A stretch of DNA of 48,993 bases, taken from assembly GCA_944386605.1 (NCBI GenBank), contig CALXBS010000009.1, positions 1 through 48,993 on the forward strand, given 5' to 3'. Under the pieces are notes generated by a model. It made no database searches and was not told the DNA's origin. It saw only the letters and a program-made list of their open reading frames with translations. The DNA is from an uncultured Clostridia bacterium. GTDB lineage: Bacteria > Bacillota > Clostridia > TANB77 > CAG-465. Numbering within the stretch: the first letter of the stretch is position 1; each line of letters opens with the position of its first letter. The translations under genes were made by a program, and so were the position numbers. Shown here one piece after another: positions 1 to 48,993 of this stretch.

Positions 1-17
1 TTCACACTCCGTGTGAA
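1..17. promoter_or_regulatory. Palindromic operator-like site at left edge
   Basis: The first 17 bases form an inverted repeat, TTCACAC-TCC-GTGTGAA, with 7-base arms. It lies just downstream of the leftward promoter at 25-54, where a repressor site would sit. The regulator is unknown and the controlled gene lies outside the window. Confidence 0.4.
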
Positions 18-24
18 CGTTTTT

Positions 25-54
25 AGTATAACACAATTCGATTACTTTTGTCAA
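25..54 (-). promoter_or_regulatory. Leftward sigma-A type promoter
   Basis: On the minus strand TTGACA (49-54) is followed after 18 bases by TATACT (25-30). It points out of the window, so its gene is not visible. Confidence 0.6.
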
Positions 55-128
55 TACTTTTTTTCTTTTTTTTATAATTTTTTTCTTTTACATTATCGAC
101 AATCTTTCATCTCGTTGTGACTTGCAAT

Positions 129-157
129 ATGTTACCACTTTTTTTACCCTTTGTCAA
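129..157 (-). promoter_or_regulatory. Second leftward promoter
   Basis: On the minus strand TTGACA (152-157) is followed after 17 bases by TAACAT (129-134). It lies downstream of ymxH and upstream of the promoter at 25-54, giving a tandem pair for a gene beyond the left edge. Confidence 0.5.
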
Positions 158-196
158 CACTTTTTTTCAATATTTTTTTATTTTTTATCAAAAATT

Positions 197-427
197 TTAC
201 ATATCGACTAAAATAACATCTTCGCCAATTTTTTTGATCTTATTCCATGGAATAGTAATATTATTTTTTCCAGCAATTCCACTAAACAATTTTCCTGTTT
301 TTGCCACAATAATAGAATGAATTTCTCCATTTTCAAAATCTGCCTGCACATCTACTACAAAACCTAATATTTTTCCTTCACTTAAACTAATTACTTCTTT
401 TTGTTTAAAATCGATTCCCCTAGACAT
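197..427 (-). CDS. ymxH: YlmC/YmxH family sporulation protein (PRC-barrel)
   Basis: A 76-residue PRC-barrel protein of the YlmC/YmxH family, which spore-formers carry as a small conserved protein of uncertain biochemical role. The opening SRGIDFKQKEVISLSEGKI and the later IPWNKIKKIGEDVILV are typical of the family. An ATG four codons upstream (439) is possible, but GGTGAT sits between the two ATGs and fits as the ribosome binding site for the one at 427. It is the last gene of the leftward series and is separated from murF by about 90 bases. The family is clear; the function is not. Confidence 0.8.
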   Translation of the reverse strand: MSRGIDFKQKEVISLSEGKILGFVVDVQADFENGEIHSIIVAKTGKLFSGIAGKNNITIPWNKIKKIGEDVILVDM

Positions 428-516
428 AGTATCACCCATTACATTTATATGTTATTTACGTAGTAATATTCCAATTTTTAAATACCTACCTATAGTTTCC
501 TATAGATAGGTATTCA

Positions 517-1899
517 TTATTTTACATTATCTTCTAAAAACTTTATAATATCTCCAAAATGCATTGCATTAGAAGCTTTAAAATAAACAATATCTCCACT
601 TCTTAGATTAGTCATTAATTCTTGTTCTAAATCTTTTTGATTATCAAAGTTTTTAATATATGGTACATATTTACAAGCTTCTTTATTAATATTTTTAGCT
701 AAATCCCCTAATGTATAGATTCTATCATAATTTAAATTCTTAAAAATTTCACCTACCTGAGTATGAATAGTGGTAGCAAACTCTCCTAATTCTAGCATAT
801 CTCCTAAAACTGCAATCTTACGTTTTCCATCTAATTCATGAACCGTCATAAGTCCTGATCTCATAGAATCAATACTTGCATTATAAGTATCATCAATTAA
901 TAAAACATGGTTAGCAAGATATTTCTTTTCTAGTCTACCTTTAAAATTTTTATAATTTTTAATTCCTTCTAAGATATCTTCTCTACTAATTTCTAACAAT
1001 TCTCCTACTTTAATAGCCATTAAAGCATTTTGAATATTATGATTGCCTATTTGGTTAATTACAACTGGTGTCAATTCTCCATAAATCATTGTTTGAAAAT
1101 AAATAGAATCTTCTTTTATTTTTTTATTATAAACATCTGATAAGCTACTTCTCATCACTTGATACTCATTACAATCTTTTAAAGTGCATAGATAAGAATC
1201 ATCTTCGTTAATAATTAACTTCCTCATTCCTTTTATAAAATTTGTAATCTGAATTTTTTCATGGAAGATATTTTCTTGACTTCCTAATATTCCAATATGC
1301 GCATTTCCAATATTTGTAATAACACATATATCTGGTTTTAAAATAAGAGATAATTCATTCATTTCATCTTTGTGATTCATACCTGCTTCTAAAACACAAA
1401 CTTCTTGTTTATCTAATTCTAACATCATTAAAGGTAATCCTATATTACTATTATAATTTTTCTTAGTAACTAACGTAGAATATTTTCTTTCTACAACACT
1501 TGCCATCATCTCACGTGTACTAGTTTTTCCTACACTACCAGTAATTGCTATCACTGGAACCTCTATATGTTTCTGTCTATTATAAATTGCTAAATCTACC
1601 AATGCTTTTTGTGTATCCATTACCTCTATTATAATAATATTTGCATTGATTGTTTTACATTTTTCTATAATTTCATCTTTATCTTTATAATTACTTTCTA
1701 TAAAAAAGCCACTTGCCTTTTTCTTGACACACTGCAAAATAAACTGATGACTATCTACCTTCTCTCCCTTTAATGGAATAAAAAAAGTATCTTCTTCTAG
1801 TATTCTACTATCTATTTCATATTTTTTGATATCTATATTTTCATTACCATTTATTAATTTTCCTTTAGTTGCTTCTAATATTTCTCTTACCTTTAGCAT
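517..1899 (-). CDS. murF: UDP-MurNAc-tripeptide--D-Ala-D-Ala ligase
   Basis: MurF adds D-Ala-D-Ala to the UDP-MurNAc tripeptide, the last cytoplasmic step of peptidoglycan precursor synthesis. The 460 residues have the Mur ligase order: an N-terminal substrate domain with DSR near residue 34, the ATP loop AITGSVGKTSTREMM, a central domain with LEAGMNHKDEM and ITNIGNAHIG, and a C-terminal domain with LIDDTYNASIDSM and AVLGDMLELG. Length is normal. The start is the ATG at 1899, preceded by GGGTGATGAT; a TTG at 1911 is the alternative. It lies between a wall amidase and ymxH in a wall/sporulation neighbourhood. Confidence 0.93.
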   Translation of the reverse strand: MLKVREILEATKGKLINGNENIDIKKYEIDSRILEEDTFFIPLKGEKVDSHQFILQCVKKKASGFFIESNYKDKDEIIEKCKTINANIIIIEVMDTQKALVDLAIYNRQKHIEVPVIAITGSVGKTSTREMMASVVERKYSTLVTKKNYNSNIGLPLMMLELDKQEVCVLEAGMNHKDEMNELSLILKPDICVITNIGNAHIGILGSQENIFHEKIQITNFIKGMRKLIINEDDSYLCTLKDCNEYQVMRSSLSDVYNKKIKEDSIYFQTMIYGELTPVVINQIGNHNIQNALMAIKVGELLEISREDILEGIKNYKNFKGRLEKKYLANHVLLIDDTYNASIDSMRSGLMTVHELDGKRKIAVLGDMLELGEFATTIHTQVGEIFKNLNYDRIYTLGDLAKNINKEACKYVPYIKNFDNQKDLEQELMTNLRSGDIVYFKASNAMHFGDIIKFLEDNVK

Positions 1900-1965
1900 A
1901 TCATCACCCAAAACATTCTAGCATATTTTTTATGATAAGACAAGTAAACAGATTTTTTTTAATTT

Positions 1966-2502
1966 TTAAATTTCACTAAAATACAATTCAATTCCTCTTA
2001 CAATCGCCTCTGCTATTTCATTTTCATTTTCCATAATCCATTTTGCATCCAACTCATTATCATGAAAAGCAACTTCTAACAATACCGCTGGTGCCAAAGT
2101 CTCTCTAATTTCATATAAATTTTGGTTATATAGTACACCTCTTCCAAGCTCTGGTTCTGGATATATTTTAATAATTTCATCATAAATTGCATTTGCTAAT
2201 CTAGATGAACTTGTATTAGGTCTACTTGCATATATTTCTGGACCTCTTCCTTGATAATTTCCGCCACTTGCATTACTATGTATTGCAACATGAATATCTG
2301 GTGAAAGTCTATTACTTTCTTCTACTATTTCAGATAAAGAATCATTCGGATTATTTCTATAGATAATATACCCTTTTTCTCTTAAAAGTTTTTCTACTAT
2401 ATCCGCTATTCTATTCATTCTATATTCTTCACTACCAAAATCACCAAATCCAATATTATATTCTTGCGCGGATGGACTTAAAAAAATTGATCTTTCTTCC
2501 AT
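1966..2502 (-). CDS. N-acetylmuramoyl-L-alanine amidase, family 3, LSPS type
   Basis: A 178-residue zinc amidase of the Amidase_3 family, expected to cut the bond between MurNAc and the stem peptide. H75 (AIHSNAS) and E143 (LLEVAFHDN) match the second zinc ligand and the catalytic glutamate. E25/E26 match the other acidic ligand. The usual first motif DPGHGG is replaced by LSPSAQEYN, so Gln13 stands where the first zinc histidine normally is; this variant is recalled from other clostridial amidases. There is no signal peptide, so it may act after lysis or need another export route. A GGAGG sequence precedes the ATG. It sits between sigG and murF, so a spore-wall role is possible but unproven. 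Confidence 0.8.
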   Translation of the reverse strand: MEERSIFLSPSAQEYNIGFGDFGSEEYRMNRIADIVEKLLREKGYIIYRNNPNDSLSEIVEESNRLSPDIHVAIHSNASGGNYQGRGPEIYASRPNTSSSRLANAIYDEIIKIYPEPELGRGVLYNQNLYEIRETLAPAVLLEVAFHDNELDAKWIMENENEIAEAIVRGIELYFSEI

Positions 2503-2590
2503 AACTTTCCTCCTACATATTCATTATATTAAATCCTCCCATACTATATTCTTATATTCCACGAGAAAAACGTTGATCTCTCAACGCTTT

Positions 2591-3382
2591 CTATTTTCTT
2601 TTTATTACTTTCTTTCTTAATTTCTCCAAGGCACCTTTTTCAATTCTGGAAATTTGTGCTTGTGACACTCCTAACTCTTCTGCAAGCTCTATTTGTGTTC
2701 TATCTTGAAAATACCTTTTTAAAATAATATCTTTTTCCTTTTCATTTAATCTTTGAAGCAACTGCTCTATTGCAATTCTATCAATTAATTGTTCTGAATC
2801 TTCTTTGTCATTTTTTAATTGATCTAATAGATAAATTTGGTCCCCGCCATCATTATACACACAATCATAAATAGACATCGGAATAATCATACTATCCAAA
2901 GCTAAAATAACATCTTCTTTAGAAGCATTTGTTAATTCACATATTTCATCAACTGTAGGTTCTTGATTTTTTTCTCTAACATATTTTTCTCTTTCTTGAG
3001 AAATCAAGTATGCTAAATCTCTTAATGACCTTGTAATGCGAAAAGCACTATTGTCTCTTAAATATCTTTTTATCTCACCTACTATCATAGGGACTGCATA
3101 AGTAGAAAACTGGACAGATTGTGTAATATCAAAATTATCAATTGCTTTTATTAATCCAATCACTCCTACTTGGAAAATATCATTTATATTTTCTCCTCGA
3201 TTATTAAATTTTTTTATTAAACTTAAAACTAGTCTTAAATTACCTTCTATAAATTTATCTTTTAACTCTGTATGTCCCTCTTTTATTTTTCTTAACATTT
3301 CCATTTGAACGGTCGGACTAAGCTTAGGTAATTTAGAAGTATCTAATCCTTGAATTTCTACTTTAACATTTATATTATTCAT
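2591..3382 (-). CDS. sigG: RNA polymerase sporulation sigma-G factor
   Basis: Sigma-G directs late gene expression in the forespore. The 263-residue protein carries the SigG signature near its start, VEIQGLDTSKLPKL, then region 2 (NLRLVLSLIKKFNNRGENINDIFQVG, given here as a run ending before residue 90), the YAVPMIVGEIKRYLRDN block, and a region 4 helix-turn-helix ending AEELGVSQAQISRIEK. The start is the ATG at 3382 with GAGGGAG nine bases upstream; an in-frame extension to 3448 has no such site. It follows spoIIGA-sigE as in Bacillus and Clostridium, with a gap of about 180 bases that should hold its own forespore promoter. A TGTCGAA sequence lies in that gap at 3441-3447 on the minus strand. 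Confidence 0.95.
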   Translation of the reverse strand: MNNINVKVEIQGLDTSKLPKLSPTVQMEMLRKIKEGHTELKDKFIEGNLRLVLSLIKKFNNRGENINDIFQVGVIGLIKAIDNFDITQSVQFSTYAVPMIVGEIKRYLRDNSAFRITRSLRDLAYLISQEREKYVREKNQEPTVDEICELTNASKEDVILALDSMIIPMSIYDCVYNDGGDQIYLLDQLKNDKEDSEQLIDRIAIEQLLQRLNEKEKDIILKRYFQDRTQIELAEELGVSQAQISRIEKGALEKLRKKVIKRK

Positions 3383-3563
3383 ATGTATATCTCCCTCTCT
3401 TTTGTTAATATCTTTTACATATGAATTTGATTTATACACATTCGACAATTCTTGTCATTTTTAGTACTCAGAAAACAAGATAATGTTTTAATATTAACAA
3501 AAAATATTATACTGTTTCGTGTATAAATATTTTGTAAAAACTCGTAGAACAAAAATAATTTTC

Positions 3564-4274
3564 TTATTTAAAAAAATCTTTTTTTAATCCATTAATTACT
3601 TTTTTCTCTATTCTAGAAATGTAAGATTGAGATATTCCAAGTTTATCCGCAACTTCTTTTTGTGTAAGCTCTTCTATTCCATCAAAACCATATCTTAATT
3701 GCATAATCGTTTTCTCTCTATTATTTAAATTTTCTATTGCCTGCAATAAAATTTTCTTATTATCTTCCTCCTCTATAGATTTAAAAATACTATCATTATC
3801 GGTTCCAAGTATATCAGCAAGTAATAAATCATTTCCTTCACTATCCACATTAATAGGTTCATCAATAGATACTTCTGTTTTAATCCTATTATTTTTTCTT
3901 AAAAACATTAAAATTTCATTTTCTATACATCTAGAAGCATAGGTAGCTAACTTTATATTCTTGTCTAAATTATAACTATTGATTGCTTTCATCAGTCCAA
4001 TAGTTCCTATAGAAATTAAATCTTCAATATTAACACCTGAATTTTCAAATTTTTTAGCAATATACACTACAAGTCTTAAATTTTTTTCAATCAAAGTATT
4101 TTTTGCTTCCACATCCTTCTTCATTAGTCTTTCTAGTAATTCCTGTTCCTCTTCTTGAGATAATGGAGCAGGTAGTATATCAGAACCAGCAATATAATAA
4201 ACTGCATCTTCTTCTATGCCTAAAAATTTTAATACCTTTAAATACACATCCTTAATTTTTACCACATTGATCAT
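3564..4274 (-). CDS. sigE: Pro-sigma-E, mother-cell sporulation sigma factor
   Basis: Sigma-E runs early mother-cell gene expression. The 236 residues include an N-terminal pro-sequence; the [14 protein letters not shown] block near residues 25-38 matches the segment around the pro-sigma-E cleavage site. Region 2 is [20 protein letters not shown] onwards and region 4 ends [16 protein letters not shown]. The ATG overlaps the spoIIGA stop by four bases (ATGA), and AAAGGGGG within the end of spoIIGA is the ribosome binding site, so the two genes are translationally coupled. The product is expected to be cut by SpoIIGA. Confidence 0.96.
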
Positions 4275-5083
4275 ATAGTAACCCCCTTTAATTTTTCAAT
4301 ATAGGTATTATACCCAATCAGTGCACTATATTTTTCTGTAGTCTTTATTTCTTGCAACGTAAATGATAAAATAATTTTATCTAAAACTGTTACGAATGTA
4401 TTACTATGATATACTTTTATATTTTTTGCTACATATCCGATTATCTCCTGTTCGCCGCTAACCGTTTTTATCTTTAATTTTGATTCTTGTTTTAAAAAAT
4501 GATTTTGATTAATACTATTATATTTACTTTTACTAATAAAAATAACATCTAAACCATTGAAATAATCATATGCTTGATTTCCTGTATCTACAAAAGCCTC
4601 TAACTGTACTCCGTTTATTTCTAGTGTATAAATTAAGTCATCTTCTTTTATATTACTTTTTACAATTTTCCAAATATATTTACTGAAAATATATAAAATG
4701 CCTCCAGAAAAAAAATAAAGTAATATTTTTAAAAAATAATTACTAAGGTCAATATGAAATAACAAGCTAAAAGCAATAATTGTTCCAACATATAAATAAA
4801 AAAATAGGAAATATAATATGCTATATTTAAAATATTGAATTATTTTCTGCGGTTTATAAACAATATAGATCATGATAAAAATCATAAAAATTTGTATAAA
4901 AAAATAGCCCAAGAAACTTTCTTGAATAACCGTGACAATTGTTGTATAAATAGAAATTACTATACTTCCTAATATCATTCTTTTTTTAGATGTGTTTTTC
5001 TTAATAAAAATAGTTAGTTCTCCAATTATTATTAAGTTAATTAATAAATTTTCAAAAAAAATATAGTCTAGGTAGATTTTCAT
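4271..5083 (-). CDS. spoIIGA: Sigma-E processing peptidase SpoIIGA
   Basis: A membrane aspartic protease that converts pro-sigma-E to active sigma-E in response to a forespore signal. About 140 residues of hydrophobic helices (five segments) precede a soluble protease domain. The catalytic motif is DTGN at residues 166-169 (EAFVDTGNQ), matching the single Asp of the family. The 270-residue length is slightly below the Bacillus homologue. It is the first gene of the spoIIG operon and overlaps sigE. TAGGTGATT precedes the ATG. I saw no convincing Spo0A box directly upstream. Confidence 0.93.
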
Positions 5084-5169
5084 TTAATCACCTAGACTAA
5101 TTATATGGAATCTAACAAAAAAATTTTGTTAAAATTTGGCAATTAAATCAATTTCACCAAATTATCACA

Positions 5170-7323
5170 TCATTCAGGCTTGATAAAAGTTAAATTTACT
5201 TTTTGACGTTCTTTGTCAATTTTTTCAACATAACAAGTAACAATATCTCCTACATTTACCATTTCTAAAGGATGTGCTATATATTCTTTCGTCATTTTTG
5301 AAATATGAACCAATCCATCATCATGTAAACCAATATCAATAAATGCTCCAAAGTCAACCACATTTCTTACTGTACCTTCTAATTCCATTCCTACTGTTAA
5401 ATCATCTATTGTTAAAATATTACTTTTTAACATTGCACTTGGAAATTCATCTCTAAAATCTCTATTTGGTTGTTTTAAACACTTAATAATATCTTCTAAT
5501 GTAAAATGATCTACATGTTTTTCATCACAAAATTTTTGTTTATCAAACATTTCTATTTCCTTTAAAAAACGATCCGACCCAATTTCTTCTATTGAAATTT
5601 TTAACTCTTCCAATAATTCTGTTACAACTAAATAACTTTCAGGATGAATAGGCGTTTTATCTAAAATATTTGTTCCATCAATGATACGCATAAAACCAAT
5701 GGATTGCTCATATGCCTTAAGAGATAAAACTTTATTTTGTAATAAATCCTGTCTTGATAAGATTTTTCCTTTTTCTTCCCTATACTTTATAATCTTATCA
5801 ATATTTGTTTTTGTAAGTCCAGAAACATATTTTAAAATAGAAGGACTAGCACTATTGATATTAACTCCTACTGAGTTAACAGCTTTACTAACGACAAAAT
5901 CCAATGACTCAGTTAACCTTTTTTGATTTACATCATGTTGATATTGACCTACTCCTATACTTTTAGGATCAATTTTAACAAGCTCACTTAGTGGATCTTG
6001 TAATCTTCTAGCAATACTAATTGCGCTTCTTTCTTCTACTTGTAAACCAGGAAATTCTGTAATTGCTAGTTTAGAAGCAGAATACACAGAAGCACCCGCT
6101 TCACTTACAATAACATATTGTACTTTTTTCTCTTGATATTCTTGACATACTTGTGCTACCAATTTTTCACTTTCACGAGAAGCAGTTCCATTTCCAATTG
6201 CAATAATATCAATATCATATTTCTTGATCAAATCTTTTATAACAGTTTTGGCTTCTTCCCATCTATTTTGTGGTTCATGAGGATAAATCTTACTAATCTT
6301 TAAAACACGTGATGTTGGATCTATTACCGCAAGTTTACATCCTGTTCTAAAAGCAGGATCAAATCCCAGTACAACTTTTTCTTTCATTGGAGGAGTTAAT
6401 AACAATTTTTCTAAATTTTTTCCAAAAACATGAATTGCACCTTCCTCTGCTTGTTCTTTTAATTCACTACGTATTTCACGCTCTATGGATGGAAAAATTA
6501 ATCTTTTATAACTATCTTCTATTGCTTCTTCAATTAGTGGTACTACTGCACTTCCTGGATTTTTAATGATTTTTTTATGTAAAAAATTCATAATATGCTC
6601 TGAATCTATTTGAATATTTACTGAAAGTACATTTTCTTTTTCTCCACGATTTAAAGCAAGTACACGATGTGGTTTTATATACTTAATTTTCTCCGAATAT
6701 TCATAATACATTTTATAAATAAGCTGAACATCTTCTGCATTCTTTTTCTTTTTAGAAACTATAAAACCAAAATTTTTGATATTATTTCTAATATATTTTC
6801 TATAAGTTGCATGATCACTAATCCATTCAGCAATAATATATTTAGCACCTTGTATTGCTTCTTCTACCGTTGTTACTTTATCCGTTAAATATAACGTACT
6901 TGTTTTTTCTATATCGATTTGTTTCGGAAATGACATTAAAATTTTAGCTAATGGTTCAAGCCCATTAGCAATCGCTTCTGTAGCTTTTGTTTTCTTTTTC
7001 TCTTTATATGGCCTATACAAATCTTCTACTTCAACAAGTTTTACACATTTTAGGATTTCTTGTTTTAATGCTTCTGTTAATAATCCTTTTTCTTCTATTA
7101 AACGAATCACATCTTCTTTTCTTTTCCATAAATTTACTTGATACTCATAAACTTCTGAAATTTTTCTAATTTGTTCCTCATTTAATGCATTTGTCATTTC
7201 TTTTCTATACCTTGCAATAAAAGGAACTGTGTTTCCTTCTTCTAATAATTTCAAAACACTTTCAACTTGTTTGATTTGAATATTTAATTCCATTGCAATT
7301 TCTTTTATTATCTCTTGATTCAT
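5170..7323 (-). CDS. tex: Tex-family S1 RNA-binding protein
   Basis: A 717-residue Tex/YdcI-type RNA-associated protein, thought to act in transcription and RNA handling. Domain order: N-terminal helical Tex domain (VPFIARYRKEMTNALNEEQ, a family hallmark), a YqgF-like RNase fold in the middle (VVLGFDPAFRTGCKLAVID), helix-hairpin-helix repeats (YVSGLTKTNIDKIIKYREE), and a C-terminal S1 domain (GMELEGTVRNVVDFGAFID). Length is as usual. AAAAGGAG precedes the ATG. It has its own extended -10 promoter and stands alone between ftsZ and spoIIGA. Confidence 0.95.
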   Translation of the reverse strand: MNQEIIKEIAMELNIQIKQVESVLKLLEEGNTVPFIARYRKEMTNALNEEQIRKISEVYEYQVNLWKRKEDVIRLIEEKGLLTEALKQEILKCVKLVEVEDLYRPYKEKKKTKATEAIANGLEPLAKILMSFPKQIDIEKTSTLYLTDKVTTVEEAIQGAKYIIAEWISDHATYRKYIRNNIKNFGFIVSKKKKNAEDVQLIYKMYYEYSEKIKYIKPHRVLALNRGEKENVLSVNIQIDSEHIMNFLHKKIIKNPGSAVVPLIEEAIEDSYKRLIFPSIEREIRSELKEQAEEGAIHVFGKNLEKLLLTPPMKEKVVLGFDPAFRTGCKLAVIDPTSRVLKISKIYPHEPQNRWEEAKTVIKDLIKKYDIDIIAIGNGTASRESEKLVAQVCQEYQEKKVQYVIVSEAGASVYSASKLAITEFPGLQVEERSAISIARRLQDPLSELVKIDPKSIGVGQYQHDVNQKRLTESLDFVVSKAVNSVGVNINSASPSILKYVSGLTKTNIDKIIKYREEKGKILSRQDLLQNKVLSLKAYEQSIGFMRIIDGTNILDKTPIHPESYLVVTELLEELKISIEEIGSDRFLKEIEMFDKQKFCDEKHVDHFTLEDIIKCLKQPNRDFRDEFPSAMLKSNILTIDDLTVGMELEGTVRNVVDFGAFIDIGLHDDGLVHISKMTKEYIAHPLEMVNVGDIVTCYVEKIDKERQKVNLTFIKPE

Positions 7324-7348
7324 AAAAACTCCTTTTAAATTTAATATT

Positions 7349-7357
7349 ATTATAACA
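7349..7357 (-). promoter_or_regulatory. Extended -10 promoter of tex
   Basis: TGTTATAAT on the minus strand, 26 bases before the tex ATG, forms an extended -10 element. No good -35 is visible. Confidence 0.45.
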
Positions 7358-7365
7358 CATACTAC

Positions 7366-7409
7366 TAAGAAAAAAATAAATCCAAATTTGTCTCTAACAA
7401 TTTGGACTT
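7366..7409 (-). terminator. Terminator after ftsZ
   Basis: On the minus strand AAGTCCAAATT pairs with AATTTGGATTT and is followed by TATTTTTTT. It closes the ftsA-ftsZ unit. Confidence 0.75.
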
Positions 7410-7442
7410 ATTTAAATTTATAGTAAACTCATCTTAATGGTA

Positions 7443-8600
7443 TTATTCTCCTTTATTTCTTCTTAAAAAAGGTGGAATGTCTAAATCAATCATTTTATAA
7501 TCATTTTGATTATTAGATGTTACAGTAGTTCTTGAAGATGGAGTAGAAATACCTAAATCTGCTAATGTTGAACTAGCATCCATTGAAGCATTATTTGTAG
7601 CATTTTTTAATGCTTCTCCAACAATATTATCTAATTTCAAGTCTTGGAATGGAGTTTTTGAAAAACCAGTTGCTATTACAGTGATAATAATCTCATCTTG
7701 AATATTTTCATCAATAACTGCACCAAAGATAATGTTTGCTTCAGGATCAACAGATTTTTGAACTAGCTCTGCAGCTTCATTAATCTCTAATAATCCTAAA
7801 TCTTTACCTCCTGTTACATTGATCAATACACCACCAGCACCTTCAATAGAAGTTTCTAATAATGGGCTATGGATTGCTTGGCGTGCAGCTTCTTGTGATC
7901 TATGTTCTCCAGAAGCTCTACCAATTCCAATATGTGCAATTCCTGCATCTAACATAATTGCTTTTACATCAGCAAAATCAAGATTTACTAAACCAGGAAT
8001 TGTAATTAAATCAGATATACCTTGTACACCTTGTTTTAAAACATCATCTGATTTTTCAAAAGCTTGTGTAATAGAAGTTTGTTTTTCAACTACTTGTAAT
8101 AATTTTTCATTTGGTATGATAATTAATGTATCTACATTTTGTTTTAATTCTTCTATACCATTTTCAGCTTGCATCATTCTTCTTTTTCCTTCAAAAGGAA
8201 ATGGCTTTGTAACAACTGCTACTGTTAATACTCCCATTTCTTTTGAAACTTCTGCAACAATTGGAGCAGCACCTGTTCCTGTTCCGCCTCCCATTCCAGC
8301 GGTAACAAATACCATATCCGCACCTTTTAATGCTTCAGCAATATCTGCTTTTGATTCTTCTGCACTACATTTTCCGATTTCTGGATTAGCTCCTGCACCT
8401 AATCCTCTTGTAAGCTTTTCGCCTATTTGAATTTTTTTAGTAGCCTTTGACATATTTAATGCTTGTCTATCTGTATTAACAGCAATAAATTCTACACTTT
8501 TAACACCAGCTTCAATCATTCTGTTAACGCCGTTATTTCCTGCACCTCCGACACCTACTACCTTAATTGTAGCCATTCCTGCTTGCATTTCATTTTCCAT
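7443..8600 (-). CDS. ftsZ: Cell division GTPase FtsZ
   Basis: FtsZ polymerises into the cytokinetic ring at mid-cell and, in spore-formers, also at the polar septum. The 385 residues show GVGGAGNN near the start, the tubulin signature [10 protein letters not shown], and the T7-loop region [11 protein letters not shown]. The C-terminal peptide [14 protein letters not shown] is the docking tail for FtsA and other partners. GAGGAGG lies about eight bases before the ATG. It follows ftsA by 13 bases, so the pair is cotranscribed, and a terminator follows. Confidence 0.98.
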
Positions 8601-8613
8601 TCTTTACTCCTCC

Positions 8614-9900
8614 TCAAAAAACTTTATTTTCATTATCAAACTTTTCTAACTCTTTTTTACCAAATAGTTTATTCTTAAATCCTACTAATTTCTCAACTAT
8701 TTTTTCTTTCAAATTAGGTTCTGTAATAATCTCCACATCACTATTAACATGTTTACTTAAGCCTAAACTCGCAATATATCGAACCATTCCAAAAACTGTT
8801 GTATGTTGCGGTTTTATAATATTAATAAGTTTTGGACTACAAACTCTTACTTGATTAATTTTTAATGTAAGCATAGCAAGCTCCTCGGCTCCAACAATAT
8901 TACTAATTCCCTGTCCAGTTAATACCATACTTTCTATTTTATTATTCAAATTATTTTCCTGTAACATTTTTTTAATTATCTGATATATTTCTTTTACTCT
9001 TGCTTCTATTACTTGTACAATGTCACTACACTTAATAACATTATTTTGCTGATCAACAGTTTTGCTTGAAAGTTTTATTTCATGATTATTGGTTATCATC
9101 GCCATAATTGCAAGATTGTATTGTCTTTTTAGTTTTTCAGCTTCATCAGTACTTATATTAAAAGTAAGAGCGATATCATTAGTAATATGATCTCCTCCTA
9201 CTGGAATTGTTGTGTAAAATTCTATTCTGGAATTCTTATATACAGATATATCAGTATGTCCACCGCCTATATCTACTAATAATACACCAGATTCTTTTTC
9301 TTCTGGCATTAAAACTATATTCGATGTACCTAGTGTTTCTAATATCAAACCATCTATTTTTATACCTGCGTATTTTAAAGTTTTCTGTACTCCTTCAATA
9401 TAATCACCCTTAGCAATTATTACCTCAACCTCCATAGAAAAAGTTTTACAAAAAGCTCCAATTGGCTCTTCTTTATATGCTCTCCCATTTACAATATATT
9501 GATATGGTAAGATGTCTATAATTTGCTCATTACTATCTAACTTCGTAGTAATCTGTATTTTAGTAAACAAATTATATATATCATTAATTGTCATTCCATC
9601 ATCTGGATGAGCAACCTCTGATTCCATAACAACTTTTTCTATTCTAACATTCATACCTTTTATATTAACATAGGCAGAATTTACTGATAGCTCTGAAATT
9701 TGCTCTGCAGAATTAATTGCTTCTTTCACAGATTGCGATACCGTTTGGGGATCTATAATTTGGCCTTTTCTAACTCCTGAACTATTAGATAAACCATACC
9801 CAATTACTTCAATCTCGCTAAATTTGTTGACTTGGCCAATCACACAACTGACTTTAGATACTCCAATATCTAACCCAACTATGATATCACCTATAGCCAC
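8614..9900 (-). CDS. ftsA: Cell division protein FtsA
   Basis: FtsA is an actin-like ATPase that tethers FtsZ to the membrane. The 428 residues contain IVGLDIGVSKVSCVIGQ (phosphate 1), the SHS2/1C domain region, VLLVDIGGGHTDISVY (phosphate 2) and MVLTGQGISNIVG (adenosine motif). An amphipathic C-terminal helix near IVEKLVGFKNKLFGKKELEK would be the membrane anchor. The start is a GTG at 9900; GGAGGTG lies six bases upstream, and the overlapping ATG one base earlier runs into a stop after three codons. It is translated just ahead of ftsZ. Confidence 0.94.
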   Translation of the reverse strand: MAIGDIIVGLDIGVSKVSCVIGQVNKFSEIEVIGYGLSNSSGVRKGQIIDPQTVSQSVKEAINSAEQISELSVNSAYVNIKGMNVRIEKVVMESEVAHPDDGMTINDIYNLFTKIQITTKLDSNEQIIDILPYQYIVNGRAYKEEPIGAFCKTFSMEVEVIIAKGDYIEGVQKTLKYAGIKIDGLILETLGTSNIVLMPEEKESGVLLVDIGGGHTDISVYKNSRIEFYTTIPVGGDHITNDIALTFNISTDEAEKLKRQYNLAIMAMITNNHEIKLSSKTVDQQNNVIKCSDIVQVIEARVKEIYQIIKKMLQENNLNNKIESMVLTGQGISNIVGAEELAMLTLKINQVRVCSPKLINIIKPQHTTVFGMVRYIASLGLSKHVNSDVEIITEPNLKEKIVEKLVGFKNKLFGKKELEKFDNENKVF

Positions 9901-10031
9901 ATCTCACACCTCCAAATTTGAGCTATTTATATGATACTATCTTTTCAGCAAAAAATCAAGTATTTTATTTAAAAATTGTAATAATTTTGTCATTTAACTG
10001 AAACAATTATTTAACATCCTTTTTTCTTAAA

Positions 10032-10646
10032 TTATACCATTTTTAGACACTGATTTTTAACATATTTTAAGAAAAAAAGATAAATAGCAAAAAATAATAT
10101 TACAAAGTTAAAAAACTTTACAAACATTATGATTCCCATAAGGAAAAGAAAAATTAAAAAAAAGGATTCAATTTTTAAAGTCCATATTCTATATTTTTTT
10201 ACTTTCAAAAGCAATAAGACATTTTCTACAATATGAAATCCATCTAATGGATCAATTGGAAATAAGTTAATTACGGCTAGTGCTAAGTTGATGTCAAAAA
10301 CCAAAGGTATCTCTTTAAAAAGTAGTGCAAGAAAAATATTAGAAAGAGGACCCGCACTATAAATACACAAATTTTGAAATGAATGATTATCTTTTTCTTT
10401 CAGTGTATATTTTTCTTTAACAAAACTTATATTGACTCCTGAAATAGTAAACTTAAAGCATTCTACTCTCTTTCCAAATAGTGATGCCATTAACATATGT
10501 GAAAATTCATGAAATACTATAAACATATAACAGGTAAAATAGGATGAAAGATAACATCTTACTTCAAAAGAAAATAGACATAAAAATAATACTATCAAAA
10601 ATAAAATCTCTATTTCTATTTCAAAGAATTTCGTTTTTATTTTCAA
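10032..10646 (-). CDS. spoIVFB: SpoIVFB-type intramembrane zinc protease
   Basis: A site-2-type M50 metalloprotease; in spore-formers SpoIVFB cuts pro-sigma-K in the outer forespore membrane. Several hydrophobic helices fill the 204 residues. The zinc motif is HEFSH (H46, E47, H50) and the third ligand is D135 in FPIDPLDGF. The start is judged to be the TTG at 10646, six bases after GAGGTGAT; the GTG at 10655 lies inside that binding site. It follows spoIVFA closely, and SpoIVFA is its known partner. I cannot see sigK in this window. Confidence 0.88.
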   Translation of the reverse strand: MKIKTKFFEIEIEILFLIVLFLCLFSFEVRCYLSSYFTCYMFIVFHEFSHMLMASLFGKRVECFKFTISGVNISFVKEKYTLKEKDNHSFQNLCIYSAGPLSNIFLALLFKEIPLVFDINLALAVINLFPIDPLDGFHIVENVLLLLKVKKYRIWTLKIESFFLIFLFLMGIIMFVKFFNFVILFFAIYLFFLKYVKNQCLKMV

Positions 10647-10661
10647 TAGTATCACCTCGCG

Positions 10662-11699
10662 TTATAATTGAACTAGTTTTTGTGGATCTACTGTTCTTCC
10701 ATCTATTATAATTTCAAAATGAAGATGTGAACCTGTTGACATTCCTGTGCTTCCCATTAAACCTATAATATCTCCTTGTTTAATTTCGTCTCCTTCATTT
10801 ACTTTTATTTCATTTAAATGTGCATATTTAAAAATAACACCATCTTTTTCTATTTCAATATTATTTCCATAATACTTATCCATTACCTGTACTTTTGTTA
10901 CAATCCCATCCGTTGCACTTTTTATTTCTGTATTTAATACATTAGCAATATCCGTTCCTGTATGATAAGAATTAACTCCTTCAAATACTTCATCTCTTGC
11001 ACCATAAACAGATGTTATAGTACCACTAACAGGTGCTTTTATATCAATATTTTTACTTAATATCATACCTACATCATCTTGCATGATACTTACTGCACTA
11101 GAATCCACTTGATTTTCTATAAAGGTTCCTGTTCCTACACTTGCAAAAACTTCTTTTATATCTTCTGTTCCATTTGTAACATCCATCGTCTGAATTGATT
11201 CTTGTGGATAAATTTGCTCATTCATATATTCCTTTAAGCTAAAACCTAATATTTTCGGTTTATAATAAATATACTTTTCTTTTACTTTTGTACACAATTC
11301 TTCAGGAACTACATAGCTAATGGTTTCATAAGAAGAAGTTAGAAAGCTTTCTAATTTTTCCAAAACATATTCTTTAGAATAATCTTTTTGATATTCATTT
11401 ATTAAAAAAGAAACAATTCTTTGATTTTTTAATTGCTCAGGAATTGTCATTTTTCCTAGCAAACAAGCACATACAATAATACATGATAAAGTAATTTTTA
11501 CCATATATTTTATTTTCACCTTAGAAAAAAAGCCTAATTTTTCTTTCTCTTTTTTTTCTTTTTCATCCACTTTTTCAGTATTAAAAATATCATCTGTAAG
11601 ACTAATATCTTTAATATTCATTAATGGATTTTCATAATTTTTATCAATATCTTTTAACAAACTTTTTCTTAATCTTCTTGCTGCAACTACATTTCCCAT
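10662..11699 (-). CDS. spoIVFA: SpoIVFA-like M23/LytM peptidase-domain membrane protein
   Basis: SpoIVFA anchors and controls SpoIVFB. The 345 residues have a charged cytoplasmic N-terminus, one membrane helix near residues 70-85 (YMVKITLSCIIVCACLLG), a long linker and a C-terminal LytM domain. That domain keeps the full zinc set: HTGTD, then YAHL, then SHLHFEI. As I recall, the Bacillus SpoIVFA domain has lost these residues, so this protein may be a real endopeptidase as well as a regulator. It lies seven bases before spoIVFB. AAGGAGC precedes the ATG. The name rests mainly on this neighbour. Confidence 0.78.
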   Translation of the reverse strand: MGNVVAARRLRKSLLKDIDKNYENPLMNIKDISLTDDIFNTEKVDEKEKKEKEKLGFFSKVKIKYMVKITLSCIIVCACLLGKMTIPEQLKNQRIVSFLINEYQKDYSKEYVLEKLESFLTSSYETISYVVPEELCTKVKEKYIYYKPKILGFSLKEYMNEQIYPQESIQTMDVTNGTEDIKEVFASVGTGTFIENQVDSSAVSIMQDDVGMILSKNIDIKAPVSGTITSVYGARDEVFEGVNSYHTGTDIANVLNTEIKSATDGIVTKVQVMDKYYGNNIEIEKDGVIFKYAHLNEIKVNEGDEIKQGDIIGLMGSTGMSTGSHLHFEIIIDGRTVDPQKLVQL

Positions 11700-11755
11700 A
11701 TTTTGCTCCTTCCCTTTTATTTATTAAATCATATGTGATAAAAACTTTTTTATGC

Positions 11756-11784
11756 AAAAAAATAGATTAGATTTCTCTAATCTA
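11756..11784 (-). terminator. Terminator overlapping the miaB stop
   Basis: On the minus strand TAGATTAGA-GAAA-TCTAATCTA is followed by seven T. The first arm includes the miaB stop codon. Confidence 0.85.
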
Positions 11785-13147
11785 CTATACTTCCTTTTAA
11801 ATACCATAAATGCTCTGAATCTATTTTAACAGGAACTATTTTTCCTATATAAGAATCATCTGCTGAAAAAATAACAACTTTATTTTGACTCGTTCTACCC
11901 GTATATAATTTATCGTTATTTTTACTTTTTCCTTCCACTAATACAAAATAGGTTTTACCAATCATTTTTTGATTTAATTCTGGCAACATATCTTCATATA
12001 ATTTTTTTAATCTTTCCAGTCTTTCCACTTTTTCTTCATGTGATGTTTTATCTTCCATTTTTGCTGCAACAGTACCATTTCTTTTTGAATAAATAAACAT
12101 ATAAATTTGATCAAAACCAACCTTTTTCACAACATCTAAGGTATCTAAGAATTGTTCTTCTGTTTCATTTGGAAAACCAACAATAATATCCGTTGACAAA
12201 GAAATATCTGGAATTTGTTTTAATTTTAAAGCCAAATCTAAAAATTGTTCCTTAGAATATTTTCGATTCATTTTTGATAAAATTTCTGTATTTCCTGACT
12301 GTAAAGGTAAATGAATTTGTCTAGCAATCTTTTTAGAATTTTTAATTACCTCAATTAAATCATCTTTAAAATCTTTAGGATGTGGTGACATGAATCTTAT
12401 AATCTCAATTCCTTCAATTTTTTCTACTTCTTTTAATAAATCAGGAAAGTGATATTCTTCTTCAAAATCATTTCCATAAGAATTTACATTTTGCCCTAAA
12501 AGCATAATCTCTTTATATCCTTTTTGTGCTAATTTTCTAATATCATTTAAAATGTCTTCAGGCTTTCTACTTCTTTCTCTTCCTCTTACATATGGAACTA
12601 TGCAATAAGAACAAAAATTATTACATCCATAAATAATACTTACACTTGCTTTATATTGATCTTCATAAAGGATTGGCACTTCCTCTTCAATTTCATTTCC
12701 TACTTCTAAATATTCAATTTCTTTTTGTTTTAAACAAAGAATTTTATATAATTTCTCAGGAAATAAACGCATACTACCAGTACCTAGAACAACATCAACA
12801 AATCGATAAGACTTTTTTATTTTTTCTAAAATATGTTTTTGCTGTGTCATGCACCCTACTACAACAATATATACATTCTCTTCTTTTTCTTTTCTTTGTT
12901 TTAAAAATCCTAATCTTCCAAACAATGTATTTTCTGCATTTTCTCTAATACAACAAGTATTAAATAAAATTAAATTTGCCTTTTCAATTGGAGCTTTTTG
13001 AAATCCCATAGACTCTAATATTCCCATGTATTTATTAGAATCATTTTCATTCATTTGGCATCCCATTGTATCAATGCAATAAGTCAATTTCTTTTCTTGT
13101 ACAATTTCTTTTATTTTATTTTCATAATTATTTACAAATCTCATCAT
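11777..13147 (-). CDS. miaB: tRNA methylthiotransferase MiaB
   Basis: A radical-SAM enzyme that adds a methylthio group to i6A37 of tRNAs reading UNN codons. The 456 residues contain the N-terminal cluster cysteines (YCIDTMGCQMNENDS, CCIRENAE, VVVGCMTQ), the radical-SAM motif CNNFCSYCIVPYVRGRERSR and a C-terminal TRAM domain. The first two codons are ATG ATG and either can start after TAGGAG. It is a single gene ending in a strong terminator, so spoIVFA downstream needs its own promoter. Confidence 0.96.
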   Translation of the reverse strand: MMRFVNNYENKIKEIVQEKKLTYCIDTMGCQMNENDSNKYMGILESMGFQKAPIEKANLILFNTCCIRENAENTLFGRLGFLKQRKEKEENVYIVVVGCMTQQKHILEKIKKSYRFVDVVLGTGSMRLFPEKLYKILCLKQKEIEYLEVGNEIEEEVPILYEDQYKASVSIIYGCNNFCSYCIVPYVRGRERSRKPEDILNDIRKLAQKGYKEIMLLGQNVNSYGNDFEEEYHFPDLLKEVEKIEGIEIIRFMSPHPKDFKDDLIEVIKNSKKIARQIHLPLQSGNTEILSKMNRKYSKEQFLDLALKLKQIPDISLSTDIIVGFPNETEEQFLDTLDVVKKVGFDQIYMFIYSKRNGTVAAKMEDKTSHEEKVERLERLKKLYEDMLPELNQKMIGKTYFVLVEGKSKNNDKLYTGRTSQNKVVIFSADDSYIGKIVPVKIDSEHLWYLKGSIVD

Positions 13148-13216
13148 TTTTCTCCTATCAAAATTACCATATTATTTTAACACAAACTTTATGTAATGTA
13201 AACCTTCCTTGTTTAA

Positions 13217-13256
13217 AATAAACAAAATAAGGAGCGTATCTTTCACGACACGCTCC
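13217..13256 (-). terminator. Terminator of the unrecognised gene
   Basis: On the minus strand GGAGCGT pairs with ACGCTCC across a 12-base loop, followed by TTATTTTGTTTATTTT. The stem is GC-rich compared with other terminators here. Confidence 0.75.
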
Positions 13257-13277
13257 CCATTATTAGCATTTCTTTCC

Positions 13278-13868
13278 CTATTGGTATTTTCTATCTGTAT
13301 TCTTTAATAACATTTTGATAAAACTAGAATAAGAAATACCAGCAGGAAAAGCTTTAGTATAATATGGATGATACTGCTGTAACCACGTCTTTAAGCTTGC
13401 TTTAAGAATTCTCTTTTTGGCCGAAATAGAAGCTTTCCCTTTTCCGATTCTTGCTTTCGATAATCCCCTCATAATGACAATCGGCAATTTATCTGTAGAA
13501 TCATTATCGCAGATTAACGTATAAACCTTATGATAAAGATTTTGATCATCCACAAAACCGATCCGCTTGAAAAACTCTTTTATATTTTTATCTTCTCTTA
13601 AAAGAATTAACTGCTCGGCTACAGTGTATTCAAGGAATTCTATCTGTGTAAAGTGTTCCTCTTGTCCTATAGTTATTCCTTCTTGCGGCTCAAAATGATC
13701 CTCCTCTTCAAATTTGATCTTTACATTCTCAATCCCTTTATCCCGTAAGGAAGCAAAAAAAGAGATCATATTTTCTGAGGGAATTTGAAGGGTTAATTTA
13801 TCCCCTTTTTGTTTTACAATGGTTACACCATCCATTATTGTTTCGGTTGATTTTAATTTTACAATCAT
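13278..13868 (-). CDS. Unrecognised 196-residue protein
   Basis: I do not recognise this protein. The start is the ATG at 13868, seven bases after AAAGGAG; a longer in-frame reading to 13913 has no binding site. The N-terminal half looks like mixed strand and helix (KLKSTETIMDGVTIVKQKGD). The C-terminal third is rich in Lys and Arg (RGLSKARIGKGKASISAKKR), suggesting nucleic-acid or anionic-surface contact. No membrane helix or signal peptide is seen. It is a monocistronic unit with a consensus promoter and GC-rich terminator, set between two core genes. Its codons use more G and C than neighbours, which hints at acquisition by transfer. Confidence 0.7.
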   Translation of the reverse strand: MIVKLKSTETIMDGVTIVKQKGDKLTLQIPSENMISFFASLRDKGIENVKIKFEEEDHFEPQEGITIGQEEHFTQIEFLEYTVAEQLILLREDKNIKEFFKRIGFVDDQNLYHKVYTLICDNDSTDKLPIVIMRGLSKARIGKGKASISAKKRILKASLKTWLQQYHPYYTKAFPAGISYSSFIKMLLKNTDRKYQ

Positions 13869-13915
13869 ACTGTTCTCCTTTACATTTGTACTAGATTTAG
13901 TTATTAACGTCAATT

Positions 13916-13944
13916 ATTATAGCACAAATTTACATAATTGTCAA
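13916..13944 (-). promoter_or_regulatory. Consensus promoter of the unrecognised gene
   Basis: On the minus strand TTGACA (13939-13944), 17 bases, TATAAT (13916-13921). The -35 overlaps the T-run of the efp terminator. Both hexamers are perfect, so strong constitutive transcription is expected unless repressed. Confidence 0.8.
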
Positions 13945-13987
13945 AAAATACACTTAAAATATTGCTAAAATACAATATCTTAAGTGT
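13943..13987 (-). terminator. Terminator after efp
   Basis: On the minus strand ACACTTAAGATATTG pairs with CAATATTTTAAGTGT (one G-T pair), followed by ATTTTTTG. It ends the infC-rpmI-rplT-efp operon. Confidence 0.85.
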
Positions 13988-13994
13988 ACTAATC

Positions 13995-14552
13995 TTATAC
14001 TCTTTCCATATAAGAAGCAGTTCTTGTATCGATTCTTATTTTATCTCCAATTTCAACAAATATTGGAACATTAAATTGTGCACCAGTTTCTACAGTACAT
14101 GGTTTTGTTGTTCCTGTAGCAGTAGATCCTTTGATCCCTGGTTCTGTATAAGTTACTTCTAACTCTACAAATGTAGGAGGTTCAACACCAAATACATTTC
14201 CTTTATAAGATAATACTTTCACATTCATATTATCTTTTAAATATGGTAAAGTATCCGCTATTTGTTCTTTTGTTAATTCAATTTGTTCATAAGTAGTTGT
14301 ATCCATAAACGTGTAATTTTCTCCATCATGATATAAATATTGCATTTCTTGAACTGTAATTTGAGCTTCTTCAAATTTTTCAGATGGATTAAAAGTTTTT
14401 TCAATATTTTTTCCTGTAATTACATTTTTCAAAGTTGTTCTTACAAAAGCGGCTCCTTTTCCTGGTTTTACATGTTGAAATTCAACAACTCTATATACAG
14501 AGTCATCCATTTCAAAAGTAACACCATTTTTAAAATCTCCTGCTAAAATCAT
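13995..14552 (-). CDS. efp: Elongation factor P
   Basis: EF-P relieves ribosome stalling at polyproline stretches. The 185 residues have the three-domain layout starting [10 protein letters not shown]. The tip loop of the KOW domain reads [10 protein letters not shown] with Lys32 at the site modified in other bacteria. The C-terminal domain ends with the usual [17 protein letters not shown]. It lies 20 bases after rplT, so it belongs to the infC operon here. The ymfF/ymfH homologues at 36.9-39.5 kb are from families linked to EF-P modification in Bacillus. Confidence 0.97.
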
Positions 14553-14572
14553 AAATACCTCCTAAATTAGAC

Positions 14573-14920
14573 TTATTGACTTACTTTTTCTACTAAAGTT
14601 TTAAAACCATTCATATCATTAACAGCCATTTCTGCTAACATTTTTCTGTTAATATTAATATTAGCTTTCTTTAAATTAGCCATTAATTTACTATATGTAG
14701 TTCCATTCATTCTTGCAGCAGCGTTAATTCTTGCAATCCATAGTTTTCTGAAATTTCTTTTATTTTGTTTTCTTCCAACATATGCGTATTTTAAAGATTT
14801 CATAACAGCTGATTGCGCCATTCTAAATCTAACTGATTTTGCACCAAAATATCCTTTTGCTCTTTTTAAAACTTTTTTATGTCTTGCTCTTGTAGTAACA
14901 GCACCTTTTACTCTTGCCAT
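14573..14920 (-). CDS. rplT: 50S ribosomal protein L20
   Basis: L20 is needed early in 50S assembly and also represses its own operon. The 115 residues start [16 protein letters not shown] and match the family along their length. The ATG at 14920 is chosen because AAAGGGGAG is eight bases upstream; the ATG two codons earlier is too close to it. Third gene of infC-rpmI-rplT-efp. The leader upstream of infC is the likely L20 target. Confidence 0.98.
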
Positions 14921-14944
14921 TATCATTCTCCCCTTTCTTCAGTA

Positions 14945-15142
14945 TTATTGATATGGTAATAATTTTTTCATAGCTTTTTTATTTGCACTATCTAAATATG
15001 CAGATTGTTTTAAAGCCATTTTTCTTTTTGATGATTTACCTGTTAATTTATGTGCTCTATTAGCAACATTTCTTTTAATTTTTCCTGTACCTGTAACAGA
15101 TACTCTTTTTTTTGTTGAACTATGTGTTTTTAATTTTGGCAT
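14945..15142 (-). CDS. rpmI: 50S ribosomal protein L35
   Basis: A 65-residue basic ribosomal protein of the large subunit. It starts MPKLKTHSSTKKRVSVTGTG and has the family's RAHKLTGKSSKRK block. It lies between infC and rplT with short gaps, the standard arrangement. Confidence 0.97.
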   Translation of the reverse strand: MPKLKTHSSTKKRVSVTGTGKIKRNVANRAHKLTGKSSKRKMALKQSAYLDSANKKAMKKLLPYQ

Positions 15143-15166
15143 AATTAATACTCTCCTCTCTCAACA

Positions 15167-15679
15167 TTATTGTTTTTGTTTTGGTGATAAAAACATAGTT
15201 AAATTTTTTCCTTCCAATTTTGCTTCTTTATCGACTTGAGAATTTTCAATCATTTCATGAAACGTATTCATAATTTCTTTTCCTTGATTTACAAAATTTA
15301 ATTCTCTACCTCTAAAGCGCATTGAAACTTTAACTTTATTCCCTGTACTTAGAAATTTTGAAGCATTTTTAGCTTTTACTTCTAAGTCATGTCTATCAAT
15401 GTTTGGAGATAATCTTATTTCTTTAATTTCAATAACCTTTTGTTTCTTTTTAGCTTCTTTCGCTTTTTTAGCCATTTCAAATTTAAATTTACTATAGTCT
15501 AAAATTTTACAAACTGGGTTATCTTTATTAGGAGAAACAAGAACTAAATCTAAGTCTTCCTCCTCTGCTATAGAAATAGCTTTTTCAATAGGCATTTTTC
15601 CAAGTTTTTTCCCTTCTGAATCAATTACTTGGACTTCAGGAAATCTAATTTCACGATTTACTAAATAATCTTGTTTGAT
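15167..15679 (-). CDS. infC: Translation initiation factor IF-3 (AUC start)
   Basis: IF-3 binds the 30S subunit and rejects wrong initiation codons and tRNAs. From the chosen start the protein has 170 residues, beginning (M)KQDYLVNREIRFPEV as expected for the family, and includes the linker KKAKEAKKKQKVIEIKEI and RFRGRELN. No ATG, GTG or TTG lies at the right place. GGAGGTG is followed after six bases by ATC (15677-15679), which puts IF-3 at its normal length. Rare AUU/AUC/AUA starts are known for infC and allow IF-3 to limit its own translation. The in-frame ATG at 15763 would add a non-homologous extension across the leader hairpins. Confidence 0.94.
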   Translation of the reverse strand: MKQDYLVNREIRFPEVQVIDSEGKKLGKMPIEKAISIAEEEDLDLVLVSPNKDNPVCKILDYSKFKFEMAKKAKEAKKKQKVIEIKEIRLSPNIDRHDLEVKAKNASKFLSTGNKVKVSMRFRGRELNFVNQGKEIMNTFHEMIENSQVDKEAKLEGKNLTMFLSPKQKQ

Positions 15680-15699
15680 ATGAAACACCTCCACAAATA

Positions 15700-15823
15700 T
15701 AACAAAAAAGATTGCTCTGTAACGGCAATCTTCTCTCATACAAAATATTGAAATATATATCATATATTGTATAACCTTACTAAGTAAAACTCGTAAGGTG
15801 AGAAGATTTCCTCTACTTACGAG
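15700..15823 (-). ncRNA. L20-type transcription attenuation leader of infC
   Basis: The infC leader on the minus strand has three parts. A hairpin CTCGTAAG/CTTACGAG (15816-15823 with 15790-15797) comes first. AATCTTCTC (15800-15808) can pair perfectly with GAGAAGATT (15727-15735). A terminator, AAGATTGC/GCAATCTT followed by TTTTTTG, spans 15704-15732. The second pairing takes away the first arm of the terminator, so the two are mutually exclusive. The position matches the known L20 leader of Firmicutes, where L20 binding favours termination. Confidence 0.75.
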
Positions 15824-15827
15824 CTAT

Positions 15828-15856
15828 ATTATACATAATTTTTTTCTATTTGTCAA
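15828..15856 (-). promoter_or_regulatory. Consensus promoter of the infC operon
   Basis: On the minus strand TTGACA (15851-15856), 17 bases, TATAAT (15828-15833). It lies just upstream of the attenuator leader and downstream of gyrB. Confidence 0.85.
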
Positions 15857-15890
15857 CTATTTTTACAAAATATCTTACTGATTCATAGAT

Positions 15891-17840
<1,950 letters not shown>

Positions 17841-17864
17841 TTATACTTATATCACATTTCATTA

Positions 17865-18935
17865 TCAAATTTCAAGTCTCCCATTTGAAACTTTTAAAAT
17901 TTTTATACGTTCAATATCTTTCACAAAACTTGCTTCGGTTGTTGTTATAATACTTTGATAATTCTCTATGTATTTTAATAAAAATGCAATTCTTTCATTA
18001 TCTAATTCAGACATAATATCATCTAGTAGCAATATAGGGATTTCATTTTTTTCTTCTTTTAAAACTTCAAAATTTGCAAGTTTTAAAGATAACAAAGCAG
18101 TTCTTTTTTGACCCTGTGATCCAAACTTATTTACCTCTAAACCATTAATACAAATAATAAAATCATCTCTTTGTATCCCTTTTATAGAAGCCTTTCTCAT
18201 CTCTTCAATATATAAATGCTCGTCCAAATAATTTAAAATTTCTTGTTCTGTCATTCCTAAAAAATCTGTATGATATAATATATCGATTTTTTCTTTTCCA
18301 TTTGTTAAATGATTTTCTATTATTTGAGCCTTATTAAGAAGTTTTTCAACGATAATTTTTCGACTTTCTACGATTTTTTTGATATATACACTCATTTTTT
18401 CATTTAAAATATGAACATACTCTCTATCGATTTTTTCCTTCTTTAACATCGCATTTTTTAATTTTAAACATTTCATGTATTCTTGAGATGCAATTAGATA
18501 GGATTTTGATAGCTGACATAAAATCATATCAATAAACTCACGTCTTTTACTTGGAGAGCCTTTTACAATATCCAAACTATCCGGCGAAAAAATAACAATT
18601 AAAATTTCTCCAATAAAATCTGAGATCTTTTTTACTTTTATCCCATCATTTTGAATAATTTTTTTTGAATGATCTATATAAATTTCATTTTTTTTTAAAA
18701 TACTATTTTTATAATATTCTAAATCAATTCTACAAAAATCTGAATGAAAATTAATTAATTCACTATCTTTTTGTGCTCTATAAGATTTCCCAAAAGAAGA
18801 TACGTAAATAGACTCAATGATGTTGGTTTTTCCTTGTGCATTATTTCCTAAAAATAAATTGATCCCATTTATTAATTCTAGCTCTTGTTCTTCATAATTT
18901 CTAAAATAATTTAATTTAAGTTTATTAACATACAT
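17865..18935 (-). CDS. recF: DNA replication and repair protein RecF
   Basis: RecF is an SMC-like ATPase that acts with RecO and RecR in gap repair. The 356 residues hold the Walker A motif GNNAQGKTN at 30-38, FSPDSLDIVKGSPSKRREFID in the middle, and the signature/Walker B region SQGQKRTALLSLKLA and LLLDDIMSELD. AAGGTG precedes the ATG. A rightward gene is inserted between dnaN and recF, so recF is probably not read from the dnaN promoter. I saw no clear recF promoter. Confidence 0.96.
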   Translation of the reverse strand: MYVNKLKLNYFRNYEEQELELINGINLFLGNNAQGKTNIIESIYVSSFGKSYRAQKDSELINFHSDFCRIDLEYYKNSILKKNEIYIDHSKKIIQNDGIKVKKISDFIGEILIVIFSPDSLDIVKGSPSKRREFIDMILCQLSKSYLIASQEYMKCLKLKNAMLKKEKIDREYVHILNEKMSVYIKKIVESRKIIVEKLLNKAQIIENHLTNGKEKIDILYHTDFLGMTEQEILNYLDEHLYIEEMRKASIKGIQRDDFIICINGLEVNKFGSQGQKRTALLSLKLANFEVLKEEKNEIPILLLDDIMSELDNERIAFLLKYIENYQSIITTTEASFVKDIERIKILKVSNGRLEI

Positions 18936-18947
18936 TTTTTCACCTTA

Positions 18948-18976
18948 TTGACTAAGTTAACTTATCGTGTTATACT
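18948..18976 (+). promoter_or_regulatory. Promoter of the small membrane gene
   Basis: TTGACT (18948-18953), 17 bases, TATACT (18971-18976), ending 31 bases before the start codon of the gene at 19008. It points towards dnaN. Confidence 0.75.
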
Positions 18977-19007
18977 AAACAAAAAATTTCAAGGAGGTAA
19001 AATAATT

Positions 19008-19268
19008 ATGAGCCCGTATTTAAAAAATCCTTTTTTTAAAATCTATGTCATGCTATTTATTTTATTTTTTGGCATACCATGTGCTCTAAACATTTACTGG
19101 ATTTCTCATTTAAATGTTCACACCATTTTAAAAATTTTTATGTACTTCTTCGGGGCGACTACTTTACCGCTACTTGTTTTTTACTTATCTGTTTGTACTT
19201 ATCATCTCGTTTATGATCTTTATAAAAATAAAAAATTAATGCGAAAAATAAAAGAATATTATTTATAA
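19008..19268 (+). CDS. Small two-helix membrane protein, unknown
   Basis: An 86-residue protein that I do not recognise. The ATG at 19008 follows AAGGAGGT by nine bases, an excellent site. Two hydrophobic segments (about residues 9-32 and 43-66) are followed by a basic tail, KNKKLMRKIKEYYL. It is read against its neighbours from its own promoter and ends in a strong terminator, so it is a complete independent unit between dnaN and recF, which are usually adjacent. Confidence 0.72.
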   Translation: MSPYLKNPFFKIYVMLFILFFGIPCALNIYWISHLNVHTILKIFMYFFGATTLPLLVFYLSVCTYHLVYDLYKNKKLMRKIKEYYL

Positions 19269-19290
19269 TTTAAGTTCTAAGCTATTTAAA

Positions 19291-19327
19291 ACAAGTATGA
19301 AATGATTTATTTCATGCTTGTTTTTTT
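19291..19327 (+). terminator. Terminator between the small membrane gene and dnaN
   Basis: ACAAGTATGAAAT pairs with ATTTCATGCTTGT (one G-T pair), then TTTTTTT. Read leftward the same hairpin is followed by TTTT, so it may also weaken transcription coming out of dnaN. Confidence 0.8.
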
Positions 19328-19335
19328 GCTTATTC

Positions 19336-20457
19336 TTAATCTTCTTGTCTTAATTTGATTGGTAACACAACATAAATAAATTCATTAGATACAATTGGCT
19401 TAATTAATACCGGTGAAATACTTGAATTAAGTTCGATATATATTTCTGGATCATCAATTACTTTTAATGCTTCAATTACATATCTAGGATTAAAACCAAT
19501 TTCAATCTCTTTTCCTTCTACTAATGCAGTAATAACTTCTTTTGCATCTCCTGTTTCACTAACACAACTTAAAACAATACCATCAATTCCAACATTCATT
19601 TTTACAGGTGATTTTTTATCTTTTTCTTTATTTTCTTTGGCAAAAAGTGCAACTCTTTCAAAAGAATCTAATAAACTTTTTGTTTTTACTCTTACTTTTG
19701 TATCACTATGTTCTGGAATAATTGTATTATAATTTAAAAACTCTCCTTCAATAATTCGGCTAATAATAATACTGTTTCCCATTTCAAATAAAGCTTGATT
19801 TCTATTAACACCAATTTTTATTTGTTTTCCTTCTTCATCTGATAAAATTTTTAAAATCTCAGATAAAACTTTTCCTGGAATAATTGCTTTAAAATCATTA
19901 ATATTTTTTTCACTTAAATTTTTTCTTAATGACAATCTAAAACCATCGATGGTTACAATTGTTAAAATGTTATTCTCTACTTTAACCAAAGCTCCATTAT
20001 AAACAGGTCTATTTTCATCACTACTAACAGAAAATAGTGTTCTTTTGATCATATCCTTAAAATTTCTTTGCTCTAATTCAACAGAATTATCAATTTCAAA
20101 AACTGGTAATTTAGGATATTCACTAGGATTCATAACAGCAAGTTTAAAAATTCCATTGATAGATTTTAAAATAAATACATTATCTTCTACTGAAATTTCT
20201 ACACTTTCATCTTCTATTTTTCTTACAATTTCATTTAACATTTTAATATCTACTACTGTTTTTCCTTCTTCTAAAATATTGCATTTAAATTTATGTTCTG
20301 AACCAATTTCTAAATCATTGGTAATTAACGTAATTGTATCATTATAAGCTTCTATTAAAACCCCTTCTAAAATAGGCATTGTAGTCTTTGAACTAGATGT
20401 TTTTGAAACAATATTAAGTCCGTTTATTAATTCTTTTAAATCACATTTAATATTCAT
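19336..20457 (-). CDS. dnaN: DNA polymerase III beta sliding clamp
   Basis: The ring-shaped processivity clamp for DNA polymerase III. The 373 residues form three similar domains; recognisable stretches are TSSSKTTMPILEGVLIE, SSDENRPVYNGALV and the C-terminal YVVLPIKLRQED. It is separated from dnaA by 571 bases of origin DNA and has its own promoter inside that region. GGAGG precedes the ATG. Confidence 0.97.
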   Translation of the reverse strand: MNIKCDLKELINGLNIVSKTSSSKTTMPILEGVLIEAYNDTITLITNDLEIGSEHKFKCNILEEGKTVVDIKMLNEIVRKIEDESVEISVEDNVFILKSINGIFKLAVMNPSEYPKLPVFEIDNSVELEQRNFKDMIKRTLFSVSSDENRPVYNGALVKVENNILTIVTIDGFRLSLRKNLSEKNINDFKAIIPGKVLSEILKILSDEEGKQIKIGVNRNQALFEMGNSIIISRIIEGEFLNYNTIIPEHSDTKVRVKTKSLLDSFERVALFAKENKEKDKKSPVKMNVGIDGIVLSCVSETGDAKEVITALVEGKEIEIGFNPRYVIEALKVIDDPEIYIELNSSISPVLIKPIVSNEFIYVVLPIKLRQED

Positions 20458-20499
20458 TTTTATCCTCCATTTATTATTTTTTTCATTTTCATTTTTTGG

Positions 20500-20536
20500 T
20501 TGATTTTATTATAATAAAAATATTTTATAAAATCAA
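20500..20536 (-). promoter_or_regulatory. dnaN promoter lying in an inverted repeat
   Basis: On the minus strand TTGATT (20531-20536), 17 bases, TATAAT (20508-20513). The segment is flanked by TTGATTTTAT (20500-20509) and ATAAAATCAA (20527-20536), a perfect 10-base inverted repeat that covers both promoter boxes. Confidence 0.6.
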
Positions 20537-20739
20537 GATGATTTTTTTAATTTTTTGAAAAATATTTTTTTAATTATCCACATAATCCACAATTGATAAG
20601 TAATTAATTAAATAAAAAATTTACAAAAAATTTTTCATAATTTTTTTAGTAATTTTTTTGTTAAAAATGACATGAAAAAAAGTTATCCACAGATTTACAT
20701 AAAATTGTTGATAACTTTTTCGCTTTTTTAATAGCATGT

Positions 20740-20772
20740 ATGGTATATTATATAATATATATATATATATTT
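20740..20772. other. Probable DNA unwinding element
   Basis: A run made almost only of A and T, including a long alternating (TA) stretch, directly beside the TAG repeats. In known origins the strands open at such a site. There is no coding potential here. Confidence 0.65.
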
Positions 20773-20777
20773 CGTCG

Positions 20778-20793
20778 TAGTAGTAGTAGGGGC
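20778..20793 (+). other. DnaA-trio repeats with GC-rich spacer
   Basis: Four consecutive TAG triplets (20778-20789) followed by GGGC and then two abutting DnaA-box-like 9-mers, TGTGGAAAG (20794-20802) and TGTGGAAAA (20803-20811). Read away from the boxes the strand is 3'-GAT-GAT-GAT-GAT, the arrangement of the basal unwinding system described for Bacillus subtilis, where DnaA is loaded onto single-stranded trios. Confidence 0.75.
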
Positions 20794-21028
20794 TGTGGAA
20801 AGTGTGGAAAACTATCTGAAAGCCTTGGTATCACTACAAAGTTATCTGTGGATAACTTGTGGATAAGTTTCCACATTTATCCACAGAACATTTGTTTTTC
20901 TGTGGATAACTTTTTATCCACAAAGTTATCCACAGTTTATCCACAGGGTTATCCACAGGAAGCTGTGGATAACTTTCCACACGTAACATTTTTGTAATAT
21001 TTTTGCAATATTTATGAAATAAGTACCT

Positions 21029-22408
21029 CTAATCCACTATTGATAAGGCTTTCTTGATATCTTCAATGAGTTCTCGAGTCATTGTATTTTTATCATATTC
21101 ATCTTTAATTTTTGAATAAGCATGTAAGACAGTTGAATGATCTCTCCCTCCAAAATCTTTCCCAATAGATGGAAACGACATGTTTGCTACTTCCCTACAC
21201 AAATACATAGCGATTTGCCTTGGAAATGCTACACTATTGGATCTTTTGTCACTTACAATATCAGATACTTTTATATTAAAAAATTTACATACAACTTGCA
21301 TAATTAATTTACTTGTTAATACTTTTGTATTTTTTACTAGTATAGATTCAATTGTGTTTTCCACAACTGCGTCTGTTAATTCGTTATTTGTAAAAGATGT
21401 ATAAGCTACTAATTTGTTAAATACACCCTCTAATTCTCTGATATTCGAAGTGACACGTGTTGCTATTTTTACTAATATGTCATCATTAATCACATATCTT
21501 TCCTTCTCTGCTTTTTTTCTTAATATTGCTAAACGTGTTTCATAATCTGGAGTTTGAATATCTACAGATAATCCCATTTCAAATCTTGTTTTTAAACGAT
21601 CTTCTAATAAAGCTATTTCCTTAGGAGGTTTTTCAGATGTTAATACAATTTGTTTTCCACTTTCAAATAACGTGTTGAAAGTGTGGAAAAATTCTTCCTG
21701 ACATTTCTCTTTTCCAGCAATAAACTGAATATCATCAATTAATAATAAATCAATATTTCTATATTTTTTTCTAAAAGATTCGTTCTTATCGGTCATAATA
21801 GCTGAAACTAATTCATTTGCAAATAATTCACCTGTACAATAAATAATTCTGATATTTTGATCTGCTTGATACATAGCATTTCCAATTGCTTGCATTAAGT
21901 GGGTTTTCCCTAGTCCTACTCCACCATAAATAAATAATGGATTATATTTTTTTCCTGGATTTTCTGAAACTGCTACAGAAGCTGCATGTGCAAATCTATT
22001 GTTAGAACCTACTATGAAATTTTCAAAAGTATATTTAGGATTTAATCCTTCTACTTCACCTGAATTTTCTTCTGAAGTATTTACAATAGGCGTTATCCCC
22101 TCTTTTGGCTGCTCCTTTGCTTCTATTTCTTTGATTTCATTTGGCGTTGTATCTGGTATAATTTCCTTTGCTTCAAAAACAATATTATATTTTTTATTTG
22201 TTAAGAATGTTAGTGTATTTTGAATAAGATCTAAATATCTTTTTTTACAAATATCAATATGATAATTAGATGGTGATAAAAAGCATAATGTATTTTCATC
22301 GACTAGTCTTGGTATCATAACATCAACATAAGTTTTGTATCCAACTGGGGAAATCTCTTCTTGCAGTATTTCCAAGGCTTGAGACCATATATCCATAAAA
22401 TTTTCCAA
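21029..22408 (-). CDS. dnaA: Chromosomal replication initiator DnaA (UUG start)
   Basis: DnaA binds its boxes, oligomerises and opens the origin. The 459 residues have domain I (ENFMDIWSQALEIL), a variable linker to about residue 120, the AAA+ domain with GGVGLGKTH and LLIDDIQFIAG, and the box-binding domain IV with DFGGRDHSTVLHAYSKI. The start is judged to be TTG at 22408, eight bases after AGGTGG, because it gives the standard opening MENxxDxW. The GTG at 22420 overlaps the binding site. Two perfect DnaA boxes lie 38-58 bases upstream, consistent with autoregulation. Confidence 0.96.
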   Translation of the reverse strand: MENFMDIWSQALEILQEEISPVGYKTYVDVMIPRLVDENTLCFLSPSNYHIDICKKRYLDLIQNTLTFLTNKKYNIVFEAKEIIPDTTPNEIKEIEAKEQPKEGITPIVNTSEENSGEVEGLNPKYTFENFIVGSNNRFAHAASVAVSENPGKKYNPLFIYGGVGLGKTHLMQAIGNAMYQADQNIRIIYCTGELFANELVSAIMTDKNESFRKKYRNIDLLLIDDIQFIAGKEKCQEEFFHTFNTLFESGKQIVLTSEKPPKEIALLEDRLKTRFEMGLSVDIQTPDYETRLAILRKKAEKERYVINDDILVKIATRVTSNIRELEGVFNKLVAYTSFTNNELTDAVVENTIESILVKNTKVLTSKLIMQVVCKFFNIKVSDIVSDKRSNSVAFPRQIAMYLCREVANMSFPSIGKDFGGRDHSTVLHAYSKIKDEYDKNTMTRELIEDIKKALSIVD

Positions 22409-22445
22409 TGTAAAAACCACCTTTCAAAACACATGTTTTAAAAAG

Positions 22446-22703
22446 TTATCCACAGAGTTATCCACAGGTGTTGATAACTTTTCTATAATTATGATAAATG
22501 AATCAAATAATTTTACATAATTTCTGTGGATTATTGTGAAACATGTGAAAATTTTTTGTAAAATTTTATAACTTAAATATATCATGAAACATTGAAAATT
22601 ACAATACTTTAAGCTATTTTTGTTAAGAAAAAAACTTTAACTGTTTTTTATAAAATTGAAAACTAGGATAAAAAAGTTATCCACAGGGTAAGGGTGTGGA
22701 TAA
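22446..22703. other. oriC: oriC, rpmH-side DnaA-box cluster
   Basis: The 525 bases between dnaA and rpmH contain four perfect DnaA boxes: TTATCCACA at 22446, 22458 and 22677, and TGTGGATAA at 22695. Near matches are TGTTGATAA (22469) and TGTGGATTA (22525). The pairs at 22446/22458 and 22677/22695 are closely spaced. The rest is AT-rich without coding potential, apart from the rpmH promoter. I found no clean dnaA promoter here. Confidence 0.88.
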
Positions 22704-22792
22704 CTTTTAAAAATCTATTTTTATTTGCATTATGTATAGTTTGAGTAATTTAAAGCTTTTTAGAGTCTATAAAATTAATTTTCAGAAAATAA

Positions 22793-22821
22793 TTGACAAA
22801 AGTTTTAAAATATAGTATAAT
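22793..22821 (+). promoter_or_regulatory. Consensus promoter of rpmH
   Basis: TTGACA (22793-22798), 17 bases, TATAAT (22816-22821). It leaves a leader of about 105 bases before the rpmH start. Confidence 0.85.
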
Positions 22822-22933
22822 AATTTCACTTTGAAAAAATAGTGTATGCTGTAAATATAAATACAAAATTTATATATTTATAAAAAATTAAATTGGTTTA
22901 TAGTTAGATTTTATATATTTAGGAGGTGTCATT

Positions 22934-23068
22934 GTGAAAAGAACATATCAACCAAAAAAAAGACAAAGACAAAAAGTTCATGGATTTAGAAAAAGAATGC
23001 AAACTTCTTCTGGAAGAAAAGTATTAAGAAGTAGAAGAATTAAGGGAAGAAAAGTACTATGTGCTTAA
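22934..23068 (+). CDS. rpmH: 50S ribosomal protein L34
   Basis: A 44-residue, very basic ribosomal protein: it starts [18 protein letters not shown], continues [17 protein letters not shown] and ends KGRKVLCA. The start codon is GTG at 22934, eight bases after AGGAGGTG. It is the first gene rightward of the origin, opposite dnaA, as in most bacteria, and shares its promoter with rnpA unless the hairpin behind it stops transcription. Confidence 0.97.
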
Positions 23069-23077
23069 ATATTACTT

Positions 23078-23108
23078 AAAAGTGGGTATGTTTTCCATAT
23101 CCACTTTT
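23078..23108 (+). terminator. Hairpin between rpmH and rnpA
   Basis: AAAAGTGGGTATG pairs with CATATCCACTTTT (one G-T pair), then ATGCG. The T-run is inside the stem, so it is probably a partial terminator or mRNA-processing hairpin that sets L34 well above RnpA. Confidence 0.55.
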
Positions 23109-23141
23109 ATGCGTTGTTTTGATTTATGTTGGTGAAAAAAT

Positions 23142-23498
23142 ATGAAATATACATTAAGAATAAAGAAAAATAAAATCTTTCGATATGTTTTTAAAAATGG
23201 AGAATTTTCAAAAGGTAAGTTTGTTATTATTCACATTAATAAGCGAAAACAGGAAGATGAAAATTGTAATTACTTTGCAGTTTGTGTTTCTAAAAAGAAT
23301 GGAAAAAGTGTGCAAAGAAATAAGCTAAAAAGATGGGTTAGAGAAGTTTATAAACAAGAAGAGGAAAAATTAAAAAGAGGATATAATATTATTATTTCTT
23401 ATAAAAAGAGCACAACTGTGGATATAACAAGTTATGAGAAAGTAAGAAATGATATTATAAAATGTTTTAAGGATTTGAGGCTATATGATTCAATTTAA
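23142..23498 (+). CDS. rnpA: Ribonuclease P protein component
   Basis: The protein cofactor of RNase P, which matures the 5' ends of tRNAs. The 118 residues keep the RNR-type motif SVQRNKLKRWVREVYK and the family start LRIKKNKIFRYVFKNG. It overlaps yidD by 14 bases. GGTGAA precedes the ATG. Confidence 0.95.
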   Translation: MKYTLRIKKNKIFRYVFKNGEFSKGKFVIIHINKRKQEDENCNYFAVCVSKKNGKSVQRNKLKRWVREVYKQEEEKLKRGYNIIISYKKSTTVDITSYEKVRNDIIKCFKDLRLYDSI

Positions 23499-23739
23499 AA
23501 AGTTTATGAAATTTATGGTTAGAATTCCTAGAAATATTGAAATTTTGCTTATCAAAATTTATCAAAAATGTATATCTCCTTTTTTAGGAGATCATAGATG
23601 TATTTTTTATCCTACATGCTCAGAATATACGAAACAAGCAGTTGACAAATATGGTATAATTAAAGGGAATATATTAGGTATTATAAGAATACTAAAATGT
23701 AATCCGTTTTCTCATGGAGGAGTAGATTATTTAAAATGA
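23485..23739 (+). CDS. yidD: Membrane protein insertion efficiency factor YidD
   Basis: A small amphipathic protein that assists YidC-mediated membrane insertion. The 84 residues carry the family core CISPFLGDHRCIFYPTCSEY and NPFSHGGVDYLK. The ATG lies five bases after GAGG inside the end of rnpA. It sits between rnpA and yidC, its standard place. Confidence 0.95.
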   Translation: MIQFKKFMKFMVRIPRNIEILLIKIYQKCISPFLGDHRCIFYPTCSEYTKQAVDKYGIIKGNILGIIRILKCNPFSHGGVDYLK

Positions 23740-23752
23740 ATGGAGGATATAG

Positions 23753-24598
23753 ATGATAGAAGCGATTGCAAGCTTTCTTGGTATGATTATTAGACTAATA
23801 TATAATCTAGTGAATCAAAATTATTTGGTCTCTATATTATTATTTACTCTTGTTACAAAATTAGTATTATTACCTTTAACTTTGGGACAGTATAAGTCTT
23901 TAAAAAGAACACAAGAGATCATGCCAAAAGATCAAAAAATAAGAGATAAGTATAAAAATGATAAAGAGAAAATGGCAGAGGAGCTTACAAAGCTATATAG
24001 TGAAAATAAAATTAATCCATTAGGTGGTTGTTTACCTTTATTAATTCAGTTTCCGATTATTATAGCAATGTTTTTTATTGTAAGACAACCTCTTACATAT
24101 ATTACTCAAACACCTAATGATCAAATTGTTGAATATACAAAACAATATTTAAACAAAGAAGAAGTAACAGAAGCTGAAGTGCAGGCAAGTGAGCTTGCTT
24201 TAGCACAAAAAGAGGGAATTATTGATATGCACTTAGTTAGAAATATTAATTTAAGTGATGTTCCTTCTAATGCTTTCAATAAAGATCCAGAGCAAAGAGT
24301 AAGTAAATGGACATTACTTGTACCAATTTTATCTTTTGTATTTGGAATTATTCAGTCAAAGTTACAACAAAAATCTACGCAAATGTCTGATGAGCAAAAA
24401 GAAATGCAAAAATCAATGAATATTATGATGCCACTTTTATCAGCATTCATTGCATATACATGGCCTATTACTTTAGGTATTTATTATTTGTTTAGCAATT
24501 TACTTGGTGTAATACAACAAGAGATTATTAATAGGGTATTTTTTAAGGAGAAAAAAGAAAAAGAAGTGATTTTAACTTTAGATAAGGGAGGAAAGTAA
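23753..24598 (+). CDS. yidC: Membrane protein insertase YidC/SpoIIIJ
   Basis: An Oxa1-family insertase for membrane proteins; in Bacillus one copy (SpoIIIJ) is needed for sporulation. The 281 residues show about five hydrophobic segments, with the conserved KLVLLPLTLGQYKS block holding the positive charge in the groove, and NPLGGCLPLLIQFPIIIAMF. There is no lipobox Cys at the N-terminus. GGAGGATATAG precedes the ATG and the stop abuts jag. Confidence 0.95.
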   Translation: MIEAIASFLGMIIRLIYNLVNQNYLVSILLFTLVTKLVLLPLTLGQYKSLKRTQEIMPKDQKIRDKYKNDKEKMAEELTKLYSENKINPLGGCLPLLIQFPIIIAMFFIVRQPLTYITQTPNDQIVEYTKQYLNKEEVTEAEVQASELALAQKEGIIDMHLVRNINLSDVPSNAFNKDPEQRVSKWTLLVPILSFVFGIIQSKLQQKSTQMSDEQKEMQKSMNIMMPLLSAFIAYTWPITLGIYYLFSNLLGVIQQEIINRVFFKEKKEKEVILTLDKGGK

Positions 24599-25249
24599 AT
24601 GAAAAGAGTAACCGAGCAAATAGGAAAGACAGTAGAAGAAGCAATTAGAAAAGGGCTAGAAGAGTTAAAAGTTTCTCGAGATGATGTAAAAATAGAAGTA
24701 TTAGAAGAACCATCTTCTGGTGGAGTGCTTGGAATTCTTTCTGCCAGAATGGCTAAAGTAAGACTTACTGTAGATAAGAAAATAAGTGATGAACAAGCAG
24801 AATCAACTAAGAAAAAATTAGATGAAATTTTAAAAGATATATTTAAAATTACCAAGGAAGATATTCATTACACAATAGAGAAAAAACAAAATCAAATATT
24901 ACTTACACTAAATGGTGATCATATCTCACATTTAATTGGTTATAAAGGAAAAACAATTGAATCTTTTCAATCTTTGTTAAATTCAATGTTACAACGTGAA
25001 GATGAAGAGTATGCAAAAATTTTTGTTGAGATTAATGGGTATAAAAAGAAAAAAGAACAAAAATTAAGAAGGTTAGCTAATAAGATGGCAGACAATGTAA
25101 TGAAATTTAGAAAACCTATCAAATTAGAACCGATGTCAGCATATGAAAGATTGATTATTCATACAGAGCTTGCCAATAGAAAAGATGTTGAAACAGAAAG
25201 TATTGGGGAAGAGCCAAGAAGAAGAGTTGTTATTAAAAAGAAATATTAA
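24599..25249 (+). CDS. jag: RNA-binding protein Jag/KhpB
   Basis: An RNA-binding protein (KhpB) tied to cell elongation and, in Bacillus, to SpoIIIJ. The 216 residues have a Jag_N domain (RVTEQIGKTVEEAIRKGLEEL), a KH domain with LIGYKGKTIESFQSL, and an R3H domain with MSAYERLIIHTELANRKDVE. Its ATG follows the yidC stop with no gap. A terminator follows. Confidence 0.95.
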   Translation: MKRVTEQIGKTVEEAIRKGLEELKVSRDDVKIEVLEEPSSGGVLGILSARMAKVRLTVDKKISDEQAESTKKKLDEILKDIFKITKEDIHYTIEKKQNQILLTLNGDHISHLIGYKGKTIESFQSLLNSMLQREDEEYAKIFVEINGYKKKKEQKLRRLANKMADNVMKFRKPIKLEPMSAYERLIIHTELANRKDVETESIGEEPRRRVVIKKKY

Positions 25250-25257
25250 AAATAGTG

Positions 25258-25292
25258 AAAGTCAGCATTTAATTTTATGTGCTGACTTTTAT
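25258..25292 (+). terminator. Terminator after jag
   Basis: AAAGTCAGCA pairs with TGCTGACTTT, followed by TATAT. The T-run is short, so some read-through into mnmE is likely. Confidence 0.65.
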
Positions 25293-25312
25293 ATAGAAAA
25301 GGAGATGAATTT

Positions 25313-26689
25313 ATGTCAACACAAACAATTGCTGCAATTGGAACTGCACTTTCTAATAGTGGTATTAGTATTATTCGTATTAGTGGAGAACAAAGTCTTC
25401 ATATTATACAGAAGATCTTTGTTTCTAAAGCCAAATTAGAACCCAATAAAATTATTTATGGGAAAATTGTAGATGATGAAAAAGTTTTAGATCATGTTTT
25501 GGTATCGTATTTTAAAGCTCCACATTCTTATACAGGAGAAGATATATGCGAAATTAATTGTCATGGTGGAAATGAAATCACAAAAGAAATATTAGAGCTT
25601 GTGTTAGTATCTGGTGCTAGGCTTGCAGAAGCTGGAGAGTTTTCAAAAAGAGCTTTTTTAAATGGAAAAATGGATTTATCACAGGCAGAAGCGGTTATTC
25701 ATTTAATTAATGCTAAAACAAGAACAGAGTCTAGAGTAGCTTTAAATCAATTAGAAGGCAATATTTCTAAAAAGATAAGAGAATTAAGAGAAGATCTTAT
25801 TGAACTTTTAGCACATATTGAAGTAAGTGTTGATTATCCTGAATATGATTATGAGGAAGTTGAAAATTCCTATGTGATTCATTTAATTGATGAAAAGGTA
25901 AATAAAATTAATTCTATTCTTTCTACTTATGATCAAGGAAGGATTATTCAAAATGGGATTAATGTTGCAATTCTTGGAATGCCTAATGTTGGAAAATCAT
26001 CTCTTTTAAATAAACTGGCTAATTATGATAAAGCAATTGTAACAGATATTCCTGGAACAACTAGAGATATTATTGAAGAACGTGTTAGTATAGGGGATGT
26101 TGTTTTAAATATTGCAGATACAGCAGGTATCCGTGATACAGAAGATGTGATTGAAAGAATTGGTGTAGAAAAAAGCTTACAAAAAATGGAAGAAGTAGAT
26201 TTAATCATTTATATGATTAATGTGGAGGAAGGAATCCAAAAAGAAGATTTGGAATTGCTTTCTAAAATCAAAAATAAAGGAATAAAACTGATTGTAGTGT
26301 TAAATAAGATGGATAAAATGGAAAAATCGATTTTTTACACCATTTTGGAAGAATTAAAAGCAAATGAGTTTGAAAGTGTTATTGAAATGTCTATTCAAAA
26401 TGAATTAGGAATTGAAGAGTTAAAAAATGAAATACAAAAATTGTTTTATCAGTCGGATTTTGATTATGAACATGAATTGATTATTACAAATACAAGACAT
26501 AAGGATTTGTTAAAAAAAGCAATAGAATCATTAACTATTGCTAAAAATGAGTTGTTACAAGGACAACCTATTGATATTGTAGGAATTTATTTAAAAAATG
26601 CAGGAAACTTTTTAGGTGAGATTATAGGTGCAAATGTTTCACAAGATGTTATGGATAAGATATTTGAAAAGTTTTGTGTAGGAAAGTAG
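25313..26689 (+). CDS. mnmE: tRNA modification GTPase MnmE
   Basis: With MnmG it makes the cmnm5 group on U34 of certain tRNAs. The 458 residues have the N-terminal tetrahydrofolate domain, then a G domain with [22 protein letters not shown] and NKMD, and the C-terminal FCVGK with the active-site Cys. The protein's stop is nine bases before the mnmG start. GGAGATG precedes the ATG. Confidence 0.97.
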
Positions 26690-26697
26690 GTGAGAGT

Positions 26698-28581
26698 GTG
26701 GAATATTCTTTAGGAAATTATGATGTCATTGTAATAGGAGCTGGACATGCTGGTTGTGAAGCAGGGTTAGCTAGTGCTAGATTAGGAAAGAAAACAGCAG
26801 TTTTTGTTATTAATTTAGATACATTAGCAAATATGCCATGTAATCCAAGTATTGGTGGAACTTCTAAAGGTCATCTAGTAAGAGAAATTGATGCTTTAGG
26901 AGGTGAGATGGCTAAAGTTGCTGATAAAACTTTTTTGCAATCTAAAATGCTTAATATGTCTAAAGGTCCTGCAGTTCATTCTTTAAGGGTGCAATCAGAT
27001 AGAAGAATGTATCATATTGAAATGAAAAGAACATTAGAAAATCAAGAGAATCTTGATGTTTATCAAGCAGAAATTGTGAAAATATTAGTAGAAGACGGTA
27101 AGGTAATTGGTGTTAAAACGAAAATTGGGGCAACTGTTTATGGAAAATGTATTGTTGTAGCGACAGGAACTTATTTAAAGGGAAAGATTATTATTGGGGA
27201 GGTATCTTATGAAAGTGGCCCAGATGGCGTTTTTCCAGCAAATGATTTGTCTCAAAGCTTGTTAGATATTGGAGTTGAATTGAGAAGATTTAAAACTGGG
27301 ACTCCTGCAAGAATTAATGTAAATACAATGGATTTGAAAAAAATGGAAGAGCAATTTGGAGATGAGAAAATTGTACCATTTTCTTTTGAAAACGAGTTAA
27401 ATGAAGAAATAAAACATAAAAAACAAATATCTTGTTATTTAACTTATACCAATCAGGAAACGCATAAGATTATTATGGATAATTTAGATAGATCACCTAT
27501 TTATAGCGGTAAAATTCATGGAATAGGGCCTAGATATTGTCCTTCTATTGAGGATAAAGTAGTAAGATTTCATGATAAAGAAAGACATCAATTGTTTATT
27601 GAACCTTTGGGTGAAAAAACAAATGAGATGTACATTCAAGGTATGTCATCTTCTTTACCAGAAGAAGTACAAATAAAAATGTATCGTACGATTCCTGGTT
27701 TAGAAAATGCTAAATTGATGAGACCAGCTTATGCGATAGAGTATGATTGTATTGATTCTACAAATTTAAAACTAAGTTTAGAATATAAAGGAATAGAAGG
27801 ATTATTTTTTGCTGGACAAGTCAATGGAAGTTCTGGTTATGAAGAAGCTGCTGCACAGGGAATTATGGCTGGAATCAATGCTTCTAGAAAGATCGATCAT
27901 TTAGAGCCTTTTGTTCTGGATAGATCAGAAGCATATATTGGCGTTTTGATTGATGATTTAGTAACAAAAGGAACAAATGAACCATATAGAATGATGACAT
28001 CTCGTTCAGAATATCGTTTGACTTTAAGACAAGATAATGCAGATATTCGTTTAACAGAAAAAGGACATGAAATAGGACTTATTTCTGAAGAAAGATATCA
28101 ACGCTTTTTAGAGAAAAAGCATAGTATTGAAAAAGAAATAGAAAGATTAAGAAATACAGTTATAAAGCCTACTCAAGAAGTTAATGAAGTATTAACTAAG
28201 TTAGGAAGCTCTCCATTATCTACTGGTGTAAAACTTTCTGAGTTGTTAAAGCGTAGTGAGTTAACTTATTTGAATTTGGAAAAGATTGACAAGAAAAGAA
28301 CTTCATTGCCAGATTCTGTTATAGAGGAAGCTGAAACTGAGTTAAAATATGAAGGATATATTAAATTACAATTGGAACAGATTCATGAATTTAAAAAGCT
28401 AGAGAATAGAAAACTTTCTCCTGATATAGATTTTGAACAAATTAAAGGGTTAAGTTTAGAAGCAAGACAAAAGTTAAACAAGCAAAAGCCTTTATCTGTT
28501 GGTCAAGCTTCACGTATTTCTGGCGTATCTCCTGCTGATATTTCCGTTTTATTAATTTATTTAAGTCAAAATAATATGTAA
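26698..28581 (+). CDS. mnmG: tRNA modification FAD enzyme MnmG (GidA)
   Basis: The FAD-binding partner of MnmE. The 627 residues begin [21 protein letters not shown] with the dinucleotide-binding loop, then [19 protein letters not shown] and, further on, the conserved RFKTGTPAR and GYEEAAAQG. The start is GTG at 26698, after AGGTGAG; the longer reading into mnmE does not match the family. Length is normal. Confidence 0.96.
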
Positions 28582-28594
28582 AGGGGTTTTTCAT

Positions 28595-29341
28595 ATGAAA
28601 ATCGATTTAAATGGCGTTTATGGCTTTACAGAGCTATTACAAAAGGAAGCTGAAAAGCAAAATATACTGTTAGATGAAGAAATGCTAGAAAAGTTTAGAA
28701 TATATAAAGATTTGTTATTAGAATGGAATCAAAAAATAAATTTAACAGCAATCGTAGATGAATATGAAATTATTATGAAGCATTTTATAGATTGTTTGGA
28801 ACTTGTAAAATATATAGAACAAGGGAAAAATGTAATTGATGTAGGAACAGGTGCTGGTTTTCCTGGGATTGTATTAGCAATTTATTTTAAAGGAAAGATT
28901 GATATTACATTGATGGATTCTCTTAATAAAAGAATACTTTTTTTGATGGAAGTAAAAGAAAAATTGGGATTAGATCATGTAACAATTATTCATGGAAGAG
29001 CAGAAGAACTAGCACATAAAGCTGAGTACAGAGAAAAATATGATGTAGCAGTAGCAAGGGCAGTAGCTAATTTAAGTGTGTTGCTAGAATATGAAATAGG
29101 ATATCTAAAAATAGGTGGACATTGTTTGTTTATGAAAGGAGACAATGTACAGACTGAAATAGAGAATTGCAAAAATACTTTTAAGGTGTTAAATGCTAGT
29201 TTAGAAAAATGTTATTCTTATTGTTATAAAGTAAGTGAAGAAGAATATCATAGAAATATTTTAGATATTAAAAAGAAAGATAAAACACCTAATCATTATC
29301 CTAGAAATGCAGGAAAGATAAAAAAATCCGCTTTAAATTAA
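28595..29341 (+). CDS. rsmG: 16S rRNA m7G527 methyltransferase RsmG
   Basis: Methylates G527 of 16S rRNA using S-adenosylmethionine. The 248 residues contain LLEWNQKINLTAI, the SAM loop NVIDVGTGAGFPGI and the later VARAVANLSVLLEYE. AAGGGG lies upstream of the ATG. It ends the mnmE-mnmG-rsmG run before a terminator. Confidence 0.96.
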   Translation: MKIDLNGVYGFTELLQKEAEKQNILLDEEMLEKFRIYKDLLLEWNQKINLTAIVDEYEIIMKHFIDCLELVKYIEQGKNVIDVGTGAGFPGIVLAIYFKGKIDITLMDSLNKRILFLMEVKEKLGLDHVTIIHGRAEELAHKAEYREKYDVAVARAVANLSVLLEYEIGYLKIGGHCLFMKGDNVQTEIENCKNTFKVLNASLEKCYSYCYKVSEEEYHRNILDIKKKDKTPNHYPRNAGKIKKSALN

Positions 29342-29345
29342 TGCG

Positions 29346-29390
29346 AAAAAAGAGAAAAAGTATAAAATTTACTTTTTACTCTTTTTTTTT
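29346..29390 (+). terminator. Terminator after rsmG
   Basis: AGAGAAAAAGTA pairs with TACTTTTTACTCT (one bulge), then a run of nine T. Confidence 0.7.
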
Positions 29391-29427
29391 ATGATTAAAT
29401 GTAATATAATGATAGCGAGGTGACATT

Positions 29428-30198
29428 ATGGCAAAAGTAATATCAATAGCAAATCAAAAAGGTGGAGTTGGAAAAACAACTACAGCAGTAAATTTAAGTG
29501 CCTGTATTGCCCAAAAAGGAAAAAGAGTTTTATTAATCGATATAGATCCACAAGGAAGTGCTACAAGTGGGCTAGGTGTAGAAGCACATGAAGACACCTC
29601 TATTTATAATGTTTTAGTAGAGGACATCCCTATTCAAAATACATTACAAACGACATGTGTAAAGAAGTTAGATGTTTGCCCATCTAATATTAATCTTGCG
29701 GGTGCTGAAATTGAATTAGTTTCTATGGTTTCAAGAGAAACAAGATTAAAAAATGCCATTGAAGAAATCAAAGATGCATATGATTATATTTTAATAGATT
29801 GTCCTCCTTCGTTAGGACTAATTACTTTAAATGCATTTACCGCATCAGATAGTGTTTTGGTTCCAATTCAGTGTGAATATTATGCTTTAGAAGGATTAGG
29901 TCAATTGATTAATACAATTAAATTAGTTCAAAAACATTTAAATAAGGACTTGATAATAGAAGGGGTTGTTTTGACCATGTTTGACGCAAGGACAAACCTA
30001 TCTGTACAAGTTTCAAAAGAAGTTGAAAAATATTTTGGAAATAAAGTTTTTCAAACAATTATTCCTAGAAATATAAGGCTTAGTGAGGCTCCAAGTCATG
30101 GATTACCAATTACTTTATATGATCCAGATTCAAAAGGTGCTGAAACTTATAAAAAATTAGCCAAAGAATTAATTGCTTTAAATGAGAAAGGGGAATAG
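29428..30198 (+). CDS. parA: Chromosome partitioning ATPase ParA/Soj
   Basis: A deviant-Walker ATPase acting with ParB in origin segregation and, in Bacillus, controlling DnaA. The 256 residues begin MAKVISIANQKGGVGKTT with the signature lysine, then VLLIDIDPQGSATSGLG and ILIDCPPSLGLIT. The ATG follows GAGGTGAC. parB begins four bases after its stop. Confidence 0.95.
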   Translation: MAKVISIANQKGGVGKTTTAVNLSACIAQKGKRVLLIDIDPQGSATSGLGVEAHEDTSIYNVLVEDIPIQNTLQTTCVKKLDVCPSNINLAGAEIELVSMVSRETRLKNAIEEIKDAYDYILIDCPPSLGLITLNAFTASDSVLVPIQCEYYALEGLGQLINTIKLVQKHLNKDLIIEGVVLTMFDARTNLSVQVSKEVEKYFGNKVFQTIIPRNIRLSEAPSHGLPITLYDPDSKGAETYKKLAKELIALNEKGE

Positions 30199-30201
30199 TA
30201 T

Positions 30202-31074
30202 ATGCAAAAAGGTTTAGGAAGAGGATTGAATGCTTTTTTTACAGAAGATACCGTAGAAGAAATTACAACAACAAGAAAGAAAAATAAAGAATTAGATAGA
30301 GTTGTTGAAATTAATATAACGGAAATAGAGCCTATGTTAAATCAGCCAAGAAAAATTTTTGATCAAGAAAAATTGGATGAATTAACACAGTCTATTAAAG
30401 AAAATGGAGTAATACAACCAATACTAGTTGTAAAAGATGGAAGTGGTTATACCATTGTTGCAGGTGAAAGACGTTGGAGAGCTGCAAAGCAAGCTGGACT
30501 TAAGTTTATACCTGCTATTGTAAAGGATTATACAGATACAAGAAAGAAACAGGTAGCTTTAATAGAGAATATTCAAAGAGAAGATTTAAATATTGTAGAA
30601 ATTGCTAGAGCTATAAAAGAGTTGATGGATATTGATGGATATTCACAAACAGAAGTAGCTAAGATAACAGGAAAGAGTTTACCTACCGTTTCTAATATTA
30701 TGAGACTTTTAAAATTACCAGATAAAATATTAGATTATTTATTAAAAGGAGAAATGGTAGAAGGACAAGCAAGAGCTTTACTTGCAGTAGATGATGAAGA
30801 AAAACAATTAGAATTTGCGGAGCAAATTATTACTAAAAAATTAACTGTAAGAGAAGTAGAAAAGTTAATCTATGGTGATGAAAAATATAGAAGAAAACCT
30901 GAAAAGAAACCGCCTAAAACAATTTATTACCAAAAGTTAGAAGAAAAATTAAGAGACTATTTTGGTTATAAGGTAAAAATAGAGAGAGGAAAAAATCGTC
31001 AACAATTAATTATTGAGTATACAGATGAAGAAGATTTAGCTGGACTTCTAGATAAATTTCATATCAAAATATAG
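30202..31074 (+). CDS. parB: Chromosome partitioning protein ParB/Spo0J
   Basis: A CTP-dependent clamp that loads at parS sites and recruits ParA and SMC. The 290 residues include IEPMLNQPRKIFDQEKLDEL, the CTPase motif GERRWRAAKQAG with the ENIQRE block, and the helix-turn-helix SQTEVAKITGKSLPTVSNIMRL. It is cotranscribed with parA. I did not find a parS palindrome in the window. Confidence 0.95.
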   Translation: MQKGLGRGLNAFFTEDTVEEITTTRKKNKELDRVVEINITEIEPMLNQPRKIFDQEKLDELTQSIKENGVIQPILVVKDGSGYTIVAGERRWRAAKQAGLKFIPAIVKDYTDTRKKQVALIENIQREDLNIVEIARAIKELMDIDGYSQTEVAKITGKSLPTVSNIMRLLKLPDKILDYLLKGEMVEGQARALLAVDDEEKQLEFAEQIITKKLTVREVEKLIYGDEKYRRKPEKKPPKTIYYQKLEEKLRDYFGYKVKIERGKNRQQLIIEYTDEEDLAGLLDKFHIKI

Positions 31075-31082
31075 GAGAAAAT

Positions 31083-31514
31083 ATGCAAGAAAAAACGGGA
31101 AGAGCAATTATATTTACAGATCAAAATAAGTTAGTGACTATAAAAAGAACGAAATATAAAAACGGAAAAATTGTAAAGGAATACTATACTTTTCCAGGAG
31201 GACATGTAGAAGAAGGAGAAAGCTTTGAAACTGCAACTTTAAGGGAATTAGAAGAAGAGTTAGGAATTAGAGCAAAAATAGAAAAAGAATTTTGTCATCT
31301 TTTTAATGAAGAGTTACAAAGAGAAGAAGCTTTCTTTCTAGTAAAACATGTTTCTGGAGAAATAGGGAGTGGAAAAGGGCCAGAATTTGTAAATATTAAT
31401 TATGAAAGATATGGTAAATATGAAATTGTGTTATTAGATATCAAAAAATTACAAAATTATACTCTTTATCCATTAGAAATTAGAGATCAATTAATTTCTT
31501 CATATGCAAAATAG
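31083..31514 (+). CDS. Nudix hydrolase
   Basis: A 143-residue Nudix protein that should cleave a nucleoside-diphosphate-linked compound. The box GHVEEGESFETATLRELEEELGI fits GX5EX7REUXEEXGU with every metal-binding Glu. The substrate cannot be told. It begins nine bases after parB and may share its transcript. Confidence 0.87.
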   Translation: MQEKTGRAIIFTDQNKLVTIKRTKYKNGKIVKEYYTFPGGHVEEGESFETATLRELEEELGIRAKIEKEFCHLFNEELQREEAFFLVKHVSGEIGSGKGPEFVNINYERYGKYEIVLLDIKKLQNYTLYPLEIRDQLISSYAK

Positions 31515-31543
31515 AAGCTATGGTACAAATTTTAAAAAAAGTA

Positions 31544-31571
31544 TTGACTTTTAGAAAAAAACTGTTATAAT
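31544..31571 (+). promoter_or_regulatory. Promoter of tRNA-Ser(UGA)
   Basis: TTGACT (31544-31549), 16 bases, TATAAT (31566-31571), 18 bases before the tRNA. It lies between TGGTACAAAT (31521-31530) and its inverse ATTTGTACCA (31575-31584). Confidence 0.75.
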
Positions 31572-31589
31572 TATATTTGTACCAAGTTT

Positions 31590-31678
31590 GGAAGAGTGTC
31601 CGAGTGGTTTAAGGAGTCAGTCTTGAAAACTGATGATGTCGCAAGGCACCGTGGGTTCGAATCCTACCTCTTCCGCCA
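31590..31678 (+). tRNA. tRNA-Ser (anticodon UGA)
   Basis: An 89-base class II tRNA with acceptor stem GGAAGAG/CTCTTCC, a long variable arm, GGTTCGAATCC in the T arm, anticodon loop CTTGAAA (UGA) and an encoded CCA. Confidence 0.95.
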
Positions 31679-31682
31679 AGTT

Positions 31683-31725
31683 AAAGAGTAAGGTAAAGTG
31701 TGAATTTTATCTTACTCTTTTATAT
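31683..31725 (+). terminator. Terminator after tRNA-Ser(UGA)
   Basis: AAAGAGTAAGGTAAA pairs with TTTATCTTACTCTTT (one G-T pair), then TATATT. Confidence 0.7.
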
Positions 31726-31747
31726 TAAAAAAATCTATTCAAAAATA

Positions 31748-31775
31748 TTGACATATTCACACTTTATGTTATAAT
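31748..31775 (+). promoter_or_regulatory. Promoter of tRNA-Ser(GCU)
   Basis: TTGACA (31748-31753), 16 bases, TATAAT (31770-31775). The tRNA starts about 60 bases later, so the precursor has a long 5' leader. Confidence 0.75.
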
Positions 31776-31834
31776 ATAGAAGTACACTTAATAAATAGTG
31801 TTAAGGAAAAGGTAGTAAAAACATCATTGTATTT

Positions 31835-31924
31835 GGAGGCGTACCCAAGTGGTGAAGGGGAATGTTTGCTAAACATTTAGTGTCCGTAAGGGCAGCGGAG
31901 GTTCGAACCCTCTCGCCTCCGCCA
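31835..31924 (+). tRNA. tRNA-Ser (anticodon GCU)
   Basis: A 90-base class II tRNA with acceptor stem GGAGGCG/CGCCTCC, a long variable arm, GGTTCGAACCC, anticodon loop TTGCTAA (GCU) and an encoded CCA. It reads AGU/AGC, complementing the UGA isoacceptor upstream. Confidence 0.95.
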
Positions 31925-31986
31925 AAAATTGTTTTTACTGTTTTTTGTTTTTTAAGCTATTCCAAAATGGTAAAATAATAGGATAC

Positions 31987-32028
31987 AAAAAAGTAAGAGT
32001 AAAACTAAAAACTCTTACTTTTTGCTTT
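31987..32028. terminator. Bidirectional terminator, tRNA-Ser(GCU) / DUF308 gene
   Basis: AAAAGTAAGAGT (31989-32000) pairs perfectly with ACTCTTACTTTT (32011-32022). T-rich tracts follow on the plus strand, and the minus strand runs into TTTTTT, so it can serve both converging transcripts. Confidence 0.75.
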
Positions 32029-32565
32029 TTATTTTAATTTTAATAAACTAATAGCTTCTATGATGTTAACAATTTCAGATATTAGAAGCATAATTCCACA
32101 AATTGTTGTTACCGCAGCAATAGTAGCAAATGGATTAAATATAATCATGATTCCTAATATAAAGGTAAGAACTGATAAAACAAGCATTAGTAACCAATTT
32201 TTGTTATCACTTGCTTTTAAGTTAAATGAAAATTGAAAACGAAGAACACTTTGAATGATAATCCAAGCTCCTACTAAAGTAGCAAGGAATTCATTGATAA
32301 GGTTTGGTTTTGCAATTAATAGTAGCCCAATACATAAAGAAATAATACCTTCGATTAGTTCAAAACTAAAAGCTTTCATTTCTTTAGTAGAAGTAAAATA
32401 AGAAAACATGTGATAGATTCCTGTAGCAGCTAAAATAACGCCTAGACAAATCACGATGAATGTTAATGATTGAGCTGGTCTAAAAATTAAGAGCAAAGAA
32501 AAAATAATTAGTACAATCGAAATTGCAAGTGATGATTTTGCAAATTTTTTTAGTGTATCAATCAT
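32029..32565 (-). CDS. HdeD/DUF308 family membrane protein
   Basis: A 178-residue integral membrane protein with about six hydrophobic helices, built from repeated short units (LIIFSLLLIFRPAQSL, LCIGLLLIAKPNLIN and LGIMIIFNPFATI each end one unit). This is the HdeD/DUF308 pattern; the biochemical role is not known in Firmicutes. AAAGGAGGTG precedes the ATG. It is a single leftward gene between rightward neighbours. Confidence 0.8.
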   Translation of the reverse strand: MIDTLKKFAKSSLAISIVLIIFSLLLIFRPAQSLTFIVICLGVILAATGIYHMFSYFTSTKEMKAFSFELIEGIISLCIGLLLIAKPNLINEFLATLVGAWIIIQSVLRFQFSFNLKASDNKNWLLMLVLSVLTFILGIMIIFNPFATIAAVTTICGIMLLISEIVNIIEAISLLKLK

Positions 32566-32635
32566 GATAACACCTCCTTTGTAAATATGTATATTATAAC
32601 ATATTTTATATTTAAAGAAAAGTAAATACTAAAAT

Positions 32636-32664
32636 TTGACAGTATTATGTAAATATGATAGAAT
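32636..32664 (+). promoter_or_regulatory. Promoter of nadK
   Basis: TTGACA (32636-32641), 17 bases, TAGAAT (32659-32664), 48 bases before the nadK ATG. Confidence 0.65.
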
Positions 32665-32712
32665 AACTCAAAACAAAATGAACTTCTAAATATTAAAAAG
32701 AAAGGATAGGGA

Positions 32713-33540
32713 ATGAATCGTATGAAAAAGTTTATTGTCGTAAACAACACATATGAGGAAACAAAGAAAATTGTCGAGTATATTGTTTACCGGTTTGAAA
32801 AAGCTGGATTTCAAAGAGTAAAAAAAGATCCAGACTTTGTCTTAGTACTAGGAGGCGATGGGACTTTTTTAGATGCTTGTGAGAGGGTAAATTATAATTC
32901 TAAAGTACTTTTTGTAGGAATTAATTTTGGAAATCTAGGTTATTTGTTAGATGTTTCTAATACACAGATTGAGGAATTGATTCAATATTTGGCAAATTGC
33001 AAAGAAGAGGAACTAAGAGTAGATGAAATAAAGCTATTAGAAGTAAAAGTGCATTATAATGATACTTCAAGATGTTCTTACTTTTATGCAACCAACGATA
33101 TCTGTTTTTATGGAAATAATTTTTCAAAAAATCTTTTTAGAATTTCAACAGATAATCGTTTCTCACAGGAAGCATTAGCTTCGGGGCTATTAATTGCCAC
33201 TCCAACAGGCTCTACCGGAATGAGTAAAAGTAATTCTGCGCCTATTATATTAAGTGATGAAGCATTGTTAGTCTTAAGTTATATATTACCTATTCATAAT
33301 GCTCATACTAAAGATTTTATTCCTAATCCATTAATATATCATATGTTTTCAATTGAATTGCTCAATACCTATGGAAATTTAAACATTACAATTGATGGAA
33401 AAATGCAGGAAGAATTAGCTTTAAATTCACAAAGTATTAAAAGGGTGGATGTAAAAATAGGCGACAAGAAGATACGACGGTTAAATTTTTCTTCTAAGAC
33501 TTTTGGAGAAAAAATTGTGGAAAAAATGATCAGAAAATAA
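32713..33540 (+). CDS. nadK: NAD kinase
   Basis: Phosphorylates NAD to NADP. The 275 residues include the active-site motif LGGDGTFLDA near residue 47 and the conserved TPTGSTGMSKSNSAPI stretch, where the more usual form is TGSTAYxxSAGGP, so this is a somewhat divergent member. DGK follows in the C-terminal part. The ATG at 32713 is six bases after AAAGGA; an ATG three codons later is possible. Confidence 0.88.
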   Translation: MNRMKKFIVVNNTYEETKKIVEYIVYRFEKAGFQRVKKDPDFVLVLGGDGTFLDACERVNYNSKVLFVGINFGNLGYLLDVSNTQIEELIQYLANCKEEELRVDEIKLLEVKVHYNDTSRCSYFYATNDICFYGNNFSKNLFRISTDNRFSQEALASGLLIATPTGSTGMSKSNSAPIILSDEALLVLSYILPIHNAHTKDFIPNPLIYHMFSIELLNTYGNLNITIDGKMQEELALNSQSIKRVDVKIGDKKIRRLNFSSKTFGEKIVEKMIRK

Positions 33541-33549
33541 AAGTATAGG

Positions 33550-33589
33550 AAACACTTCTTAAACATAATATGGTTTAAGAGGTGTTTTT
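33550..33589 (+). terminator. nadK terminator hairpin that contains the next gene's Shine-Dalgarno
   Basis: AAACACTTCTTAAAC (33550-33564) pairs with GTTTAAGAGGTGTTT (33573-33587), a 15-base stem with one G-T pair and an 8-base loop, followed by TT and C. The right arm holds AAGAGGTG (33577-33584), the only ribosome binding site for the ZIP gene, whose ATG is at 33592. Confidence 0.75.
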
Positions 33590-33591
33590 CT

Positions 33592-34305
33592 ATGAAAAAC
33601 CATTATATTGTATATATTGTTATTATTTTGCAAATGATAAGTAGTATCATTGGAGCAATGATTCCTTATCTTTTTCATTTAAGTGAAAATAGAAAAAGAG
33701 AGCTATACCAACTCATTTCTGGGCTTATGATTGGAATATCTTGTTTTGAGTTAATTCCAGAAAGTTTACAAATAGGAAATCTATTGTCAACACTATGGGG
33801 CATGATAGTAGGAATAGGAATAGTAGTATTGATTGAAGTGTTAACAAGTAAGGTGTGTTTTTTTAATTCTAAATTAAGAAATGTAATTATTATTGTTTTA
33901 TCTATGGGAATTCATAATTTGGTAGAAGGACTTGCAATTGGAAGTAGTTTGGAATATTCTTTTTCTTTAGGAATTAGTATTTTAATTGTAATGTTTTTAC
34001 ATGATATACCGGAATGTATAGTAGTTGGGGCTTCTGAAATAGAAGGAAATTCATTAAAAAAAGCAATGATTAATGGAATGATAGTTGGTGCATTTACAGT
34101 ATCTGGCATTATATTAGGAATATTTATTGGAAGCTTATCAGATTTTGCAACTTCTTTTTCTTTAGGATTAAGCGCAGGTGCTATGTTATATATGACAAGT
34201 GTGGTTTTAATTCCATTATCTTATCAAAAAAAGAAATCATTTTTTAAAAATACTAGTTATTTTTTACTAGGAGTATTTCTTTCTATTATCGCTTCCAGCC
34301 TTTAA
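33592..34305 (+). CDS. ZIP family metal transporter
   Basis: A 237-residue divalent-metal permease with about eight hydrophobic helices. The metal-site motifs are HNLVEG (H108, N109, E112) in helix IV and HDIPEC (H137, D138, E141) in helix V, close to the family HNxPEG/HxxPE pattern, so zinc or iron import is likely. It starts directly after the nadK hairpin, and its binding site is inside that stem. Confidence 0.85.
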   Translation: MKNHYIVYIVIILQMISSIIGAMIPYLFHLSENRKRELYQLISGLMIGISCFELIPESLQIGNLLSTLWGMIVGIGIVVLIEVLTSKVCFFNSKLRNVIIIVLSMGIHNLVEGLAIGSSLEYSFSLGISILIVMFLHDIPECIVVGASEIEGNSLKKAMINGMIVGAFTVSGIILGIFIGSLSDFATSFSLGLSAGAMLYMTSVVLIPLSYQKKKSFFKNTSYFLLGVFLSIIASSL

Positions 34306-34311
34306 TATTCA

Positions 34312-34340
34312 TTGACTTTAAAAATAAAATATGATAATAT
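34312..34340 (+). promoter_or_regulatory. Promoter of the phosphatase-rpiB-tagO group
   Basis: TTGACT (34312-34317), 17 bases, TAATAT (34335-34340). A less regular match, 26 bases before the start codon. Confidence 0.45.
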
Positions 34341-34366
34341 TATACAAGAATTGGGGAGATTTTAAT

Positions 34367-34831
34367 ATGAAGAAGATCGTGTTCGTTTGTACAGGTAATA
34401 TTTGTAGAAGTGCAATGGCTCATCAATATTTACAAACAAAAGTAAAACAGTTAGGAATTGAAAATGATTTTCTAATCGATTCTTGTGGGATTTATGCTTC
34501 TACAGGTGAGCAATCTACAAGATATGCTATAGAGGTAATGAAAAATTATGATGTTAATATGTTATCTCATAGAGCCAAAAATATATATGATTTAGACTTA
34601 AAGGATTATGATATGATTCTTTGTATGACAGAAGAACATAAAAGAGTACTTGCATCTATTTTCCCTGACTTGTATACAAAAATATATACTTTAAAAGAAT
34701 ATAATCAGTTAAGTAGTAGTGATAAAGATATAAAAGACCCGTGGGGATATGATTTAAAAACTTATCAAGAATGTGCAAAAGAAATTGTAGATAATGTTGA
34801 TCAACTACTTAATAAATTAAAGGATGTGTAA
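34367..34831 (+). CDS. Low-molecular-weight protein phosphatase
   Basis: A 154-residue LMW-PTP. The P-loop VCTGNICRS puts the nucleophile at Cys8 and Arg at 14; the general acid is in KDPWGYD. Position 12 is Ile. In the arginine phosphatase YwlE this residue is Thr and decides phospho-Arg specificity, so this protein is more likely a tyrosine phosphatase, although ywlE also sits next to rpiB in Bacillus. The ATG at 34367 follows GGGGAG by nine bases. Confidence 0.88.
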   Translation: MKKIVFVCTGNICRSAMAHQYLQTKVKQLGIENDFLIDSCGIYASTGEQSTRYAIEVMKNYDVNMLSHRAKNIYDLDLKDYDMILCMTEEHKRVLASIFPDLYTKIYTLKEYNQLSSSDKDIKDPWGYDLKTYQECAKEIVDNVDQLLNKLKDV

Positions 34832-34835
34832 ACAT

Positions 34836-35291
34836 ATGATAATTATTGGTTCAGACCATGCAGGAATTGAATTAAAGAAAAAAATTATTTCATATTTGTA
34901 TAGTAAAAAAATCGATTATGCAGATGTTACTAATTTTGATTCTCAAGAAGGAGATGACTATCCAGATATTGCTGAAATTGTTTGTAAAAAAGTATTAGAA
35001 AGACAAAACAATTTTGGTATTGCTATTTGTGGAACTGGAATTGGCGTATCAATTGCTTGTAATAAGGTACGTGGCATTAGAGCAGCACTTTGTACAGATG
35101 TTTATATGGCTGAAATGGCTAGACGCCATAATAATGCAAATGTTTTATGTATAGGTGCTAGACTGAAAAATGAAGATGTTATTGAAATAGTAGAAGCTTT
35201 TTTAAATCATTTTTATGAAGGTGGAAGACATGATAGACGCTTAAAAAAAATAAGAGAGATAGAGGATTTTTATTTAGGCGGTGATAAATAA
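34836..35291 (+). CDS. rpiB: Ribose-5-phosphate isomerase B
   Basis: Interconverts ribose 5-phosphate and ribulose 5-phosphate in the pentose phosphate pathway. The 151 residues begin MIIIGSDHAGIELKK and hold the active-site stretch AICGTGIGVSIACNKV and RRHNNANVLCIGAR. The ATG at 34836 is chosen because an earlier in-frame ATG lies too close to AAGG. The stop overlaps the next ATG by one base. Confidence 0.94.
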   Translation: MIIIGSDHAGIELKKKIISYLYSKKIDYADVTNFDSQEGDDYPDIAEIVCKKVLERQNNFGIAICGTGIGVSIACNKVRGIRAALCTDVYMAEMARRHNNANVLCIGARLKNEDVIEIVEAFLNHFYEGGRHDRRLKKIREIEDFYLGGDK

Positions 35292-36406
35292 TGGCAATTG
35301 TTTATTCATTAATATTTTTAACGTTCCTATGTTGTGTTGTTTTAACCCCTATTGTTATAAAGATGTGTAAGAAATACAATCTTGTAGATATACCAAAAGA
35401 TAGTAGAAGAGTACATTCTAAACCAATGCCAAGATGTGGAGGGATTGCAATTGTTGTTTCTACATTATTAGGATTGTTTGTTTACTATTTGATCACATGG
35501 AAAATTCCATCTATTGCTATGGATAAAAAATTTATAGGATATGTAATTGGTGGTTTATTAATTTTCATTATGGGGCTAATTGATGACATATGGAATTTAA
35601 AGCCGAAATATAAATTCTTTTTTGAGCTTGCAGCAGCAATAACAGTTTATGTTTTTGGAATTAGAATTTCTGGAATTAAGATTCCTTTTATTCATTCAGA
35701 AGTCATTAATCTAGCAGGGTGGTTAGATTTTATTTTAACCATGGCTTGGGTAATTTCTATTACCAATGCAATGAATTTAATTGATGGATTAGATGGATTA
35801 GCAGCAGGTATTTGCTCTATTGCAGCCACAGCCTTATTAATTGTATTTATCACAACTTCAGCAAGTTTAGAAGCAATTATCATAACAGCTGCATTGGTAG
35901 GTGCAACACTTGGATTTTTACCATATAATTTTAATCCAGCCAAGACATTTATGGGAGATTGTAGTTCTAATTTTTTGGGATTTACGATGTCGGTTGTTTC
36001 TATGTTAGGGTTTGCAAAAGGATATACAATGCTTGCAATTGTAGCACCTGTATTGGTTCTTGGAGTTCCAATATTTGATACTGCTTTTGCTATGATCAGA
36101 AGAATTTTAAAAGGACAACCTCCTTTAAAACCTGATGGAGCACATATACATCATAGGTTAATTAAGCATGGTTTTTCACAAAGACAAGCAGTTTTGATAT
36201 TATATACCATTACAAGTATTTTATGTATTATAGCCGTGTCTATTATTTCAGCTGATTTCTGGAAATTAATCATTTTAATTGTCATGTCAGTATGTTTTAT
36301 TATTTTAGGTTTAATTAGTATGAGAAAACAAAAAGAAAACGCAACTAATGATACAACATTAAATAAAGAATTTATGAAAGAACAAGATAATAAAAAACAT
36401 GTATAA
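35291..36406 (+). CDS. tagO: TagO/WecA-type undecaprenyl-phosphate sugar-1-phosphate transferase
   Basis: A 371-residue polytopic membrane enzyme that should move GlcNAc-1-P (or a similar sugar) from UDP onto undecaprenyl phosphate, the first step of wall teichoic acid or other envelope glycan synthesis. The motifs are GLIDDIWNLKPKYKF, NAMNLIDGLDGLAAG and GAHIHHRLIKHGFSQRQA. About eleven hydrophobic segments are seen. It overlaps rpiB by one base. The acceptor is known from the family; the exact polymer cannot be told. Confidence 0.9.
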   Translation: MAIVYSLIFLTFLCCVVLTPIVIKMCKKYNLVDIPKDSRRVHSKPMPRCGGIAIVVSTLLGLFVYYLITWKIPSIAMDKKFIGYVIGGLLIFIMGLIDDIWNLKPKYKFFFELAAAITVYVFGIRISGIKIPFIHSEVINLAGWLDFILTMAWVISITNAMNLIDGLDGLAAGICSIAATALLIVFITTSASLEAIIITAALVGATLGFLPYNFNPAKTFMGDCSSNFLGFTMSVVSMLGFAKGYTMLAIVAPVLVLGVPIFDTAFAMIRRILKGQPPLKPDGAHIHHRLIKHGFSQRQAVLILYTITSILCIIAVSIISADFWKLIILIVMSVCFIILGLISMRKQKENATNDTTLNKEFMKEQDNKKHV

Positions 36407-36448
36407 AATTAAAAAAAGCATGTATAATATATTTTGAAGGGAGTTATT

Positions 36449-36892
36449 ATGAAGGAAGAATTATTAAAAGATTTAAAAGATGCAATGAAAAATAAAGATG
36501 AAATTAAGAAAAATGCAATAACAATGTTAAGAGCAGCAATCTTGCAATATGAAAAAGATAATTTAGTAACTTTAAATGATGAAGAAATAGCAGGAATTGT
36601 TGCAAAAGAAGTGAAAAAAAGAAAAGATGCTATTGAAGAATATAAAAAAGCAGAAAGACAAGATATTATAGATGAATTAAATCAAGAAATTGAAGTTTTG
36701 TCAAAGTATTTACCAAAACAACTTACAGAAGCAGAAATTACTAGCTTGGTAGAAGAATCTATTCAAATAGTTGGTGCAACTTCACCTAGAGATATAGGAA
36801 AAGTAATGCAAGATTTAAAACCAAAAACAACAGGAAAAGCAGATGGAAAACTTGTAAGTGATATTGTGAAAGCAAAACTTAGTAATTTATAA
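36449..36892 (+). CDS. yqeY: GatB/YqeY domain protein
   Basis: A 147-residue helical protein of the YqeY family, related to the tail of GatB and thought to contact tRNA. It begins MKEELLKDLKDAMKNKD and has IEVLSKYLPKQLTEAE and PRDIGKVMQDLKPK, all typical. The ATG at 36449 is five bases after GAAGGGAG. A terminator follows. Confidence 0.93.
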   Translation: MKEELLKDLKDAMKNKDEIKKNAITMLRAAILQYEKDNLVTLNDEEIAGIVAKEVKKRKDAIEEYKKAERQDIIDELNQEIEVLSKYLPKQLTEAEITSLVEESIQIVGATSPRDIGKVMQDLKPKTTGKADGKLVSDIVKAKLSNL

Positions 36893-36897
36893 AAAAT

Positions 36898-36926
36898 AGC
36901 CAAGTTAACGCTTGGCTTTTCATATT
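36898..36926 (+). terminator. Terminator after yqeY
   Basis: AGCCAAG pairs with CTTGGCT across TTAACG, followed by TTTCATATTT. Confidence 0.8.
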
Positions 36927-36939
36927 TAAGGAGGAGAAA

Positions 36940-38202
36940 ATGTTAAATATTTATAAAATCAATGATTCAAAATTTAAAAGTATATATCTATCATGTAATT
37001 TTATAATGCCAGTAAATAGAAATCAAAATTCTGAAAATGCCTTACTAGGGTCTGTATTAGGAAAAGCTTGTAAGCAGTATCCTACTCAAGCAGAAATTGA
37101 AAAATATTTATATGGATTATATGGAACGGATTTTAATGTTAACATAGAAAAATTAGGAGATTTATACAATATTGAATTTAAAGTACAATTTGTTCATAAA
37201 GATTTTTTACCAGATAAACAAGATGTATCAGACAAGGTAATTGAATTTTTGTATCAGGTTATTTATGATCCTTATCTTGTTAATGGTGTATTTGATTCTA
37301 CTATTGTAGAAAGAGAAAAGAAAGTTATTCTAAATAAGATTATGGAAAGAAAAGATGATAAATTAAGATATTCTGTACAAAGAATGGAACAACTTTTATG
37401 TCCAAATGAAGCTTTTGGAATGGATTTATATGGAGAAGAAGAAATTATAAATGCTATTACTCCTGAAAGGTTATATCAAAGATATTTAGAAGTGATTCAA
37501 GGTTCTTGTGTTACGTTTCTATTATCTGGAAATTTAGAGAAATATGAAGACTTAGAAGATAAATTAAAAAAGAAGTTTGAACCTAAACTAGAAAATCATT
37601 TAAAATTAGATGAAATGATTTATGATGATGTAAAAAGAGAAATGAAAAATAAAATAGAAGAAGAAAAAGAAATACAGGATACCGTACAAAGTGTTTTATC
37701 AATAGGAGCAGTCATAGAAAATTATCAAGTGCAAGATTATTATGCTCTTAATGTTTATAATACTATCCTTGGAGGAACCCCTTCTTCCAAATTGTTCCAA
37801 AATGTAAGAGAAAAAGAATCGTTAGCCTATACTGTTAGATCAAGATATTATAGATTTAAACCAATTTTAATTATCTTTTCTGGTATTATGCAAGAAAATT
37901 ATGAGAAAGCAAAAGATTTAATATTAGAGCAAATGCAAGATATGAAAAAAGGAAATATATCTCATATAGAATTTTCTTCTGCTAAAGAAAGTTTAGTGGC
38001 TGATTTATTAGAGTGGAATGATTCTAAAATAGCACTTGCTAAAATGCAACTTTCTAATGTACTTGCTTTTCAATCAGAAGAAGTTACGTTAGATCAAATG
38101 ATAGAACAAATTAAAAAAGTAACATTAGAAGATGTTATTCGTGTTGCAAACAAAGTACAAGTTGAAAAGGTATTTTTATTAGGAGGTAATGAAAATGTAT
38201 GA
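36940..38202 (+). CDS. ymfF: M16-family peptidase-like protein, YmfF type
   Basis: A 420-residue M16 (pitrilysin-type) protein without the HxxEH zinc motif, so it is expected to be the non-catalytic half of a pair. It shows the M16 signature regions VEREKKVILNKIMERKDD and FQNVREKESLAYTVRSRYY, the latter typical of the partner that completes the substrate site. The ATG follows AAGGAGGAG. The downstream gene is the catalytic partner and overlaps it by a few bases. The Bacillus homologue has been linked to EF-P modification; that role is not tested here. Confidence 0.85.
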   Translation: MLNIYKINDSKFKSIYLSCNFIMPVNRNQNSENALLGSVLGKACKQYPTQAEIEKYLYGLYGTDFNVNIEKLGDLYNIEFKVQFVHKDFLPDKQDVSDKVIEFLYQVIYDPYLVNGVFDSTIVEREKKVILNKIMERKDDKLRYSVQRMEQLLCPNEAFGMDLYGEEEIINAITPERLYQRYLEVIQGSCVTFLLSGNLEKYEDLEDKLKKKFEPKLENHLKLDEMIYDDVKREMKNKIEEEKEIQDTVQSVLSIGAVIENYQVQDYYALNVYNTILGGTPSSKLFQNVREKESLAYTVRSRYYRFKPILIIFSGIMQENYEKAKDLILEQMQDMKKGNISHIEFSSAKESLVADLLEWNDSKIALAKMQLSNVLAFQSEEVTLDQMIEQIKKVTLEDVIRVANKVQVEKVFLLGGNENV

Positions 38203-39496
38203 TTATCAAATTCAAAAATCAGAAGAATTAGGTGAAACAACTTATATAACCACTCTTAAAAATGGCTTAACAGTATATGTTTGTAAAAAAGAAGGATATA
38301 AGAAAAAGATGGGGTTATTTGGCACCAAGTATGGTTCTATTATTAATGATTTTGTAGATATTTCTACTGGAAAAAGAATACAAGTTCCTGATGGAATTGC
38401 ACATTTCTTGGAGCATAAATTATTTGAAAAAGAAGGAGAGAACGCCTTAGATATGTTTTCTAAAATGGGAGTTTCTTCTAATGCTTATACTACTTTTGAT
38501 CATACAGTTTATTTTTTTGAAACCATAGAAAAATTTGAAGAATCTATTGATATGTTAGTAAAGTTAATTAAAGAACCTTATTTTACAAAAGAAAATGTAG
38601 AAAAAGAACAAGGAATCATTGGGCAGGAAATTAGCATGTATGATGATGATCCAGGGTTTGTTGTATATTTTAATGCTTTACGTGCAATGTATAAAAAACA
38701 TCCTATTAGGATAGATATTGCAGGAACAATTGAAACAATTTCTCATATTGATAAAGATTTATTATATACTTGTTATCATACATTTTATAGTCCACAAAAC
38801 ATGTTTTTTATTGTAGTAGGAGATGTGGATGTAGATGAAACTGTAAAAAGAATAGAGCAAAATATCTGTAAATATGAGGAAAACTATGGAAAGAATGAAA
38901 CTATTTCTAAGATTGAAAAATTTTTAGAAATTGAAGATCGTGAAATAGCACAAAAAGAAATCAGTAAAGCAATGGATATTTATATGCCACAGATATGCTT
39001 AGGATATAAATTAGATGTTGTCACAAAACAAGAGATTTTGAGAAGAGAAGCAATTTGTAGTATGATATCTGATATGTATTTTTCAAAGCTAACAAAATTT
39101 TATGAAGAAGAATATGAAAAAGGAATGATTACAGAGCCTGTTAGTTTTGATTATGAAGGAAGCCAATATTTTTCTCATGTCATATTAAGTTCTGTTACTA
39201 AGAAAGTAAATGAATTAAAAGATGATTTACTAAAATATATTCATAAAATAAAAAATGAACCAATCGATTCTACTTTATTTGAATTAATTAAAAAGAAAAA
39301 ATTAGGTAGCATTGTGATGTCAGCTGAAAATTTAAATATAAGCTATAGGAGAATTATTGAAGCAATTTTAGAAAATGTTGATATTTATGATGACATTGCA
39401 ATTTTGAAATCTATTACAGAAAAGGATATTAGAGAGTTTTTAAATTTGTTAGATGATCATTATATGGCAATTTCTATTGTTACAAACAAACAGTAA
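38195..39496 (+). CDS. ymfH: M16-family zinc peptidase, YmfH type
   Basis: The catalytic partner of the previous gene. The 433 residues have the inverted zinc motif HFLEH (AHFLEHKLFE) and the third ligand in VEKEQGIIGQEISMYDD. The start is the ATG at 38195, seven bases after AGGAGGT; the ATG two codons earlier is too close. Together with YmfF it should form a clam-shell heterodimer. It ends this rightward run. Confidence 0.9.
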   Translation: MYDYQIQKSEELGETTYITTLKNGLTVYVCKKEGYKKKMGLFGTKYGSIINDFVDISTGKRIQVPDGIAHFLEHKLFEKEGENALDMFSKMGVSSNAYTTFDHTVYFFETIEKFEESIDMLVKLIKEPYFTKENVEKEQGIIGQEISMYDDDPGFVVYFNALRAMYKKHPIRIDIAGTIETISHIDKDLLYTCYHTFYSPQNMFFIVVGDVDVDETVKRIEQNICKYEENYGKNETISKIEKFLEIEDREIAQKEISKAMDIYMPQICLGYKLDVVTKQEILRREAICSMISDMYFSKLTKFYEEEYEKGMITEPVSFDYEGSQYFSHVILSSVTKKVNELKDDLLKYIHKIKNEPIDSTLFELIKKKKLGSIVMSAENLNISYRRIIEAILENVDIYDDIAILKSITEKDIREFLNLLDDHYMAISIVTNKQ

Positions 39497-39587
39497 TTTT
39501 TTATCAAAATGTATCGAGTTTTTGCTTTCAATGTATCATTATGAATGGGTCACATATACTACTAGAAATACCATAAAATCAAGGCTT

Positions 39588-39652
39588 TGTCGAAATTTGC
39601 GATCGATTTATGGCATACAAATATTGACATTGTTATACAAAAATGGTATAAA
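39588..39652 (+). promoter_or_regulatory. Spo0A-box-like element and promoter of the Spo0E-like gene
   Basis: TGTCGAAATTTGCGA (39588-39602), then 21 bases, TTGACA (39624-39629), 17 bases, TATAAA (39647-39652). TGTCGAA is the core of a Spo0A box. The same element at the same distance from a -35 recurs at 40896. Confidence 0.65.
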
Positions 39653-39679
39653 TTTTCATAAGAAGGACGATGATGATAT

Positions 39680-39841
39680 ATGATATTAGATGATATAAAC
39701 ATTTTAAAACAAAAATTAGAAAAACAAATTGATACAAATGAACCATATGAAGAAATTTATAAAACCAGTGTAGAGATTGATAAATTGCTAGTAGAATATT
39801 ATAGCAGTTTAAATGATGTTAAAAAAGATTTAAACTGCTAA
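39680..39841 (+). CDS. Spo0E-like aspartyl-phosphate phosphatase
   Basis: A 53-residue protein. It reads as two short helices, INILKQKLEKQID and IYKTSVEIDKLLVEYYSSL. The motif S30-VEI-D34-KLLVEYY matches the SxxLDxLIxxYY signature of Spo0E-like phosphatases, which remove phosphate from Spo0A and block sporulation. The ATG at 39680 is 12 bases after AGAAGGA, slightly far. If the 0A-like box upstream is real, this would be a negative feedback gene. Its end overlaps the converging gene by 23 bases and contains a perfect hairpin. Confidence 0.65.
   Translation: MILDDINILKQKLEKQIDTNEPYEEIYKTSVEIDKLLVEYYSSLNDVKKDLNC
39803..39839. repeat. Perfect 12-base inverted repeat at a convergent overlap
   Basis: AGCAGTTTAAAT (39803-39814) and ATTTAAACTGCT (39828-39839) pair perfectly around a 13-base loop. 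It covers the last codons of the Spo0E-like gene and the end of the opposite gene. No T-run follows on either side, so it is not a standard terminator. Confidence 0.7.
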
Positions 39842-40208
39842 AGTCAATATTTAATAGAATAAGACCTAATATAATGATTAGGATGTAATCTGTATCTGTT
39901 TGAAAAAAGAGCAGAATAATTAGTGTAATTAGAATAATATCATCAATTGCTATATTAAATCCAAAAACTCTTAGATTATTATTCTCAATTTCTACAGGTC
40001 CAAATCGAAAAGATTTCTCATGTCTAGTATCATTTGATGAATTATTAGAAGGTATAGTTTCTTCTAATAATTCATCTTTTTTTTCATTTGTATTTGTCTC
40101 TATATTTTGATTGATGGAAGGAGTAGGTCGATTTCCATTTTGATAGTTTGGATAGTAATTTTGAAAATAATTTCGTTGATAATTATAATACATATTATTT
40201 TTATACAT
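39819..40208 (-). CDS. Small Asn/Tyr-rich protein with C-terminal membrane segments
   Basis: A 129-residue protein that I do not recognise by name. The N-terminus is rich in Tyr and Asn (MYKNNMYYNYQRNYFQNYY), like some spore-coat proteins. After an acidic Asn-rich linker the last 50 residues are hydrophobic, with IDDIILITLIILLFFQ and DYILIIILGLILL as a likely membrane hairpin. The ATG at 40208 follows AAAGGTAG by about ten bases. It is the last gene of a leftward trio. A sporulation role is an inference from composition and surroundings. Confidence 0.65.
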   Translation of the reverse strand: MYKNNMYYNYQRNYFQNYYPNYQNGNRPTPSINQNIETNTNEKKDELLEETIPSNNSSNDTRHEKSFRFGPVEIENNNLRVFGFNIAIDDIILITLIILLFFQTDTDYILIIILGLILLNIDFSSLNLF

Positions 40209-40216
40209 TCCTATCA

Positions 40217-40648
40217 CTACCTTTTTTTAGTAAATGCTTCAAATGCTCTTGCAATTGTAAGCATTGATATGTATTCATTTAATTTATTTTGTCTAGATTC
40301 ACGTAGAAATGGCTTTAGTGAAAGTAATAAATTTTTTTTAGGATCTTCTTTTGAAAGTGAAGACATAATTTGTTGTGCTTTGATAAGAATAGTGGGATCT
40401 ATTCCTAAAGATGAGTCATTGGATGATTCGTTTTGTGTATTAGAATTAAACATACTTAGTATAGAAGATAAATCAAAATTATTAGTGGTATTGGTAGAAT
40501 CAGTATTGTTACTTTCTGTAACTGTTTTTTCTTCTTGATTAGACTCATCTGTCTGCATTTTAGCTTGAATACTTTGGATTAAATCAGATAAAGCTTTTGA
40601 GTTATCATCAGAGTTATTTTCTGTGATATGTTCATTAGATGCCATCAT
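40217..40648 (-). CDS. Acidic low-complexity protein, trio middle gene
   Basis: A 143-residue protein without recognised function. The first 75 residues are rich in Asn, Ser, Thr and Asp. The C-terminal part is ordered and contains KKNLLLSLKPFLRESRQNK followed by a helix. Proteins with this LLxxLKPFLxxxRxxK block are familiar to me from spore-formers, but I cannot name the family. Its ATG overlaps the stop of the upstream gene by one base, so the two are coupled. Confidence 0.65.
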   Translation of the reverse strand: MMASNEHITENNSDDNSKALSDLIQSIQAKMQTDESNQEEKTVTESNNTDSTNTTNNFDLSSILSMFNSNTQNESSNDSSLGIDPTILIKAQQIMSSLSKEDPKKNLLLSLKPFLRESRQNKLNEYISMLTIARAFEAFTKKR

Positions 40649-40821
40649 TATTTATTGCCATTTGTTTTACCAAGCATTCTTACTAAATTATTTAAGTCTT
40701 CACTTGACATGTTTTGAACCATTTTTGTTACTTGTTCAATTTTGGTTTTATCAATGGTAGAAAGAAGTTCTACTAGTTTCGAATTAAGCATATTATCCAT
40801 TCCTTGGTTATTATTGTTCAT
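40648..40821 (-). CDS. Small helical protein, trio first gene
   Basis: A 57-residue protein starting MNNNNQGMDNML and then helical (KLVELLSTIDKTKIEQVTKM). AAAGGAGATG lies before the ATG at 40821, a good site. It is unrecognised. It heads the leftward trio, diverging from the VirB4/CpaE operon across about 140 bases that hold a Spo0A-like box. Confidence 0.6.
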   Translation of the reverse strand: MNNNNQGMDNMLNSKLVELLSTIDKTKIEQVTKMVQNMSSEDLNNLVRMLGKTNGNK

Positions 40822-40895
40822 AAATATCATCTCCTTTGATTCTTTATATTAAAAGTATATGCAGCTTCTTCATGAATGTGAATAAATTTACACAA

Positions 40896-40959
40896 TGTCG
40901 AAACTTGCGATGAAAAGTTAGACAATTTCTATTGACAGAGACTAAAAAAAATGTTATAT
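40896..40959 (+). promoter_or_regulatory. Spo0A-box-like element and promoter of the VirB4/CpaE operon
   Basis: TGTCGAAACTTGCGA (40896-40910), 21 bases, TTGACA (40932-40937), 16 bases, TTATAT (40954-40959). It differs from the element at 39588 by one base in 15 and has the same distance to its -35. It sits between diverging units, so it might act on both. Confidence 0.65.
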
Positions 40960-41008
40960 GTTTATACAAGGAAAATCATTTGATTCTTATATGCAAGTAA
41001 GGAGGAAA

Positions 41009-41545
41009 ATGTTAAGATATAAGAATTTAAAGGAATTGTATAATATTGAAAGTATCAATAATGAGTATATATTAATGAAAAAGAACAACAAGTATTATAA
41101 AAAATATATATATGAAATAACCCCTGTTGTTATTTTAGATTTTTCCGTAGAAACACAAAATACCATTATGGCTTTATATGATGAATTTTTAAGAGAATTA
41201 GATATTTCTATACAGATTTATATGACAAATAGAAAAATGAATCTAGAAGAATATATTCATTCTTTGGAAAGTATTCATAAGGATAAGCAAGAAAAAAGAT
41301 TTAAGGAATTATTAGAAGAGTATTTATCGGATTTAAAAGAAAAAATTAGAATGGAAAAGATTTACATTACAAAGTATTATATTATTGTTAGTTTAGAATT
41401 AAAAAAAGTAGATGATATCAAAATAATTGACAATATTATATATAAATTAAATAAACTAGGATGTGTTGTAAATCGTTTAAATGATAAACAACAATTGGAA
41501 AAAATCCTATATGAAAGTATCAACAAGGAAGAATTATATGGATGA
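41009..41545 (+). CDS. VirB4/TraC N-terminal-domain-like protein
   Basis: A 178-residue soluble protein. The central stretch EITPVVILDFSVETQNTIM and LDISIQIYMTNRKMNLEEYI follows the pattern I know from the N-terminal part of Firmicute conjugation ATPases (a PxxFxLxxxxxQxxIL strand-helix, then FDIQIxI). The ATG at 41009 has AAGGAGG just upstream; a longer in-frame reading to 40958 would begin inside the -10 box. It overlaps the VirB4-like gene by eight bases and probably works with it. Recognition is by pattern only. Confidence 0.6.
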   Translation: MLRYKNLKELYNIESINNEYILMKKNNKYYKKYIYEITPVVILDFSVETQNTIMALYDEFLRELDISIQIYMTNRKMNLEEYIHSLESIHKDKQEKRFKELLEEYLSDLKEKIRMEKIYITKYYIIVSLELKKVDDIKIIDNIIYKLNKLGCVVNRLNDKQQLEKILYESINKEELYG

Positions 41546-43292
41546 GATTTTACCTAGTTATATTAAGAATGTAGATTTTAGATTTATAGAATTAGATCAA
41601 AAATATATAGCAAGTTTAATTATTTCAGGATATCCTAAAAATCTTTGCTTTTTAAATTTTTTTGAAGCTTTACCAAAAGATTTACGATATGATATTTCAA
41701 TATTTATTCAAAAGAGAAACACGATGGAAGTATTAAAAGAGTTAACATATAATATTTCTTCATCTGGTGCAGAAATTAGTACAATTCATGATAATCAAAT
41801 TGATATAGATTTATTAAAACGTTCAAAAGATGAAGCAAAAGAGCTTCGTAGAGAAATTCAGCTAAATAATGAAGAAGTTTTTTCAATTGCTTTTTTTATC
41901 ACCTTTTATTCTAATCAAAAAGAAAGTTTAATCAAAATATTAAAAGATTTTAAAACAAAACTTTTTTCAAGACAGATTTTTTCAGTAGTTAGTAATTTTA
42001 GGCATTTAGATGTCTATCTATTAAATTTACCCATTTTTGATTTTCAAAGTTATTTAATAAAATCCAATAGTTTGTATTTAACAAGAAGTTATCTTAGTAA
42101 TTTATTACCGTTCTATACTAAAAATTTATTTCAAAAAAATGGAATTATTTTAGGCTATACCAAAATAAATAATAGTATGTTTAATATAGATTTTTTTCAT
42201 AAAGATTATTTCAATGCGAATATTTCTATCTTTGGAAGCAGTGGCTCTGGAAAATCCTATTTTGCAAAATTAATGATATTTAGGCAATATATGTTAGGAA
42301 GAGTACAATATATATTTGATCCTGAAGGAGAATATTTACTTTTTATACAAAGAGTAAATGGTGTATGTGTATTATTTCGATCGGATACTCCAAATTTTTT
42401 TAATATTATGCAAATTTATGAGTTTGAGATGAAAGAGTATCGTGAAAAAGTTTTTTATTTTAAAGTAGAAGAAGTGGTGGCATTCCTTTCAAAATTTTTA
42501 GATGACTATGAGGAAAATATAGAAGAAGTACTAAAATCTGCTGTTATAAAAGCGTATGTGAAAAAAGGAATTAATGAAAATTTAAGTAGTATGTATAAAA
42601 TAAAAGATGAAAAGAAAATATATGTAGATAGCGTATTAAAAGAATCTTATGATTTTCCAGTACTTACAGATATATTAAGTAATATAGAAAATGTGAAATT
42701 AAGAAAGAAAATTTCAGACATTATTCAAACCCATTTATATACTTTATCAAATTATACTACTTTTGATGTAAACCATGCTTTAATTCTATTTGAAATTCCT
42801 CATTCCATAAAAAATGCAAGTGTATTTGTACAGTATTTCCTAGATAAAATTTTACTTATTTTAAAATATCAAAAAAGGCAATCTATTATTTATGTAGATG
42901 AAATGTGGCAATATATTACAACAGATCAATTTAATATTGCAAATACATTTTTTATGCTTTTTAAAACAATTCGAAAAAGAAATGCAAGTATTGTTACGAT
43001 TACACAAGACATTACTGACTTTTTAACTTATCAAGATGGACTATATGGAAAAAGTCTTTTAAATAATAGTTCATTTAAATTTTTCTTTAAATTAGAATAT
43101 TTAAATATATCTTTATTAGAAGAATTAGGAATACTTGGGAAAATAGAGTATAAAGATTTGTTAAGTTTAGATAAAGGTGAAACTTTTATGATGTTTAAAA
43201 AGAATTCTGTATTGCTTCATATAAAGGCAAGTAATTTTGAAAAAAAGATAATAGAAGGTGAAAATGATGAAGATATTAGTCGCATTAGATAA
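41538..43292 (+). CDS. VirB4-like P-loop ATPase
   Basis: A 584-residue ATPase resembling the VirB4/TraE motor of type IV secretion and conjugation. An N-terminal domain opens with VDFRFIELDQKYIASLIISG and contains SGYPKN; Walker A is GSSGSGKS near residues 233-240, followed by YIFDPEGEY; Walker B is IIYVDEMWQYI near residue 453, followed by TITQDITDFL. No membrane helix is seen. The ATG at 41538 follows AAGGAAG by six bases. Its neighbours are a VirB4 N-terminal-like protein and a CpaE/MinD-like ATPase, with no relaxase, coupling protein or VirB6/VirB8 nearby. Confidence 0.82.
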   Translation: MDEILPSYIKNVDFRFIELDQKYIASLIISGYPKNLCFLNFFEALPKDLRYDISIFIQKRNTMEVLKELTYNISSSGAEISTIHDNQIDIDLLKRSKDEAKELRREIQLNNEEVFSIAFFITFYSNQKESLIKILKDFKTKLFSRQIFSVVSNFRHLDVYLLNLPIFDFQSYLIKSNSLYLTRSYLSNLLPFYTKNLFQKNGIILGYTKINNSMFNIDFFHKDYFNANISIFGSSGSGKSYFAKLMIFRQYMLGRVQYIFDPEGEYLLFIQRVNGVCVLFRSDTPNFFNIMQIYEFEMKEYREKVFYFKVEEVVAFLSKFLDDYEENIEEVLKSAVIKAYVKKGINENLSSMYKIKDEKKIYVDSVLKESYDFPVLTDILSNIENVKLRKKISDIIQTHLYTLSNYTTFDVNHALILFEIPHSIKNASVFVQYFLDKILLILKYQKRQSIIYVDEMWQYITTDQFNIANTFFMLFKTIRKRNASIVTITQDITDFLTYQDGLYGKSLLNNSSFKFFFKLEYLNISLLEELGILGKIEYKDLLSLDKGETFMMFKKNSVLLHIKASNFEKKIIEGENDEDISRIR

Positions 43293-44433
43293 TCAGGAAA
43301 TTAAACAAAAGATTGATGAGTGTTTTAAAGAAGAGGTGTATCATATTGATTTTGAATCCATGGAAGAAGTTATAGAATTTTTAAGTACACGTTCTGAAGA
43401 ATATATTTTAGTAACAAAGGATAGTTTAAAAGGAAACATTGATAAACGATTATATATTAAACAATTAAAGCTGGCAAATAAGAATGTAAAGATTATATAT
43501 ATTGTTCAAGAGTTAACACAAGAATATAAAGAGTTTTTGTTTGCAAATGAAGTTTTTAATATTTTTGAAGGAAAAAATATTCATATGGATCAACTATTAG
43601 AAAGTATTCAAAACCCTCAGTTTGTTATATATAAAAATAGTCAGATGGAGGAAAAAAGTAATAAAAAAATAATTGGAGTTATAGGTTTATCTGGTGTAGG
43701 AAAATCAGTGATTAGTAGTGCTTTAGCAAAAGATATGTGTGCTAAATTAAGAGGAAAGATTTTATTAGCTGATATGAGTCTTAAAACTCATTCACTAGAT
43801 ATTTATAATAATATTTCTACCAATTTATCATTATATGAGTATTTAAGTCAATGTGAAGAATCAAATTTTAATAAAAAAGAAATAGAAAAGTATATACTAG
43901 AAGATCAAGAAGAAAAGAAGTTAAATTATTTATTAGCAGATGATCATCTTGGGAATTTAAACGAGAAAATGTTGGACAAGCTATATCAATATATGATCGA
44001 TGAATATCAACATATTGTTTTAGATTTAGATACTAATTTAAATCATTTAGTAACTAAATTTTGGTTAGAAAAAGTAACTGATGTAGTTATTGTAATGAAT
44101 CCTAACTATGTGAATATTCGAAATAGTATTGCTTATTTAAGAGATTTGAAAAAGGATTCTATCAAATTATCTATGATTATTAATAAAATTCAAAGAGGGT
44201 CACTAGATTTTTCACAAATTAGATCCTTTTTTAAAGAATATTATATAACTGGTTATATGATGTATAGCAAAAATATAGAAGGATATATTAATGGAAGTAT
44301 ATCCAATATTGTTTTAAATTGTAACTTTGATCGTTTATATAAAAAGATTATGTTAGTGGATGAGAAAATCTCTTTAAAAGAGAGTTATTTGAAAAAATAT
44401 ATGCAAATTAAAAAAAGATTAGAAAATGTTTAG
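43267..44433 (+). CDS. CpaE/MinD-like P-loop ATPase with N-terminal receiver-like domain
   Basis: A 388-residue protein. Residues 1-115 look like a degenerate receiver fold (MKILVALDNQEIKQKIDECF). After it comes a ParA/MinD-type ATPase with the deviant Walker A GLSGVGKSVISS near residues 140-150 and the later HIVLDLDTNLNH and VVIVMNPNYVNIRNS. The layout fits CpaE, which positions secretion or pilus machines at a pole. The ATG at 43267 lies six bases after GAAGGTG; an ATG one codon earlier is possible. It overlaps the VirB4-like gene by 26 bases. Confidence 0.75.
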   Translation: MKILVALDNQEIKQKIDECFKEEVYHIDFESMEEVIEFLSTRSEEYILVTKDSLKGNIDKRLYIKQLKLANKNVKIIYIVQELTQEYKEFLFANEVFNIFEGKNIHMDQLLESIQNPQFVIYKNSQMEEKSNKKIIGVIGLSGVGKSVISSALAKDMCAKLRGKILLADMSLKTHSLDIYNNISTNLSLYEYLSQCEESNFNKKEIEKYILEDQEEKKLNYLLADDHLGNLNEKMLDKLYQYMIDEYQHIVLDLDTNLNHLVTKFWLEKVTDVVIVMNPNYVNIRNSIAYLRDLKKDSIKLSMIINKIQRGSLDFSQIRSFFKEYYITGYMMYSKNIEGYINGSISNIVLNCNFDRLYKKIMLVDEKISLKESYLKKYMQIKKRLENV

Positions 44434-44444
44434 GAGGAATATTT

Positions 44445-45176
44445 ATGCAAAATAGTTTATATGTAGAAAAGACAAATCAAAATATGGAGTTAGACCCAAA
44501 GGTAGATATTAGTTTAGAAAAGAATAAATCAGAGTTTACCAATATGGTAGAAAATGTGTTAGATAAGGGAGCAAATTATATTATCAAAGGAATGCCAATT
44601 AATGATCATATCAAAGATGTATTATTAGATGTAAAAGAAGCCTTTAAGACGAAGGATTTTAAAGAAATTTTAAAAACGGCGGTTGGAAGTAGTATTAGAG
44701 AAGGTTTAGAAATACTTGCATTACCAAAAGAAATATTAAATGATTTGGAAAAGTTTAAAGAAGTAGCTTTAAAAGGTGGGTTAAAAGAAGGAATTTCTGC
44801 AGGAATTGAAATTATTTCAAAGAGATTCTTAGGAAAAAATGTTTATGATGTATATATCAAAGATTTTTTTAATAAAACCAAAGAATTTATTAAAAGTAAT
44901 GATTTTTTAAGTAAACTACAAACAAATGTAGATAGAAGTTTAAGTAAAATAGAAGGATATAAACAAATTTGTAAAGAATGGTATAAGGCATATGATGAAT
45001 TTGATTTAGAAAAGTTAAATACCATAGCAAGTGATTTAAATAATAAAAAAAGTAAAATTCGCTTTGATTTAGAGTGTGTTAATCAAAATAACGTGATTCA
45101 AAATATGACAAAACTTATTAATAATAAAAAAGATAAGTTAACAGAGTTACAAATGCAAATTTGCAATAGTATTTGA
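44445..45176 (+). CDS. Helical protein of the VirB4/CpaE operon, unknown
   Basis: A 243-residue protein, helical throughout, that I do not recognise. Its middle has Gly-spaced amphipathic helices (VALKGGLKEGISAGIEIISK, TAVGSSIREGLEILALPKE) of a kind able to associate with membranes. No signal peptide or classical membrane helix is seen. GGAGG lies before the ATG and the gene starts 11 bases after the CpaE-like stop, so it belongs to the operon. It could be a substrate or a structural partner; nothing in the sequence decides this. Confidence 0.65.
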   Translation: MQNSLYVEKTNQNMELDPKVDISLEKNKSEFTNMVENVLDKGANYIIKGMPINDHIKDVLLDVKEAFKTKDFKEILKTAVGSSIREGLEILALPKEILNDLEKFKEVALKGGLKEGISAGIEIISKRFLGKNVYDVYIKDFFNKTKEFIKSNDFLSKLQTNVDRSLSKIEGYKQICKEWYKAYDEFDLEKLNTIASDLNNKKSKIRFDLECVNQNNVIQNMTKLINNKKDKLTELQMQICNSI

Positions 45177-45185
45177 TAAAAGTAT

Positions 45186-45213
45186 TTGATTTTGTTTTTT
45201 TCTATTGTATAAT
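45186..45213 (+). promoter_or_regulatory. Promoter of the ylbF-like gene
   Basis: TTGATT (45186-45191), 16 bases, TATAAT (45208-45213), 26 bases before the ATG at 45240. Confidence 0.6.
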
Positions 45214-45239
45214 ATATGATGAAAGAAAAAGGTGATAAG

Positions 45240-45578
45240 ATGAATTTTCATGATAAAGTATATGAGCTAGTAAAAGCTTTAAAAGAAACTTATGAGTATA
45301 AAAATTATTTGACTTTGAAACAAGAATTAAAGAATAATAATCAATTGTATGAAAAATTAAAACGTTTCAAAGAGAAGCAACAAAAACATCATTTGAAATA
45401 TTTAAATTCAGAAACAATAGATGAAAAAGAATTACAAGAAATGCAAGATCAATATACAGAACTTACTCAAAATGAATTGTGTAGACAACTTTTTGAAGCT
45501 GAAATGAGGATTAATGTTTTACTTGGTGATATGCAAAAAATCGTAGCTACAGGGATTAAAGAATTAAATGAGTTTTAA
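45240..45578 (+). CDS. YlbF/YmcA family protein
   Basis: A 112-residue helical protein of the YlbF/YmcA (Com_YlbF) family. It begins NFHDKVYELVKALKETYEYKNY and ends with a long helix through GDMQKIVATGIKELNEF. In Bacillus such proteins form a complex that speeds Spo0A phosphorylation and controls RNase Y. AAGGTGATAAG precedes the ATG at 45240. It has its own promoter and overlaps the next gene by 11 bases. Confidence 0.82.
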   Translation: MNFHDKVYELVKALKETYEYKNYLTLKQELKNNNQLYEKLKRFKEKQQKHHLKYLNSETIDEKELQEMQDQYTELTQNELCRQLFEAEMRINVLLGDMQKIVATGIKELNEF

Positions 45579-46197
45579 AGAAATATGGAAATGTATTTCT
45601 AGAAAAAGTGATTTTAAAAAGGAAATCAATGCAATTGTTAAAAAATTGCCAAGCAATGAAGAAGTAGCAAAAGAAGTATTGACTTCCTTTGAAAATCATC
45701 ATACGAAAGTAAAGTTTGATGCAGATATCAAGAATAGTTATTATGTATTTTTAAATGATACAATTTATATATCAGATAATCGTAAAGATCAAAATGAATA
45801 TTCAAGAATTACTCTGATAGTACATGAAGTGATTCATTCTTTACAAAATAAATTTTTGCAATGGATTAATTTTTTAGCTTCTAATATTGAAATTTTATTA
45901 TTTTTAGTTTGTTGTATTTGTGCCATAATAGGAAAATCATTTCAAATATTATATTTTTCGTATATAGGAGTTTTTATTTTAACAATTTTAGCAAGAGCTA
46001 TTCTAGAATTACATGCAGTTATCAAGTCTATTTTTGATACAGAAAAATATTTAACGCATAAATTAAAAAAAGAAGATTTAAAAAAGGTAATGAAAGGTGT
46101 AAAAACGAATATTATTGTATTATTGCCAGTTTTTTTAATTAGTTTATTTTTTTGGAAGTTTGTTAGGTTTGCTATTGTTTTTTATATGTATATATAG
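45568..46197 (+). CDS. Divergent YugP-like membrane zinc metallopeptidase
   Basis: A 209-residue protein with a zinc-protease motif and membrane helices. HEVIH (86-90, IVHEVIHSLQ) follows a strand with DTIYISD, and two hydrophobic helices lie at about 102-122 and 126-146. They are followed by E147 in AILELHAVIK, which could be the third zinc ligand; a last helix is at 181-197. The order strand, HExxH, two helices, then ExxA recalls the YugP family (Zn_peptidase_2), but the sequence is divergent and the usual HExGH glycine is Ile. Its substrate is unknown. It overlaps the ylbF-like gene and precedes cwlD. Confidence 0.6.
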   Translation: MSFKEIWKCISRKSDFKKEINAIVKKLPSNEEVAKEVLTSFENHHTKVKFDADIKNSYYVFLNDTIYISDNRKDQNEYSRITLIVHEVIHSLQNKFLQWINFLASNIEILLFLVCCICAIIGKSFQILYFSYIGVFILTILARAILELHAVIKSIFDTEKYLTHKLKKEDLKKVMKGVKTNIIVLLPVFLISLFFWKFVRFAIVFYMYI

Positions 46198-46283
46198 AGG
46201 AAATAGAGTATACTTTATTTTCTCTATATTTTCGTGTGAATGTTATATCCCCTTAAAACATATACATATAAAAGGTGATAGGC

Positions 46284-47007
46284 GTGTTAAAAAATTTATA
46301 TATGAAAAGAATTTTCTTTATATTGGTCATAGTTTGTATTTCGTTAGGTGTTTATGGTATAATAGGGATGTTAGATAAAGAACAAACGATTCAAGTAAAT
46401 GCTCTTCCTATGACAAATAAAACGATTATACTCGATGCACGGACATGGGCTCCCGGATGAGGGGGCAGTCGGTTTTAATGGTACAACCGAGCAAGCGATT
46501 AATCTAAGTATTGTATTAAAACTTCAAGAGCTATTAGATCAAAGTGGTGCTAAAACGATTTTAACACGAAGTGATGAAAATGGAATTTATGATTTAGATA
46601 GTGATAGCATTAAGAATAAAAAGGTAAGTGATATCAAAAATAGGGTAGAAATTGGAAATCATTCTAATGCAGATATTTTTATTTCGATTCATCTTAATAA
46701 ATTTTCAGATTCAAAGTATAGAGGATGGCAGACATTTTATCAAGAAGAAAATGAGAAGAGTAAACAGTTAGCAACTCTTATTCAAGACTATATTAATCAA
46801 AATATTGATTATGATAATAATAGAAAAGTTTTACCGATTTATAATGTATATATTACAAAAAATGTAACGATTCCAACAGTAATTGTGGAATGTGGTTTTT
46901 TATCTAATCCTGAAGAAAGTGAATTGTTAAAAACAAATGAATATCAAAATAAATTGGTTTGGGGAATCTTTATTGCAATTCAACAATATTTTTACGAAGG
47001 AAGTTAA
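46284..47007 (+). pseudogene. cwlD: cwlD spore cortex amidase, frameshifted in the catalytic motif
   Basis: CwlD removes stem peptides to form muramic-delta-lactam in spore cortex. A GTG at 46284 after AAAGGTGA begins an N-terminal membrane anchor (KRIFFILVIVCISLGVYG). The first frame reads TIILDARTWAPG and stops at 46458-46460. Skipping one base at about 46440 gives DAGHGLPDEGAVGFNGTTEQ, the normal Amidase_3 zinc motif, and the second frame then runs to 47007 with FISIHLNKF and TVIVECGFLSNPEES intact. So all family motifs exist, split by one extra base. This may be a true inactivation, a sequencing error or recoding. A weak sporulation-type promoter (GAATG at 46238, CATATA at 46259) lies upstream. 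Confidence 0.88.
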
Positions 47008-47460
47008 ATGATGAAAGATTTTATGGAAATGGCTTACTATGAAGCTAAAAAGGCCTTTAAGAAATTAGAAGTACCAGTAGGTGCTATTATTGTAAAAGAT
47101 GGAGAAATCATAGCAAAAGCGCATAATTTACGTGAGAAAAAAAATTCAGCACTAGCACATGCAGAGATACTTTGTATTGAAAAAGCGTGTAAAAAATTAA
47201 ATAGCTGGAGATTAGATGGATGTGAGATGTATGTTACTTTGGAACCTTGTGCAATGTGTTCGGGTGCCATTATTCAGTCTAGAATAAAAAAAGTTTATTT
47301 TGCTGCTTTAGATCCTAAAAATGGTTGCGTTGTTTCAAAGGGAAATATACTAGATTTAAATACAACACATAAGGTAGAATATGAATATCTAGAAAATTAT
47401 TCTTACTGTTCTACCATATTATCCGATTTTTTCAAAGAGTTAAGAAAGATAAAAAAATAA
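47008..47460 (+). CDS. tadA: tRNA adenosine-34 deaminase TadA
   Basis: Converts A34 to inosine in tRNA-Arg(ACG). The 150 residues contain VPVGAIIVKDGEIIAKAHN, the zinc and proton-shuttle motif LAHAEI, and TLEPCAMCSGAI. The ATG follows the cwlD stop directly; GAAGGAAG is the binding site and the second codon is also ATG. A hairpin terminator follows. Confidence 0.95.
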   Translation: MMKDFMEMAYYEAKKAFKKLEVPVGAIIVKDGEIIAKAHNLREKKNSALAHAEILCIEKACKKLNSWRLDGCEMYVTLEPCAMCSGAIIQSRIKKVYFAALDPKNGCVVSKGNILDLNTTHKVEYEYLENYSYCSTILSDFFKELRKIKK

Positions 47461-47504
47461 AGTAATGCCTAAAATATCTGAAAATAAATATTTTAGGTAT
47501 TACT
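47461..47504. terminator. Bidirectional terminator between tadA and xre
   Basis: AGTAATGCCTAAAATAT pairs with ATATTTTAGGTATTACT (one G-T pair). It lies between two convergent genes; T-rich flanks are weak on the right. Confidence 0.65.
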
Positions 47505-47508
47505 TGTG

Positions 47509-47856
47509 TCATTTAGCGTTATAATATTTTTTTATTTCATCACAAAACTCAATAATTGCATTATATTTTTCAATTGGGAGATTATTTAGAAAATCTATAA
47601 TATTATTGTTGTTTTGAGATTTGATATTAAAGAAATCATTGATGTCCATTTTAAAAGCAGTACATAGTCCAAAAATAAAACTGATAGAACAAGTATATTT
47701 ACAATTTTCTATTCTTGAGATGTGTTCAATAGAGACATCTAAGATTTCTGCTAGTTTTTCTTGCGTTAGTTTATTATCTTGTCTAATTTTTAAAACATTT
47801 TTGGCGATACATTCTCTAATTTCTTCTTCGTTTTTAAAATAAGATAAATAGTTCAT
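47509..47856 (-). CDS. XRE-family transcriptional regulator
   Basis: A 115-residue DNA-binding protein. The helix-turn-helix spans about residues 16-72 (VLKIRQDNKLTQEKLAEILD, then SIEHISRIENCKYTCSI). The C-terminal tail ends in a helix, AIIEFCDEIKKYYNAK, which may dimerise. A palindrome over its own promoter suggests autoregulation. What else it controls is not clear; two small leftward genes lie upstream of it. Confidence 0.85.
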   Translation of the reverse strand: MNYLSYFKNEEEIRECIAKNVLKIRQDNKLTQEKLAEILDVSIEHISRIENCKYTCSISFIFGLCTAFKMDINDFFNIKSQNNNNIIDFLNNLPIEKYNAIIEFCDEIKKYYNAK

Positions 47857-47884
47857 ATAAATCTATGGTCCTTTCATTATATTA

Positions 47885-47913
47885 ATTATAGTTTGTGTAT
47901 TAATCCACACAAA
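47885..47913 (-). promoter_or_regulatory. xre promoter with palindromic operator
   Basis: On the minus strand TTGTGT (47907-47912), 16 bases, TATAAT (47885-47890). TTTGTGT (47892-47898) and ACACAAA (47907-47913) form an inverted repeat with an 8-base centre that covers the -35 and spacer. Confidence 0.6.
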
Positions 47914-48000
47914 TATACTATAATAATACATTATTTTTCTATTAAATCAAATGACTTAATATGCAATAAAATTAACCAATAAGTATAACAAATTAAGCAT

Positions 48001-48032
48001 AAAAAAACAAGTATAAAAATTTTATATACTTG
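48001..48032 (-). terminator. Second terminator behind the 61-residue gene
   Basis: On the minus strand CAAGTATA pairs with TATACTTG across a 9-base AT loop, followed by TTTTTTT. It backs up the stronger hairpin at 48041-48071. Confidence 0.6.
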
Positions 48033-48040
48033 CTCGCATA

Positions 48041-48071
48041 AAAAATGAGAGACTGGTGCCCTACCAGTCTC
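48041..48071 (-). terminator. Strong terminator behind the 61-residue gene
   Basis: On the minus strand GAGACTGGT pairs with ACCAGTCTC across AGGGC, followed by TCATTTTTT. The stem is perfect. Confidence 0.85.
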
Positions 48072-48081
48072 CTTATAAGTA

Positions 48082-48267
48082 TTACTTAATCTTTATATTT
48101 TCTAAAACCAATTGTCCATTTACATTTACTTGACCAATTATACAATTTTTGTAATTTCCTCCTTGCAATTGACTCATTGCATATTCTTTTGCTTGTTCTT
48201 TGTCAAGTGGTGTTTGTGTGAAAAAGTTTACTTTTCCAATAGAACCCGTATAAACTTGTTTAAACAT
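48082..48267 (-). CDS. Small unrecognised protein (61 residues)
   Basis: A 61-residue protein that begins MFKQVYTGSIGKVNFFTQTP and ends with VNVNGQLVLENIKIK, probably a small beta-rich fold with one helix (DKEQAKEYAMSQLQGG). I do not recognise it. AGGAGGAG four to five bases upstream of the ATG and the tandem terminators behind it make it a convincing, probably well-expressed gene. Confidence 0.7.
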   Translation of the reverse strand: MFKQVYTGSIGKVNFFTQTPLDKEQAKEYAMSQLQGGNYKNCIIGQVNVNGQLVLENIKIK

Positions 48268-48347
48268 AAAACTCCTCCTGTATTTGTATTAACGAACACT
48301 AAATGTTTTCATGTTTATCAGTATATCCATTACAAAATGTGAGTTTT

Positions 48348-48803
48348 TTATGAATTTACAAAATAAGGAAAAGGCATACTGCTTTGCCCATGTCTGATTA
48401 AGTAAATCTCTAAAATAAAATTCAACATATATCTAATATTGTTGTAGGTATTGGAAAGTGATGGATTTTTTCTCCGTTCATTTTCAGTCATGTTATTCCA
48501 TTTTTCAGCAATTATATTTGCTTTTTCAATAAGTTCTTTTTCTTCTTTTTTCAGTTCTTCATCGCTTAAGTTTTTGTATTGATCATAGTCAATAATAAAA
48601 TCTAAATCTTTAAAAAATTCAACATCTTCACGATCTTCTAATCTTACAAACTGGAACCGATTTAAAGGGCTAATAATGGTTTCAAGCCCTTTTTTATAAA
48701 TGGAAGCGGGTATTAAAAGATCTGTTTCATACGACACATACATAATGTCTTGCAATTGGACATATACAACCTCTCTATTGTTTTCTGTATGAAATATTTT
48801 CAT
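48348..48803 (-). CDS. Unrecognised 151-residue protein
   Basis: A soluble protein without recognised motifs. It opens with a strand-rich part (REVVYVQLQDIMYVSYETDL) and continues with charged helices (NLSDEELKKEEKELIEKANI). It ends in a more hydrophobic helix, NFILEIYLIRHG. AAGGAGG lies six bases before the ATG and a promoter is seen upstream. With its 61-residue neighbour and xre it forms a small accessory group. Confidence 0.65.
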   Translation of the reverse strand: MKIFHTENNREVVYVQLQDIMYVSYETDLLIPASIYKKGLETIISPLNRFQFVRLEDREDVEFFKDLDFIIDYDQYKNLSDEELKKEEKELIEKANIIAEKWNNMTENERRKNPSLSNTYNNIRYMLNFILEIYLIRHGQSSMPFPYFVNS

Positions 48804-48854
48804 TTACAACCTCCTTAAAATAATGATTTTATGACAAAAACTACAATTGATATC

Positions 48855-48883
48855 ATTCTAACATGAATGCTTATTTATTTCAA
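48855..48883 (-). promoter_or_regulatory. Promoter of the 151-residue gene
   Basis: On the minus strand TTGAAA (48878-48883), 17 bases, TAGAAT (48855-48860), 52 bases before the start codon. The remaining 110 bases to the window's end hold nothing I can identify. Confidence 0.55.
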
Positions 48884-48993
48884 TTAATCTTTTAACGAAA
48901 ATATAAAAAGGAAAAATGACAGGTTAAAAACATAAAGAAATATTTTTGTAACAAAAAGTCATTGAGTAATGAGAAAACTTAAAACATCAAGTA

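Follow-up and report, generated by a model that had tools for sequence, protein, structure and literature searches.

A probable domesticated type IV secretion system without a relaxase, bearing a VirB2 pilin and Tad components, in an order of gut Clostridia

Four tightly packed genes at 40,896-45,176 of the window (the whole 48,993-nucleotide stretch of DNA analyzed here) encode a split VirB4, a TadZ/CpaE-like protein and a helical protein without known relatives. Together with a second cluster (cluster B), encoding VirD4, a VirB2-type pilin, VirB6 and PrgI elsewhere in the same genome, this operon (cluster A) probably represents a chromosomally fixed, split and domesticated type IV secretion system (T4SS) that lacks a relaxase and carries a VirB2 pilin and Tad parts. 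Its presence suggests that gut bacteria possess a contact or secretion organ not described so far. The series from element to hybrid locus, split operons and stepwise loss offers material for how conjugation machines are tamed. A literature search for VirB4 combined with Tad proteins in Firmicutes found no description of this system.

The VirB4 operon and its chromosomal setting

The four genes form one plus-strand run, as the initial annotation had described: genes 1 and 2 overlap by 8 bases, genes 2 and 3 overlap by 26 bases and genes 3 and 4 are separated by 11 bases, spacing that indicates a single operon. Gene 1 (41009..41545) encodes the VirB4 N-terminal domain (VirB4N; NF045975 positions 101-278, E = 1.2e-6). 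Its start is probably at 41009, where AAGGAGG is followed by ATG to give 178 aa, rather than at 40958, which gives the longest frame. Gene 2 (41538..43292; P0002) encodes a 584-aa VirB4 ATPase (NF045975 positions 311-893, E = 2.2e-38; PF19044, E = 9e-12), the profile of which matches the solved VirB4 4ag5 at 5e-61. Because the two genes cover NF045975 consecutively, they constitute one split VirB4; the family identities and intact Walker motifs first read from the sequence hold, whereas the count of two VirB4-related proteins does not. VirB4N is a separate gene across the order, and in integrative conjugative elements (ICEs) it also precedes the ATPase, split or fused. In an alignment of 26 orthologues, the Walker A motif GSSGSGKS (42234..42257; columns G233, S235, G236, G238, K239 and S240) and the Walker B Asp-Glu pair (42897..42902; D454 and E455) were invariant.

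Gene 3 (43267..44433) encodes a TadZ/CpaE-like protein with a receiver-like domain and a MinD-type ATPase domain, and its profile matches MinD and 3ea0. Its predicted structure (pLDDT 85.6) has the TadZ/CpaE fold, with 3fkq as the best PDB match by Foldseek (E = 1.1e-9 over 385 columns); the modeled fold includes the receiver-like domain, in agreement with the CpaE/MinD-like assignment made earlier. Gene 4 (44445..45176; P0004) encodes P4, predicted to be a soluble all-helical protein, which is conserved with the operon and was found in 46 of 54 relatives. It had been noted as helical and unrecognized, and indeed no relative was returned by Pfam, NCBIfam or PDB sequence searches. The model of P4 (pLDDT 89.5) matched nothing in the PDB by Foldseek at E ≤ 0.001, and its fold is thus a confident prediction without a known match. 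Assignment to a prenyl synthase bundle was rejected, as VIA-align Z scores of up to 8.4 covered half of the chain and unrelated helical bundles scored likewise. A defense system was likewise set aside, PADLOC having given only generic HerA/mad8 P-loop matches. A promoter scan at the operon performed no better than on shuffled sequences.

The operon is widespread in the order. A one-to-one relative of the VirB4 ATPase was present in 52 of 57 genomes, all of them draft assemblies in many contigs in which gaps can mimic absence; in one of the five apparent absences, a contig end adjoins P4. The order VirB4N-VirB4-TadZ-(CpaF-TadB)-P4 recurs throughout, far beyond chance. In many lineages a CpaF/TadA ATPase gene (PF00437, about 1e-24; CpaF as the best solved relatives, 1e-36) and one of TadB type (PF00482) lie between genes 3 and 4. 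Both are missing in the window species and about half of its genus, and no CpaF orthologue was found anywhere in the window's genome. The pair was lost several times (five changes on the VirB4 tree, bootstrap range 4-6), while VirB4N, VirB4, TadZ and P4 were retained. These joint losses, along with a TadZ P-loop missing in some genomes of family f3, would fit an old integrative conjugative element in decay, left without a function. We regard this as highly improbable given the breadth of VirB4 retention, its invariant catalytic residues and dN/dS values well below 1 (0.02-0.44 for every operon gene pair tested), the latter two indicating that the operon is under constraint.

The operon lies close to the replication origin. 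The dnaA gene (21029..22420, minus strand; TIGR00362, E = 3e-158) stands beside a sign change in GC skew at about 22 kb and is followed by dnaN, recF and gyrB; the skew flip places the operon ~19 kb from oriC. Families f3 and f4 have the operon between gyrB and gyrA, after dnaA-dnaN-recF. Across most of the window species' genus and family, two M16 peptidase genes lie 5' of the operon and ylbF lies downstream. No integrase was found beside cluster A, the flanks being conserved housekeeping genes. The proposal that the machine is domesticated is borne out: the operon is chromosomal and vertically inherited, with an order-wide constant neighborhood and no adjoining relaxase.

The initial annotation further suggested a use in sporulation, on the basis of Spo0E-like, ylbF and cwlD neighbors. 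The ylbF gene (7.8e-20) and cwlD were confirmed, and the Spo0E-like gene (39680-39841) scored slightly under the Pfam cut-off. The four genes do travel together across the order, but their proximity to ylbF and cwlD is specific to the window's family. An export or feeding machine that has VirB4 and TadZ working at the forespore or polar septum would also be consistent with spo0A lying within a few kilobases after the operon in genus g3 (L051 1386-3879; L063 24-1919) and with SpoIVA scoring above cut-off in 50 of 54 genomes. Such spore markers are nearly universal, however, so that co-occurrence says little, and in families f3 and f4 the gyrB-gyrA location is away from sporulation genes. Moreover, presence of the operon was not confined to genomes with sporulation genes, in a comparison of few genomes with possible assembly gaps: G042 has all six operon genes and neither SpoIVA nor SpoIIR, while the draft assemblies of G035 and G053 have SpoIIR and Spo0A and lack the operon VirB4. 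We therefore consider a sporulation machine improbable. A polar assembly role of the TadZ-like protein is plausible by homology.

Two further features were noted near the operon. The reading frame of cwlD is broken in the window by an apparent one-base insertion at 46434-46448 (GATGCA C GGACATGG), at a site where four relatives have an intact DAGHG motif; the break is either an assembly error or a real frameshift. In the window's family alone, the operon is accompanied by three divergent minus-strand genes at 39819-40821. Their products have 57, 143 and 132 aa, and the 132-aa product has a hydrophobic hairpin at its C terminus.

A second cluster encoding VirD4, VirB2, VirB6 and PrgI

The apparent lack of conjugation genes holds for the neighborhood of the operon and not for the genome. 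Using profiles built from genes of family f3, we located cluster B on contig C7 of the window's own genome (6698-10119, minus strand), near gyrA. It encodes VirD4 (8188-10119; PF10412, 2.6e-11; Walker A intact), a VirB2-type pilin (7860-8183; PF04956, 2.3e-8), VirB6 (7045-7860; 7054-7854 by profile A8, 7e-44) and PrgI/VirB3 (6698-7048; own PrgI profile, 1.6e-10), followed by dnaD and dnaC. The VirB6 of the window's genome does not reach 0.01 with PF04610 (TrbL/VirB6), which matches that of a relative at 8e-7. Its PrgI gave no Pfam PrgI match, and the PrgI profile also matches ICE PrgI at 4.5e-12. In family f3, the opposite strand beyond gyrA carries dnaC, dnaD, PrgI, VirB6, a VirB2-like pilin and VirD4, and, a few insertions and the losses of VirD4 aside, the order VirD4-VirB2-VirB6-PrgI-DnaD-DnaC is constant in families f1, f3, f4 and f5. 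With these four proteins in the same genome, and CpaF and TadB in relatives, the idea that two ATPases alone make up the machine was abandoned. Neither conserved cluster of the order yielded a VirB8-like protein or a wall hydrolase clearly linked to it. Next to cluster B, just upstream of VirD4 and beside a Lys-Glu-Thr tRNA cluster, lies a phage-like element that carries a tyrosine integrase (L153; 10684-15246 of C7). The tRNA cluster is present in this genome and in nine of nine scanned relatives. Most relatives lack the phage-like element at this site.

VirB6 was found in 48 of 54 relatives and VirD4 in 33 of 54. The two clusters occur jointly nearly throughout the order. Fourteen species of the genus have neither VirD4 nor CpaF; all 14 retain VirB4 and P4 and 13 retain VirB6, and VirB2 and PrgI were seen in both of the VirD4-less species whose cluster was read. 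These losses bear on whether the channel still functions in conjugation, either mobilizing other elements in trans or transferring chromosomal DNA, which we judge unlikely. The intact Walker A of VirD4, the location of the VirB4 operon near oriC and the relaxases encoded elsewhere in the genomes of some relatives would suit such a function. Against it, VirD4 was lost in species that keep the rest, and a search restricted to the PF03432 class of relaxases found none genome-wide in eight of the 12 genomes tested, the window's genome included.

Clusters A and B are unlinked in the window's family, and we infer that they are two halves of one machine. In family f2, PrgI stands directly upstream of VirB4N-VirB4, as in ICEs, and CpaE-CpaF-TadB-TadC-CpaB occupies a different locus. 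In one f2 genome (G044; L161 3759-10429), genes for a TraG-type VirD4 (PF02534) and for VirB6-like, CpaB-like and CpaE-like proteins were observed close together. Correlation of the VirB4 distance matrix with those of VirB6 and VirB2 was significant beyond DnaC and no higher than that of the control DnaD; this mirror-tree comparison is therefore not specific.

The best evidence that the clusters form one system is a single contiguous locus uniting VirB, VirD4 and Tad genes in G442, a genome from another family of the phylum, outside the order. The first part of this locus encodes ParB, VirD4, VirB2, VirB6, a C39-type peptidase, a PrgI-like protein, a full-length VirB4 and a receiver-like protein; these are followed by RcpC/CpaB, a ParA-like ATPase, CpaF, TadB-like and TadC-like proteins, an A24 prepilin peptidase and an SLH protein. 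The PrgI-like, TadC-like and ParA-like assignments were read from sequence and position only. The TadB-like protein aligns weakly with TadB, and the 422-aa receiver-like protein gave no useful alignment with the TadZ profile. Among 398 sampled genomes of the phylum, the VirD4 type of cluster B was found only in G442, its relative G477 and the window's genome. The VirB4 proteins of the operon form one clade (SH-aLRT 98) that is sister to those of clostridial ICEs; these ICEs carry VirB2-like, VirB6, wall peptidase, PrgI, VirB4N, VirB4 and VirD4 genes, and one has an integrase. A more far-reaching reading, which we advance tentatively as it has rather less than an even chance of being correct, is that the Tad motor and positioning proteins (TadZ, CpaF and TadB) and the T4SS proteins (VirB2, PrgI, VirB4, VirB6 and VirD4) make up one hybrid apparatus for building a VirB2 filament on a cell of Gram-positive type. 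Such an apparatus would have originated as one locus, possibly carried by a mobile element and still to be seen in G442, and would have become a core chromosomal organ of this order of gut Clostridia for cell contact or effector delivery.

Proposed working of the machine

In characterized families, VirB4 supplies the energy for extracting the pilin and assembling the channel, the membrane part consists of VirB6 and PrgI and the filament of VirB2, while VirD4 acts as substrate receptor and TadZ as positioning factor. By analogy, the VirB4 described here would power both the extraction and the assembly of pilin (VirB2) and channel (VirB6/PrgI), and TadZ would position the machine, probably at a pole. 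P4 might serve as a cytoplasmic adaptor or a substrate, which is a guess. Conjugative transfer of its own DNA is most likely not what the machine does today, since no relaxase adjoins the clusters and a subclade devoid of VirD4, CpaF and TadB keeps VirB2, VirB4, VirB6 and PrgI. A VirB2 filament or contact-dependent export or uptake is the most likely function.

DNA uptake competes seriously with export or adhesion as the function, because the core of the same reduced subclade (VirB2, PrgI, VirB4, VirB6, TadZ and P4) resembles that of Helicobacter pylori ComB. ComB lacks VirB1, VirB5, VirD4 and VirB11, and VirB4 is its only proposed ATPase (PMC7366825). Like the present system, ComB is a reduced chromosomal T4SS around VirB4 with no relaxase, and the subclade shares its VirB2/3/4/6 core; unlike the present system, it is a diderm machine with VirB7-VirB10 and has no Tad proteins. 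DNA import through VirB2, VirB3, VirB4 and VirB6, with VirD4, the VirB11-like CpaF and a relaxase being dispensable, nevertheless appears to us a minority prospect, although the strongest of the functional alternatives considered: VirD4 is retained in most of the order, and neither cluster has competence genes linked to it.

Comparison with known systems

The window's genome encodes the T4SS components VirB4, VirB6, VirB3/PrgI and VirD4 (the last absent in one subclade). Of the marks of a self-transmissible element, it has neither a PF03432 relaxase nor an integrase bounding cluster A, and of the Tad/Flp components it has TadZ and lacks TadA/CpaF and TadB/TadC. The Tad/Flp pilus shares with the system the TadZ fold and, in relatives, the CpaF ATPase and a T2SSF membrane protein, as well as CpaB in family f2 and CpaB with a prepilin peptidase in G442. 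It differs in that the window species lacks CpaF and TadB, that TadZ is embedded with VirB4 and that no Flp pilin was seen at the loci examined.

The MPF-FATA systems of clostridial ICEs (L110-L119) have VirB2-like, VirB6, PrgI, VirB4N, VirB4 and VirD4 proteins and the sister VirB4 clade. Each ICE is, however, one block with an integrase, a wall peptidase and accessory genes, whereas the present system is chromosomally fixed in two blocks without those genes.

The closest parallel by description is the T4SS of Patescibacteria (Saccharimonadia), which is chromosomal, relaxase-less, often near dnaA and equipped with VirB2-like pilins (PMC12102498; reviewed in PMC12857230). The two are alike in being near-universal in their lineage, in having PrgI/VirB3, VirB4 and VirB6 and in encoding VirD4 apart from virB4. 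In contrast to Patescibacteria, the hosts here are Clostridia with spore genes, VirB4 is split and belongs to a clade sister to clostridial ICEs, and TadZ (with CpaF and TadB in relatives) lies inside the virB4 operon. Domestication was probably independent in the two lineages, which were likened by description, the tree containing no Patescibacterial sequences. According to a 2025 review, Gram-positive T4SSs are without VirB2 except in Patescibacteria, which need the system to live on host bacteria (PMC12857230). This order of small-genome gut Clostridia would thus be a second lineage with a VirB2-bearing, relaxase-less T4SS, here adjoining replication genes and joined by Tad parts. The hosts are Clostridia predicted to form spores, and no VirB2-bearing system is listed for this group in that review (PMC12857230).

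Nearly every genome of the order also contains a second, different chromosomal T4SS-like locus, located in the window's genome on contig C8 (L033; 5968-14901) between glyA/pgi and the gap-pgk-tpi-eno genes. The possibility that the VirB4 ATPase of the operon serves this locus was ranked low, as the locus encodes a VirB4 and a VirB4N of its own, and the PrgI and VirB6 proteins of cluster B are closer to those of ICEs than to those of the second T4SS in the same genomes. The second locus encodes TrbC-type pilins, PrgI, a VirB4N-like protein of 480 aa, a VirB4 of 692 aa, a VirB6-like protein and a pair of small extracytoplasmic proteins.
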